Shown here: positions 1 to 48,003 of the stretch, piece by piece | Position numbering within the stretch: the stretch's first letter is position 1 | How the letters are laid out: each line of letters begins with the position of its first letter | Assembly: GCA_903960515.1 (NCBI GenBank) | Contig: CAJCBL010000151.1 | Coordinates: forward strand, 1 to 48,003 | Reading direction: 5' to 3' | DNA length: 48,003 nt | Origin: an uncultured Verrucomicrobiota bacterium | GTDB taxonomy: Bacteria; Verrucomicrobiota; Verrucomicrobiia; Opitutales; Opitutaceae | Translations under genes and position numbers: made by a program | The notes under the pieces: model-generated | What the model saw: only the letters and a program-made list of their open reading frames with translations | What the model was told of the DNA's origin: nothing | The model's database searches: none

Positions 1-617
1 CGTACATATAGCCAAGAGTCAGCAAACCGCGTGGACGTTCTGCGCGTAGCGAATCCTCTCCTTGAAGAACCGGATGCGTGAATTGCGCTAGTCCGGGTCT
101 GTGGGGGTGTCGGCGGGCAACCGCCGGCACTACCCGGAAAGGGCATGCGGTTATCGTGGGGCTGGGGTTGTGCACTGCCGGCGCTGCCCAAGGCGGAGGC
201 GGCCATCGCAACCAGCGGTGGGGTGGCGTTTCCCGAGTACGCGGCCAGGGCTGAGCCGGCCCACCCCGAGTTGGCGGGCGATGCAGTTGTGCCGACCGTG
301 GGCTGGGCGACGGCGATGGCCCGGTGTGTGTGCGCCGGCAGGTGGCTGGTGCTGAGTGTCACCGTTTCGGCACCACCGAGTTGGCCGATTTGGTACGAGC
401 CGCCCGCGGGGGGATTGCCCTGGCCTACGGGGATGCGGCTTTTGAGGTTGGGCAGGGCGAAGGTCGACTGGCCATCGCCGCCGTAGGTGGTGCCGATGAG
501 GGCGAAGAGGGCGTTATTCTGACTGATCGGCAGCAGTTGCCCATCGCAGGAGGCCCAGCCGCGCATGGCAAAATTGTAGGGGGTGAGTCGGATTTCACCG
601 AGGAAAGGACTGCTCAT
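1..617 (-). CDS. Phage tail collar (Mdp-type) protein, partial
   Basis: Reading from ATG at 617, the protein begins MSSPFLGEIRLTPYNFAMRG and continues with WASCDGQLLPISQNNALF, TTYGGDGQSTFALPNL, GGAETVTLS and LPAHTHR. This is the order of a tail-collar domain as found in 'microcystin-dependent protein' family members of about 175-180 residues. Family proteins are usually stand-alone chromosomal genes; their function is unclear, and the collar fold suggests a secreted or surface structure. After residue about 155 (PHDNRMPF) the usual C-terminal segment (LAVNYxIALQGxFP) is not seen in any frame. The frame instead stays open through low-complexity sequence to the window edge, so the gene is either partial and divergent or frameshifted near its end. 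It lies 26 bp downstream of the DUF6916 gene on the same strand and is probably the last gene of that operon. Confidence 0.8.
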   Translation of the reverse strand, partial: MSSPFLGEIRLTPYNFAMRGWASCDGQLLPISQNNALFALIGTTYGGDGQSTFALPNLKSRIPVGQGNPPAGGSYQIGQLGGAETVTLSTSHLPAHTHRAIAVAQPTVGTTASPANSGWAGSALAAYSGNATPPLVAMAASALGSAGSAQPQPHDNRMPFPGSAGGCPPTPPQTRTSAIHASGSSRRGFATRRTSTRFADSWLYV

Positions 618-643
618 GGGGCGATAGAGGTGGCGGGGCGAGG

Positions 644-961
644 CTAGGTGAATACGGCTTCCAAGCGGGCACCGGTGGCATCGGGGCGGATCGGAACGAG
701 GAAGATCGCGAGGGCGCCAAGCTGGGGATGCTCCAGCTCGAAGATTTGTTGAGGCGCGTGAAAATGCGGATCGGCAGGGCGAAAAAGTAGCGAGAAGGGT
801 GCACGCTGGCCGGGGCGGGCCCCACCAAGAGGCTTCACCTCGGCAAGGGTAAAGGCGACGGCCGTAGCGCCCTCGGGTTGCCAGTGGAAGACCTCTCCGA
901 TCAGCGGGGTGAGCCGCTCGTGGGTCAGGGTCGCCAGCGGATCGGTCGGCTCAAGCGACAT
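644..961 (-). CDS. DUF6916 family protein
   Basis: This is a 105-residue protein starting MSLEPTDPLATLTHERLTPL and containing VKPLGG, PFSLLFR, FELEHPQLGALAIFLVPI and a C-terminal LEAVFT. These match my memory of DUF6916, a small domain repeatedly found beside tail-collar (Mdp) genes; its biochemical role is unknown. I chose the ATG at 961 because the conserved domain begins directly after it, and upstream in-frame sequence is low-complexity. The start overlaps the 3' end of the Tat-signal gene by 11 bp, and the collar gene starts 26 bp downstream, so the three are very likely one transcript. No signal peptide is visible. Confidence 0.75.
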   Translation of the reverse strand: MSLEPTDPLATLTHERLTPLIGEVFHWQPEGATAVAFTLAEVKPLGGARPGQRAPFSLLFRPADPHFHAPQQIFELEHPQLGALAIFLVPIRPDATGARLEAVFT

Positions 962-1325
962 GGTGGCGGTTGTCGATCTCGAAGCGGTGGCCCTGGAGAG
1001 TGAATGCGGTAACCGTGCCTTCGGCACGGATGCGGGCGATGCCGAGGGCGGCGCCTCCGGCGAGGGCGGCGAGCATGGTGTCGTAGCAATGCACCACGAC
1101 GCCGATACGAGTGGTGGTGCCGGAGGATTCGATACTTGTGACCCGCCCGTAGCGGCTGATGAGATCCACCACCCTCTGTTGAGAGGGGGCGTCGGCGACT
1201 GGCCCGGGTTGCGGGCCGCCGAGAGCGGATGCGGAGGAGAGCCGCTGGAGAGGCAGGAGCGCGGCCGCTCCTGCAAGTAGAAGGCTGCGGGTGAGAAATT
1301 GACGCCGACAAAACGCGGGGGACAT
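951..1325 (-). CDS. Small exported protein with Tat-like signal
   Basis: This 124-residue protein starts at ATG 1325. It has CRRQFLTRS at residues 6-14 followed by a hydrophobic stretch (LLLAGAAALLPL), a plausible twin-arginine signal. The mature part contains VVDLISRYGRVTSIESSGTTTRIGVVVH and a glycine/alanine-rich helix, and ends HRFEIDNRHHVA. I do not recognise an enzymatic domain. Small Tat-signal proteins of this kind commonly sit beside DUF6916 and tail-collar genes, and this one heads the same operon, overlapping DUF6916 by 11 bp. The neighbours suggest export of a partner of the collar protein; that role is inference. Confidence 0.65.
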   Translation of the reverse strand: MSPAFCRRQFLTRSLLLAGAAALLPLQRLSSASALGGPQPGPVADAPSQQRVVDLISRYGRVTSIESSGTTTRIGVVVHCYDTMLAALAGGAALGIARIRAEGTVTAFTLQGHRFEIDNRHHVA

Positions 1326-1545
1326 GGGGACGGGAACCAGTCGTTGCGGGGAGTTGCGGGTCGAGCATCGGGAAACGTCTCCGCGGTTCAAGCCAAAGGA
1401 TGGCGCGCCGGTTTCGCCTTGTGGTGACGGCGCATCGCGGGAAGATCGCCGCGACCCGAAACTCACACCCGCCGGTGGTCGGCACTGCCTGCGCCCCTCG
1501 TGCGGCACGATCCCCGGCTCCCGCTCACAGCAAGTCTTCCCCGCC

Positions 1546-3261
1546 ATGCAACGCTCCGTCGCCGGCCTGCCGGTCCCTTCTCGTCGTTCCCGCATGTATT
1601 GCTCGGCTGTTGGCGTTGGTGCGCTGGGGCTGCTGGGCTTGGCTACGGCGCTCCCGGCGGCGACGATCAACGTCAACACCACCAGCGATACGTTGGCGGG
1701 CGTGAATACCGCAAGCGTGGCGGTTTTCAACGCCGGTGCTACGCGCAGCCTGCGCGGGGCGATCGTGGCGGTGAACAACGACTCGACCGGCCCGCACACG
1801 ATTAACCTACCGGCCGGCACCTACACTCTCACCCTTGCCAACGCCACCCCGACCACCGCCGAGGATGCCGCCGCCACCGGGGACCTGGATATCCTCAAGC
1901 CGGTGACGATCATCGGCGCGGGTTCGGCTTCGGTGCTTATCCGCGCCGGGACCACGCCGGCCGACGGCATCGACAAGATTTTCTCGGTCAATCCGCTTGC
2001 GGGGCGGGCCGGCTTCGCGGTCTCGCTCAGCGGGGTAACGCTGCGCTACGGTCGCAACCCGATTGTCGCCATCGTGCCCGGCAACAATGCCGGAGGAGCG
2101 ATGGACTTCGACGCCGGGGCGGGCGGCATGGGCTCGCTCACGCTCACCGATGTCGCCTTCGACCAGAATTCCACCACAAACGGCGACGGCGGCGCCCTCG
2201 CGCTTTTCAACGGCGGCACGATCACCGCGACCAACTGCCGCTTCACGGCAAATGCCGCCAGGAGCAGTTCACCCTTTGGGGCGAATGGCGGAGCGCTCTT
2301 TGTCGGAACGACGGTCAACCCCTTGGCCATGGCCTGCACCGGCTGCGTATTCGAGTCCAACAGCACGGCTGCCGTCGTAGGTGGCGCCGCAGGGGCGGGC
2401 GGAGCGGTGTTTTCGTATCGACCTGGCACGCTCACCATCGCGAACAGTCGGATTGTGGGCAACGCGGCCGCCACCGGGGCCACCGCGCTCGCGGCCTCGC
2501 CTGTGACCTCGGCGACGATTGCTGCGGCCAACAACTGGTACGGCAGCAACGCCCCCGCCGCCTCGCTCTTCAGCAGCGGGGTTACGTATTCACCCAATTT
2601 GGTGCTGTCGGTCGTGGCCACCCCTGCGACCGTCGTCGCCGGGCAGGCGAGCGCCAGCGTGGTGGCCGGGATCACCAGGAATTCCGACGGTGCGGCCGGT
2701 TTTTCGGTGCCCGACGGCACTCCGGTGGTCTTCTCCGCCACCCTCGGCACGATCGCCCCGGGCTCCAGCAGCCTCACCGCCGGGACCAAGAGTGCGGCGT
2801 TCAGCCCCGGCTCTGTTACCGGAAACGGTTCGGCCTCCGCCACGGTTGATGGCCAGACGGTGAATACGACGATCACCGTGGTATCGCCGTTTGTCGCCTG
2901 GCAGCAGCAGAATTTCGGTGCCAACGCGGGCAATCCCGCCATCGCCGGCGAGGCAGCAGATCCGGATGCCGACGGCCTCGCCAACCTGCTGGAGTATGCG
3001 CTCGGCTCCAACCCGCAGGCGGCCAACGCCAGCGGAGTCGTTGTGGATACCACGACCGGGGCGCTGCGCCTCACCGCGCCTAAGGTAGCGACCTCCACCG
3101 ACATCACCTACCTCGTCGAAGCCAGCGGTGATATGGTCAACTGGACCGCAAGCGGCACGACGATCGCGATTAATACCGCCACTCAATTGCAAGTGCGCGA
3201 CAATACTTTGCTCAGCGGCGGCAGTCGCCGCTTCATCCGGCTGCGGGTATCGAAGCCTTGA
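1546..3261 (+). CDS. Exported right-handed beta-helix protein
   Basis: This is a 571-residue exported protein. A signal peptide lies within residues 1-45 (hydrophobic VGVGALGLLGLATALPAA). The mature start TINVNTTSDT and a following RSLRGAIVAVNND resemble CSLREA-type openings of surface beta-helix proteins. Roughly residues 60-345 show parallel beta-helix character (GGALALFNGG, TATNCRFTANAA, GGALFVG, TIANSRIVGNAA). Residues about 350-445 look like a bacterial Ig-like domain (VATPATVVAGQAS, GTPVVFSATLGTI). Residues about 447-571 form the C-terminal module DPDADGLANLLEYALGSNP, YLVEASGDMVNWTA, RRFIRLRV that recurs in two other exported proteins here. ATG 1594 is an alternative start. It is transcribed divergently from the Tat/DUF6916/collar operon. 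Likely a surface or secreted carbohydrate-binding or adhesive protein; no catalytic residues are recognised. Confidence 0.8.
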   Translation: MQRSVAGLPVPSRRSRMYCSAVGVGALGLLGLATALPAATINVNTTSDTLAGVNTASVAVFNAGATRSLRGAIVAVNNDSTGPHTINLPAGTYTLTLANATPTTAEDAAATGDLDILKPVTIIGAGSASVLIRAGTTPADGIDKIFSVNPLAGRAGFAVSLSGVTLRYGRNPIVAIVPGNNAGGAMDFDAGAGGMGSLTLTDVAFDQNSTTNGDGGALALFNGGTITATNCRFTANAARSSSPFGANGGALFVGTTVNPLAMACTGCVFESNSTAAVVGGAAGAGGAVFSYRPGTLTIANSRIVGNAAATGATALAASPVTSATIAAANNWYGSNAPAASLFSSGVTYSPNLVLSVVATPATVVAGQASASVVAGITRNSDGAAGFSVPDGTPVVFSATLGTIAPGSSSLTAGTKSAAFSPGSVTGNGSASATVDGQTVNTTITVVSPFVAWQQQNFGANAGNPAIAGEAADPDADGLANLLEYALGSNPQAANASGVVVDTTTGALRLTAPKVATSTDITYLVEASGDMVNWTASGTTIAINTATQLQVRDNTLLSGGSRRFIRLRVSKP

Positions 3262-3333
3262 GTGGTACCGGATAATCCGTGACCCTGCGCTCGCGGAAAC
3301 CTGCCACTCTTGCGTGGACGAGTGCTTGTCCAT

Positions 3334-3407
3334 CGTAGGAGCGTGCTTGCACGCGATGGATTGGGGGAGCGGCGATGCTCAGCTCGCGTGCAAGCACGCT
3401 CCTACGA
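3334..3407. repeat. REP-like palindromic element, copy 1 (paired)
   Basis: The arm at 3334-3357 contains GTAGGAGCGTGCTTGCACGC followed by GAT; its reverse complement occurs at 3384-3407. Each arm is itself a small palindrome (GCGTGC-tt-GCACGC), and the two face each other across about 26 bp, the classic paired REP arrangement. The core closely resembles the Pseudomonas REP core GTAGGAGCGAGCTTGCTCGC. It lies in the convergent spacer between the beta-helix gene and prc, so it may also terminate transcription from both sides. Confidence 0.85.
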
Positions 3408-3461
3408 CGGAAGGTACGGACACAAGGTCCGACCCTAAACCGGAGGGAATGCGTGGATCGT

Positions 3462-3518
3462 GCGTAGTGTGCTTGCACGCGATCCTCGCCATGAATCGCG
3501 TGCAAGTACGCTGCTACA
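3462..3518. repeat. REP-like palindromic element, copy 2 (degenerate)
   Basis: Arms at 3462-3483 (GCGTAGTGTGCTTGCACGCG) and 3495-3518 (ATCGCGTGCAAGTACGCTGC) match copy 1 with several substitutions (GTAGT for GTAGGAG in the left arm; GTACGCTGC for GCACGCTCC in the right). It lies about 55 bp beyond copy 1 in the same convergent spacer. Confidence 0.7.
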
Positions 3519-3605
3519 ACAGAATGGACACGGCCGAGGCCGGAACCCGGAAGGCTGAATCGCGTGCGCCCAGCGCAGCCCCGATTGGCAGGCGGCCTTC
3601 CCGGA

Positions 3606-3691
3606 GCGCCAGTTACCAAGTGGCTTCTCCGAAGCGCCGGCTACCAACCGGCGGGCATCGGAGAGCCGGCTACTTAACCGGCTCTCCTCGG
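3606..3691. repeat. Three tandem 28-30 bp hairpin units
   Basis: Three consecutive units begin near 3606, 3634 and 3661. Each carries a short stem around the loop TACCAA or TACTTAA: GCCAGTTACCAAGTGGC, GCCGGCTACCAACCGGC and AGCCGGCTACTTAACCGGCT. Each unit ends with a (T)CGGA-like spacer. A fourth, weaker unit may precede them near 3575-3605. They lie 3' of prc (minus strand) and 3' of the beta-helix gene (plus strand). Nothing coding is seen in the rest of 3262-3773. Confidence 0.7.
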
Positions 3692-3773
3692 AGAAACGAC
3701 CGTCTCTACGGCTGAACACACCGAGAAGGCAGAGGATTCAGGGCGAACAGCCGTGCGCCTGTCTGCACATCGC

Positions 3774-5999
3774 TCAGCGAACCGGGGCGAAGAGGTTGGG
3801 CTGGTTCGCGGCGACCGGATTGCCGCTCTGCGCCCAGAGTTGGGGCTGCGGCCAGAGGGTGATCGCGTCGGAGAGCACGCGGAGGCTTTCGCGCAGATGA
3901 ATGTCGACCTTGATCTTGGGATCGTCGCGGTCGGCCTCGTCTTTGTCGGCGTCGGCCGGATCGGGCTTGGGTTCGGGAGTGGGCTCTACGTTGTCGAGGA
4001 GCACGTCGGTGCTGGCGTAGTTGGCTTTTGCGAGCAGGGCGCGCTCCTTTTTGCTGGAATCCCGGAAGGCGTCGTCGTCGGTCTTCTGGGCGAGGCGGGC
4101 ATCAAGGTTGAGCGAGATGCTCTTGCGCTCGTCGTGCTGCCTGAAACGGTCGATGCCGCGCCGCAGGTACGAGAACTCTTCGAGGCCTACCTGGCGGGTG
4201 AGGCTGCGTTGGCGCAGCGCGGCGATAAAGCTGGGGGCGAGGGCTGTACCGTCGAAGCGGGCGGTCTTGATGGTGTCCCAAGCTAGGGCGTGGGGGAGAT
4301 CGGACTCGCCGATGGGCAGGAACTCCTCGATGGAGGGCAGGGCGATGTCGGAGAGCACTCCGCGGTTCTGAGTGGAGGCGCCGTTGGGCAGGTAGAATTT
4401 CTGGATTGTCATCTTGGTGGCACCGCTTCGGGGCGGGTTATCCAGCAGGCGCCGGAAACGGGAGTCGTCCAAGATCGGCATGACAGCCTGCACGGTGCCC
4501 TTTCCGTGGGTGGAGTTGTCGCCGATGACAATGGCGCGGCCGTAGTTCTGGAGTGCTCCGGCGACGATCTCCGAGGCGGAGGCGCTGTAACGGGAAGTGA
4601 GTACTGCGAGGGGGCCGTCCCATACGGTGCGGGGGTTTTCGTCGTCGCGCACCTCGATGCGGCCGCTGGAGTCTTTTACTTGGACTACCGGGCCCTTGGC
4701 GATGAAGAGGCCGGTGAGATCTACGGCTTCGGAGAGGAGCCCTCCGCCGTTGGGGCGAAGGTCGAGCACCATGCCGGTGGCGCCTGCAGCGATGAGCTTG
4801 TGCAGGAGTTGCTCTACGTCGCGGGTGGCGCTTACGCCCTTGGAGGGGCCGTCTTCGTCGTCGTTGGCCCCGTAGAAGGCGGGCAGGGCGATGACTCCGA
4901 TGGTTGTCGTGCCTTTGCCGTCGGCCGTGGGCACTTGCTGGAGCGTGGCATGGGCGCGGCTGGCGTTGAGCTTCACGACTTCGCGCACGAGGGTGACTTC
5001 GCGGCGGGCGGAGGGGTCGGTGGCGTCGCCGGGGATGATGAGGAGACGAGCGAGGGTGCCTTTGTCGCCTCGGATGAGCTGGACGACCTTGCGAAGTTTC
5101 ATGCCGACAACATCTACCATCTCGGCGGGGCCTTGGGCGACGCCAACGATCTTGTCGTTGGGATGAAGTTGCTTGGAGAGATCGGCGGGGCCGCCGGGGA
5201 TGAGTTCGCGGATGGTGCAGACGCCGTCCTCCTCGGAGAGTTGGGCCCCGATGCCGATGAGCTTGAGCTTCATCTGCATGTTGAAGTCGTCGAGGGTGGA
5301 GGGCGACATGTACGCGGTGTGTGGGTCGTACATGGCGGCGAGTGCTGAGAGGTAGACCTCCTGAACTTCTTCGCTGTCGACCTCGGCGAGGCTGTGCTGA
5401 AGCCGCTCGTAGCGTTTGCGAACGTTCTCTTTGGCGATCTCGATGGTCTTCTTGTTGAGGACGTCCTGAAGAAGTTCGAACTTGAGCCGCTTGTGCCAGA
5501 GGTCGTCGGCTTCCTCAGCGGTGGCGGGCCAAGGGGACTTGGCTCGGTCCCAGTGAAACTCATCGTTGGCCGCGAAATCGATTTGCTGGGCCAGTTCGAG
5601 TTGGATCCAGGCAACGCGGGCGGTGACTCGATCCTTGTAGATCCGGAATGCCTCGTAGGCGGAATCGATGTTGCCCAAGTAGCGCAGGTCCTTGGCTAGG
5701 CGCTCACCGAAGCGGGCCGTGAGGCTGGCTTGATCGGAGGCCAGAAAGAACATGTGCTGCGAGTCAAACTCACCCATGAAGTCCGGCAGCAGTTGGGCGA
5801 AGTCGTCGTTGGTGAGCTCTCGGCCTTGGAAGTGAAAACTTTCCAGGAAGCGCACCATGCGGGTGGTTTCCTGAATCATCACCGGGGTGGTGGTGAACTT
5901 CGAGGCGGGAGCGGGCGTCTGGGGGACGCCGTAGGCCAAGCCGAAGGCGAGGAACAGGGCGGAGGCGGAGAAGAGGCGGCGGTTCACGGTGGTACTCAA
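3774..5999 (-). CDS. prc: Carboxy-terminal processing (tail-specific) protease Prc/Tsp, S41
   Basis: This is a 741-residue periplasmic serine protease. The N-terminus NRRLFSASALFLAFGLAYG is a signal peptide. Residues about 40-220 form the Prc N-terminal helical domain (FDSQHMFFLASD; YDPHTAYMSP at 224-233). A PDZ domain spans about 240-330 (LIGIGAQL, IRELIPGGPADLS, LIRGDKGT). The S41 protease core follows with GMVLDLRPNGGG, then SASASEIVAGALQNYGRA with catalytic Ser474, and HGKGTVQ with general-base Lys500. Residues about 580-700 form the C-terminal region typical of the long Prc forms. The family degrades or trims proteins from unstructured C-termini in the periplasm. The start is TTG at 5999; GTG at 5987 would give a slightly shorter signal peptide and is equally plausible. 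No Shine-Dalgarno is visible. It appears monocistronic. Confidence 0.95.
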   Translation of the reverse strand: MSTTVNRRLFSASALFLAFGLAYGVPQTPAPASKFTTTPVMIQETTRMVRFLESFHFQGRELTNDDFAQLLPDFMGEFDSQHMFFLASDQASLTARFGERLAKDLRYLGNIDSAYEAFRIYKDRVTARVAWIQLELAQQIDFAANDEFHWDRAKSPWPATAEEADDLWHKRLKFELLQDVLNKKTIEIAKENVRKRYERLQHSLAEVDSEEVQEVYLSALAAMYDPHTAYMSPSTLDDFNMQMKLKLIGIGAQLSEEDGVCTIRELIPGGPADLSKQLHPNDKIVGVAQGPAEMVDVVGMKLRKVVQLIRGDKGTLARLLIIPGDATDPSARREVTLVREVVKLNASRAHATLQQVPTADGKGTTTIGVIALPAFYGANDDEDGPSKGVSATRDVEQLLHKLIAAGATGMVLDLRPNGGGLLSEAVDLTGLFIAKGPVVQVKDSSGRIEVRDDENPRTVWDGPLAVLTSRYSASASEIVAGALQNYGRAIVIGDNSTHGKGTVQAVMPILDDSRFRRLLDNPPRSGATKMTIQKFYLPNGASTQNRGVLSDIALPSIEEFLPIGESDLPHALAWDTIKTARFDGTALAPSFIAALRQRSLTRQVGLEEFSYLRRGIDRFRQHDERKSISLNLDARLAQKTDDDAFRDSSKKERALLAKANYASTDVLLDNVEPTPEPKPDPADADKDEADRDDPKIKVDIHLRESLRVLSDAITLWPQPQLWAQSGNPVAANQPNLFAPVR

Positions 6000-6319
6000 A
6001 GGTGGCTGAAGGGAAACGCAGTGGACGGAAAGGTTCCAGCGGGAAGGAGGGAGGATGGAGGCTGTGCTGGAAGAGAAAATGCAGGCATGGGCAGCGAAGG
6101 AGGTTCCAGCGGATGGGGGGGCGAGGATAGGTAATGGGCCCTATCGGCGCGGGCGGGCTGCACTGAAGTCGCGAGCTTGGGCGCGTTCGTAATCGGTTGA
6201 GCGGGGAGAAAGGGGCTCGGCTACCCGCAGTGGAGGAGTGGAGGGCTCACTGGCGCCCGGTCCCCATCGGCAACCGCCCCGGATTGCCCTGCGGAGTGGC
6301 CGGGGCCGGCCGGCCGGCC
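6000..6319. other. Intergenic region between rhomboid gene and prc
   Basis: About 320 bp without a recognisable gene. It separates the 3' end of the rhomboid gene from the 5' end of prc (both minus strand), so the prc promoter should lie here; I see no convincing -35/-10 pair. A 16-nt GGCC-repeat palindrome at 6304-6319 abuts the rhomboid stop codon and could fold in its transcript. Confidence 0.5.
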
Positions 6320-7207
6320 CTAGTGTTTGCTCAGCAGGTTGTGAGCGGCGTCTAGGGTACGTTTTTCCTCGGCGGTGAGGGAGCCGAAGCCGCTGAGGTT
6401 GATCTTGTCGAGGATGCGATCGACCTCGATCTTGAGATCATGGAGGGCAGGGATGTTGGCTTTCGCGGGGCCGGCGGCGCTTGGAGTCTTCTTTTTCTTC
6501 ATCCACGCGGGCAATTCGATCACCGGGCTGGAGGGGGCGAGTTCTACAGCCTCATCGGCTTGGCGTATGGCGCGGAAGGCGATGATGCCGGCAAGGATGC
6601 CGGCGACGTGGGCGGAATGGGCGTAGGGGCTGTGCGCCACCGGGAAGAGTTCGGCGAAGAGAAAGAAGATCGTCTCGATGCAGCCGACCACCATCAGCAA
6701 ATAGCGAGGCACCACAGTCACCGGGATGATGAAGAACAGCAGTAAGGTGAGTCGATCATAGGCGAACTGGCAGCAGAAGAGCGCCAGCAGTCCGTAGGAT
6801 CCGCCGGAGGCGCCGATGAGCAGCGGGTGCCCCGTGCGGGTGAAGTTCACTGCCAGCCAGAACAATCCGGCGGCCAAAACGGCGCCCGCGTAGGAGAGAA
6901 GCAGGCGGTTGCGGCCCAGAGCGGGCAGGAGCAGGCGCCCGATGAAGAGGATGCTCAGGGCGTTGCCGATGAGGTGGAAGAGGTTGCCCGGGTCGTGGAG
7001 GAAACTGTAGGTGAAAAGCACCCATACGCGGCCGTGCAAAATGTTGTCGGGGCTGAGGGCCAGCCAGTTGTCGGTGAAGCCCGGCGAGAGCCAGTTCAGC
7101 AGGCACTGTATTGTGAATCCGGCGACAAGGGCGCCGACCAGCCACAGCAAGGGCGCCAGCTCCTGTGCCGGGTTTGTATCGCGCATGTAATAGCGGTCGG
7201 AGCTCAT
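6320..7207 (-). CDS. Rhomboid family intramembrane serine protease
   Basis: This is a 295-residue polytopic membrane protein. The N-terminus (residues about 18-40) is a first membrane segment. VWVLFTYSFLHDPGNLFHLIGNALSILFIG (about 61-90) is the typical rhomboid region preceding the active site. GASGGSYGLLALF supplies the GxSG serine (Ser134), and YAHSAHVAGILAG supplies the partner histidine (His200). Family members cleave transmembrane substrates within the bilayer. After about residue 215 a soluble tail of about 80 residues follows (PAWMKKKKTPSAAG and IEVDRILDKINLSGFGSLTAEEKRTLDAAHNLL), resembling C-terminal extensions often attached to bacterial rhomboids. The ATG at 7207 is the only good start. 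It is divergent from the ferredoxin gene. Confidence 0.93.
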   Translation of the reverse strand: MSSDRYYMRDTNPAQELAPLLWLVGALVAGFTIQCLLNWLSPGFTDNWLALSPDNILHGRVWVLFTYSFLHDPGNLFHLIGNALSILFIGRLLLPALGRNRLLLSYAGAVLAAGLFWLAVNFTRTGHPLLIGASGGSYGLLALFCCQFAYDRLTLLLFFIIPVTVVPRYLLMVVGCIETIFFLFAELFPVAHSPYAHSAHVAGILAGIIAFRAIRQADEAVELAPSSPVIELPAWMKKKKTPSAAGPAKANIPALHDLKIEVDRILDKINLSGFGSLTAEEKRTLDAAHNLLSKH

Positions 7208-7496
7208 CGGAGGCCGGCCAGCTTAGGAATATTCGGGGGGAAAACAAGAGTCTCGCCGGTGTTTTGCAGCTTCCAGGGAAGAGACCGCACGGTTTGGTGA
7301 CCAGCCGGCCACGGGGGCGCTCCATCGCCCCGGTGGGAGGCGGAGGCGCGATCAAGGATCCGCGGCGTAGTGCGGTCGGCATGCCACGGGTGCACCATTA
7401 GTCCGGGCGCCGAGGAGCGGCGATGCGCCGTGGGCACTCGCCGGCCCGGGTTAGCCTCTTGACTCGTGGGCCGCTGCGACTTTCTCTCGTCTCACT

Positions 7497-7733
7497 ATGG
7501 CGAACAAAGCTGAAAAATGGGCCGACAACGTCGCTGGTAAATTCTACGTGGACCAGCAGTGCATCGATTGCGACCTGTGCCGCGAGACCGCTGCCGACTT
7601 TTTCTCGAGGCACGAGGAGGGTGGCTACACCTTCGTTTCCAAGCAGCCTAAAACTGATGAGGAAATCGCCCAGTGCACCGAGGCCCTTGAAGGCTGCCCG
7701 GTCGAGGCGATCGGCAACGACGGGGACCAGTAA
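7497..7733 (+). CDS. Ferredoxin, single [4Fe-4S] cluster
   Basis: This 78-residue protein has C22-IDC25-DLC28 and a distal C67-P, the CxxCxxC...CP pattern of a single-cluster 4Fe-4S ferredoxin. An extra Cys60 lies seven residues before the last ligand. The acidic composition and the flanking FYVDQQCIDCDLCRETA and EGCPVEAIG are typical of soluble ferredoxins of the Fer4_13-like type. It would carry electrons in the cytoplasm; no redox partner is adjacent. ATG 7497 is preceded by a pyrimidine-rich leader (CTTTCTCTCGTCTCACT) rather than a Shine-Dalgarno. It has its own strong terminator at 7761-7792, so it is probably a monocistronic gene. Confidence 0.9.
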   Translation: MANKAEKWADNVAGKFYVDQQCIDCDLCRETAADFFSRHEEGGYTFVSKQPKTDEEIAQCTEALEGCPVEAIGNDGDQ

Positions 7734-7760
7734 GCGAGCCGGCCAATACTGATTTTGGAG

Positions 7761-7792
7761 AAAGCGCGGTTCCGCAAGGACCGCGCTTTTTT
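7761..7792 (+). terminator. Rho-independent terminator of ferredoxin gene
   Basis: A near-perfect stem AAAGCGCGGT...ACCGCGCTTT with a short loop (TCCGCAAGG region) is followed by a T-run (CTTTTTT). It lies 28 bp after the ferredoxin stop codon. Confidence 0.9.
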
Positions 7793-7837
7793 GCGCCCGT
7801 ACGGGGGGCGGAGGTACAGGAAGGAAAAACCCGCTTG

Positions 7838-7862
7838 TTAAGGCCGTTGGATTTTGCCTTAA
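7838..7862. promoter_or_regulatory. Inverted repeat upstream of TonB-dependent receptor
   Basis: TTAAGGC (7838-7844) and GCCTTAA (7856-7862) form a perfect 7-bp inverted repeat across 11 bp, ending 10 bp before the receptor start codon. It could be an operator or a leader hairpin occluding initiation. It is not recognisable as a Fur box. Confidence 0.4.
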
Positions 7863-7872
7863 CCTGCGCCCG

Positions 7873-9723
7873 ATGCTTCGCTCCCCCAAGTCTGTACTAC
7901 TTCTCGCTGCGGTTGCCTCCCTGTCGGCCGGCTCCCGCGCCGCCGACGATGAGATCGTCCACCTGCCGCCGTTCGTCACTACTGCCACCCGGGTGGCCAA
8001 CGATTCCCCGGTAGGCACCTTCCCGATGCCCGTTTCGGGGCTGCGCTTTGAGCCTGCCGTCGATGTGCAGGCTCGCAATTTCGCAGAAGGACAGGCCGAT
8101 ATCTCCGTGCGCGGCGGCCTCTTTGAGAACACGGGCTTCAGCCTGGGTGGCGGGGCCCTCTTCGATCCGCAAACCGGACACTACGCGGCCGAATTGCCCG
8201 TGGCGCCGGCTATGCTCATGCCGGTGCGCGTGCTCACCGGGGCCGATGCCGCCCTCGCCGGGTTCAATGCCAGCGTGGCTACTCTCGCCTACGACTGGGC
8301 CCCGATCCAGACAAGGGGTGAGGCCGCAGCTGCGTTCGGCGAGCACGGATCCCGGGACGCGAGCCTGTATCAGGGTTACCTAGGTGCCGCAGCCGCCGGC
8401 GGCGCCGCCCTTGGTGTGGATCTCTCGGTGGCGCATTCCGATTCCGATGGGGCGATCCCGGGAGGCGACCACAAGTTCACCCGTTTCGCCGGCCGGCTGC
8501 AGCGCCAAAAGGGCGAAGCCCAGACCGATCTATTCGCCGGATACCAGACAAAGTTCCTCGGCTGGCCCAATCTCTACACCCCTTTCAACTGGCTGGAAAC
8601 CGACGACCTGGCCACGACGCTCGTGGGAGTGAATCACGGGGTGGGGGATACTGCCGGCGAGTTCTGGCAGGCCTCGGCCTTGTGGAGGCGCAATGTGGAC
8701 GACTACGAGGCGGATCGCACCCAGCCCGGCCGCTTCAACCCCTACCAGCATCAGACCCGGATCGCCTCGCTGGCGCTCGAGGCCCGGCAGGCTCTGGCCG
8801 GAGACTGGGCTGTGCATGGCCGCGCCGAGGCGGCCGCCGACTCCCTCGAGTCGACGTCACTGGTCTATGGGCACTTCAATTCCCGCACGTATCTGAAACT
8901 CGGAGCCGAGCTTGAGCGCACGCTGCGCCTGGCCGGCGGGGCCGAGCTCCAGTGCAAGGGCGGCGCCGCCTGGGCCGACGATAACCGCGGCGGCGGCGAC
9001 CTTTCCCCGATCGCCGAACTGGCCTGGCAGCGGGCAGCCGAGGGCTGCACCACCAGGGTCTACACCCAAGTGTCCGGCGATTCGCAGGTTGCCAGCTACA
9101 CCGCGCTCAACTCCGCCTCCGGCTCCGGGCTCTTCCGGGGCAACGCCGAGCTCGGGCGCGCGCGCAGCACCAACTGGGAACTCGGCGCAAGCCGGGGCGG
9201 AGAACGTTTCCAAGTGCAGGCGGCGTGTTTCCTGCGACAGGACAGGGACCTCACCGACTGGACCTTCCGGCGGGGCGTCACCGCCCGCACGGCCAACGCC
9301 GTAGACATCGACACCCTAGGTTTGGAGACAGTGGCCACCTGGCGCTGGGCCCATGGTCGCGCGACTGTTGGATACACCTGGCTCCAGAAGACCGAGGACT
9401 ACGGCAGCGCGCTCGTCGACGCCAGTTTCTACGCACTGAACTTCCCCCGCCAGCGCGTGACCGCCGCCCTGGTCTGGCAGCCGGTAAAACAGATCGAGTT
9501 GCGCCTGGACAACGAGTACCGCGAGCAGGAGCCCAATCTGCTCCGCCGCAGCAGCCCGCGGGCGGTGATCTCCTCGGTGGGCGTGCACTGGTTTGTGCCG
9601 CAGGTGCGCGGGTTGGAGCTCTCGGTACAGGTGGAGAACCTTTGGGGGTGCGCGTTTGAGGAGGTGCCGGCTGTACCCGCTTCCCCGCGCCAGTATTCGG
9701 CGGGTCTGGCCTACCGCTGGTAA
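7873..9723 (+). CDS. TonB-dependent outer-membrane receptor
   Basis: This is a 616-residue outer-membrane protein. Residues 1-24 form a signal peptide (SVLLLAAVASLSAGSRAA). DDEIVHLPPFVTTATR resembles a TonB-box/plug opening. The plug continues with ADISVRGGLFENTGFSLGG and VRVLTGADAALAGFNASVATLAYDW. From about residue 140 alternating aromatic and polar strands form the barrel, and the protein ends YSAGLAYRW with a terminal aromatic typical of BAM substrates. At 616 residues it is in the BtuB size class. The substrate cannot be named; no TonB, ExbB or periplasmic binding protein is adjacent. The GH16 gene downstream raises the possibility of saccharide uptake, which is inference. No cobalamin riboswitch is visible upstream; the leader contains only the TTAAGGC inverted repeat. 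Confidence 0.88.
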   Translation: MLRSPKSVLLLAAVASLSAGSRAADDEIVHLPPFVTTATRVANDSPVGTFPMPVSGLRFEPAVDVQARNFAEGQADISVRGGLFENTGFSLGGGALFDPQTGHYAAELPVAPAMLMPVRVLTGADAALAGFNASVATLAYDWAPIQTRGEAAAAFGEHGSRDASLYQGYLGAAAAGGAALGVDLSVAHSDSDGAIPGGDHKFTRFAGRLQRQKGEAQTDLFAGYQTKFLGWPNLYTPFNWLETDDLATTLVGVNHGVGDTAGEFWQASALWRRNVDDYEADRTQPGRFNPYQHQTRIASLALEARQALAGDWAVHGRAEAAADSLESTSLVYGHFNSRTYLKLGAELERTLRLAGGAELQCKGGAAWADDNRGGGDLSPIAELAWQRAAEGCTTRVYTQVSGDSQVASYTALNSASGSGLFRGNAELGRARSTNWELGASRGGERFQVQAACFLRQDRDLTDWTFRRGVTARTANAVDIDTLGLETVATWRWAHGRATVGYTWLQKTEDYGSALVDASFYALNFPRQRVTAALVWQPVKQIELRLDNEYREQEPNLLRRSSPRAVISSVGVHWFVPQVRGLELSVQVENLWGCAFEEVPAVPASPRQYSAGLAYRW

Positions 9724-9785
9724 CCGGAAACTCGTGGCAAGCATGCGCCACGGCGTGGCGGTGGCGCAGCACAGCCGGTGGGCCA

Positions 9786-9807
9786 GCAAGGGCAATTTCA
9801 CCCTTGC
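9786..9807. terminator. Hairpin downstream of TonB receptor
   Basis: A perfect 7-bp stem GCAAGGG/CCCTTGC around an 8-nt loop lies 63 bp after the receptor stop. It lacks a T-run, so it is a weak terminator candidate or a repeat hairpin. A second small hairpin, TCGGAG/CTCCGA, follows at 9853-9871. Confidence 0.4.
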
Positions 9808-9928
9808 GCCGCCGGCCGCACTTTTCAGCCTTTCTGGCGCTCAGTCCCTTGTTCGGAGTCTGTAGCTCCGACTGCCCGGCGCCCCATCCACCCCGCTTAA
9901 AGCCCGCAACCGCCATTTCTATACCCAC

Positions 9929-11548
9929 ATGCGCTTTCGCCCAATCCTCCTGCTGGTCGCCCTGATTGCGGGCTCCATCGCTTCCTCTTTCGCCAAGGAC
10001 TACAAGGCCGGAGAGATTCAGTCCAAGCAGGCTTTTCTCTACGGCAAGTTCGAGTTCCGCATGCACTGCGCTGTGGGCAGCGGCATGCTCACCAATTTCT
10101 TTCTCTACAAGGACGGCAGTGAGAAGACCGGAGCCGAGAATCGCTGGGAGGAAGTCGATATAGAGGTGTTCGGTAAGGACGGCTGCACCATCTGGCAGTC
10201 TAATATCATCACTGAGGATTACAATGGTAACAATATCACCCGCCGGGAGGGGCTACATTACGGTACGTTCAACGCCTGGCATACCTATACATTGGAGTGG
10301 ACGCCGACCTCGATGAAGTGGTTGGTCGACGGCAATGAGGTGCGCAATTTCACCGATCGCTTTATCCTCGACCGCCTCACCTCCCCCGAGCGTATCTGCT
10401 TCAATATATGGGCCGCCAATGTGGCGAGCTGGGTGGGTTGGTTCGACACCAACAGGCTCCCCCTCTATGGCTTCGTGCAGTATGTCCGCCACTATGCCTA
10501 CCAGAGCGGCTCGGGAACCTTTAGCAGCAATCCCGACTTCAACGACGAGTTCGCTAACCTCGACAATTTCTATGTGTCGACCCACACCTTTGGCGAGAAT
10601 TATGCGGATTTCGCCACCAGCAACATAGGCATCATCAATGGCACGCTCTGCATGGCGCTCACCACGGCGGCTGCCCCCGGCCTTGCCACCAGCGTCCCGG
10701 CCGACGGCGATACCCCGCCGCCTTGCGACCCTGTCGTGATTCCCGCCCGCATCGAGGCCGAAGACTTCTGCCAGAAGAGCACACCTCCGCAGCCCGAGAC
10801 CTGCGATGAAGGTGGCCAGGACATGGGCTATATCGGCGCCGGCGACTGGCTCACCTACAAGATCACCGTGCCCAGTGCGGGCACCTACCGCGCCGATTTT
10901 CGTCTCGCTGCGATGACCAACTCCCCGCAGTTCGCCCTCGAAAAGGAGACCGTCCCGGATTCGAATACCTACGCTCCCTTGGCTACCATCACCGGGGCGT
11001 CGACGGGCTCCTGGCAGGCGTGGCAAACCACCACCCAACAGATCGTGCTCCCCGCCGGCACCTACAAGATCCGGATTCTGGCGTTGGTCTCGGGTTTTAA
11101 CATCAACTGGTTCGAGTTCATCGCCCCGCCCAACCCCTTCGCCTCGTGGGCCACCGCCTGGGGCCTGTCCGGCGCCAACGCCACCACCACCGCCAACCCC
11201 AGCGGCGACGGTGTCACCAATCTCTGGAAGTTCGCCTCCAATCTCGACCCGACGCGCGCCAGCAGCGCCACCCTGGTTTCCGGCACCGGCACCTCTGGCC
11301 TGCCCTTCATCAGCACCAACCCGGTTGGGGGTGTCCCGCAACTGAAGGCCGAATACCTGCGCCGGCGCTCCACCCCGGGTTTGGTTTACACCGTGCAGTT
11401 CAGTGACGACCTCGCCACCTGGACCAACAGCAGCGCCGCAGGGACGGTGACCACGATCGATGCGACTTGGGAGCGGGTGGTGGTGGCCGACTCCAGCGTC
11501 GGGGCGCCCCGGCGCTTCGCCCGTGTACTGGTTAACTGGAGCAACTAG
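9929..11548 (+). CDS. Secreted GH16 beta-glucanase-like enzyme with CBM6
   Basis: This is a 539-residue secreted enzyme. Residues 1-22 are a signal peptide (ILLLVALIAGSIASSFA). Residues about 25-230 form a GH16 jelly-roll domain: YGKFEFRMH, then W-E-E75-V-D77-I-E79, matching the GH16 active-site signature ExDxE with nucleophile Glu75 and acid/base Glu79, and later WHTYTLEWTPTSMKWLVDG. Family enzymes cleave beta-1,3/1,4-glucans or related galactans. Residues about 270-394 form a CBM6-type carbohydrate-binding domain (RIEAEDF, GYIGAGDWLTYKITVPSAGTY, NINWFEF). The tail (395-539) carries the exported-protein module seen at 3000-3261 (GDGVTNLWKFASNLDP, YTVQFSDDLATWTN, RRFARV). It is convergent with the giant kinase gene. 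No Shine-Dalgarno precedes the ATG. Confidence 0.92.
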   Translation: MRFRPILLLVALIAGSIASSFAKDYKAGEIQSKQAFLYGKFEFRMHCAVGSGMLTNFFLYKDGSEKTGAENRWEEVDIEVFGKDGCTIWQSNIITEDYNGNNITRREGLHYGTFNAWHTYTLEWTPTSMKWLVDGNEVRNFTDRFILDRLTSPERICFNIWAANVASWVGWFDTNRLPLYGFVQYVRHYAYQSGSGTFSSNPDFNDEFANLDNFYVSTHTFGENYADFATSNIGIINGTLCMALTTAAAPGLATSVPADGDTPPPCDPVVIPARIEAEDFCQKSTPPQPETCDEGGQDMGYIGAGDWLTYKITVPSAGTYRADFRLAAMTNSPQFALEKETVPDSNTYAPLATITGASTGSWQAWQTTTQQIVLPAGTYKIRILALVSGFNINWFEFIAPPNPFASWATAWGLSGANATTTANPSGDGVTNLWKFASNLDPTRASSATLVSGTGTSGLPFISTNPVGGVPQLKAEYLRRRSTPGLVYTVQFSDDLATWTNSSAAGTVTTIDATWERVVVADSSVGAPRRFARVLVNWSN

Positions 11549-11598
11549 CCGCGCACCGGTCGCCTCGTTTCGGCCGGGGCCACTCCTCGGAGCGCCGT

Positions 11599-11657
11599 TG
11601 TAGGAGCGTGCTTGCACGCGATTTGCTCTCGGGATCGCGTGCAAGCACGCTCCTGCA
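11599..11657. repeat. REP-like palindromic element, copy 3 (paired)
   Basis: Left arm 11599-11622 (TGTAGGAGCGTGCTTGCACG then CGAT) and its reverse complement at 11634-11657 are separated by 11 bp. It lies between the convergent GH16 and kinase genes, as copies 1 and 2 lie between convergent genes. Confidence 0.85.
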
Positions 11658-11709
11658 CCGACTCGTCATTAGTCTCATCTTGAGCGCGGCTCAGAATTAA
11701 CGTGGGTGG

Positions 11710-14700
11710 TCAGATTCCCGCCGCCGCGCTGTCGTCGCCCTTGGCGGCTTGCGGCGCGGGGCGCGGGCCCAGGCTGCGCCGGACCATTCGGGTGAGATGG
11801 GCGGGCACGAAGGGTTTTTGGAGGAAATTGACGCCCTCGTGCAGCTCGAGCTCCTGGCCGATCACGTCGCCGCGATAGCCGCTCACGTAGATCACCGGCA
11901 GTTCGGGCTTTTCCGCGCACAGGCGCTCGGCGAGTTGAGCGCCGGAGACGCCTCCCGGCATCAGAAGGTCGGTTACCAGCAGGTCGAAGGCGCCGGGTTG
12001 CTGCCGCCAGAGCTCCAATGCCGCCACCCCGTCGGGCGCGCCGATCACGTGGTAGCCCTTCTCTTCGAGTATGCGAATAGCTAGGGCGCGCACGTTCGGC
12101 TCGTCCTCGACCACAAGGATGGTTTCGTCGCCGCCGGCGCCGGGATCGTCCTCTGCCTCGGCCTGCTCGGCGATGGCTTCGTGGGTGAGCAGCGGCAGAA
12201 GGACCCGGAAGGTCGTCCCCTTGCCCTGGAGGCTGTCGACCTCGATCCAGCCGCGGTGCTGGTCGACTATGCCATGCACTGTGGCCAGGCCCAGGCCGGT
12301 GCCCTTGCCCACCTCCTTGGTGGTGAAGAAAGGTTCGAATACGTGGGGCAGGTCGGCCGGGGAGATGCCGTGGCCGGTGTCGCGCACGCCCAGGCAGATG
12401 AAGGTCCCCGGGCGGCCCGCCGGGTGCTGGTGGGCTGTGGATTCGTCGATGCTCACCCGGTCGACCTCGATCCACAGGTCGCCTCCGTGGGGCATGGCGT
12501 CGCGCCCATTGATGGCGAGATTGAGCACGACCTGCTCGAACATGCCCACATCACCCTCCACCACTGCGTTGGAGGTCTGCAGCCGGGTATGCAGCACGAT
12601 GTTCTCGCCGATCAGGCGCTGCAGCATGCGGCCCACCCCCGAGGCGATGTCGTTGATGTCCACAGCGCGCATACGCATGGGCTGCTTGCGGCTGAAGGTG
12701 AGCAGTTGGCGCGTGAGATTGGCGGCTCGGGTAGCCGCCGTCTGGATGTCGTTGGCCGCTTCCGCCGTCTCCGGGTCGGTGCCGGCGGGGGAGTCCAGCA
12801 GGAGGGCGCACTGGCCCATGATCACGGTGAGAAGATTGTTGAAATCGTGGGCCACGCCGCCGGCCAACCGGCCGATCGCATCCATTTTTTCCGCCTGCCG
12901 CAGGCGCTCCTCAAGCTGGAGACGCTGGGTGATGTCGCCGGCGTAGCAGTGCACCGTCTGCTGGCCGGCGATGGGGTAGAAGGACCAGGAGATGGTGCGG
13001 GTGCCGTTCTTGGTTTCCAGTCGCAGGCTCGGCTGGCCAACGGCCAGGCACTGCTCAACTATCTCGCGAGTGTTTCCGGGCAATAGTGACGCAAGGTCCG
13101 CGGACCCCGCGTTGGCCGCCATGCGCTCGGCGGCCGGATTGGCATAGGCCAGCGCACCGTCGGCTGAGAATTCGATTACAGGGTTGGGGTTGAGCTCCGG
13201 GAAGGTGGCGAGGTGGCGCACCTTGTCCTGCGCCTCCTGGCGCTCGGTGGCGGTCTGGGCGTACTCGATGGCGAAGGAGATATCCATCGCCAGTTCATCG
13301 AGCAGGAGCAGTTCCTCGTTGTCGAAGCAGCCGGTCTCGCCGGAATAGATGGTGATTGCGCCGATGGTGTGACCGGCGCTGCGGAAGGGAAACACCGCAT
13401 ACGCGCGGTAGCCCAGGCTCAGTGCCTCGGCGCGCCACGGCAGCGCACTCGGGTCGTGTTCGATGTCATTGCACACGATGCGCTCGCCCTTGAGCAGGAC
13501 GGTGGCGGGCAGGCCGGTGCCCTGCGCGGGGGCGGCCAGATTGAGTTCCATCCCTCCAACACCGCGGTCGTCCTCGCTGGCGTGCGCCACGGGTTGGACG
13601 CGAGCGCCCGCCGCATCGAGCATCCCGATCCACGCCAGGCGGAAGCCGCCCTTGGCCACGGTGATCCGGCAGGCGTCCAGGTAGAGCCTGGGCAGATCGC
13701 GTTCGCGCACGATGGACTGGTTGATGTCGCTGAGCACCGCCAGAGTGCGGTTGAGCCGCCGGATGCGGACTTCGGAGCGGCGCCGCTCGGTGACGTCGAG
13801 GGTCACCGAGAGCAGGCAGGGCCGGCCGCCGATCTGCACGGCGTGGGCGGTGTAGAGGCAGTCGATGAGCGATCCGTCCTTACGGCGCAACCGCACGGCC
13901 TTGTCCGATACGCTGTTCTCTACGGTCAGGCAGTGGTGGCCCCCGGCGGGCTCCTCCTCGGGCCAGTGAAGTTCCGCCGGGGTGCGCCCCCCGACCTCTT
14001 CACGGCTGTAGCCCATCAGGAGCAGGCAGCGGTTGTTGGCATCGATGTAGCGCTCGGTTTCCAGGTCCTGGATCGCCATCGGCACGGGCGAGTCGTTGAA
14101 CGCCTTGGCGAAGCGCTCCTCGCTTTCCTGCAGTGCTACGGTGCGTGCGTTGGTTTCCTCTACCTGGCGGGCGAGTTCGCGGGTGCGCTCCTCCACCAGT
14201 CGGGACAGGCGGCGCTTTTCCCGGCGTTCTAAATACGACATCAGCCAGGAAACGAACAGCACGAGTCCCAAGCCTCCCGCCACGAAGAGCACTCGCGCCA
14301 GTGGCGAGCGGTACCAGGGGGGGCGCACGGTGAACGTGAGCCGCGTTTCCTCGCCTACTACGGTGCCCGACAAGGCGCGAACTCTCAGGATATAGTGCCC
14401 CTCCTTGAGTCCGTGGAATGAGGCCGAGCCCACATTGTCCGTCGATACCCAGTGCCGCTGGTTCTCGCCGTCTACTTCCAGCAGCACCTCGAAGGTGATC
14501 GGGGCTATGAAGGAGTCGTCGGGCGCGACAAAGCGCACGGTGAGGGAGTTCTCCTCGTAGGGGAGCGCGGGCAGCGCGGCTCCGGGCCCGGAGATATAGC
14601 GGTTGGTCGCGTGCAGATGCACCGAGGTGATGAGAGCTCGTGGCCGGCGCGCAGGCGGCTCGGGGATTTGCGGGTCGTAGCGCAGCAGGTTGCGGCGCTG

Positions 14701-16599
14701 CGCCACCCAGATCACGCCATCGGCATCCGATGCGATCGCGTTGGGGGCGATGCCCGGCATCACCACCCGCATGCGCTCCGGTGGAGCTTTCTGCGTGTCG
14801 AGCACGCAGAGCGAGCCGCCCACCACATACCAGATGCGGCCCAGCGGGTCCCTCATCGGCCTACTGCTGCAGCCGACCAGTTCTGGGTAGCGCCGGAGAA
14901 ATTCCTCGTCCTGGACAAAACGCCCGCTCGCCGGGTCCAGCCGCAGGATACCCTTCGCAGAGGCGATGCGGGCGAGGCCGTCGATGATAAAGATCTGTAT
15001 CCATTCGTTGGGGAGGCCGTCCGCCAGGCCGAAGGCCTGCACTTGCGGCGAGCCATCGGGGGCGAACTCGACCCTGGTGGCCAGCCCGGTGCCCCGCTCC
15101 AGCCAGAGTGCCCCGGCGCCGTCTACGGCGGTGTTGTAGATGGTTCCTAGGCCCGGGGTGACCCTGCGGTCGGCGCGCAGCCCTTCGGCCGTGGGTTGCA
15201 GCCAGCCCACCTCGCCGTCGGCCACATAGAGCCAGCCGCGTGGCGTACGGGGCGAGTTGCCGATGCGGGCATTGGAGATGCCGGTCATCACCACGCGCCA
15301 TTCCCCGGCGGTATATTCGTAGATGAATTGGGAATAGGAGGCGAAAAGCCGGTCCTCCATCACTCCTACATTGGTGAAGCCGCGGCGGGGCGGCGGCACA
15401 TTCTCAAAGTGCAACAGGCGCCCCTGCGGGCTGTAGATGCCGCGCAGAGCCTTGCCATCGCTCTCGATCCATAGCTCGCCGCGAAACCGCCTCACGAAGG
15501 CGTAGGAGAGGCTCGATGGCACCATCAGCGAGAGATCCGTGGTCGAGGTCGACAACTGCATCCGGACCACCCCGTCGCTAAGCAGAGCCCAGAGCATCCC
15601 ATCGCTGCCGCGCAGCAGCTTTTGCGGGCGGGCCAGGCGGTGATCGAGCGTGCGGTCGAGCGTTTGCACGATGCGGCCGGTGCGGTCGAAAATGACAATG
15701 CCCACCCCATCCACCGCCGCCGCAAAGCGCCCCTCACCCAAGGCGCAGAGATCGTTCACGTACAGGCTTGGATCGATCTCGCAGGTGGCGGAAAACGGTA
15801 TCAGCGAAGTCCCGTTGAACAGTTGCAAGCCGTGCCTGGTGGTGCTCACCAACAACAGCCCCCGCTCGAACTCCGCAGTACTTACGATGCCGGTGGTCGC
15901 CTTCGTGCCGGGCGGGGACACGTCCACAGTCTCCCCTCTGGCCGGGTCGATTCGGTAGATGTGTCCGGAGGCGAAGTCGGATACAAAGACGTCGGCGCCC
16001 AGAGCGAACACCTGATGGCTGCCGGCGGCGTGGCGGATGGTGCGCGGGGTGTCGCCGGGCTTCCATTGCAGCAGGGATCCGCTTCCTCCATACCAATACC
16101 AGTTGCCGGCGCATTCCCCCATGCGCTCCGGGGCGCCGGCGGCCTGCGGCTCGGCGGTCGGCAATGCGGCCACCGGCGAATGCTCCCAGCGGGCGTCGCC
16201 CGTGAAATCGATGCGGGAAAAACTGTCGCCTACGCTGGCGTAGAGGTGTCCGTCGGCCCCCACGGCGACCTTTTCACCCATGCGCAGTTGGTCGTCCGCG
16301 CTTCGGCGGAAGGTTTCCCAGCGTGTGCCGTCGCCCACGGCGATCTCCCGTTGCGTAATCACCGCCAGGCGACCATCGGGCAGGAAATGCAGATCGAGCG
16401 GGGCGGTGCTCAAGCCCATCGACTCGGGGCTGTGTACAGCAAATGCAGGCACGCCCACCTCGATCTGGCCGGCGGGAGCTGCGGGGATGTACGCAGTGTC
16501 GGCCCGTCCGGTCGCCAGCCCTCCGGCTACGAGCAGGCACACCAGCAGCTTGCGCCCGATATGGGCCCAGTTTCGCAAGCGTGGGTTGTCTGAGGGCAT
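11710..16599 (-). CDS. Hybrid sensor histidine kinase, propeller/Y_Y_Y/PAS/GAF/PAS/HK/REC
   Basis: This 1629-residue protein has (approximate positions) a signal peptide or N-terminal membrane segment 10-34; a periplasmic seven-bladed two-component-regulator propeller 40-650; a Y_Y_Y domain 690-760; a transmembrane helix 766-790; PAS 825-940; GAF 960-1115; a second PAS 1130-1230; an HDFNN-type dimerisation/phosphoacceptor domain with His1251 (GGVAHDFNNLL); HATPase with N-box NLAINGRDAM and DTGHGIS; and a C-terminal receiver (ILVVEDEPNVR, phospho-Asp1544 in VTDLLMPGG, Lys in LQKPF). There is no DNA-binding domain, unlike HTCS regulators. It probably senses a periplasmic ligand and passes phosphate to an unlinked partner. 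I chose ATG 16599 because the signal segment follows it. The sensor half is paralogous to the kinase at 33250-37503; the cytoplasmic half is not. Confidence 0.92.
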   Translation of the reverse strand: MPSDNPRLRNWAHIGRKLLVCLLVAGGLATGRADTAYIPAAPAGQIEVGVPAFAVHSPESMGLSTAPLDLHFLPDGRLAVITQREIAVGDGTRWETFRRSADDQLRMGEKVAVGADGHLYASVGDSFSRIDFTGDARWEHSPVAALPTAEPQAAGAPERMGECAGNWYWYGGSGSLLQWKPGDTPRTIRHAAGSHQVFALGADVFVSDFASGHIYRIDPARGETVDVSPPGTKATTGIVSTAEFERGLLLVSTTRHGLQLFNGTSLIPFSATCEIDPSLYVNDLCALGEGRFAAAVDGVGIVIFDRTGRIVQTLDRTLDHRLARPQKLLRGSDGMLWALLSDGVVRMQLSTSTTDLSLMVPSSLSYAFVRRFRGELWIESDGKALRGIYSPQGRLLHFENVPPPRRGFTNVGVMEDRLFASYSQFIYEYTAGEWRVVMTGISNARIGNSPRTPRGWLYVADGEVGWLQPTAEGLRADRRVTPGLGTIYNTAVDGAGALWLERGTGLATRVEFAPDGSPQVQAFGLADGLPNEWIQIFIIDGLARIASAKGILRLDPASGRFVQDEEFLRRYPELVGCSSRPMRDPLGRIWYVVGGSLCVLDTQKAPPERMRVVMPGIAPNAIASDADGVIWVAQRRNLLRYDPQIPEPPARRPRALITSVHLHATNRYISGPGAALPALPYEENSLTVRFVAPDDSFIAPITFEVLLEVDGENQRHWVSTDNVGSASFHGLKEGHYILRVRALSGTVVGEETRLTFTVRPPWYRSPLARVLFVAGGLGLVLFVSWLMSYLERREKRRLSRLVEERTRELARQVEETNARTVALQESEERFAKAFNDSPVPMAIQDLETERYIDANNRCLLLMGYSREEVGGRTPAELHWPEEEPAGGHHCLTVENSVSDKAVRLRRKDGSLIDCLYTAHAVQIGGRPCLLSVTLDVTERRRSEVRIRRLNRTLAVLSDINQSIVRERDLPRLYLDACRITVAKGGFRLAWIGMLDAAGARVQPVAHASEDDRGVGGMELNLAAPAQGTGLPATVLLKGERIVCNDIEHDPSALPWRAEALSLGYRAYAVFPFRSAGHTIGAITIYSGETGCFDNEELLLLDELAMDISFAIEYAQTATERQEAQDKVRHLATFPELNPNPVIEFSADGALAYANPAAERMAANAGSADLASLLPGNTREIVEQCLAVGQPSLRLETKNGTRTISWSFYPIAGQQTVHCYAGDITQRLQLEERLRQAEKMDAIGRLAGGVAHDFNNLLTVIMGQCALLLDSPAGTDPETAEAANDIQTAATRAANLTRQLLTFSRKQPMRMRAVDINDIASGVGRMLQRLIGENIVLHTRLQTSNAVVEGDVGMFEQVVLNLAINGRDAMPHGGDLWIEVDRVSIDESTAHQHPAGRPGTFICLGVRDTGHGISPADLPHVFEPFFTTKEVGKGTGLGLATVHGIVDQHRGWIEVDSLQGKGTTFRVLLPLLTHEAIAEQAEAEDDPGAGGDETILVVEDEPNVRALAIRILEEKGYHVIGAPDGVAALELWRQQPGAFDLLVTDLLMPGGVSGAQLAERLCAEKPELPVIYVSGYRGDVIGQELELHEGVNFLQKPFVPAHLTRMVRRSLGPRPAPQAAKGDDSAAAGI

Positions 16600-17323
16600 C
16601 GAGTGAGGAGGCGGATAGTCGGGGGCTTTCACGCGCTGTTCAACCCGGTACTCTCCCAAGCGGCGACAATGGCGGCTGCGTGGCTAGGCCTCCAAAATTG
16701 CGCTTTGTGTTTTCGCGGTAGCGGGATCGTGCCTTGGCGCGATCTTCGGGTCGGAACGCGCGCAAGCACTCCCGATCAGCTTTGGGGATGCCGCGGCTGT
16801 ATCTTGTTGGTTGTGGCAAAATGCGTTTGGCGGTGGGTGGAGAATGGTTACGACCAAGCCGGCGCGGTCTTCTCGCGTGCGCAGCAAGTCGGGGGTGGCG
16901 CTGGCAACTCTTCCCGGTCGGCCCAGTGGCGCAGGCCCCGCCGCGAGCCGCGCCAAGCGGCCGCTCGCTTCCGAGAAGGGTGCTGGTGACCGCAGGCATG
17001 GAGCCCCATTTATCGGCACCTTTTGCGAAAAATGTCGGCCATCATGGCGGCTTAGTTCTATCGCGGCTGCGCTGGGGTGGCGCCGCCAAGGCGGCTGCGT
17101 ATGGCGGGGCCGCCGGGGAACACAATCCCGAGTGGCGGGGCCGCTCCGCCGGGGGCGCTTCGGTCGGCCGTGGAGGCGAGCGCGCCTGCCCTGCGGATGG
17201 GGGGCGGTTGGTTGGCGGCTGCGGAGGTGGCGTGAATTATTTCTCAAATTCGGAGGCAAGGGTGGATCCCGGTCGATCGATGGCCGATAGAGCTGTGGGA
17301 TATCCCCACTACGCCATCGCCCC
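16600..17323. other. Large intergenic region, no convincing gene
   Basis: This 724-bp divergent spacer between the kinase and the beta-helix gene must hold both promoters. Open frames exist on both strands, but their products are arginine/glycine-rich low-complexity with no domain character. A degraded paired element at about 16717-16770 (GTAGCGGGATCGTGCCTTGG ... ACGCGCGCAAGCACTCCC) looks like an old REP copy. GC content is high and coding signal absent. Confidence 0.5.
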
Positions 17324-20203
17324 ATGAACCCCACGCGTATCCTCTTGGGTGCAGGGCTTGTGCTCGCCCTCGGCCTGCCTCCGCTCTCTGCTCTGATCGA
17401 CCGCAATGCCGATGGGCTGTCCGATGTATGGGCGGCGCTTTACCGGCCTGGGGCAGGCGCGGATGCCGACGAGGATGGTGACGGAGTTTCGAATGCCCAA
17501 GAGGCGCGGGCGGGCACCGATCCGTGCAACGCGGCGAGCCGTTTTGCCGCCGCTCCCTTGGTCGATGCCACCGGCAACATGGTGCTGCGTTGGCGCGGTG
17601 TGCGCGGGAAACGCTACACCATCCAGACCAGTGTGGATCTGCGCACATGGACAGACCTGCCTGGTGCGTATTTGGGCCGGGGAGAGGAGCTCGGCGCTAC
17701 CGTGCGTGCCGCTGGGGCGGGCACCGAGTCGCGGCGGTGCTGGCGGGTGGCCGTAGCCGATCTCGATACCGATGGCGACGGGGCCACCGATGCCGAGGAG
17801 ATCGAGTTGGGCACCGATCCAACTACGGCCGACGCCAATTTCCCCTCGCCCCGCCTGTACGGGGCGGAGTTTTTCGTGAGCCCCGCCGGCAGCGACACCA
17901 ACGCCGGCACCAAAGCCGCCCCGTTTCTCACGCTCGACAAGGCCAAGGAGGCCGCGCGCACCCGTATCTCCTCCGGCCTGCCGGCGGGCGGCATCGCGGT
18001 GTGGTTGCGGGCTGGAGTCTACGAACGCAGTGCGCCGCTCACCTTGGGCGCCGGCGACTCCGGCGCCAGCGCTGCGCAGAGCGTAGACTGGCGCGCTTGG
18101 CCGGGCGAGGAGGTGCGCTTGATCGGCGGCCGGAGGTTGCCGGCCACGGCTTTCACCGCGGTGACCAGCAGCTCGCCGATCTGGAGCCGCCTGGACACCG
18201 CAGCTCGCGGCAGGGTGGTGGAGCTTTCGTTGCCGGCGCAGGGAGTAACTGACTATGGGACACGGGCGGTGCGGGGCTGGGCGCTCAACGCGAAGGCGCC
18301 GCTGGAGCTCTTCATCGACACCCGCCCGATGGAGGTGGCCCGCTGGCCGGACTCGACGGAGCACTATATGCCAGCCCAGGACATCAATGGCGACACGTTC
18401 ACGGTGTATGGGGTCACCTCGCCTGCGGTGGCCGGTTCGTACACCAAGTACGCCACCTACGACGGGGTTTCCGCCTTCAAGCGCGACGGGTTGGTGGGCG
18501 GGTTGCAGTACTACCTGCGGCGCTACTCCTACGCCGGGGCGGACGGGCCGACCACGCTTTGGATGATCACCACAATGGCCGCCACCGGTTGGGACTTCAC
18601 GCCGGAGCCCAAGTGGTGGTGCTGGCAGCAGGTGCCGGGCGATTTCGAGTCGCCCGCCTCCTCTGGCGGCACGGGCACCGCCTCGGCCCTCGCTCCGCTG
18701 CGCCTCAACCGCGGCTACGCCTATACGGCCGCCGCTCCCACGCCCGCCTCCTTTGTCTACGCTGGCGAGCGGCCCGCCCGGTGGCTCCAAGCCACGGATG
18801 CATGGGTGGAGGGTTTTTGGGGAGCTTCATTTGCTCAATACTCCCTGCCGCTGGCCGGTGTCGATCCCGCCACGCATACCCTCAACCTGCGGCAGCCCCC
18901 TCCACGCTGGGGCTTGGGCCCCCAGCGCCCCTGGTATGCCTTCAACCTGCTCGAGGAGATCACGCAACCGGGCGAGTGGTATCTGGACCGCTCCACCGGG
19001 CTGCTCTACCTCTGGCCCCCGGAAGGCTTCCAGTCCGGTTCCGAGGTTGTGGTATCCACGGCTCCGACTCTCTTCCTTCTAAATGGGGCCAGGTACCTGT
19101 CCCTTTGCGATCTCGTGCTGGAGGCCACCCGCTCTGATCTGGTCACTGCGTGGGCCGCCACCGGGGTGGCGCTGCGCAATCTGGTGCTGCGCAACTGCGG
19201 GCAAAGTGGTGCTTCGCTGCAGGGCGAGGGGGTGGTGGTGAGCCGCTGCAGGGTGGCCGACACCGGGTTCTCCGGGGTGGTCCTCACCGGCGGTGATCGC
19301 CAAACGCTTACTGGCAGCGGCAACCGCGTCGAGGACTGCGAGATCCGCAGTGTGGGCCGCTTGCAGGCGAGTTGCCCGGCGGCCGTGGACCTGGACGGGT
19401 GCGGTCACCTTGTCCGCAATAACATTCTACACGACATCCCGGGCGTGGGGATTTTCCTGCGGGGCAGCGAGCATTGTATCGAGTTCAACGACATCCACGA
19501 TGTGGGCCTGCGCAGCGGGGATTGCGGGGCGATCTACGCCTGCGAGGACTGGGGCGCCCGCGGCAACGTGATCCGAGGCAATTTCATCCATGCTGTCCGC
19601 AGCGAACTCGGCCACACCGATCTCCACGGGGTGTATCTCGACGAGACCGTTTCCGGCATCACCGTGGAGGACAACCTGATCTACGCGGCGGCGGGGGATG
19701 GCTTCCGTGTAAATGGCGGGCGCGACAACCGAATGCGCCGCAATCTTGTCGCCCGCTGCGGCGCCGTCATCTGGGCGTCGGACCGCGCGCGACAGCAACT
19801 GGCCGCAGGGGACACTGCCGGCCTCAAGCGGCGCCAGCAGGCGCTCATTGCCCTGGGCTACCAGCAGGAACCGTGGCTCTCGCGCTATCCAGAGTGTGCT
19901 GCCATCCCCAATTCGTGGGAGGCGCTCATCGCCGCGGATGCGAAGTGGCTCTATCCACAGGGGTGCGAGCTCGCAGGCAATCTGTTCTTTGGCAACGCCA
20001 AGTACGTAACCGGATATTCCTATCCGGCCGGCATCGATGTGGTGGCCACCTATTACGCCGACTCCACCGGCAACCAGAGCGTGGACACTCCGCCGTTTGT
20101 CGACGAGGCCGCGGGGGACCTGCGCCTGGATCCGGCGTGGCGCGCGGCGAAGGCGCCGGCTTGGCGGGATTTCCCCTTCGAGCGGGTGGGGGTGCGGGAG
20201 TAG
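17324..20203 (+). CDS. Exported right-handed beta-helix protein, GH141-like
   Basis: This is a 959-residue exported protein. A signal peptide spans residues 1-24. Residues 26-66 and about 145-168 carry calcium-binding thrombospondin-type repeats (DRNADGLSDVW, DADEDGDGVSNAQEARAGTDP, DLDTDGDGATDAEEIELGTDP). Between them is YTIQTSVDLRTWTDLP, so the module found at the C-terminus of the other exported proteins is N-terminal here. From about residue 184, FFVSPAGSDTNAGTKAAPFL, TLDKAKEAARTRI, VWLRAGVYERSAPLTL, WRAWPGEEVRLIGG and the later VARWPDS and parallel beta-helix coils (NNILHDIPGVGIFLRGSEHC, VIRGNFIHAVRSE) resemble GH141 and related beta-helix glycosidases. The substrate is unknown; family members act on complex plant or algal glycans. 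No catalytic residue can be assigned by eye. Confidence 0.82.
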   Translation: MNPTRILLGAGLVLALGLPPLSALIDRNADGLSDVWAALYRPGAGADADEDGDGVSNAQEARAGTDPCNAASRFAAAPLVDATGNMVLRWRGVRGKRYTIQTSVDLRTWTDLPGAYLGRGEELGATVRAAGAGTESRRCWRVAVADLDTDGDGATDAEEIELGTDPTTADANFPSPRLYGAEFFVSPAGSDTNAGTKAAPFLTLDKAKEAARTRISSGLPAGGIAVWLRAGVYERSAPLTLGAGDSGASAAQSVDWRAWPGEEVRLIGGRRLPATAFTAVTSSSPIWSRLDTAARGRVVELSLPAQGVTDYGTRAVRGWALNAKAPLELFIDTRPMEVARWPDSTEHYMPAQDINGDTFTVYGVTSPAVAGSYTKYATYDGVSAFKRDGLVGGLQYYLRRYSYAGADGPTTLWMITTMAATGWDFTPEPKWWCWQQVPGDFESPASSGGTGTASALAPLRLNRGYAYTAAAPTPASFVYAGERPARWLQATDAWVEGFWGASFAQYSLPLAGVDPATHTLNLRQPPPRWGLGPQRPWYAFNLLEEITQPGEWYLDRSTGLLYLWPPEGFQSGSEVVVSTAPTLFLLNGARYLSLCDLVLEATRSDLVTAWAATGVALRNLVLRNCGQSGASLQGEGVVVSRCRVADTGFSGVVLTGGDRQTLTGSGNRVEDCEIRSVGRLQASCPAAVDLDGCGHLVRNNILHDIPGVGIFLRGSEHCIEFNDIHDVGLRSGDCGAIYACEDWGARGNVIRGNFIHAVRSELGHTDLHGVYLDETVSGITVEDNLIYAAAGDGFRVNGGRDNRMRRNLVARCGAVIWASDRARQQLAAGDTAGLKRRQQALIALGYQQEPWLSRYPECAAIPNSWEALIAADAKWLYPQGCELAGNLFFGNAKYVTGYSYPAGIDVVATYYADSTGNQSVDTPPFVDEAAGDLRLDPAWRAAKAPAWRDFPFERVGVRE

Positions 20204-20415
20204 GCGTCGCGAGCGTTGTTGGCCCCGAGCAATTGTGGCAATGCGATGGCAGGGGCAGCGTTGGCGTCATGCTGCAATGGAGTCACAAGAGCATCTTGGT
20301 GCGATCCTCCCGGCGCAAGGCGCTGCCGGCCTCGCTCGGGCCCACCGCATGACCAGGGGCCGCGAAGGGCCGGCTCTGCCGATCCAGCGAAACGGGCAAG
20401 GCTCCGAGCTGCGCC

Positions 20416-21288
20416 CTACAGCGGCTCTACGTCCACGGCCACCTTCACCTCGTGGCTGCCCCCGCCGGTGAGTATGCCCATCACCGGGCTCACATCGCTG
20501 AAGTCGCGACCGTAGGCCACCGTGATGTGTTCGTCGCGGGGCTGGCAGTTGTTGGTGGGGTCGAAGTCCACCCAGCCGTGGTCTTCGCAAAACACCGAAA
20601 ACCAGGCGTGGGTGGCGTCCGCCCCTACAAGCCGCGGCTTCCCCTCGGGCGGCCGGGTGCGCAGGTATCCGCTCACATAGCTCGCCGGCAGGCCCAGCGA
20701 GCGCAGGCAGGCGATGGCGAAGTGCGCAAAGTCCTGGCACACCCCGCGCCGCTTCTCCCACACCTCGGCCAGCGGAGTGGCCACCGTGGTGGCCACCGGG
20801 TCGTAGACAAAGTCGGCGTGGATGCGCCGGTTGAGATCGTGCACGCCCTCCAGCAGGGGCCGCCCCTCCGGAAAGCTCTTCCGCGCGTATTCGGCAAACT
20901 CGGGCCTCGGCTGCACCAGCGGCGAGCCGAACACGAACTGGAAGGGTTTGGTCGCCTCCGGGTCCACCGGGTCGCGATAGCGCCGCGCCGCCTGCTCCCA
21001 GGGCAGGGAAAGCCCCGGTACGGGCGGCCGCTGCACCTCCACGCTCACAATACTGGTCGCCGTAACCTCCAGCTTGGCGTGCAGCTCCTGAATGGCGAAG
21101 AAGCACACCCGGTTGCCGAAGAAGTCCGGCCGCTGCACCTGCACCGCCGGCGCCGGCGAGATCGCTATCCGCCAGCCCGAGCGCGACTGCACCGCCGTAA
21201 CCCTCGGCTCGATGCGCGCGGCGTGATGCGACACCGCCACGGGCTCGTCGTATTCGTAGGTCGTGCGATGGGTGATGCGGTAGTTCAC
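20416..21288 (-). CDS. Transglutaminase-like protein (left arm)
   Basis: This is a 290-residue protein. Residues 1-90 form the bacterial transglutaminase N-terminal beta domain (MNYRITHRTTYEYDEPVAVS). The core has the papain-like triad: Cys184 in RRGVCQDFAH, His227 in DATHAWFSVF and Asp243 in WVDFDPTNN, followed by ITVAYGRDFSDVSPV. Family members are cysteine peptidases or amidases and occur with ATP-grasp and alpha-E proteins. The start is GTG at 21288, preceded by heptad-periodic sequence. It is the third gene of the leftward arm, 148 bp after the ATP-grasp/alpha-E fusion. Confidence 0.92.
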   Translation of the reverse strand: MNYRITHRTTYEYDEPVAVSHHAARIEPRVTAVQSRSGWRIAISPAPAVQVQRPDFFGNRVCFFAIQELHAKLEVTATSIVSVEVQRPPVPGLSLPWEQAARRYRDPVDPEATKPFQFVFGSPLVQPRPEFAEYARKSFPEGRPLLEGVHDLNRRIHADFVYDPVATTVATPLAEVWEKRRGVCQDFAHFAIACLRSLGLPASYVSGYLRTRPPEGKPRLVGADATHAWFSVFCEDHGWVDFDPTNNCQPRDEHITVAYGRDFSDVSPVMGILTGGGSHEVKVAVDVEPL

Positions 21289-21293
21289 GGTAT

Positions 21294-21335
21294 GAGTGGC
21301 GAAAAGGGGGTAGCGAGTAACGAGTAGACGGATGC
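21294..21335 (-). repeat. Heptad-periodic leader upstream of transglutaminase
   Basis: On the minus strand six successive 7-mers read GCATCCG TCTACTC GTTACTC GCTACCC CCTTTTC GCCACTC, and then ATACC reaches the GTG start of the transglutaminase gene. A CTC/CTT-like core recurs every 7 bp. It is the same type of sequence seen upstream of cysW, cysA and the alpha-E gene. Confidence 0.6.
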
Positions 21336-21436
21336 GGCCCGCTTCCCCTTGGCCGGGCGCGTTCCGGCTAGCGGTCGAGCAGGCGTAGCGCCGGCCTCGG
21401 CGCCGGTGCGCGGCACCAGAAAGTGGAGCGAGGTAC

Positions 21437-24010
21437 TCACTCCACGGCCTCCTTGGCCGGATCCGGCTCGGCCCCTGCGCGCGAGATCGTGGAATGGGCG
21501 AAGTAGCTCACGGCGATGGCCTCCGAGAGGCGCGGCATCGCAGCGCCGATATGCCGTATCACCTTCGCGATCTCGGAGCCGCTCGCCGTGCCGCCGGTGC
21601 TCCCGAGCTGACGCGGATCGGCCAAGCGCAATCTGGCTACACAGTCGATGAGGATGCGCTGCCCCGGGCTGGGCAGGGCGGTGAGGCGCTCGCGCGGGAG
21701 CCGGTCGAAATGCTTCACCAGCTGGCTGAGCTGGAAGAGCAGCGAGCGCGGATTGGTGTCGTCGAGCAGCACTAGGTCGCACACGGCGGCAAGCTGGGGA
21801 AGCACGTTGTAGCGGGAGCGGTAGGTGATCGAGCAGTCGCAAACTTCCAATACCGCCTCCAGCAGCCCGAGGTTCTCGCCCTCAGGGGCGGAGAGCACGC
21901 TGTCGAGGAAGGTGCATCCCTGGATGGTTCGCTCGATGCGCCGGCCCATGTCGAGGAAGCGCCAGCCCTGGGCTCGGGTCATGTTGTCGTTGGTCAACCC
22001 GTGGAAGGAGGCGATATCGACAAGGGTCTGGTTGAGCACCGCCACGGCGTCGCCAGCAAGCAGCGACGCAGCGCCGGCCGGCGGGGTGAGGCGGTCGTCG
22101 AGCTGGGTGAGCACTCGCCACAGATCGTTGGAGGTGCGGTCGCGCACCAGGATGGCGAGCCGGCGCAGCTGGTCGGCGGTGTTGCGCAGGCTGCCCGGCC
22201 TCGCCTGATCGAAGATCGCGGCCAGCAGCTCGGCCTCCAGCGCCTCGGGCTGGTGGCGCAGCTCCACGCTCGTCTCGGCGGCGAGCTGGCCGTGCTCCTC
22301 CAGCGTGCGTAACAAGGGCGCCAGCACCGGCCAGGCGCTGCCCGTGCTCTCGGGATTGAAGCGGATAAGGGCGCTGCGCAGCAGCCGGGCGGTGGAGTCG
22401 GCCCGCTCGGCGTAGCGCCCCAGCCAGAAGAAGTTGTCGGCCAGGCGGCTGGGCAGGTTGTTGCCCACCCGGCGCAGCTCCACCGGCTGCAAACCCTGCC
22501 CGAGCAGGGTTACATCCTCCACCGGTGCGGCGGCGCGTACCCACACATCCTTGCTGGCGCCACCATGTTGCAGCGACACGAAGCGCCCGCCCGGCCCCGG
22601 GGCGATGCGGGCCAGACCGCCGGGCATCACCCGGTAGGAATCGCCACAGGCCACCAGATACACGCGCACGCTCACCGGGCTGGCCACAAAGCCGCCGCCC
22701 TCCCAGCAGGGGGCGAACGAGAGCGGCACCTTCTCCTGGGCCACATAGGCGTGGGGTTGCCAGCGGATCTGCCGCAACCAGCCCTCCCGATCGTGCGGGG
22801 CCGGCCCGGGCGCGGCGCGGAAGGCGGGCTTTAGGACGAGGTTTTCGAAATGTTCCTCAACGTAGCCCTCAGCCGAGTCCTGCCCGCACCACCACGTGGC
22901 GACCGACGGCAGCCTGAGCTCCTCGCCGAGCACATGGCGGCACAGCCCGGGCAGGAAAGCCATGAAGGCCGGGCTCTGCAGCAGGCCGCTGCCCAGCGCG
23001 TTGGCCACCGCCACATGCCCGCTGCGCACCGCCTCCACCAGGCCGGGCACCCCCAGCATCGAGTCGTTGCGCAGCTCCAGCGGGTCGCAGAAGTCGTCGT
23101 CCACGCGGCGCAGGATCACGTCGACGGGTTCCAGCCCGCTGAGGGTCTTGAGGAACACCCGGTCGTCGCGCACGGTGAGGTCCTGGCCCTCGACCAGGGT
23201 GTATCCGAGGTAGCGGGCGAGGTAGGCCTGCTCGAAGTAGGTCTCGTTGTACGGCCCCGGCGTGAGCATGACCACGCGCGCCTCTCCTCCAGTGCGCGGC
23301 GACAGTGCGGCGAGCGCCGCCTGGGTGTCGCGATAGAAGCCGGCCAGCCGCCGCACGTGTAGGTCGCGGAAGGCCTCGGGCAGCATGCGCGAGGAGATCA
23401 GGCGGTTGGCCAGCGCATAGCCCGAACCGGTGGGAATTTGGGTACGGTCGGCCACCACCCACCAGCGCCCGTCGGGCGAGCGCGAGAGATCGGCGGCGTA
23501 GAACTGCAGGTGGTGACGCCCGGCCGGCTTCACGTTGTGGAGCGGCCTGAGGAAATCGGGCTGGGCGAAGACCAGCGCCGGTGGCAGGTGCCCGGAGCGG
23601 ATCAGGCCCTGCTCCCCGTGGCAGTCGCCGATCACCCGGTCGAGCAGGGTGGCGCGCTGGATCAGGGCCGGCTCGAGCGCCTGCCATTCCTCGGCGGCGA
23701 ATACGAAGGGCACCGGATCCAGGTGCCAGGGGCGGTCGAGCCCGTCGGGCTCGCCGTAGATATTGTAGGTGATTCCTTGGTCTCGGATGAAGCGCCGGCC
23801 GGTCTCCCAGCGTCGCTGAAGCTCGGCTACGCTGTGCCCGGCAAAGTCGCCCACCAGCGACTCCCAGTGGGGCCGCACCGTTCCGCCCGGGCCAAGAAGC
23901 TCGTCGTAGGCGCCCAACGGGGGGCGGTAACAGGCGAGCAGCCGCCCTCGCGCAGCTGCAAGGGAGGAGGGATTCGTGGCAGAGGCGGCGGCTTGGGTTT
24001 CAGGTGGCAT
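21437..24010 (-). CDS. Circularly permuted ATP-grasp ligase fused to alpha-E domain
   Basis: This is an 857-residue fusion. Residues about 25-500 form a circularly permuted type-2 ATP-grasp domain: YNIYGEPDGLDRPWHLDPVPFV, ADRTQIPTGSGYALANR, MLTPGPYNETYFEQAYLARYLG, VDVILRRVDDDFCDPLELR and LVLKPAFRAAPG. From about residue 520 an alpha-E domain follows (LADNFFWLGRYAERADSTARLL ... GLTNDNMTRAQGWRFLDMGRRIERT), ending in AISYFAHSTIS-like sequence. These domains are predicted to form peptide bonds with ATP and to act with transglutaminases. In the right arm the two domains are separate genes. I took ATG 24010 rather than an upstream GTG because the intervening residues are low-complexity. It is 108 bp downstream of the DUF2126 gene. 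Confidence 0.92.
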   Translation of the reverse strand: MPPETQAAASATNPSSLAAARGRLLACYRPPLGAYDELLGPGGTVRPHWESLVGDFAGHSVAELQRRWETGRRFIRDQGITYNIYGEPDGLDRPWHLDPVPFVFAAEEWQALEPALIQRATLLDRVIGDCHGEQGLIRSGHLPPALVFAQPDFLRPLHNVKPAGRHHLQFYAADLSRSPDGRWWVVADRTQIPTGSGYALANRLISSRMLPEAFRDLHVRRLAGFYRDTQAALAALSPRTGGEARVVMLTPGPYNETYFEQAYLARYLGYTLVEGQDLTVRDDRVFLKTLSGLEPVDVILRRVDDDFCDPLELRNDSMLGVPGLVEAVRSGHVAVANALGSGLLQSPAFMAFLPGLCRHVLGEELRLPSVATWWCGQDSAEGYVEEHFENLVLKPAFRAAPGPAPHDREGWLRQIRWQPHAYVAQEKVPLSFAPCWEGGGFVASPVSVRVYLVACGDSYRVMPGGLARIAPGPGGRFVSLQHGGASKDVWVRAAAPVEDVTLLGQGLQPVELRRVGNNLPSRLADNFFWLGRYAERADSTARLLRSALIRFNPESTGSAWPVLAPLLRTLEEHGQLAAETSVELRHQPEALEAELLAAIFDQARPGSLRNTADQLRRLAILVRDRTSNDLWRVLTQLDDRLTPPAGAASLLAGDAVAVLNQTLVDIASFHGLTNDNMTRAQGWRFLDMGRRIERTIQGCTFLDSVLSAPEGENLGLLEAVLEVCDCSITYRSRYNVLPQLAAVCDLVLLDDTNPRSLLFQLSQLVKHFDRLPRERLTALPSPGQRILIDCVARLRLADPRQLGSTGGTASGSEIAKVIRHIGAAMPRLSEAIAVSYFAHSTISRAGAEPDPAKEAVE

Positions 24011-24118
24011 CGTGGGCGCGGTCTGGGGTTGAAGCAGACATCCGGCGCGGGCAATGCTGCAATTGGCCCGCACAGAAGCCGCCGGGTCGGCAAGCCCCGG
24101 AGTATTGGCTGTGCGGGG

Positions 24119-27100
24119 TCATCCCTTGCGCAGATCGAGGGTGCAGGGAAACTCGGGGTCGACCAGGGCTGCGGCCGCCACCAGGTCGCCAGGGCTGTGG
24201 CCGTGGCGGAAGAAGCGCGCCAGGCGGCGGCTCTCCGCCTCGTAGGCGTTCACCGGGAAGGTGTTGTAGTTGCGTCCGCCCGGATGCGCCACGTGGTAGG
24301 TGCAGCCGCCGATGGCCCGGTTGTTCCAGGTATCGACAATGTCCAGCACCAGCGGTGCGTGCACCCCGATCGTGGGATGCAGGCAGGAGGCCGGTTGCCA
24401 GGCGCGGTAGCGCACTCCGGCGATGAACTCGCCGTGCGTACCGGTGGGCTGGAGCGGAACAGCGTGGCCGTTGCAGGCGACTACATGACGCCCGTCGGTG
24501 AGTCCGCTCACCTTCACCTGCACGCGCTCCACCGACGAATCCACAAAGCGGACAGCCCCGCCGGGCCCCGACTCCTCGCCCAGCACGTGCCAGGGTTCCA
24601 GGGCCTGCCGGAGCTCAAGGTGCACATCGCGTACTGTGAAATCGCCCACCAGCGGGAAACGGAACTCCCGATGCGGAGCGAACCACGCCGCCGGCATCTC
24701 GTAGCCGTGGCCCGAGAGGTCGGCGCAGATGTCCTCGATGTCGCGGCCGATGAAGTGGGGCAGCATCCACTTGTCGTGCAACTGGGTGCCCCAGCGCACC
24801 AGGGGCCGCGCGTAGGGCTCGCGCCAGAACCGCGCCACCAGCGCCCGCAGCAGAAGCTGCTGCACCAGGCTCATGCGCTCGTGCGGGGGCATCTCGAAGG
24901 CGCGCAGCTCCAGCAGCCCGAGGCGGCCCGAGGCGCTCTCCGGAGCGTAGAGCTTGTCGATGCAGAACTCCGCCCGATGGGTGTTGCCCGTCGAATCCAC
25001 GAGCAGGTGACGCAGCACACGGTCCACCAGCCATGGAGGGCAGGCGCCCTTGGGCGGGATCTGGGCGAAGGCGATCTCCAACTCGCGCAGTGAGTCGAGG
25101 CGGGCCTCGTCGATGCGCGGGCTCTGGCTGGTGGGCCCGATGAAAAGTCCGCTGAACAGATACGAGAGCGAGGGGTGGTGCTGCCAGTAGGTTACCAGGC
25201 TGCGCAACAGATCGGGCCGGCGCAGGAAGGGGCTGTCGGCCGGTGTGGGCCCGCCCAGCACGATGTGGTTGCCCCCGCCGGTACCGGTGTGGCGGCCGTC
25301 GATCATGAACTTCTCGGCGCCCAGCCGGGCCTGCCGTGCGTCCTCGTAGACTCCGCAGGTGCGGTCCACCAGCTCCGCCCAGGTGGCCGAGGGGTGGATA
25401 TTGACCTCGATCACACCGGGGTCTGGGGTGACCTTCACCACACAGAGCCGGGGGTCCGAAGGCGGCGGATACCCCTCCAGCACCACGGGAGTTCCCAGCG
25501 CGGCGGCCGTGGCCTCCACGGCGGTGACGATCTCAAGGTAGTCCTCCAGCGCATCCACGGGAGGGAGAAACACGTGCACTCGGCCCTCGCGAGGCTCCAC
25601 GCAGAGGGCGGTGCGCACGATCCACGCAGCGGATTCACCCGGGAGCGGCGCACGCTCCGCTGCGGCGATGGCCGCTAGCTCCGCGGCGGATGGCGCCGGG
25701 GGCACACCGGGCCCTGCGGCCACGGCGCGCACAAACTGGCGGCGCGGCGGCAGCGCCGCGCGCTCGGCGAGCGGGTCGGCCTCGATGACCGCCGGCATGT
25801 CCTGGGGCGTGGCCCACGGTTGGGAGTCCAGAGGCAGGCGCAGCCCCACCGGGGAGTCGCCGGGGATGAGATACAACCGACCACCGCGCAAAAACCACGG
25901 GCTGCTCACCCACCCGCCGCCGCCGGCCGGCTTGCGCCGCAGCGGCAGCACGTGGCCGGCCACGGTGCCGAGCCCGGCTTCGAAGACTCGCGCGAGTCGC
26001 GCCCGCTCCTGCGGGTCGCGCAGCTCGGAGCGGTGCGGGTCTACGTTGGAGGGGAGATTGCGCTCCCTCCAGAGGTGGTAAAACACGTCCTCGTAGGCCG
26101 GCATGATCCAGCGCTCGGCCAGCCCGAGGCGGGCGGCCAGCGCGCGGATGAAGCACTCGGCGAGGGCGGCACTGTTTTCAGAACGGGTGGTTTCGTCGGC
26201 GAGCAGGTGGGGATCGTCCCAGACGGGCTCGCCATCCGGGCGCCAATACGCGGCGAAGGCCCACCGCGGCAACGGCTCTCCTGGATACCATTTGCCCTGG
26301 CCGTGATGGAGGAACGCCCCCGGGGCGAAACGGTGCTGCAGGCGGCGCAGAAGCTCGTCGGCTCGCACGCGCTTGGTGGCGCCGAGAGCTGTGCTGTTCC
26401 ACTCCGCACCGTCGTAGTCGTCGATCGAGACGAAGGTGGGCTCACCGCCCATGGTGAGGCGCACGTCGTGTTTCTTGAGATCCGTGTCGATGCGGCGACC
26501 CAGTGCGTCGATGGCCGACCACTGGGCATCGGTGTAGGGCTTGGTGACGCGCGGTGTCTCGAGCAGGCGCGTGACCTTCATCTCCACATCGAACTTCACC
26601 TTGCACTCGCTCAGCGCGCCGTCGATAGGCGCGGCCGACTGCGGATCGGGAGTAGCGGCCAGCGGGATATGCCCCTCGCCGGCGAGCAGGCCGGAGGTGG
26701 GATCGAGGCCCACCCAGCCGGCACCGGGCAGATACACCTCGCACCAGGCGTGGAGATCGGTGAAGTCCTTGTCGGTGCCCGAGGGGCCGTCGAGCGACTT
26801 CTGGTCGGCCACAAGTTGGATCAAATAACCTGAGACAAAGCGGGCGGCCAGGCCGAGGTGGCGGAAGAGCTGCACGAGCAGCCAGGCCGAGTCGCGGCAC
26901 GAGCCGGAGCGCTTGGTGACCGTCTCCTCGGGAGACTGCACTCCGGGCTCAAGGCGAATCAGATAGCGGATATCCCGCCAGAGGCGCTGATTGAGGCCCA
27001 CGAGAAAGTCGATGGTGCGCTGCCCGGTGAGGGGAGTACCGGCCAGATAGGCCGCAAAGCGCGGGGTGGCTGCCGCGCACAGCCGGAAGGGAGCCAGGTC

Positions 27101-27436
27101 GTTGGCCAACGCAGGATCGTAGGCGAAGGGAAAGGTCTCGGCGGCGGGTTCTAGAAAGAAGTCGAAAGGATTGAATACCGCCATCTCCGCCACGAGGTCC
27201 ACCTCCACGGTGAGCTCCCGGGTGGGCTCCGGAAAGGTGAACCGGGCGAGGAAGTTGGCCTGCGGATCCTGCTGCCAGTTGAGAAAGTGTTTCTCGGGCG
27301 CGACCCGCAGCGAGTAGCCCAAAATCCGGGTACGAGCATGCGGCGCCGGCCGCAGGCGCACGACCTGCGGCCCGAGGGTCACCGGGCGGTCGTAGCTATA
27401 GGTGGTGCGGTGGTGGAGCGCGACGTGTATGGCCAT
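24119..27436 (-). CDS. Transglutaminase fused to DUF2126
   Basis: This is a 1105-residue protein. Residues 1-270 form a transglutaminase-like domain: MAIHVALHHRTTYSYDRPV, Cys180 in KRSGSCRDSAWLL, His229 in DLHAWCEVYLPG and Asp245 in WVGLDPTSG. From about 310 to the end is DUF2126, with VRLTMGGEPTFVSIDDYDG, LHHGQGKWYPGEPLPRWAF, ANYED-type YEDVFYHLWRE, and the later GGGNHIVLGGPTPADSPFLRRP and DVHLELRQALEPWHVLGEE. In other genomes this long fusion accompanies ATP-grasp/alpha-E genes. It is the first gene of the leftward arm. ATG 27436 begins at the conserved domain; an upstream extension would be low-complexity. Confidence 0.93.
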   Translation of the reverse strand: MAIHVALHHRTTYSYDRPVTLGPQVVRLRPAPHARTRILGYSLRVAPEKHFLNWQQDPQANFLARFTFPEPTRELTVEVDLVAEMAVFNPFDFFLEPAAETFPFAYDPALANDLAPFRLCAAATPRFAAYLAGTPLTGQRTIDFLVGLNQRLWRDIRYLIRLEPGVQSPEETVTKRSGSCRDSAWLLVQLFRHLGLAARFVSGYLIQLVADQKSLDGPSGTDKDFTDLHAWCEVYLPGAGWVGLDPTSGLLAGEGHIPLAATPDPQSAAPIDGALSECKVKFDVEMKVTRLLETPRVTKPYTDAQWSAIDALGRRIDTDLKKHDVRLTMGGEPTFVSIDDYDGAEWNSTALGATKRVRADELLRRLQHRFAPGAFLHHGQGKWYPGEPLPRWAFAAYWRPDGEPVWDDPHLLADETTRSENSAALAECFIRALAARLGLAERWIMPAYEDVFYHLWRERNLPSNVDPHRSELRDPQERARLARVFEAGLGTVAGHVLPLRRKPAGGGGWVSSPWFLRGGRLYLIPGDSPVGLRLPLDSQPWATPQDMPAVIEADPLAERAALPPRRQFVRAVAAGPGVPPAPSAAELAAIAAAERAPLPGESAAWIVRTALCVEPREGRVHVFLPPVDALEDYLEIVTAVEATAAALGTPVVLEGYPPPSDPRLCVVKVTPDPGVIEVNIHPSATWAELVDRTCGVYEDARQARLGAEKFMIDGRHTGTGGGNHIVLGGPTPADSPFLRRPDLLRSLVTYWQHHPSLSYLFSGLFIGPTSQSPRIDEARLDSLRELEIAFAQIPPKGACPPWLVDRVLRHLLVDSTGNTHRAEFCIDKLYAPESASGRLGLLELRAFEMPPHERMSLVQQLLLRALVARFWREPYARPLVRWGTQLHDKWMLPHFIGRDIEDICADLSGHGYEMPAAWFAPHREFRFPLVGDFTVRDVHLELRQALEPWHVLGEESGPGGAVRFVDSSVERVQVKVSGLTDGRHVVACNGHAVPLQPTGTHGEFIAGVRYRAWQPASCLHPTIGVHAPLVLDIVDTWNNRAIGGCTYHVAHPGGRNYNTFPVNAYEAESRRLARFFRHGHSPGDLVAAAALVDPEFPCTLDLRKG

Positions 27437-27635
27437 GGAGGGGCGAACCGGGCGAAACCCGCCGCACTGGAGCCCTGCCTCCCGGAGGATTCCGGTGGGC
27501 AAAAGGTGGAGGCGCGAAGGGAGACGCAGGTAGGCGGGTGCAGGGGGCATGCCAAGCCCCGGCCCACTTCGCGACAACATGAGAGAATTTCACACATCGG
27601 CCGAACTTGGCCCACGGCCTGCTTTTGAACCCATC
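27437..27635. promoter_or_regulatory. Divergent promoter region of the ligase/transglutaminase locus
   Basis: This 199-bp spacer separates the divergent DUF2126 and ATP-grasp genes and is the only large divergent gap in the locus, so both arms are probably transcribed from it. I see no clear -35/-10 pair, operator or Shine-Dalgarno. Confidence 0.45.
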
Positions 27636-29114
27636 ATGACCGCCCTCTCCCCGACCGTTGCCCCCAGTTCGTTGTTGGAGCCCTACGACACCGGCAGCTA
27701 TTTCGACGAGATGTTCGCCCGCGACGGAGCCGTGCGCCCCGCCTACAGTAAAGTTGGCGAACACCTCGGACGACTCGCACGCGAGGACTATTTCAAAAAG
27801 CAGACAGCCGTAGACGTCGCGTTCATGCGCGGCGGAGTGACGTTCACAGTTTACAACGACAACCAAGGCACCGAGCGCATCTTCCCCTTCGACCTGATGC
27901 CGCGGGTGATACCGGCCAAGGAGTGGGCGGTGCTGGAGGCCGGGCTGATCCAACGCCTCACCGCGCTCAACCTCTTCCTGCACGATATCTACCACGAGCA
28001 ACGCATCCTCAAGGAGCGGGTGATCCCCGCCCACTATGTGCTCAGCGCAAAGCACTTCCGGCGCGAGTTCATGAATTTCAACGTGCCCAAGGATGTCTAT
28101 ATCCACATCTGCGGCACCGACCTGATCCGCGACCACGACGGCCGCTACCTTGTGCTCGAGGACAACCTGCGCTGCCCCTCCGGGGCCAGCTATATGCTGG
28201 AGAACCGCGCCGCCATGAAGCGCGCCTTCCCCAGCCTCTACCAATCCGCGAAGGTGCGTCCGGTGGAGAATTACGCTCAGGAGCTGCTCAAATCCCTCCA
28301 GTACACCTGCCCGGCGGGAGCGCGCTCCGACTCGCCCACGGTGGTGCTGCTCACCCCCGGAGTGCACAACAGCGCGTATTTCGAGCACACCTTCCTCGCC
28401 CGCTCCATGGGCGTGCCCATCGTGGAGGGGCGCGACCTGGTGGTGAAGGATGCCCGGGTATTCATGCGCACCGTGGCCGGTCTTGTGCCGGTGGACGTGA
28501 TCTACCGGCGCATCGACGACGACTTCCTCGACCCCACGGTCTTCCGCTCCGACTCCCTGCTCGGAGTGCCCGGGCTGGTACAAGCGTATCGGGCGGGCAA
28601 CGTAAGCCTCGCCAACACCATCGGCACCGGCATCGCCGACGACAAGGTGATGTACTATTTCGTCCCGCGTATCATCAAGTTCTACCTCGGGGAGGAACCC
28701 ATCCTGCCCAACGTCGACACCTACCTCGCCTCCGAGGAGAAGGACCGCACCTACATCCTCGAAAACCTATCCAAGCTCGTCGTGAAGAGCGCCAACGAGG
28801 CCGGCGGATACGGCATGCTCATGGGACCATGGGCCGCCAAGGCCGAGATCGAGCAGTTCCGGGCGATGATCATCGAGAACCCCCGCAACTTCATCGCCCA
28901 GCCGCCCATCGCGCTCTCCCGCCACCCCACCTGGTGCGGCGAGGGCTTCGAGGGCCGCCACATCGACCTGCGGCCCTACATCCTCTGCGGTGACAAGATC
29001 ACGGTTACGCCGGGCGGGCTCACCCGGGTGGCCCTGCGCAAGGGCTCCCTCGTGGTCAACTCCTCCCAAGGCGGAGGATCAAAGGACACGTGGGTGCTCC
29101 ACGGCGACGAATAG
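27636..29114 (+). CDS. Circularly permuted type-2 ATP-grasp ligase
   Basis: This is a 492-residue stand-alone ATP-grasp protein. Diagnostic stretches in order are [124 protein letters not shown] and [18 protein letters not shown]. It ends with [20 protein letters not shown]. The family is predicted to ligate amino acids or peptides using ATP. It is homologous to the N-terminal half of the fusion encoded at 21437-24010. ATG 27636 is the last in-frame start before the conserved region; 27579 is an alternative. It is the first gene of the rightward arm. Confidence 0.92.
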
Positions 29115-29348
29115 CAACATTGCCGATTTCTGCCAGCGCCAGCCGCCCCAGACCACACGTCTCAGAACTCCGATGGTGGAGCGGAATCTACGCCCGCTAC
29201 ACCTCGCCGCCCAAACACACGCTCCGTCTTCCACTCCACGTTACAGCTCGCCTCCGTATGGCGGGCGCAAAGGCCGCCCCACCACCGAGGCACCGATCAG
29301 CCCGCTCCGCCGCCGCCTTCGCGAAGCCACGTAGCCCACCGCTGCGGC

Positions 29349-29383
29349 CAATCCGCACTCAGCAATTCACATTCCGCAATTCA
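29349..29383 (+). repeat. Heptad-periodic leader upstream of alpha-E gene
   Basis: Five exact 7-bp steps, CAATCCG CACTCAG CAATTCA CATTCCG CAATTCA, run up to the ATG at 29383; the last A is the A of the start codon. The rest of the 29115-29382 spacer shows no gene. Confidence 0.65.
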
Positions 29384-30453
29384 TGAAAGCCGCCTCCCTC
29401 GCCGCCCCGCCGCGCCGCAAACAGCCCATGCTATCGCGCGTAGCCAACTCCCTCTACTGGCTGGGCCGCTACTTCGAGCGCGCCGAGAACACCGCCCGCC
29501 TGCTCGACGTAAACCTGCAGCTCCTCCTCGACTTCGAGAAACTCAACGACGCCACCCTCGCCGAGCACTGGGTCTCGCTGCTGCATTCCACCGGCGACTC
29601 GGAGCTCTTCTTCCAGCATTTCCAGAAAGCGGACTCGGTCAGCGTGACCGAGTTCATGACTTTCGACACGACCAACCCCAACTCGATACTCTCCTGCCTG
29701 CTCGCAGCCCGAGAAAACGCCCGCATGATCCGCGACCGCATCTCGCTGGAGATGTGGGAGACCGTCAATGAGCTCCACCTTTTCCTCACCAGCCCGAGTT
29801 CCCACACGGTCTGGCAAAACAGCTCCTCCGACTTCTACGCGCGCATCAAAAACGCCTCCCACCTCTTCCTGGGCCTCACCGACGCCACCTTCCCCCGCGA
29901 CGAGGGTTACGACTTCATCCAACTGGGCCGCTTCATCGAGCGCGCCGACAAGACCATCAGCCTGCTCGACCTCAAGTACCATATCCTGCTGCCCAGCACT
30001 GCCGACGTAGGCGGCGCGGTGGATACCGCTCAGTGGCGAGCTGTGCTGCGCTGCGCCAGCGCCCTGGAGGCGTACCGCAGGTTCTACGTTTCCGAGATCC
30101 TGCCCTGGAAGGTCGCCGAGTTCCTCCTCTTCTCCGAAACCTTCCCCCGCTCCCTGCGCCACTGCCTGGGGCAGATCGACTTTTACCTGCGGCGCATCAG
30201 CGGCACACCTCCCGGCCAGCACCGCAACGAAGCCGAGCGACTCACCGGCCGCCTGGTATCGGAACTCAACTACACCTCTATCGACGAGGTGTTCGACAAG
30301 GGCCTGCACGAGTTCCTCGCCCAGATCCTTCCCGTGCTCGAACAGGTGGGCGGCATCATCTTCGAGACCTTCATGACCCATCGCCCCATCGACGAGGTCG
30401 CCGAAGTCCGCCTCCACCAGCAGGAGGAGCAGCAACAGCAAAGCGGCGCATGA
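29383..30453 (+). CDS. Alpha-E domain protein
   Basis: This 356-residue, mostly helical protein is recognised by MLSRVANSLYWLGRYFERAE, NTARLLDVNLQLLLDF, NPNSILSCLLAARENARMIR, FIQLGRFIERADKTISLLDLK and WKVAEFLLFSETFPRSLRHC. Alpha-E proteins accompany circularly permuted ATP-grasp ligases and transglutaminases; no catalytic activity is established. The corresponding domain is fused to the ATP-grasp in the left arm. The start is ambiguous: ATG 29383 (MKAASLAAPP...) or ATG 29428 (MLSRVANS, the usual family N-terminus). The tail is glutamine-rich (QQEEQQQQ). Confidence 0.9.
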   Translation: MKAASLAAPPRRKQPMLSRVANSLYWLGRYFERAENTARLLDVNLQLLLDFEKLNDATLAEHWVSLLHSTGDSELFFQHFQKADSVSVTEFMTFDTTNPNSILSCLLAARENARMIRDRISLEMWETVNELHLFLTSPSSHTVWQNSSSDFYARIKNASHLFLGLTDATFPRDEGYDFIQLGRFIERADKTISLLDLKYHILLPSTADVGGAVDTAQWRAVLRCASALEAYRRFYVSEILPWKVAEFLLFSETFPRSLRHCLGQIDFYLRRISGTPPGQHRNEAERLTGRLVSELNYTSIDEVFDKGLHEFLAQILPVLEQVGGIIFETFMTHRPIDEVAEVRLHQQEEQQQQSGA

Positions 30454-30583
30454 CCGCACCGAGCGTCCTCCCCGGCCGTCCCCGCTCAACAGCAGACGCC
30501 GGGCAGCGCTCCGCTTCCGCCCCAGTCACTTGAGTTTTGTTACGCTCAACTTTCCAACAGCCCCACCACCACCAGACCACTTC

Positions 30584-31492
30584 ATGACCGACTCGACGCC
30601 CCCCCTCGCCGCCGAGCCACCCGCCGCCACAAACCAGACATCCGGCCAGCGCATCCGAGTGCGCCATCTCACCCGCTTCCGTTACCACGGTCCAATTACC
30701 GACAGCTTCAACGAAGTACGCCTCCACCCGCTCAGCGACGACTCTCAGTCCTGCGTGCGCTTCACTCTCGGCATTGAGCCCTCGGCTACCGCCCGTATGT
30801 ACGAGGACTTCCATGGCAATCGAGTCCATTACTTCGACGTCACCTCCGCGCATGAGCAGCTCGACATCGAGGCCGTCTCCGTGGTGGAGACTCGCCCCGA
30901 GCGCCGCCCACCACCGCTGACGGCCTTCCCTCCCGGCCTTCTCGACGACCCGGTGCTTGGGGCCGGCGCCTTCGATTTCCTCGACTCCACCACCTACGTG
31001 CCGCTCGCCGTGCCGTTGCGCCATGAGGTGCGCCACCTCATCGGGGATACAATCCACGATCTCTGGTCGGACGCCGTGCTCCTGGGTGAACACGTCCACA
31101 GCATCCTCACCTACTCGCCCAATGCCACCAAGGTGAACTCCCAGGTGACCGACGTCCTCGAGACGCGCCGGGGGGTGTGCCAGGATTTCGCGCACCTCAT
31201 GCTCGGGCTGTGCCGCTGCGCCGGCATCCCCGCCCGCTATGTGAGCGGCTACTTCCTCAATCCCAACCGACAGCCCGGAGACCTGGAGGCCTCCCACGCC
31301 TGGGTGGAGATCCTGCTGCCCGGCTTCGGTTGGCGCGGCTACGACCCCACCCACCGCCGCGTGCCGGGGACCAACTACGTGAAGCTGGCGCGCGGCCGCG
31401 ACTACGGCGATATCCGACCCGTGGGTGGTACCTTCCGCGGTCGCGGCACCCGCGAGATGATCGTGGAGGTGCAGGTGCGCCCGGCGGAGTGA
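30584..31492 (+). CDS. Transglutaminase-like protein (right arm)
   Basis: This is a 302-residue protein. After an alanine/proline-rich start, IRVRHLTRFRYHGPITDSFN opens the transglutaminase N-terminal domain. The catalytic triad is about Cys199 in RRGVCQDFAHLML, His238 in EASHAWVEILLPG and Asp254 in GYDPTHRR, followed by VKLARGRDYGDIRPVGG. It is related to the left-arm transglutaminase (same GVCQDFAH and DYxDxxPVxG motifs) but diverged. It is the third gene of the rightward arm, 130 bp after the alpha-E gene. A further in-frame TTG at 30530 is less likely than ATG 30584. The leader 30525-30570 has weaker heptad-like character. Confidence 0.92.
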   Translation: MTDSTPPLAAEPPAATNQTSGQRIRVRHLTRFRYHGPITDSFNEVRLHPLSDDSQSCVRFTLGIEPSATARMYEDFHGNRVHYFDVTSAHEQLDIEAVSVVETRPERRPPPLTAFPPGLLDDPVLGAGAFDFLDSTTYVPLAVPLRHEVRHLIGDTIHDLWSDAVLLGEHVHSILTYSPNATKVNSQVTDVLETRRGVCQDFAHLMLGLCRCAGIPARYVSGYFLNPNRQPGDLEASHAWVEILLPGFGWRGYDPTHRRVPGTNYVKLARGRDYGDIRPVGGTFRGRGTREMIVEVQVRPAE

Positions 31493-31866
31493 GGGTTTGG
31501 ACTCGGAGGCCTCCGGTGGCCACGCAGCACTTGGGTGCCCGAAAATGGGCTGCCGGGAGGAGGGAACGGCCCGCTCGCCACCGATCCTAGACTACGCCTG
31601 CGTGGCGGCGGCGAATAGCAGCGGGGCGTGTGAATTCTCCAGGCCGGCAATCCGCCTGTGGCGTGCGTATGCCGTGCAGGAGTGGCGGGGAATCTTGCGC
31701 ACAGGCGGCCGTTCGCTGCGCGAGCGATCGCCTCCAGTGCGAAGCGGAGGCCGGGTCTAGGCGGGCCCAAATTGTTGCTCCCGAACGCGTTGGACTTTCC
31801 GTTTACCTAGGCTTCGCAGCGCGCAGTCGATCCGGTCGAGGCTGATTCGGGTGGGTCGGCATAGAA
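31493..31866. other. Convergent intergenic region
   Basis: No gene is recognised between the right-arm transglutaminase and the BtrH-like gene. Short open frames here encode basic low-complexity sequence. The sequence contains several short inverted repeats but no member of the REP family. Confidence 0.4.
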
Positions 31867-31894
31867 ATCGCCCTCCCGGCGAGGGGAGGGCGAT
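31867..31894 (-). terminator. Terminator-like hairpin of the BtrH-like gene
   Basis: ATCGCCCTCCC and GGGAGGGCGAT form an 11-bp stem with a short loop. On the minus strand it is followed by TTTCT, a short T-rich tract. It lies 65 bp 3' of the minus-strand gene ending at 31959 and may serve both convergent transcripts. Confidence 0.65.
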
Positions 31895-31958
31895 GTTCGA
31901 TAGGACCGGGTAGTGTCGAGGTTGATCCGGCTGCTTCCGGCCATCGTGGACTCTCTAT

Positions 31959-33032
31959 TCAGGAGGCGAGACTGCCGCTCGCTGAACTTAGGGGCGCTGC
32001 GGCGGCATCGAGCATGTTTTCGAGTTGGCCAACGGCTTCGGTCTCAAGCGCTAGTACTTGGTTGAGCACGCCTATCTCACGCAGACGAGTGGCCGGGGAC
32101 CAGTGTTCGAAGGCCTTTCCTGTCCAGGGCCCTAGGAAGGCCTGTTTGTCGGCCAGGGTGCTGCGCAGCATGCGAGCCTCCTCGTTGTAGAGTTCGGCGG
32201 CTTGCAGGAGGTGGCTGTGTTGGCTCCCGTGGAAGTATTCAGCGTTGCGGCGCAGGAAACGGTCGGCGGCGGTACGGGAGTCGGCTAGGGAGTCGAAGGC
32301 CCACCAACTCACGAAGAACAGGAGCTTGCGCAGTTCTGTATCCATGGAGTCGCTGTTCTGGAGGTCTTCGCGCCACTTGAGCAAAGCTGCGCGCCCCAGC
32401 CAGTAGCGGCCGGCTTTGGTCGGGGCGTGGCTGCGGTGCCAGTTCTCTACTCCCTGATTGATGCCTCGTACAAAGGCCTCGTGGGGATGGAGTGCCTCGG
32501 TATGGTTGCCCAAGAAACAGAGGAACGGGCCGATCTTGTCGATGGGTATCCGAGACTGGGGTTCGTCGCTCATGTAGTCGCGCAGCAACAGGATGCGCCC
32601 TTCGTTCTCGAAGCCGAACACCGCGGCTACATTGAGCTGCGGTTCGTAGGTGAGAACTGGGCGCCCGGCCCGGATTTCCTGGGCGATGGTCGCGGCGTAG
32701 TCGGCCATGGCGGGATGGGGCTCGTCGATCCACGACTCGATCGGCAGTTCCCAGCCGATGGCCTTCCGCAGCAGGTCGACTTCCTCGGGGGATTCGCCCA
32801 CGGGGCTAGACGGGCACCAGCGCCGGCCAGTGTCTCCATGATACCAACGCACACGGAAGGCCAGTCCACTCCAGCCCATCATGTTTTCGTAAGTGTGTGG
32901 TGTCGCTGAGACGGAAAGTGCCGCCTCCAGCGCACCGATGAAGGTGCATTCCTTGCCTTTGCCCCATGCGAGCTGGGGCACGGCCTCGATGTATATCTTG
33001 CCGGCCTCGTTGATGATGATCGGCAGTTTCAT
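31959..33032 (-). CDS. BtrH/C39-like papain-fold protein
   Basis: This 357-residue cytoplasmic-looking protein starts MKLPIIINEAGKIYIEAVPQ at ATG 33032, one of the few starts here with a good Shine-Dalgarno (GGGAG, 7 nt upstream). GKECTFIGALEAALS supplies a candidate nucleophile Cys29. TPHTYENMMGWSGLAFRVRW and RPVLTYEP...VAAVFGFENEGRILLLRDYM resemble BtrH N-terminal and C39-peptidase-like folds, where a Cys/His pair acts on acyl or peptide bonds. Residues 190-357 are helical, with no domain I recognise. It stands alone between the ligase locus and the second giant kinase. The functional assignment is tentative. Confidence 0.65.
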   Translation of the reverse strand: MKLPIIINEAGKIYIEAVPQLAWGKGKECTFIGALEAALSVSATPHTYENMMGWSGLAFRVRWYHGDTGRRWCPSSPVGESPEEVDLLRKAIGWELPIESWIDEPHPAMADYAATIAQEIRAGRPVLTYEPQLNVAAVFGFENEGRILLLRDYMSDEPQSRIPIDKIGPFLCFLGNHTEALHPHEAFVRGINQGVENWHRSHAPTKAGRYWLGRAALLKWREDLQNSDSMDTELRKLLFFVSWWAFDSLADSRTAADRFLRRNAEYFHGSQHSHLLQAAELYNEEARMLRSTLADKQAFLGPWTGKAFEHWSPATRLREIGVLNQVLALETEAVGQLENMLDAAAAPLSSASGSLAS

Positions 33033-33249
33033 GACTGACTCCCGGGTTGATGATTGGAGGGCCAAGGGCGATAGCCGGGCGGTCGCATGTTTGCGTGTCC
33101 GACAACCGGAGCCGGGGGGTTTGGGGCCGGCTGCGCCCAAATTCTAGGCGGCGGTCAGGGCTAGTCAAAAACCCGAATGCAGCGCGAGGGCACGCCAGCG
33201 CCTTGGTGTGTCGGCGTGGCTGACTCACCCGGCCTTATGGCCGATCCTT

Positions 33250-36200
33250 TCAGGTGATGATGGAGCCTAGGGGCTTGAGGTACTTATCCAAGATCGCGCG
33301 AACGGTGTCGGGGGTGAGTGGCTTGGAGACGTAGTCGTCCATGCCGGCGGCTAGGCAGGTTTCGCGATCTCCGGTGAGGGCGTTGGCGGTCATGGCCACG
33401 ATCTTGAGTGTGGGAGCGAATCCGGGTTCGCCCCCGGCTTGGGCCTTGCGGATGGCGCGGGTGGCTTCGAGGCCGTCCATCACCGGCATTTGCATATCCA
33501 TGAAGACGAGGTCGAAGTGCTCCCGGCGAAGCGCGGTGAGGGCTTCTTCGCCGTTGGCAGCGAGGACGGCGGGGTAGCCGAGGGTTTTGAGAAAACGCAT
33601 CGCGACCTTCTGGTTCACCAAGTTGTCCTCGGTTACGAGGATGCGCGGTGCACTCGGTACTACTGCATTGTCGCCAGCCGGTATGGCGGGGACGGCTGAC
33701 TGGGCTGGCGCGGCGGGGAGCGCCGTGAGTTTGGCTGCGGTGGCGACCGGCTGGCCGATGGCGCGCTTCATGGTGTCGCGCAGGCGCGCCTCGGAGATCG
33801 GTTTGAATTCGCAGGATGCCAGGCCGCACTCGCTCATTTGCTTCGGCGTGGGGCGTTCATCCTGGGAGGTGAGCAGGACGAGAGCGGGACGGCCGAGCAC
33901 GAGGCTGAGGTTGATCGCGCGCGCTAGGTCGAGGCCGTCGACCTCGGGCATCTGGTGATCGAGCAGTACAAGATCGTAGGGCTGGCGGGCTTCGGCGGCT
34001 CGGGTGAGTTCGCGTAGGGCGGCGCTGGCGGAATCGACGGCCTCGTGGGTGAGGTGCCAGCGCTGGAGGGTGTGGTGGAAGACCTTTCGGTTGGTGGGGT
34101 TGTCGTCTACGACCAGGACGCGCCGGTGTTCGAGTGAGCCCAGCGGGGGCGGTGGAGGAGGGGCGGCGTGGGCGTGGCCGAGGTTGAGGGTGAACCAGAA
34201 GGTGGCGCCGTGGCCGGGCGTACTCACTACGCCGATCTCACCCTCCATGAGTTCTACGAGGCGCCGGCTGATGGCCAGCCCCAAGCCGGTGCCTCCAAAG
34301 CGGCGGGTGGTGGAGCTGTCGGCCTGGACGAAGCGCTGGAAGAGATTGGACTGGTGTTCGGGCGCGATGCCGATGCCGGAGTCCTGGACTTCGATACGCA
34401 GACGGTGGGCCTCGGGGCGTTGCTCGGGGGAACTGACGCGCAGGATCACCTGCCCCTTTTCGGTGAACTTGATCGCGTTGCCCAAGAGAGTGAGGGTGAT
34501 CTGGCGCAAGCGTATTGGGTCGCCGTGGACAAGTCGCGGGGCGTTGACGGCGTAGTCGAGGACGAGCATCAAGCCCTTCTTGCGGGCGGTGCCGGACTGC
34601 AGGTCGAGGGTGCGCTCCAACTGCTCGTGGAGATCGAAATCGACCGACTCCAAGGTGAGGTGGCCGGCTTCTATCTTGGAGAAATCGAGCACGTCGTTGA
34701 TGACGCTTAGAAGCGTTTCGCCACTGAAGATGAGGGTGTTGGCGAAGTCCTTCTGCTCGGTGTCCAAGGCGGTGCCCAGCAGGAGGTGGCCCATGCCGAT
34801 TACGCCGTTGAGGGGGGTGCGAATCTCGTGGCTCATGTTGGCCAGAAAGGCGCTCTTGGCCTTGTCGGCGGCCTCCGCGGCCTCTTTGGCGGCGTGGAGT
34901 TCGGAGTTGGCTGTCGCCAGTTCGGAGGTACGTGCTTGGACGCGCTTCTCCAGGTGGCTGTTGAGTTGGCGAAAGCGCTCCTCGCTGAATGTCAACGCGG
35001 AGGCCTTGAGCTCGGTCTCTCCGATTTGGGTGAGCAGGCGGGCATTGCTCTCATTGAGTTCGGAGGTGCGCACGCCCACGAGGCCTTCGAGCCGGAATTT
35101 CTCTCGGCGCTCGAGGTAGGAGGCCATCCACGCGATGACGCCGACGAAGCCGAGCAGCGTGAGTGCATAGGCGGCGTAGGCCGTTGTGGTGCGGAACCAT
35201 GGCGGGCGCACGGTGAACGCGATGTGGGCCTCCTCGCCGATGGGGGAGCCGGCCCTGTTGGGGCGTACCCGGAAGATGTATTTCCCTTCGTTGAGGCGAT
35301 TGAACGAGGCTGAGCCGGCCGTGCCGGTGGAGGTCCAGTGCTGGCCTCCCTCGCCCTCGCCTTCAAGCAGGACCTCGAAGGTAACGGGGGCCCCAAAGGG
35401 ATTGGCCGGGGCGGCGAAGCGGAAGGTGAGCGAGTTCTCCTCGTAGGAGAGGCTGGGCAACTCGGTGCCGGGGGAGGTGAGGTGGCGGTCGGTGGCGGGC
35501 ACTTGCACCGCAGTGATCAGGGCGTGCAGGGTGTGCAGAGGAGGGGGCTGGACGGCCGAATCGTAGCGGGTGAGGCGTTTGAGCTCATGTATCCAGACAA
35601 CTCCGTTCGCCTCGGCTGTGAACGTGTAGGGGGCTACCCCGGGCAGTACCACTTGGCGCTGGTCCACTGGATCGGGGAGGCTGGGGTCGAGCCGTATCAA
35701 GGTGCCCCCGTCGCTGAACCAGATTCGTCCCCGCGAATCCTCGATGGGCCGCCCGATGCAGCCGCGCAGCCCGGGGTGGTGCTGAAACAACCCCTGGTCC
35801 GCGACGAAGCGACCGGTGCGATCGTCTAGGATCATGAATCGGTTGTGCAGGTTGATGCGAGCCTTGCCGTCGACCACGAAGATGTTTGTCCAGCCGTCGG
35901 TGAGGCCGTCTGCTTTTGCGAATATCTGCACTTTCGGTGGGCCTTGTTGGGGAAACTGCACTCGCGCTGCCCGACTGGCGCCCAGTTCCAGCCAGATGGC
36001 ACCGCTGCCATCGCTGATGCTGTTGTACACGAAGTCCATGCCGGGCGTGGGGATGCGCCGGGCCACCAGCCCGGTGGCGGTGGGCTGGAGCCAGCCCACT
36101 TCGTTGGTGGCCGCGTAGAACCAGCCTTCGGTCGTAGCCGGGGCGATACCGATGCGGGCATTGGCGATGCCGGTGACGACCAGTCGCCAGCCCTCCGCAG

Positions 36201-37503
36201 TGCGTTCGTGGATGCCGCTGGAGGAGGCGGCGAAGAGCCGGTCTCCCATTACTCCCATATGGGAAAATACAAGGCCGGCCGGGGTGTCGTCCTCGAACCG
36301 TAGCAGGTGCCCCTCGGGGCTGTAGATCCCCCGCAGGGCCTTGTCGTCGCAGGCGAGCCAGAGTCTGCCTTGGAAGCGGATCACCACAGCGTAGGCCAGA
36401 CCTGTGGGGGCCAAGGGGGAGTAGTCCGAGAAGGGGGAGGGCAAGGCGATGCGGGCCACTCCTTCGTTGAGCAGGATCCAGAGCACTCCGTCGGGGGAAT
36501 AGTGCAGTTTGCGCACCCGGCAGAGTCGGCGGTCGAGGGTGCTGTCGAGGATTTGGACAATGCGGCCGTTGCGGTTGAATACGACGATGCCGGCGGTGTC
36601 CACGGCGGCCGCGAAGAGATCGTTGCCTATGGCGCACAGTTCGCTGATGCGCATGTTCGCGAGTTCACTCTGGCAGGGGAAGGGGCGCAGGGTGGTGCCG
36701 TCGAACAGCTTCATGCCGGCCCCGGGGACGCCCACCAACAGCAGTTCTGGCGAGAACGCCACAGTGCAGCCGATGGAGTCCACGAGGGTAGACCCGGGCG
36801 GGGTGATGTCTACGGTGCGACCGGCTGCCGTATCCACCCGGTAGAGCTTCCATGCTGCAATATCGCTAAGGAAGATCGTGGAGCCCAACTCGAAGACCCT
36901 CGCGATGGCTCCATCGTGGGGAATGAGCATGGGGGCCATGCCTGGCCGCCACACGCCGATGGTGCCGCTGCCGCTGTACCAACACCAAGTCTCACCAATG
37001 GCGGCGCCGGAGGAGGGGCTGAAGCCGGTCTGGTATTGTTCTGCAGACAGGCTGGCCACCGGCCGGCAACTCCAGCGGGCATCCGTCCCTAGTTCGACTC
37101 GGGCGAAGTGGCCATCAGCACCGGTGTAGATACTGCCAGCGGCATCGATTATGACCCTCGGTGCGAGCAGGTTAGCCGTATCCTCGTTGCGGCTCTTGTA
37201 GGTGTCCCAACGAACTCCATCCCCAAAGGCCAGCTCACGCTGCGCTACCAGAACAATGCGCCCGTCGGGAAGGAAGTGCATGTCCGTGGGCGCCGAGCTA
37301 AGCCCCATCGACTCCGGCCCCAGCACCACAAATGCAGGAACGCCCGTCTCGGCCTGCCCTTCCGGGGCTACCGAGAGTAGCGGGCTGTACGCTGGTGCGG
37401 CATGGGCCAAGGCTAACGCAAAGCCGCAACTCAAGAGGAGGGCTATGGTGCGTAGGGCAGGGCGGAGGAAGGTCGGCCGTGAGGACAACCGGAGGGAAAG
37501 CAT
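33250..37503 (-). CDS. Hybrid sensor histidine kinase, propeller/Y_Y_Y/HK/REC/REC
   Basis: This 1417-residue protein has a signal or membrane segment 17-35; a periplasmic propeller 50-650; Y_Y_Y about 690-765; a transmembrane helix about 772-795; a coiled coil 800-885; HisKA with His892 ([13 protein letters not shown]); HATPase ([24 protein letters not shown]); a first receiver 1126-1250 with Asp1182 in LLDHQMP; and a second receiver 1285-1410 with Asp1336 in FMDMQMP and Lys1394 in SKPLT. It lacks HPt and DNA-binding domains, so phosphotransfer to an unlinked HPt or regulator is expected. The sensor and transmembrane regions align with the kinase at 11710-16599 (for example [20 protein letters not shown] against VPAFAVHSPESMGLSTAPLD), but the cytoplasmic halves are unrelated in architecture. 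The spacer to the BtrH-like gene is about 217 bp. Confidence 0.93.
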
Positions 37504-38108
37504 GGTCGGTGAGGGAGACTATTTATCGGCAGGCCCGCTACAGGGTTGAGTCGAAACAGTTTGGTGGCAGCGAACGAAATTGGGGGGATTGGCCGGGTTT
37601 CGCCCTCCGGGCAGGGAGAGGCTACCCATTCACTTGGCAGGGAGCTTGCAACCGCTTGACCGCGCAACTCGCGCGCAGTGTGCTGGCCAGTCATCGGCAC
37701 CGGGCGTTTGGCTTGGGTTGCTGAACCGTGCTGGTGCCCGCCGGGTTGCTGGAAATGGCGTGTCCGCCCGATGGCCGGGAGCTTTGGCTTGGGAAGCTGG
37801 GCTCCACCTGGACACGGGTGCGGCTGCGGCCTGTGGCGGCGATGCTCGGGGTGGTGTTCCTCGCACTGCGGACAGACCAACCCGGCGCGAGGGAGGGGGC
37901 GGGGCGCCACCGTCTTTTGCTGCGGCTTGTTCTCGGTGGGGCTGCTCAATGCGCGCCTCGATCTGGGCCCGGCATCGGCGTGCGATCCGTATTGTTCCCG
38001 GCCCTGCGGGAGGAGCCAGGGCCTGCGTCAATGAAGTTCCCCGGCCCAAGGTCGGGCTTGCACCCGGGCCGCCACGCGCCGTTTATGGGGCCCGCCCCTC
38101 CGCGCATC
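37504..38108. other. Large divergent intergenic region
   Basis: This 605-bp spacer lies between the second kinase (minus) and the DUF6941 gene (plus). Overlapping open frames on both strands around 37680-38030 show fragments of hydrophobic and cysteine-containing sequence, but no frame gives a recognisable protein. A decayed gene is possible. Confidence 0.4.
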
Positions 38109-38501
38109 ATGCAACTGGAGATACTCACCCTCTGCCGCGAAGCCCGCTACAACGGGCAGGTGCTCGATGTTGCCGGCGCGTTCGATATTTTGATGACACC
38201 ACGGGTTCCGCTTGTGGTGCCGGTCTGCTGGCTGGCGGGCAGGGTGCGTTTCGAACGCATCGAGGAGGGCCCCCACGAGATAAAGATCATGCTCATCGAC
38301 GCCGACGGCCGCTTGGTGGCGCCCGAGATTGTGGAGGATCTGGCGGTGCAGTTCGCCGGCGACCTGCCCACGGTCTGCAAGGCCTTCGCCATCCAGTTCG
38401 CCCAGCTTGTGCTGCCCGAACATGGCGAATACGCCGTGAAGGTCGCGGTGGACCGCCTCTGCCTCGCCTCGGTGCCCCTCTATGTGAGGCCGGGCAAGTG
38501 A
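38109..38501 (+). CDS. DUF6941 family protein
   Basis: This 130-residue protein starts MQLEILTLCREARYNGQVLD and continues VAGAFDILMTPRVPLVVPVC and VRFERIEEGPHEIKIMLIDADGR. These are the hallmarks of small DUF6941 proteins as I recall them (about 130 residues). Function is unknown; no signal peptide. ATG 38109 marks the start of the conserved domain; longer in-frame starts add low-complexity sequence. It ends 10 bp before the metallo-hydrolase gene, so the two are probably co-transcribed. Confidence 0.7.
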   Translation: MQLEILTLCREARYNGQVLDVAGAFDILMTPRVPLVVPVCWLAGRVRFERIEEGPHEIKIMLIDADGRLVAPEIVEDLAVQFAGDLPTVCKAFAIQFAQLVLPEHGEYAVKVAVDRLCLASVPLYVRPGK

Positions 38502-38511
38502 GGAACCCTGC

Positions 38512-39315
38512 ATGGAGATAGTCTTCCTTGGCACTGGTACCTCGCAGGGCGTACCCATGATCGCCTGCGATTGCCGGGTGTGCCGCTCTGCCGATCCGCG
38601 CGACCGGCGCACGCGCACCAGCATCCATGTCGTCATGGACGGCCTGCATGTGCAGGTCGACGCCGCCCAGGAGTTCCGCCTCCAATGCCTGGCCAACGGC
38701 ATCGCCCGGATCGACCTGTTTGTGCTCACCCACGGGCACTCCGACCACATCACCGGCATGGACGACCTGCGGCGTTTCTGCGACCTGCGTGGCGGCACGG
38801 CCCTGCCGGTGTGGACCACCGAGGAGGGCAGCGCGCGTTTGTGTGCGATGTTTCCCTATGCCATCGGCGAGCGGCCCATGCATGTGGGGTATCCGGCCTT
38901 CCAACCGCAGTTGCTGCCGGCGGTGATGGAGCTGCCCCAGGGCACGATCCGCTCCACCCGCTTGCCCCACGGCAGCGTGGAGGTGCTCGGGCTGGTATTC
39001 GAAGAACGCAGCACCGGGGCGAAGTTCACCTACTACACCGACTGCAAGGTCGTGGGCCCGGCCCAGCGCGCTCTGGCGCGGGGCTCGCAGGTGGTTGTCC
39101 TCGACGGGCTGCGACCGGATCCGCATCCCACCCACATGTGCATCGCCGAGGCGGTTGAAACCGCCCAGTCCATCGGGGCACCGCAGACTTTTCTTACACA
39201 CCTCACCCACGCCATCTCCCACGCCCACGACGAAGCCGCATTGCCGGCGGGAATCGCTCTGGCCTACGACGGATTACGTTTGATCGTGCCTGCAAAAGAG
39301 ACGCCGGGGGCTTGA
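38512..39315 (+). CDS. MBL-fold metallo-hydrolase, PhnP-like
   Basis: This 267-residue protein starts MEIVFLGTGTSQGVPMIACD. The metal motif HxHxDH is H74-G-H76-S-D78-H79. A CDCRVC cluster (Cys19, Cys21, Cys24) matches the extra structural-zinc cysteines of PhnP-type phosphodiesterases. Later ligands lie in YYTDCK and in LTHLTHAIS. PhnP-type enzymes hydrolyse cyclic phosphodiesters, including 5-phosphoribosyl 1,2-cyclic phosphate; the substrate here is unknown, because no phosphonate genes are nearby. An AGGA at suitable distance precedes ATG 38512. It is downstream of the DUF6941 gene and upstream of the Rrf2 promoter region. Confidence 0.9.
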   Translation: MEIVFLGTGTSQGVPMIACDCRVCRSADPRDRRTRTSIHVVMDGLHVQVDAAQEFRLQCLANGIARIDLFVLTHGHSDHITGMDDLRRFCDLRGGTALPVWTTEEGSARLCAMFPYAIGERPMHVGYPAFQPQLLPAVMELPQGTIRSTRLPHGSVEVLGLVFEERSTGAKFTYYTDCKVVGPAQRALARGSQVVVLDGLRPDPHPTHMCIAEAVETAQSIGAPQTFLTHLTHAISHAHDEAALPAGIALAYDGLRLIVPAKETPGA

Positions 39316-39324
39316 AGGGCGCTC

Positions 39325-39366
39325 AAGTTCAGTGGGGAACGCAACAAAAGCTAAGGCGCTGAACTT
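39325..39366. promoter_or_regulatory. Perfect 8-bp inverted repeat upstream of Rrf2 gene
   Basis: AAGTTCAG (39325-39332) and CTGAACTT (39359-39366) are exact reverse complements 26 bp apart, in the 99-bp spacer before the Rrf2 gene. It is a candidate operator for autoregulation of the sulfate operon, or a 3' hairpin of the metallo-hydrolase transcript. A possible -10 element TAGATT (39397-39402) lies downstream; no convincing -35 partner is seen. Confidence 0.45.
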
Positions 39367-39414
39367 TAGTCTTGTCGAAAGGCTACCGTCGACGTCTAGA
39401 TTAGAAAAAGGACA

Positions 39415-39996
39415 ATGAAACTCTCCAAACGCGGCGAATATGCCCTGCGCGCTCTGATCAACCTCGGCATCGCCGCCGAAGTAGGGCGCTCCCTGGTTCA
39501 GATTTCCGAGCTGGCCGACCACGAGCGCATGCCCGTGAAGTTTCTCGAGCAGATCATGAAGGATCTGAAGGCGGCCGGCTATGTATCCAGCGAACGCGGC
39601 AAATATGGCGGCTATCGCCTCGCCCTGCCGGCCGCCAAGATTCCCATCGGCGAGGTCGTGCGCCTGCTCGAAGGTCCGCTGGCCCCCATCGGTTGCGTCA
39701 GCCAGACCGCCTACGTGAAATGCTCCTGCCCCGACGAGGCCCACTGCGGCCTGCGCATGATCATGCTCGATGTGCGCAACGCCATCGCCGGTATCCTGGA
39801 CCGCTACACCGTGGCCGATCTCGTTTCGGTCACTCTGCGCAAGATGCGCGCCAGCGGCGTGGTCCATCCCTTCGCCGAGTCGCCCACGCCCCAGCCCGGC
39901 GCCTCCCGCCACTATCGCCCGCGCCCCCCGGCTACGATCAACCGGACGCCTGCCGAAGGCATCCTCTCCAGTCTGATTCCCGAATACACCATCTGA
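39415..39996 (+). CDS. Rrf2-family transcriptional regulator (cysteine regulator-like)
   Basis: This 193-residue regulator starts [20 protein letters not shown], the Rrf2 winged helix-turn-helix. [20 protein letters not shown] is the recognition region and GKYGGYRLA the wing. A cluster of Cys94, Cys103, Cys105 and Cys111 ([19 protein letters not shown]) follows and could bind an Fe-S cluster or sense thiols. The first gene position in a sulfate-transport and cysteine-synthase operon parallels the role of CymR/IscR-type regulators of cysteine or Fe-S supply; that function is inference. An AAGGA precedes ATG 39415, though the spacing is short. Sbp follows after 22 bp. Confidence 0.9.
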
Positions 39997-40018
39997 TTCG
40001 CCCCGGGCGCCTCCCGCC

Positions 40019-41017
40019 ATGAGCCTCCTCCGCCTTTTCGCCACCGCAGCGCTCCTTGGGGCCTCCGCCGTCCTGGCCTCCGCCAAGGACAGCGAATTGC
40101 TCAACGTCTCCTACGACCCGACACGCGAGCTCTACGTCGAGTTCAACAAGGCCTTTGCCGCCCACTGGCGGGCGAAGACGGGCGACACAGTAACCGTGAA
40201 ACAATCCCACGGTGGTTCCGGCAAGCAGGCCCGCGCGGTGATCGACGGCCTGCCGGCCGATGTGGTCACCGTCGCGCTGGCCGGCGACATCGACCCGCTG
40301 GCCAACGTCGCCAAGCTCCTGCCCACCGACTGGCAAAAGCGCCTGCCCAACAACTCCTCGCCCTACACCAGCACCATCGTCTTCTTGGTGCGCAAAGGGA
40401 ATCCCCAGCACATCCACGACTGGGATGATCTCGTGCGTACTGGCGTGGCGGTGATCACGCCCAACCCGAAGACCTCCGGCGGCGCCCGCTGGAATTACCT
40501 CGCCGCCTGGGCCTACGCCAAGCGCCACCACGGCGGCGACGCCGGTGCCCAGCAGTTTGTCTCCTCGCTGTACAAGAACGTGCCGGTGCTCGACTCCGGC
40601 GCCCGCGGCTCCACGACCACCTTCGTGCAGCGCGGTATCGGCGATGTGCTGCTGGCCTGGGAAAACGAGGCCTTCCTCGCGCTCAAGGAGTTTGGCGCCG
40701 ACGCCTTCGAGATCGTAGTGCCTTCGCTGAGCATCCTGGCCGAGCCGCCGGTGGCCGTGGTCGACAAGGTGGCCGAGCGCCGCGGCAACCGAGAGGTCGC
40801 CCAGGCCTATCTCGAGTTCCTCTACTCCGACGAGGGCCAGGACATCATCGGGCGCAATTTCTACCGCCCGAGCTCCCCGGCCGCGATCGCCAAATACGGC
40901 AAGCAGTTTCCCAAGATCGAGCTGGTCACCATCGACGCCGAGTTCGGCGGCTGGTCGGCCGCCCAAAAGACGCACTTCGCCGATGGCGCGGTGTTCGACC
41001 AGATCTTCGCCAAGTAA
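40019..41017 (+). CDS. sbp: Sulfate ABC transporter substrate-binding protein
   Basis: This is a 332-residue periplasmic protein with a signal peptide at residues 1-22. [74 protein letters not shown] and [20 protein letters not shown] are diagnostic of the Sbp/CysP family. It delivers sulfate or thiosulfate to CysTWA. The two proteins (Sbp, CysP) cannot be separated by eye; sbp is used as a general name. It lies 22 bp after the Rrf2 gene and starts at ATG 40019 without an evident Shine-Dalgarno. Confidence 0.95.
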
Positions 41018-41056
41018 CCGTCCTTCAACTGCGCCCGCCGGCCACCCCGGCAGGCC

Positions 41057-41791
41057 GTGGCCCGCCCGCTTTTCGCCCACGTGTCATCCGCCTCTACAGT
41101 CCCGCCTCGCCCGTTCTCCCACCCGGTGTCGGACCGCCTCGCCCGCCTCTCGCCGCGTGCCGAGCGTTCGGATTCGCTTTTTGCCGCCCCGCTGGGGCCC
41201 GACGAGCACGGCTGCTACCTGCCGCGTTTCGCCGCCTTTGGTGCCAATACGTCCGATACCGACGCGCGCCTCTCCGTGCTCGCCGGCTTCGCCCTGGGCG
41301 ACGACGCCTCCAGCCTGGCCGCCTTCGACCTGATCGAGGCCGCAGCCAGCGCACCCGATGCCGTGGGCGGGCTCGTGCTGGATGTGGTCCCTGTGGTCAA
41401 TCGCAGCGGCGGCGACCTCTGGTCGGCCTCCTGGATCCATGCTGGGCGGGCAGAGCTCGCGCTCCTGGAGCGCGAATACCGCCGAGTGCCTCCCCACGCA
41501 GTCCTGCAACTGCGGGCGGGTTCCGGGCGGTATCCGCACGGTGTTGTCCACGGCGCCTCCATCGAGTATTGGCTCGACGGAGCCCCGGCCGCGTTGCTCT
41601 CTGCGGGCTGGTCGCGGCAGTCGCCGCACCGTGCCGCGCCCGAGGGTATCGACGGCCTGGTGCCCGACCTGCCTTTTCGCCCGCTCGAGCTTCAGCTCAC
41701 CCTGGGCCTGGACGCCGCCGGCAACGCCGCCGCGCTGCATGCGATCGTGCAGCGTATCCGCCAACTGCTCGCCCACGGCCAGTATCTCTGA
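41057..41791 (+). CDS. Degenerate M14/AspA-like protein, zinc ligands lost
   Basis: This is a 244-residue protein starting at GTG 41057, 39 bp after sbp. Its middle aligns with the adjacent M14 protein: RLSVLAGFALGDDASSLAAF against KLGLFAGIHGDEPAGGWAL, and HAGRAELALLEREY...VLQLRAGSGRYPHGVVHG against RGSAQPEVRLLEHEL...LIALHADDTSHGLYGYARG. At the metal positions, His84 of the paralogue is Leu80 here, Glu87 is Asp83 and His169 is Arg153. The LDLNRE segment is missing, and the catalytic Glu of FETP is not conserved. It is thus likely a non-enzymatic partner or regulator of its neighbour. There is no signal peptide, so it should be cytoplasmic. The fold assignment rests on this alignment only. Confidence 0.7.
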   Translation: MARPLFAHVSSASTVPPRPFSHPVSDRLARLSPRAERSDSLFAAPLGPDEHGCYLPRFAAFGANTSDTDARLSVLAGFALGDDASSLAAFDLIEAAASAPDAVGGLVLDVVPVVNRSGGDLWSASWIHAGRAELALLEREYRRVPPHAVLQLRAGSGRYPHGVVHGASIEYWLDGAPAALLSAGWSRQSPHRAAPEGIDGLVPDLPFRPLELQLTLGLDAAGNAAALHAIVQRIRQLLAHGQYL

Positions 41792-41804
41792 GCCCGCCGC
41801 CGCC

Positions 41805-42644
41805 ATGCCTGCCTTGCTCGTATCTGCCGATCCGGCACCACTTGCCACCGTGCCCGCCATGCCAACCGTCGATCCCTTGGGCTCGCTGCTGGACGCTTTC
41901 CTCTCGCTCTCCGCAGAGCATCCGGAACTGCTGGGCTTCACCCTCGGCCGTAGCGGCGGGGCAGGGGAGGGCGGCGCGCTGGTGCGCTACACCTGGAAGG
42001 GCCCGCGCGGAGGCGGCACCGGGCGTGTGAAACTCGGGCTGTTCGCCGGTATCCATGGCGACGAGCCTGCTGGGGGCTGGGCGCTGCTCGATTTCGCTGC
42101 CGCTTTGCTCGCCAGGCCCGAGCTGGGCGAGGGTTTCGAGTTCGTATTCTATCCCTGCTGCAACCCCACCGGGCTTGTGCTCGGCACGCGTTTCAACTCC
42201 GCCGGGCTCGACCTCAACCGTGAGTTCTGGCGCGGCTCCGCCCAGCCCGAGGTGCGCCTGCTCGAGCACGAGCTGGACCTCCAGTCTTTCGATGGCCTCA
42301 TCGCGCTCCATGCCGACGATACCAGCCACGGCCTCTACGGCTACGCCCGCGGCCGGCTGCTCGCCGAGGAGCTTCTGCGCCCCGCCCTGGCCGCCGCTTC
42401 GGCGGTGTTGCCGGCCAACCACGATTCGGTGATCGACGGTTTCCCGGCCGAGCGCGGGCTGATCCGCGACTGCTTCTGCGGCGTGCTTGCTGCCCCTGCC
42501 GGGCAGCGGCCCCAGCCCTTCGATATCATCTTTGAAACCCCGGCACTGGAACCGCTGGCCGCCCAGCGCTCCGCCGCTGTACTCGGGCTCCAGGCTCTCG
42601 TAGCCACCCATCGCCGCTTCATCTCCTATGCCGACGGTCTCTGA
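41805..42644 (+). CDS. M14-family succinylglutamate desuccinylase/aspartoacylase-like hydrolase
   Basis: This is a 279-residue zinc hydrolase. GLFAGIHGDEPAGG supplies H84-x-x-E87 and LIALHADD supplies His169, the third zinc ligand. GLDLNREFW contains the substrate-carboxylate-binding Asn138-Arg139, and IIFETPA the catalytic Glu244. Family enzymes remove acyl groups from N-acyl amino acids or trim peptides. In this operon an N-acylated sulfur amino acid or thiol precursor is a reasonable but unproven substrate. ATG 41805 is 13 bp after the degenerate paralogue; ATG 41859 is an alternative. Its 3' end overlaps the start of cysT by 17 bp, so it is translated within the operon. Confidence 0.88.
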   Translation: MPALLVSADPAPLATVPAMPTVDPLGSLLDAFLSLSAEHPELLGFTLGRSGGAGEGGALVRYTWKGPRGGGTGRVKLGLFAGIHGDEPAGGWALLDFAAALLARPELGEGFEFVFYPCCNPTGLVLGTRFNSAGLDLNREFWRGSAQPEVRLLEHELDLQSFDGLIALHADDTSHGLYGYARGRLLAEELLRPALAAASAVLPANHDSVIDGFPAERGLIRDCFCGVLAAPAGQRPQPFDIIFETPALEPLAAQRSAAVLGLQALVATHRRFISYADGL

Positions 42645-43560
42645 AACCACCGATCCACGCGTCGATCTCGAGATTCGCGCAATACCGGTGCCCCGCGGGT
42701 CGGGCCGCTCGGTGCTGCCCGGCTTCGGGCTCTCGCTGGGGTATACGATTTTCTACCTCAGCCTGATCGTGCTGGTGCCGCTCTCGGCCGCCTTCATCAA
42801 GACCGCCGGAATGTCGTGGGCGGATTTCTCCGCCGCTGTATTCTCGCCGCGGGTGCTGGCCGCCTATCGGGTGAGCTTCGGGGCCTCGCTGGCCGCCGCC
42901 ACCGCCAACGCGGTCTTCGGTCTGGTGCTGGCCTGGGTGCTGGTGCGGTATCCGTTCCCCGGGCGTCGCGTGGTCGATGCGCTGGTCGACCTGCCCTTCG
43001 CGCTGCCCACGGCTGTGGCCGGCATCGCCCTTACCCAGCTCTACGGTGTTCACGGCTGGATCGGCACCTGGCTCGAACCCCTGTGGGCGAAGACTGTGGG
43101 TGCGGCGCCCTGGCTTTCCTGGGTCGGAGCGAAGATCGCCTACGATCGGCCGGGCGTATTCCTGGCGCTCACCTTCATCGGTCTGCCGTTTGTCGTGCGC
43201 ACCCTCCAACCGGTATTGGAAGAACTGGAACCCGAACTGGAGGAGGCCTCGGCCACCCTCGGCGCCTCTCGCTGGCAGACGATCACCCGGGTGCTGTTGC
43301 CGGAGCTCGCCCCGGCGCTGCTCACCGGCTTCGCGCTCTCGTTCGCGCGGGCGCTGGGCGAATACGGCTCGGTTGTCTTCATCTCCGGCAACATGCCATA
43401 CCGCACCGAGATCGTGCCGCTGCTCATCATCACCAAGCTCGAGCAATACGACTACCGCGGGGCCACCGCGCTCGCGGTGGTGATGCTCGTGGCCTCCTTC
43501 GTACTGCTGCTGCTCATCAACCTGCTCCAAAAGTGGAGCCGCCGTCACCACCGCGTCTGA
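42628..43560 (+). CDS. cysT: Sulfate ABC transporter permease CysT (CysU)
   Basis: This is a 310-residue inner-membrane permease with about six helices: GFGLSLGYTIFYLSLIVLVP, VSFGASLAAATANAVFGLVL, ALPTAVAGIALTQLYG and VFLALTFIGLPFVVRTLQPV among others. The EAA loop, which couples to CysA, is EEASATLGASRWQTITRVLL. LGEYGSVVFISGNMPYRTEI is diagnostic of CysT. It overlaps the M14 gene by 17 bp. It pairs with CysW. Confidence 0.95.
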   Translation: MPTVSETTDPRVDLEIRAIPVPRGSGRSVLPGFGLSLGYTIFYLSLIVLVPLSAAFIKTAGMSWADFSAAVFSPRVLAAYRVSFGASLAAATANAVFGLVLAWVLVRYPFPGRRVVDALVDLPFALPTAVAGIALTQLYGVHGWIGTWLEPLWAKTVGAAPWLSWVGAKIAYDRPGVFLALTFIGLPFVVRTLQPVLEELEPELEEASATLGASRWQTITRVLLPELAPALLTGFALSFARALGEYGSVVFISGNMPYRTEIVPLLIITKLEQYDYRGATALAVVMLVASFVLLLLINLLQKWSRRHHRV

Positions 43561-43586
43561 ACACCTCGTTCGACCCTCGGCCCCGC

Positions 43587-43621
43587 CACTTCTGAGTTCT
43601 TCACTCTACGTTTTGACTTGG
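43587..43621 (+). repeat. Heptad-periodic leader upstream of cysW
   Basis: Five 7-bp steps, CACTTCT GAGTTCT TCACTCT ACGTTTT GACTTGG, are followed by TTTCC and the ATG of cysW at 43627. A pyrimidine core recurs each 7 bp. Confidence 0.55.
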
Positions 43622-43626
43622 TTTCC

Positions 43627-44553
43627 ATGTCCTCCGCTCCCTCACGCTCGCTAGCCCATCGCAGTGCCGCCGCTACGCCCCGCGCCACCCAGGACCCCTC
43701 CTGGGCGCGCTGGCTGCTCACTGGCGTGGCGCTGCTCTTTGTTGCGCTCTTCCTGCTGCTGCCACTGGTAGCGGTGTTCACCGAGGCGTTGCGCCGCGGG
43801 GTGGGCGCTTACCTGGCCTCCTTCACCGAATCCGACGCGCTCTCGGCCCTGCGGCTCACCCTGCTGACCGCCGTGATCTCAGTGCCGGCGAATCTGGTTT
43901 TCGGAGTCGCCGCGGCTTGGGCCATCGCGAAGTTCAACTTCTTCGGCAAGAGCCTGCTTCTCACACTCATCGACCTGCCCTTCGCGGTGTCGCCGGTGAT
44001 CTCGGGGCTGATCTACGTGCTGATCTTCGGTCTGCAGGGTTGGTTCGGCCCGTATCTTGTTTCCGGTGAGCACCCGTGGCTGGGCGCCTGGCTCAACGCC
44101 CGCGACATCCAGATCATCTTCGCGGTGCCGGGCATCGTGCTGGCCACGATCTTTGTCACCTTCCCCTTCGTCGCGCGTGAACTCATACCGCTGATGCAGG
44201 CGCAGGGCACCGACGAGGAGTACGCCGCCATCACGCTGGGGGCGAGCGGCTGGCAGACCTTCCGCCGCGTAACCCTGCCCAACATCAAGTGGGGCCTCTT
44301 CTACGGCGTGATCCTTTGCAACGCCCGCGCCATGGGCGAGTTTGGCGCCGTCTCCGTGGTCAGCGGACACATCCGCGGGCAGACCAACACCCTGCCGCTG
44401 CACGTGGAAATCCTCTACAACGAGTACAACTTCGTGGCCGCCTTTGCCGTGGCCTCGCTGCTGGCGCTGCTCGCCCTGGCCACGCTTGTATTGAAGAGCC
44501 TGGTCGAGTGGCGTTTCGCCCGGGTCCTGGCCAGCGCGAAGGCTGAAAACTGA
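43627..44553 (+). CDS. cysW: Sulfate ABC transporter permease CysW
   Basis: This 308-residue inner-membrane permease starts at ATG 43627; a TTG nine bases upstream is less likely. Helices include [20 protein letters not shown] and [20 protein letters not shown]. The EAA loop is [40 protein letters not shown] and [16 protein letters not shown] are CysW signatures. It forms the sulfate channel with CysT. A 181-bp spacer of heptad repeats separates it from cysA. Confidence 0.95.
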
Positions 44554-44560
44554 GCCGCTC

Positions 44561-44717
44561 GAACTCCGAACTCCGAACTCCGAACTCTGAACGCTGCGAA
44601 CACCGAATACTCAACATTGAACACAGAACATCGATCACTGACCGCCAAGCCCCTGTTTTCCGACGTCTGACTTCAACGTTCAGAGTTCAACGTTCACTGT
44701 TCGGAGTTCCGCTTTCC
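44561..44717. repeat. Mirror-image heptad repeat between cysW and cysA
   Basis: A purine arm at 44561-44646 has GAA or close variants every 7 bp: GAACTCC three times, GAACTCT, GAACGCT, then after a 2-bp phase slip GAACACC GAATACT CAACATT GAACACA GAACATC GATCACT. A pyrimidine arm at 44669-44717 has TTC every 7 bp: GACTTCA ACGTTCA GAGTTCA ACGTTCA CTGTTCG GAGTTCC GCTTTCC. The second arm runs up to the cysA start at 44735. The arms are partly complementary, so the transcript could form a long imperfect hairpin. Confidence 0.75.
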
Positions 44718-44734
44718 CTGCCTTCCTTTCCGCC

Positions 44735-45784
44735 ATGTCCATCCTCGCCTCACACATCACCAAGCACTTCGGCGCCTTCCGTGCGCTCGACGATGTAAAC
44801 CTCTCCGTGGGTGCCGGAAAACTGGTGGCGCTGCTCGGGCCCTCTGGCTCGGGCAAGACCACACTGCTGCGCATCATCGCCGGCCTGGAGCACGCCGACC
44901 CCGGTGCGGGCAGCGTGGCCTTCCACGGTGAGGACGTCACCCATGTGCCCGCCGGCAAGCGCCGTGTGGGCTTTGTATTCCAGCACTACGCACTGTTTCG
45001 TCACATGACCGTGAGCGAGAACATCGCCTTCGGCCTCGATGTGCGCCCCCGCTCACAGCGCCCGGCCAAGAGTGAGATCGCCGACCGCGTCAACGCCCTG
45101 CTCAAGCTCGTGCAGCTCGACGACCTGGGCGGGCGTTTCCCCACCCAGCTCTCCGGCGGCCAACGCCAGCGCGTGGCCCTCGCCCGCGCCTTGGCCGTGG
45201 AGCCCAAGGTGCTCCTGCTCGACGAACCCTTCGGCGCCCTCGACGCCCGCGTGCGCAAGGACCTGCGACGCTGGCTGCGCCGCTTCCACGACGAGATCGG
45301 GCTCACCACCGTTTTTGTCACCCATGACCAGGAGGAGGCCCTCGAGATCGCCGACGAGGTGGTGGTGATGAACAACGCCCGCATCGAACAGGTGGGCACA
45401 CCGCAGACCGTCTACGACCGCCCCTCCACGCCCTTCGTGTACCAGTTTCTGGGCAACGTGAACCGCCTGCGCCTGCCCTGGCACGGCTACCTGCCCGAGA
45501 CGGCCCTGGCCGCCCCCGATGGCACCGAAGCGGTATTCGTGCGCCCGCACGACCTCGAGCTCGTGCGCCACCAAAGCGGCATCGACGGCGAGCCGGGCAC
45601 CGTGCTCACCATCCACGCCGCCGGCGCCCGCGCCTGCCTCACCTGCCAGCGCCGCTCCGACGGCGAGCGCATCGAGGTGGAGCTCTCCCGCGCCGAATAC
45701 GACCAGCTCCAGGTGCGCCCCGACGACGCCGTGCTCCTGCGCATCCGCCACAGCCGCGCCCTGCGCGAAGAATACGCGATTTGA
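44735..45784 (+). CDS. cysA: Sulfate/thiosulfate import ATP-binding protein CysA
   Basis: This 349-residue ABC ATPase has Walker [12 protein letters not shown] (Lys41), Q-loop [16 protein letters not shown], signature [15 protein letters not shown], Walker [13 protein letters not shown] and the H-loop in [10 protein letters not shown]. Residues from about 240 form a TOBE-like C-terminal domain ([14 protein letters not shown]). It energises sulfate import through CysTW. No Shine-Dalgarno is present; the leader is the pyrimidine arm of the heptad repeat. Confidence 0.95.
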
Positions 45785-45827
45785 TTTTCTCCTAGCAATC
45801 CACCCGGAACACCAACCAAACACCACC

Positions 45828-46805
45828 ATGGCACGCATCTACAGCGACATCACCCAGACCATCGGCAACACCCCGCTTGTTCGCCTCAACCGCACCGCCG
45901 CCAAGCACGGCGCCCAGGCCGAGATCCTCCTCAAACTCGAGTTCTTCAACCCGCTCTCCAGCGTGAAGGATCGTATCGGCGCCGCTATGATCGAGGACGC
46001 CCTCGCCAGCGGTAAGATCAACCAGAGCACCGTGCTCATCGAGCCCACCAGCGGCAACACCGGCATCGCCCTGGCCTTCGTGGCCGCCGCCAAGGGCCTC
46101 AAGCTCATCCTCACCATGCCCGAGACGATGAGCCTGGAGCGTCGCAAACTTCTCAAGATCCTCGGTGCCCGCCTCGTTCTTACCGAGGGCGCCAAGGGGA
46201 TGAAGGGCGCCATCGCCCGCGCCGAGGAGCTGCAGAAGCAGATCCCCAACAGCGTAGTGCTCCAGCAGTTCTCCAACCCCTCCAATCCCGCCGTCCACCG
46301 CCGCACCACCGCCGAGGAGATCTGGCGCGATACCGACGGCAAGGTCGACATCGTCGTCTCCGGTATCGGAACTGGCGGCACGATCACCGGCGTGGGCGAG
46401 GTGCTCAAGGAGCGCAAGCCCGGCATGCAGATCGTAGCCGTGGAGCCCGACGCCTCGCCGGTGCTCTCCGGTGGCACCCCCGGCCCGCACAAGCTGCAGG
46501 GCATCGGCGCCGGCTTCGTGCCCGGCGTGCTCAACACCAAGATCTACGACGAGATCATCCGGGTGAAGGAATCCGACTCCGGTCCGGTATCCAAGCAGGT
46601 GACCACCCTTGACGGCATCCCGGTGGGAATTTCCTCCGGAGCCGCGATCTGGGCTGCCCTGCAGCTCGCCCAGCGCCCTGAAAACGCCGGTAAGCAGATT
46701 GTGGTGATCGTGCCGTCCAGCACCGAGCGCTACCTCTCCACCTGGCTCTTTGCCGATGTGAATACCGACACCGACAGCATCGACGACCTCATCGCCGCGA
46801 CCTGA
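45828..46805 (+). CDS. cysK: Cysteine synthase A (O-acetylserine sulfhydrylase)
   Basis: This 325-residue PLP enzyme forms cysteine from O-acetylserine and sulfide. [11 protein letters not shown] carries the PLP lysine Lys47, EPTSGNTG binds the substrate carboxylate, and [11 protein letters not shown] forms the phosphate-binding loop. It starts [20 protein letters not shown] at ATG 45828, 43 bp after cysA, with no Shine-Dalgarno (leader ACCAACCAAACACCACC). It is the last gene of the sulfate operon; sulfite and sulfate reductase genes are not in the window. Length fits CysK (about 310-325). Confidence 0.96.
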
Positions 46806-46833
46806 TCGCCGGGAAGCAGCAGTCCGTGTTCCG

Positions 46834-46855
46834 GGGCGGGGGGCGGCCCCCGCCC
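46834..46855 (+). terminator. GC-rich hairpin after cysK
   Basis: A perfect 9-bp stem GGGCGGGGG/CCCCCGCCC around a 4-nt loop begins 29 bp after the cysK stop. No T-run follows, so it is a terminator-like hairpin of uncertain efficiency. Confidence 0.5.
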
Positions 46856-46895
46856 TCTGCGTATTCTAGGTAGCGATCGTGCGGTCCAACTGTAG

Positions 46896-46917
46896 GGTCG
46901 GCCCTAGCGTCCCGACC
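46896..46917. repeat. Small palindrome GGTCGG/CCGACC
   Basis: A 6-bp perfect stem encloses CCCTAGCGTC. A related sequence, GCGGACCTAGCGTTCGGACC, occurs at 47031-47050 with weaker pairing. They look like two members of a small repeat family in this gene-free tail. Confidence 0.45.
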
Positions 46918-46924
46918 GCAGCCT

Positions 46925-47025
46925 GAGTTCAGCCTTCAGTGTTCGCTTCCCTTGGGTCGGAGTTCGCGTCCGCACTGCTGCCTGGGTTCGGCTTTCGGCA
47001 TTCCGCCTTCAGCCTTCGTTTCCCG
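46925..47025. repeat. Heptad-periodic tracts in gene-free tail
   Basis: Two runs have TTC every 7 bp: GAGTTCA GCCTTCA GTGTTCG (46925-46945) and GGGTTCG GCTTTCG GCATTCC GCCTTCA GCCTTCG TTTCCCG (46984-47025). No open frame with protein character is seen. Confidence 0.65.
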
Positions 47026-47118
47026 CAGGGGCGGACCTAGCGTTCGGACCGCTGACTGAGCCGTACCCATGCAATTGTACCGCTTAGCGCGCTGGCAGTG
47101 GACGAACTCCGGTGTCCG

Positions 47119-47179
47119 TCGTAGGAGCGTGCTTGCACGCGATCTGCGCTCTGAATCGCGTGGAAGCACGCTCCTACGA
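47119..47179. repeat. REP-like palindromic element, copy 4 (paired)
   Basis: Left arm 47119-47143 (CGTAGGAGCGTGCTTGCACG) and its reverse complement at 47155-47179, with one substitution (GTGGAAGC for GTGCAAGC), are separated by 11 bp, the same spacing as copy 3. Confidence 0.85.
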
Positions 47180-47192
47180 ATGACCGCAGCCT

Positions 47193-47449
47193 GAGTTCCG
47201 CTTTCAGCCCATTCCGCCTTCGGCATTCGCTTCCCTCCGTACCGCTGCGCTCGCAGGCGCTGCGTCGTGCCTAACGAAGAAGGAAGAGTGCAGAAGGCAG
47301 AGTGACGAACCCCGAGATCGGACGAAAAGCCGGAATGATTCTCTCGCCCCGCCTGCCTGTGCCGTGTCTGGCACGGCAGACAGGCCGCAGGCCACGACAG
47401 GCTACCTGCTACTCACTACTCGCTACTTCAGCCTGAGTTCCGCGTTCAT
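47193..47449. repeat. Further heptad tracts and a hairpin in gene-free tail
   Basis: 47193-47229 carries GAGTTCC GCTTTCA, a 2-bp phase slip, then GCCTTCG GCATTCG. 47273-47314 carries the purine orientation AACGAAG AAGGAAG AGTGCAG AAGGCAG AGTGACG. 47351-47385 is an imperfect hairpin (GCCTG...GCCGTG/CACGGC...CAGGC). 47401-47449 carries GCTACCT GCTACTC ACTACTC GCTACTT CAGCCTG AGTTCCG CGTTCAT. No gene is recognised from 46806 to the window end. Confidence 0.6.
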
Positions 47450-47561
47450 CATCGCTCTGCGTTAGCGAAGCGCCGCGACACCCCTGCACCACCGCTGGCG
47501 AACAGATCAGAGCGAAAGTGCCGCCGAACTGCATGGTCACGGCCCAGAGGCCGCACCGAGC

Positions 47562-48003
47562 TACGGCCGGCGCGCCGCCGCCGCCAGCACCGGTGGCGCA
47601 GCGCAGCCGTCCGAGCCTGCCCCTGCGGCTGGGCGTAGGGAGGGGGCCGTTGTGGTGGGGTCATGGGCACGGCTTGCAACCGTTTGCCTTCACGACCGTG
47701 AGGGCAAACGGTTGCAGTCCTGGGCCACCGAACACACCACTCAGGGTGTTCTAGAGGGGACAGTCGGAATCATTAGCCCAGAGTATTCCCGGGTAGTACG
47801 GCCCGCGCGCCGCCGCCGCCAGCACCGGTGGCGCAGCGCAGCCGTCCGAGCCTGCCCCTGCGGCTGGGCGTAGGGAGGGGGCAGTTGTGGTGGGGTCATG
47901 GGCACGGCTTGCAACCGTTTGCCTTCACGACCGTGAGGGCAAACGGTTTCAGTCCTGGGCCACCGAACACACCACTCAGGGTGTTCTAGAGGGGACAGTC
48001 GGA
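47562..48003. repeat. 235-bp-period tandem repeat, two copies, cut by window end
   Basis: Segment 47562-47768 (207 bp) recurs at 47797-48003 with only three substitutions that I can see, at offset 235. A 28-bp unrelated spacer, 47769-47796, lies between the copies. The repeat ends exactly at the window edge, so more copies may follow. Each copy contains a long hairpin and ends in GTGTTCTAGAGGGGACAGTC. Confidence 0.9.
47675..47716. repeat. 42-nt hairpin inside the tandem repeat
   Basis: TGCAACCGTTTGCC (47675-47688) pairs perfectly with GGCAAACGGTTGCA (47703-47716). The loop itself holds TCAC/GTGA, extending the stem. The second copy, 47910-47951, has a single mismatch (GGTTTCA). Confidence 0.8.

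Follow-up and report, generated by a model that had tools for sequence, protein, structure and literature searches.

Why should a sulfate-uptake operon carry two neighbouring genes of the same hydrolase ancestry, one with every catalytic motif and the other with none? The question is raised by the window analysed here, the whole 48,003-nucleotide stretch of contig CAJCBL010000151.1 from an uncultured Verrucomicrobiota bacterium of the Opitutaceae. The two proteins are called P1 and P2 below, and the features of the locus are as follows.

39415..39996, forward strand: Rrf2-family regulator (TIGR00738, 116.5 bits, cut-off 73.3)
40019..41017, forward strand: sbp, sulfate-binding protein of the ABC transporter (TIGR00971, 489 bits, cut-off 155.5)
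41057..41791, forward strand: P1, M14/AspA-like paralogue without catalytic residues (profile match to the P2 family, fold and motif table)
41805..42644, forward strand: P2, M14/AspA-like zinc hydrolase by its complete motifs (PF24827, structure model)
42628..42644, forward strand: P2/cysT overlap of 17 bases (overlaps or gaps of up to 50 bases are usual here)
42628..43560, forward strand: cysT, sulfate permease (TIGR02139, 394 bits, cut-off 246.1)
43618..44553, forward strand: cysW, sulfate permease (TIGR02140, 402.7 bits, cut-off 329.1)
44735..45784, forward strand: cysA, sulfate transporter ATPase (TIGR00968, 383.3 bits, cut-off 342.75)
45738..46805, forward strand: cysK, cysteine synthase A (TIGR01139, 445.9 bits, cut-off 350.95)

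The gene order in the window is Rrf2, sbp, P1, P2, cysT, cysW, cysA, cysK. Sbp, CysT, CysW and CysA all scored above their curated cut-offs, and their contiguous, co-directional genes identify a sulfate ABC transporter operon. The CysK translation, which was begun at 45738 by choice and may have a different true start, has an intact SVKDR motif. The protein at 39415 belongs to the Rrf2 superfamily by score; its nearest equivalog is CymR, a regulator of cysteine metabolism, at 81 bits against the NF047409 cut-off of 195. P1 is 244 residues long and starts with GTG, while P2 has 279 residues counted from the ATG at 41805, the mechanical ORF start being 41358. A sequence-only reading of this DNA had placed the pair between sbp and cysT and noted the 17-bp overlap, and the ORF coordinates bear out both points. 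Among 46 P2–cysT junctions found in 100 P2-labelled copies (leaving out the P2 remnant of locus L159), 24 were overlaps and 15 were gaps of at most 50 bases.

P2 matched PF24827, the catalytic domain of succinylglutamate desuccinylases and aspartoacylases, at 30.4 bits, above the gathering threshold of 25, and 30 of 31 P2 proteins matched this model at E up to 0.01. Against PF00246, the zinc carboxypeptidase M14 family, the score was 15.9 bits, below the gathering threshold of 21.6. Three NCBIfam models were matched, all far under their cut-offs. The best curated model, NF052223 (N-acetylornithine deacetylase), was hit by all 31 P2s scanned, with 46.6 bits for the window's protein against a cut-off of 400; the aspartoacylase equivalog NF002601 gave 12 bits against 180. 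The closest PDB sequences were the putative Shewanella metallopeptidases 2qvp, 3b2y and 3ieh (best E 8.5e-18), from which NF052223, whose name ends in Shew, was at a guess built. The P2 structure model (pLDDT 92.9) matched 4oko with Z 27.1 and these three structures with Z 25.6–27.0, 27.0 being the value for 2qvp.

All the metal and catalytic positions that the sequence-only reading had assigned to the second protein are indeed present: H84, E87 and H169 (HxxE...H), N138-R139 and E244. Across 97 P2 sequences, H84 and E87 are invariant, and the N-R pair, H169 and E244 are each found in 95 or 96 (R139 in 95, H169 in 96 and E244 in 96). It is very likely that the window's P2 is an active hydrolase. 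Its sequence predicts zinc binding, and both P1 and P2 would be cytoplasmic. Two P2s that lie beside a P1 depart from the pattern, with the N-R pair and H169 lost in genome G054 and a glutamine at E244 in G021.

The relationship of P1 to P2 was much less apparent. Pairwise BLAST of the two gave no similarity (best E 13), and P1 matched nothing in Pfam or NCBIfam at E up to 1. When ten P1 proteins were scanned against the same collections, none matched the AstE/AspA–M14 families; one of the ten matched DUF6621 at E 0.099. The query P0002 did find P1 orthologues in genomes G013, G050, G066 and G114, with E from 1.7e-18 to 7.7e-11. The alignment between P1 and P2 claimed earlier nevertheless proved real at the profile level, where profile A1 (10 P1 sequences) matched profile A2 (8 P2 sequences) over 247 columns with a probability of 99.65 and E 5e-25. 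The P1 profile gave only weak rows against PDB sequences, some of them M14 (2qvp, E 0.21).

The fold of P1 points the same way. Its structure model (pLDDT 63.7, pTM 0.65) is of middling confidence, with pLDDT at least 60 in two of five models, and matched M14 carboxypeptidases in Foldseek with a best E of 1.3e-6, at TM scores by query length of at most 0.59 and large rmsd. By VIA, 180 residues of the model aligned with carboxypeptidase B at Z 15.0 and rmsd 2.9, and carboxypeptidases were found throughout among the 50 matches listed; TAFI and 9j7l in this list we take to be carboxypeptidases, partly from a PDB sequence search. A non-M14 fold for the first protein would have told against the sequence-only reading; an M14 fold was found, albeit on a model of this quality. 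P1 therefore shares the fold of the AstE/AspA–M14 zinc hydrolases but has neither their zinc ligands and catalytic residues nor a qualifying curated score and, judged from its sequence, is a homologue of these enzymes rather than a functional member.

To describe the former catalytic site we used a 141-row alignment from which three duplicate loci (L093, L116 and L170) had been removed. In the window's P1, H84 corresponds to A79, E87 to D82 and H169 to R153; W122-S123-A124 stand at the NRE positions, and T215 replaces the FETP glutamate (E244). The replacement of His169 by Arg153 and the loss of the NRE and FETP motifs thus agree with the earlier reading, whereas its Leu80 is in fact A79 and its Asp83 is D82. 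None of 40 P1-like sequences has H84 together with E87 (L109 being unreadable at the site), none keeps N138, and E244 survives only in L185. Such proteins would be expected to be non-catalytic in the test tube. As the N-R pair, lost from P1, would be what holds the amino-acid carboxylate, P1 probably does not bind the substrate of P2 in the same way. In 19 of 25 main-clade P1s, which share 37 to 85% pairwise identity, an acidic set (D/E84-D/E87-D120-E169) occupies three former zinc-ligand positions and N120. The window's P1 has A79/D82/N115/R153 at these positions and so lacks the set, as do the other P1 groups.

We then considered how the two genes are distributed. In an order sample of 132 genomes, 20 had CysT above its cut-off; of these Opitutales genomes, seven carry both P1 and P2 in the operon, two P1 only, one P2 only and ten neither. 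The pair is therefore accessory to the operon. The arrangement of both genes between sbp and cysTWA, for which a search across the Opitutales had been proposed, is repeated in families f1, f20 and f21 of the order; in some cases another sbp or a cysK is inserted between P1 and P2. P1 is also found where P2 is damaged or missing. In G055, P1 is retained (87% DNA identity to G021) and about 700 bp are missing inside P2, a deletion that could be an assembly fault given that many of the sequences come from metagenome assemblies; in G070 and G288, P1 precedes cysT in an operon without P2. In G013, P1 and the cys operon are on separate contigs. Four genomes of family f29 (G285, G355, G358 and G347) encode distant P1-like proteins, and no P2 was found in them at E up to 1e-30; an Rrf2 gene adjoins the P1-like gene in G358 and G347 and lies one ORF away in G285. 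Conversely, P2 is often met without P1 in other Verrucomicrobiota. No sbp, cysT, cysW or cysA is labelled on the strand of P2 within the stretch examined in 24 of 115 loci (L159 being scored as P1 plus P2 owing to its remnant), so the job of P2 may not be strictly one of sulfur. In several loci cysK adjoins P2, with cysTWA present or absent.

Could P1 simply be a decaying pseudogene of P2? The loss of its catalytic residues and, in the window, its shorter length would fit such a history. Its open reading frames in many species do not, and neither do dN/dS values well below 1: over 13 locus pairs, which share loci and hence are not independent, and in which some frames have run-on N-termini, dN/dS was 0.11–0.34 for P1 and 0.07–0.37 for P2. 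Furthermore, in a quick tree built without 22 closely related P2 rows and ten P1-likes that were fetched later or truncated (among them the truncated P1 of L109 and those of the f29 genomes, L159 and L171–L174), all 30 P1 rows formed one clade with deep branches within it (SH-aLRT 97). Together with the absence of any P1 retaining H84 and E87, this answers the concern that the case might be local decay, and we are confident that P1 is a conserved pseudoenzyme of M14 fold; the pseudogene explanation is scarcely tenable. Locus L098 has a second degenerate tandem copy, of separate origin, inside a P2 clade (SH-aLRT 100) and with the gene order reversed. The degenerate copies of two Chthoniobacteria loci, L097 and L114, joined the P1 clade (SH-aLRT 94), a placement on which we do not rely because both branches are long. 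These cases might mean that dead partners arose in this gene cluster more than once.

What, then, does a conserved P1 do beside P2? The sequence-only reading offered a heteromeric or regulated hydrolase; taken as an obligate complex, it would have P1 serve P2 as a structural or an allosteric subunit. The two genes are adjacent or near, co-directional and often tightly packed, and the independently degenerate copy of L098 repeats the arrangement. P1–P2 distances also correlate best among the operon pairs tested (r 0.82–0.85, with 0.85 in 23 loci, against 0.40–0.69 for other pairs; 0.73 against 0.34–0.43 once long branches are left out, in 19 loci), which makes a degree of coupling likely. However, P1 and P2 evolve faster than any other gene compared, which in a distance correlation gives them a better signal than slowly evolving ones, cysT for example, and in a permutation test other gene pairs likewise beat nearly all permutations. 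The persistence of P1 in G055, G070 and G288, the f29 proteins, the separate contig in G013 and the many P2s without P1 all weaken the idea that P1 is tied to P2 as an obligate subunit; it probably is not, and we regard the heteromer as unlikely. The same losses favour a P1 that works alone, binding a ligand and regulating the sulfate operon with CysTWA, CysK or the Rrf2 protein as its target, P2 being merely a neighbouring paralogue: P1 stays in the cys operon once P2 has gone, three f29 members lie at or near an Rrf2 gene, and most main-clade P1s have the acidic set in the former metal pocket. Such independence sits poorly with the strong distance correlation, and the window's P1 lacks the acidic set; ligand binding is putative, and we consider this stand-alone role rather unlikely.

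Alternatively, the main-clade P1s might be metal-swapped rather than dead, the acidic set binding another metal ion for a different chemistry. Conservation of the set in rows as little as 37% identical would agree with this, but E244 and N138 are missing from the main clade as well, the set is absent from the other P1 groups, and a cation or a basic partner could equally occupy it. We consider a metal swap improbable. On balance we lean towards a regulatory role for P1, as against a different enzymatic one, with the sulfate/cysteine operon as its presumed target. P1 would go back to a P2-like gene duplicated long ago in the Opitutales lineage; it would then have shed the zinc ligands together with the pair that binds the substrate carboxylate and retained the fold, selection maintaining a non-catalytic protein. 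P1 would most likely bind a ligand or a partner, and be coupled to P2 wherever that protein occurs, yet able to act without it. P2 itself would be an M14/AspA-type zinc amidohydrolase that is functionally part of cysteine assimilation. This combined reading, of a cysteine-linked amidohydrolase beside a regulator of P2-like ancestry that has no catalysis of its own, is our tentative preference, held a little short of probable.

The substrate of P2 is a guess, its best curated match being so far under the cut-off. Deacylation of an N-acyl sulfur amino acid, as the sequence-only reading proposed, is plausible; the leads are the deacetylase model NF052223 and the link of P2 with cysK. N-acetylserine is the isomer formed from O-acetylserine, and CysE-like candidates are present (best E 2.9e-43, under the cut-off). 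The most likely substrate of P2 would be an N-acylated amino acid from cysteine synthesis, for example N-acetylserine or N-acetylcysteine; that the substrate is of this class is possible, and we put it forward with reserve. A role in arginine synthesis, as an N-acetylornithine deacetylase, was set aside, since the genome also has an ArgJ match (265.6 bits, E 8.9e-79, under the cut-off of 298), which makes such a role less needed. A more specific and doubtful proposal is that sulfur assimilation is sensed by P1, a pseudoenzyme specific to the lineage: a dead, signal-binding duplicate of an N-acyl-amino-acid hydrolase, its pocket rebuilt with acidic residues in the main clade, whose active paralogue would remove the signal and which can outlive that paralogue.

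Pseudoenzymes are well known among eukaryotes, and few, to our knowledge, are known in bacterial nutrient-uptake operons. A conserved dead-enzyme paralogue at this position suggests an unrecognised regulatory part of sulfur acquisition. The findings give a first lead on P1, a gene without a Pfam or NCBIfam match, and connect a P2 family with the cysteine/sulfate metabolism of Verrucomicrobiota. Because P1 is conserved, has an intact-motif paralogue next to it and is found with natural loss of either partner, the choice between subunit and regulator is directly testable.

Our search of the literature on the subject found no description of a sulfate-operon P1/P2 pair. Of the known systems, the PF24827/PF00246 hydrolases resemble P2 in fold, in the HxxE...H, N-R and E motifs and in a PF24827 score above gathering; P2 differs in falling below the PF00246 threshold and in its sulfate/cysteine operon, and P1 in lacking the catalytic residues. 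The three Shewanella proteins (with 4oko by fold) and NF052223 are the closest structures and curated model, from which P2 is set apart by its low score and by the ArgJ match. The Bacillus subtilis enzymes ScmP, YhaA and YtnL are of another fold family than P2 (M20-type). They are sulfur-linked, metal-dependent N-acetylcysteine deacetylases and offer a precedent for the proposed P2 reaction, likened by reaction and not by sequence; unlike P2 with P1, no pseudoenzyme partner is mentioned for them in the abstract (PMC12757645). The nearest parallels to P1 are the M14 pseudopeptidases of animals and yeast, AEBP1, CPXM1, CPXM2, CPD domain III and Ecm14, which likewise combine an M14 fold with changed ligands or catalytic residues and a conserved non-catalytic role (PMC11266112). 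P1 differs from these eukaryotic carboxypeptidase-like proteins in being bacterial, in lying beside an intact-motif paralogue and in belonging to a nutrient-uptake operon.

The forward-strand gene order in the window is MBL-fold hydrolase, Rrf2 regulator, sbp, P1, P2, cysT, cysW, cysA and cysK, where P1 is a degenerate M14/AspA-like paralogue and P2 is its neighbour with intact motifs:

41057-41791, + strand, P1
41805-42644, + strand, P2, sharing 17 bases with cysT

The sequence-only reading had described the two as a pseudoenzyme beside an active paralogue; overall its observation was correct, with coordinates, order and overlap as it gave them. No signal peptide was visible by eye in P1 or P2. 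The gap between Rrf2 and sbp is 22 bases in the window; other operons of the class have it filled by unlabelled ORFs of about 400-600 aa, and at locus L186 an O/P-type porin (7117-8310) lies there.

A pairwise BLAST of P1 against P2 gave no significant similarity (E 13), and P1 had no match in the Pfam and NCBIfam model libraries, but three other approaches agree that P1 is truly related to P2, as the reading had claimed. A single-sequence search with P0002, the P2 query, recovered P1 orthologues in four genomes (E 1.7e-18 to 7.7e-11), and a profile of 10 P1s matched a profile of 8 P2s with E 5e-25 across 247 columns. The predicted P1 structure, of middling confidence (pLDDT 63.7, pTM 0.65; five models spanning 39.4 to 63.7), gave 37 Foldseek matches in the PDB under an E limit of 0.001 (the best at 1.3e-6), with TM scores by query length of at most 0.59; nearly all were M14 by title, 3llc being a non-M14 exception. 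Realigned to carboxypeptidase B, the model gave a Z of 15.0 over 180 residues. The P2 prediction was excellent (pLDDT 92.9), with Z of 27.1 against 4oko and 27.0 against 2qvp, a Shewanella protein.

Residues were then counted in 141 aligned sequences, with 97 P2s and 40 P1s among them (window P2 numbering; the L109 P1 is unreadable at H84 and E87). Window P2 keeps the motifs required of an M14/AspA amidohydrolase. All 97 P2s keep H84 and E87; 96 keep each of H169, E244 and N138, and 95 keep R139, which is H in the L144 P2. Two P2s adjoining a P1 have other changes: L047 (genome G054, 6086-7033), on a long branch, retains H84 and E87 with the N-R pair lost and H169 replaced by F, and L044 (G021, 6638-7525) has Q at the catalytic E244. 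Homologues of P1 that keep HxxE...H, which the sequence-only reading had named as evidence against itself, were looked for, and H84 together with E87 was found in 0 of the 40 P1s; the reading withstood this check. H84 occurs with D87 in two (L044, L159) and E87 with D84 in one (L041). H169 is present in four (L085, L088, L092, L186), E244 in one (L185) and N138 in none, and 33 of the 40 carry D in place of E87. With the zinc ligands, catalytic glutamate and carboxylate-binding pair lost, P1 is most likely non-catalytic and probably would not bind the P2 substrate in the old way. In the main Opitutaceae P1 group (25 rows, pairwise identities 37 to 85%), W142 is kept throughout, and D/E84, D/E87, D120 and E169 occur together in 19 rows, an acidic set where the metal pocket used to be. 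Window P1 and its nearest relative, L078, are without this set and have A79 or S, D82, N115 and R153 (window numbering).

Local decay of P1 was rejected on its dN/dS of 0.11-0.34, similar to the 0.07-0.37 of P2, over 13 locus pairs that have loci in common and by a simple counting method; for the window against L078 the values were 0.26 (P1) and 0.25 (P2). P1 is not decaying, and the pseudoenzyme claim holds and extends from a single case to a family. A tree of 108 rows was built by a short search without bootstrap and rooted on 11 other M14/AspA-like proteins from the order. Its 30 P1 rows form a single clade (SH-aLRT 97); it omits ten of the 40 P1-likes, including those of family f29. Other Verrucomicrobiota also have degenerate second P2 copies close to sbp or cysK. 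That of L098 (7763-8602) falls inside the P2s of other Verrucomicrobiota (SH-aLRT 100) and is of separate origin; two from Chthoniobacteria (L097, 8061-8900; L114, 10432-11298) join P1 at SH-aLRT 94 on long branches.

Single-sequence search detected P1 in 7 of the 132 genomes sampled from the order, and a profile matched 35 of 387 phylum-sample genomes, P2 cross-matches counted in; P2 was found at E up to 1e-30 in 27 of the 387. A P2-alignment scan of the species-genome collection, with one conserved peptide pattern, gave 125 relatives, of which the best 80 loci were kept; all of these are titled Verrucomicrobiota or undetermined bacterium except L157 (Betaproteobacteria). CysT exceeded the cut-off in 20 of the 132 order genomes. 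In seven of these the operon holds both P1 and P2, in two P1 alone (G055, G070), in one P2 alone (G102) and in ten neither. Among 115 loci picked for P1, P2 or CysT, and hence non-random, with labels counted on one strand of the stretch covered, 28 combined P1, P2, sbp and cysT (L159 with only a P2 remnant), 22 had P2 with sbp and cysT, 24 had P2 without any sbp, cysT, cysW or cysA, 10 had the transporter without P1 and P2, and 31 were partial or P1-only.

Of 100 P2-labelled copies, three degenerate ones among them, 46 have cysT as the next gene, 24 of these with an overlap. It adjoins cysK with cysTWA present (L043, L137, L141, L142) or absent (L101, L106, L079, and L098 via its second copy), and at L088 P1-P2 precedes a Cys/Met PLP enzyme. 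These adjacencies link P2 to cysteine synthesis no less than to sulfate transport.

Other arrangements were also seen. A second sbp separates P1 from P2 (P1-sbp-P2-cysT) in L038, L081, L095, L099 and L172, and a helix-turn-helix and PTS EIIA-type protein occupies the usual P1/P2 site between sbp and cysT in L186 (9368-10132). A CysK-like protein in which SVKDR has become NLEDR (PLP lysine to glutamate) lies between sbp and cysT in L161 (G095, 4966-5865, + strand; PALP E 5.7e-7, 29.6 bits, below the gathering score of 35), and in L044 a short relative (8271-8765, - strand; 47% over 95 residues) sits between sbp and P1. It is possibly a second pseudoenzyme of the cys operon.

The sequence-only reading had proposed a heteromeric or regulated hydrolase, and the heteromer finds no more than partial support. 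In favour of a heteromer, P1 and P2 diverge together: over 23 loci their gene distances correlate with r 0.85, against 0.40-0.69 for other pairs (for those pairs, too, no more than 15 of 2000 permutations came up to the observed value). The values were 0.74 against 0.45-0.51 with cysW and cysA removed as background, and 0.73 against 0.34-0.43 after eight long-branched loci were dropped (19 of 27 left). Because P1 and P2 are the fastest-evolving genes of the compared sets, which favours such correlation, this is support for coupling and not proof.

Against a heteromer, P1 is kept where P2 is gone. In G055, P1 is intact on a stretch with 87% DNA identity to G021, and about 700 internal bases of P2 are absent, the matching blocks touching where in G021 they are 700 bases apart. 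The G070 operon has two P1-likes and no P2, with weaker P0002 matches on other contigs, and in G288 cysT comes after P1, the sequence between them containing no P2-like frame. Four f29 genomes (G355, G285, G358 and G347; loci L178, L179, L185 and L186) carry distant P1-likes, whereas P2 is missing from them at E up to 1e-30. In G358 and G347 this protein is encoded next to an Rrf2 gene on the opposite strand, and in G285 one ORF away from an Rrf2 gene. Three of these four proteins have an EHCE-type N-terminal motif. Together with G013, where P1 and the cys operon are on different contigs, these genomes indicate that P1 does not need P2. The best-fitting role for P1 is that of a regulator that would bind a different ligand or a partner protein, since P1 is conserved, operon-linked, correlated with P2 and can be retained on its own.

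Among curated models P2 comes closest to an N-acetylornithine deacetylase, which all 31 P2s scanned match, but far below the cut-off. The solved structures nearest to P2 in sequence are those of uncharacterised proteins from Shewanella. The window genome, G000, has an ArgJ match and CysE-like candidates, each below family cut-offs. The O-acetylserine that CysE produces rearranges to N-acetylserine, a compound not used by cysteine synthase. Metal-dependent N-acetylcysteine deacetylases take part in B. subtilis sulfur metabolism, according to PMC12757645. Given this chemistry and this precedent, the most economical role for P2 would be deacylation of N-acetylserine or N-acetylcysteine.

Searches of open-licence papers found no title or abstract describing the P1/P2 pair or sulfate operons that carry an AspA-like gene. 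The consulted parts of a review name no bacterial M14 pseudopeptidase (PMC11266112); the M14 pseudopeptidases that they list, with which P1 may be compared, are four in vertebrates and one in yeast.
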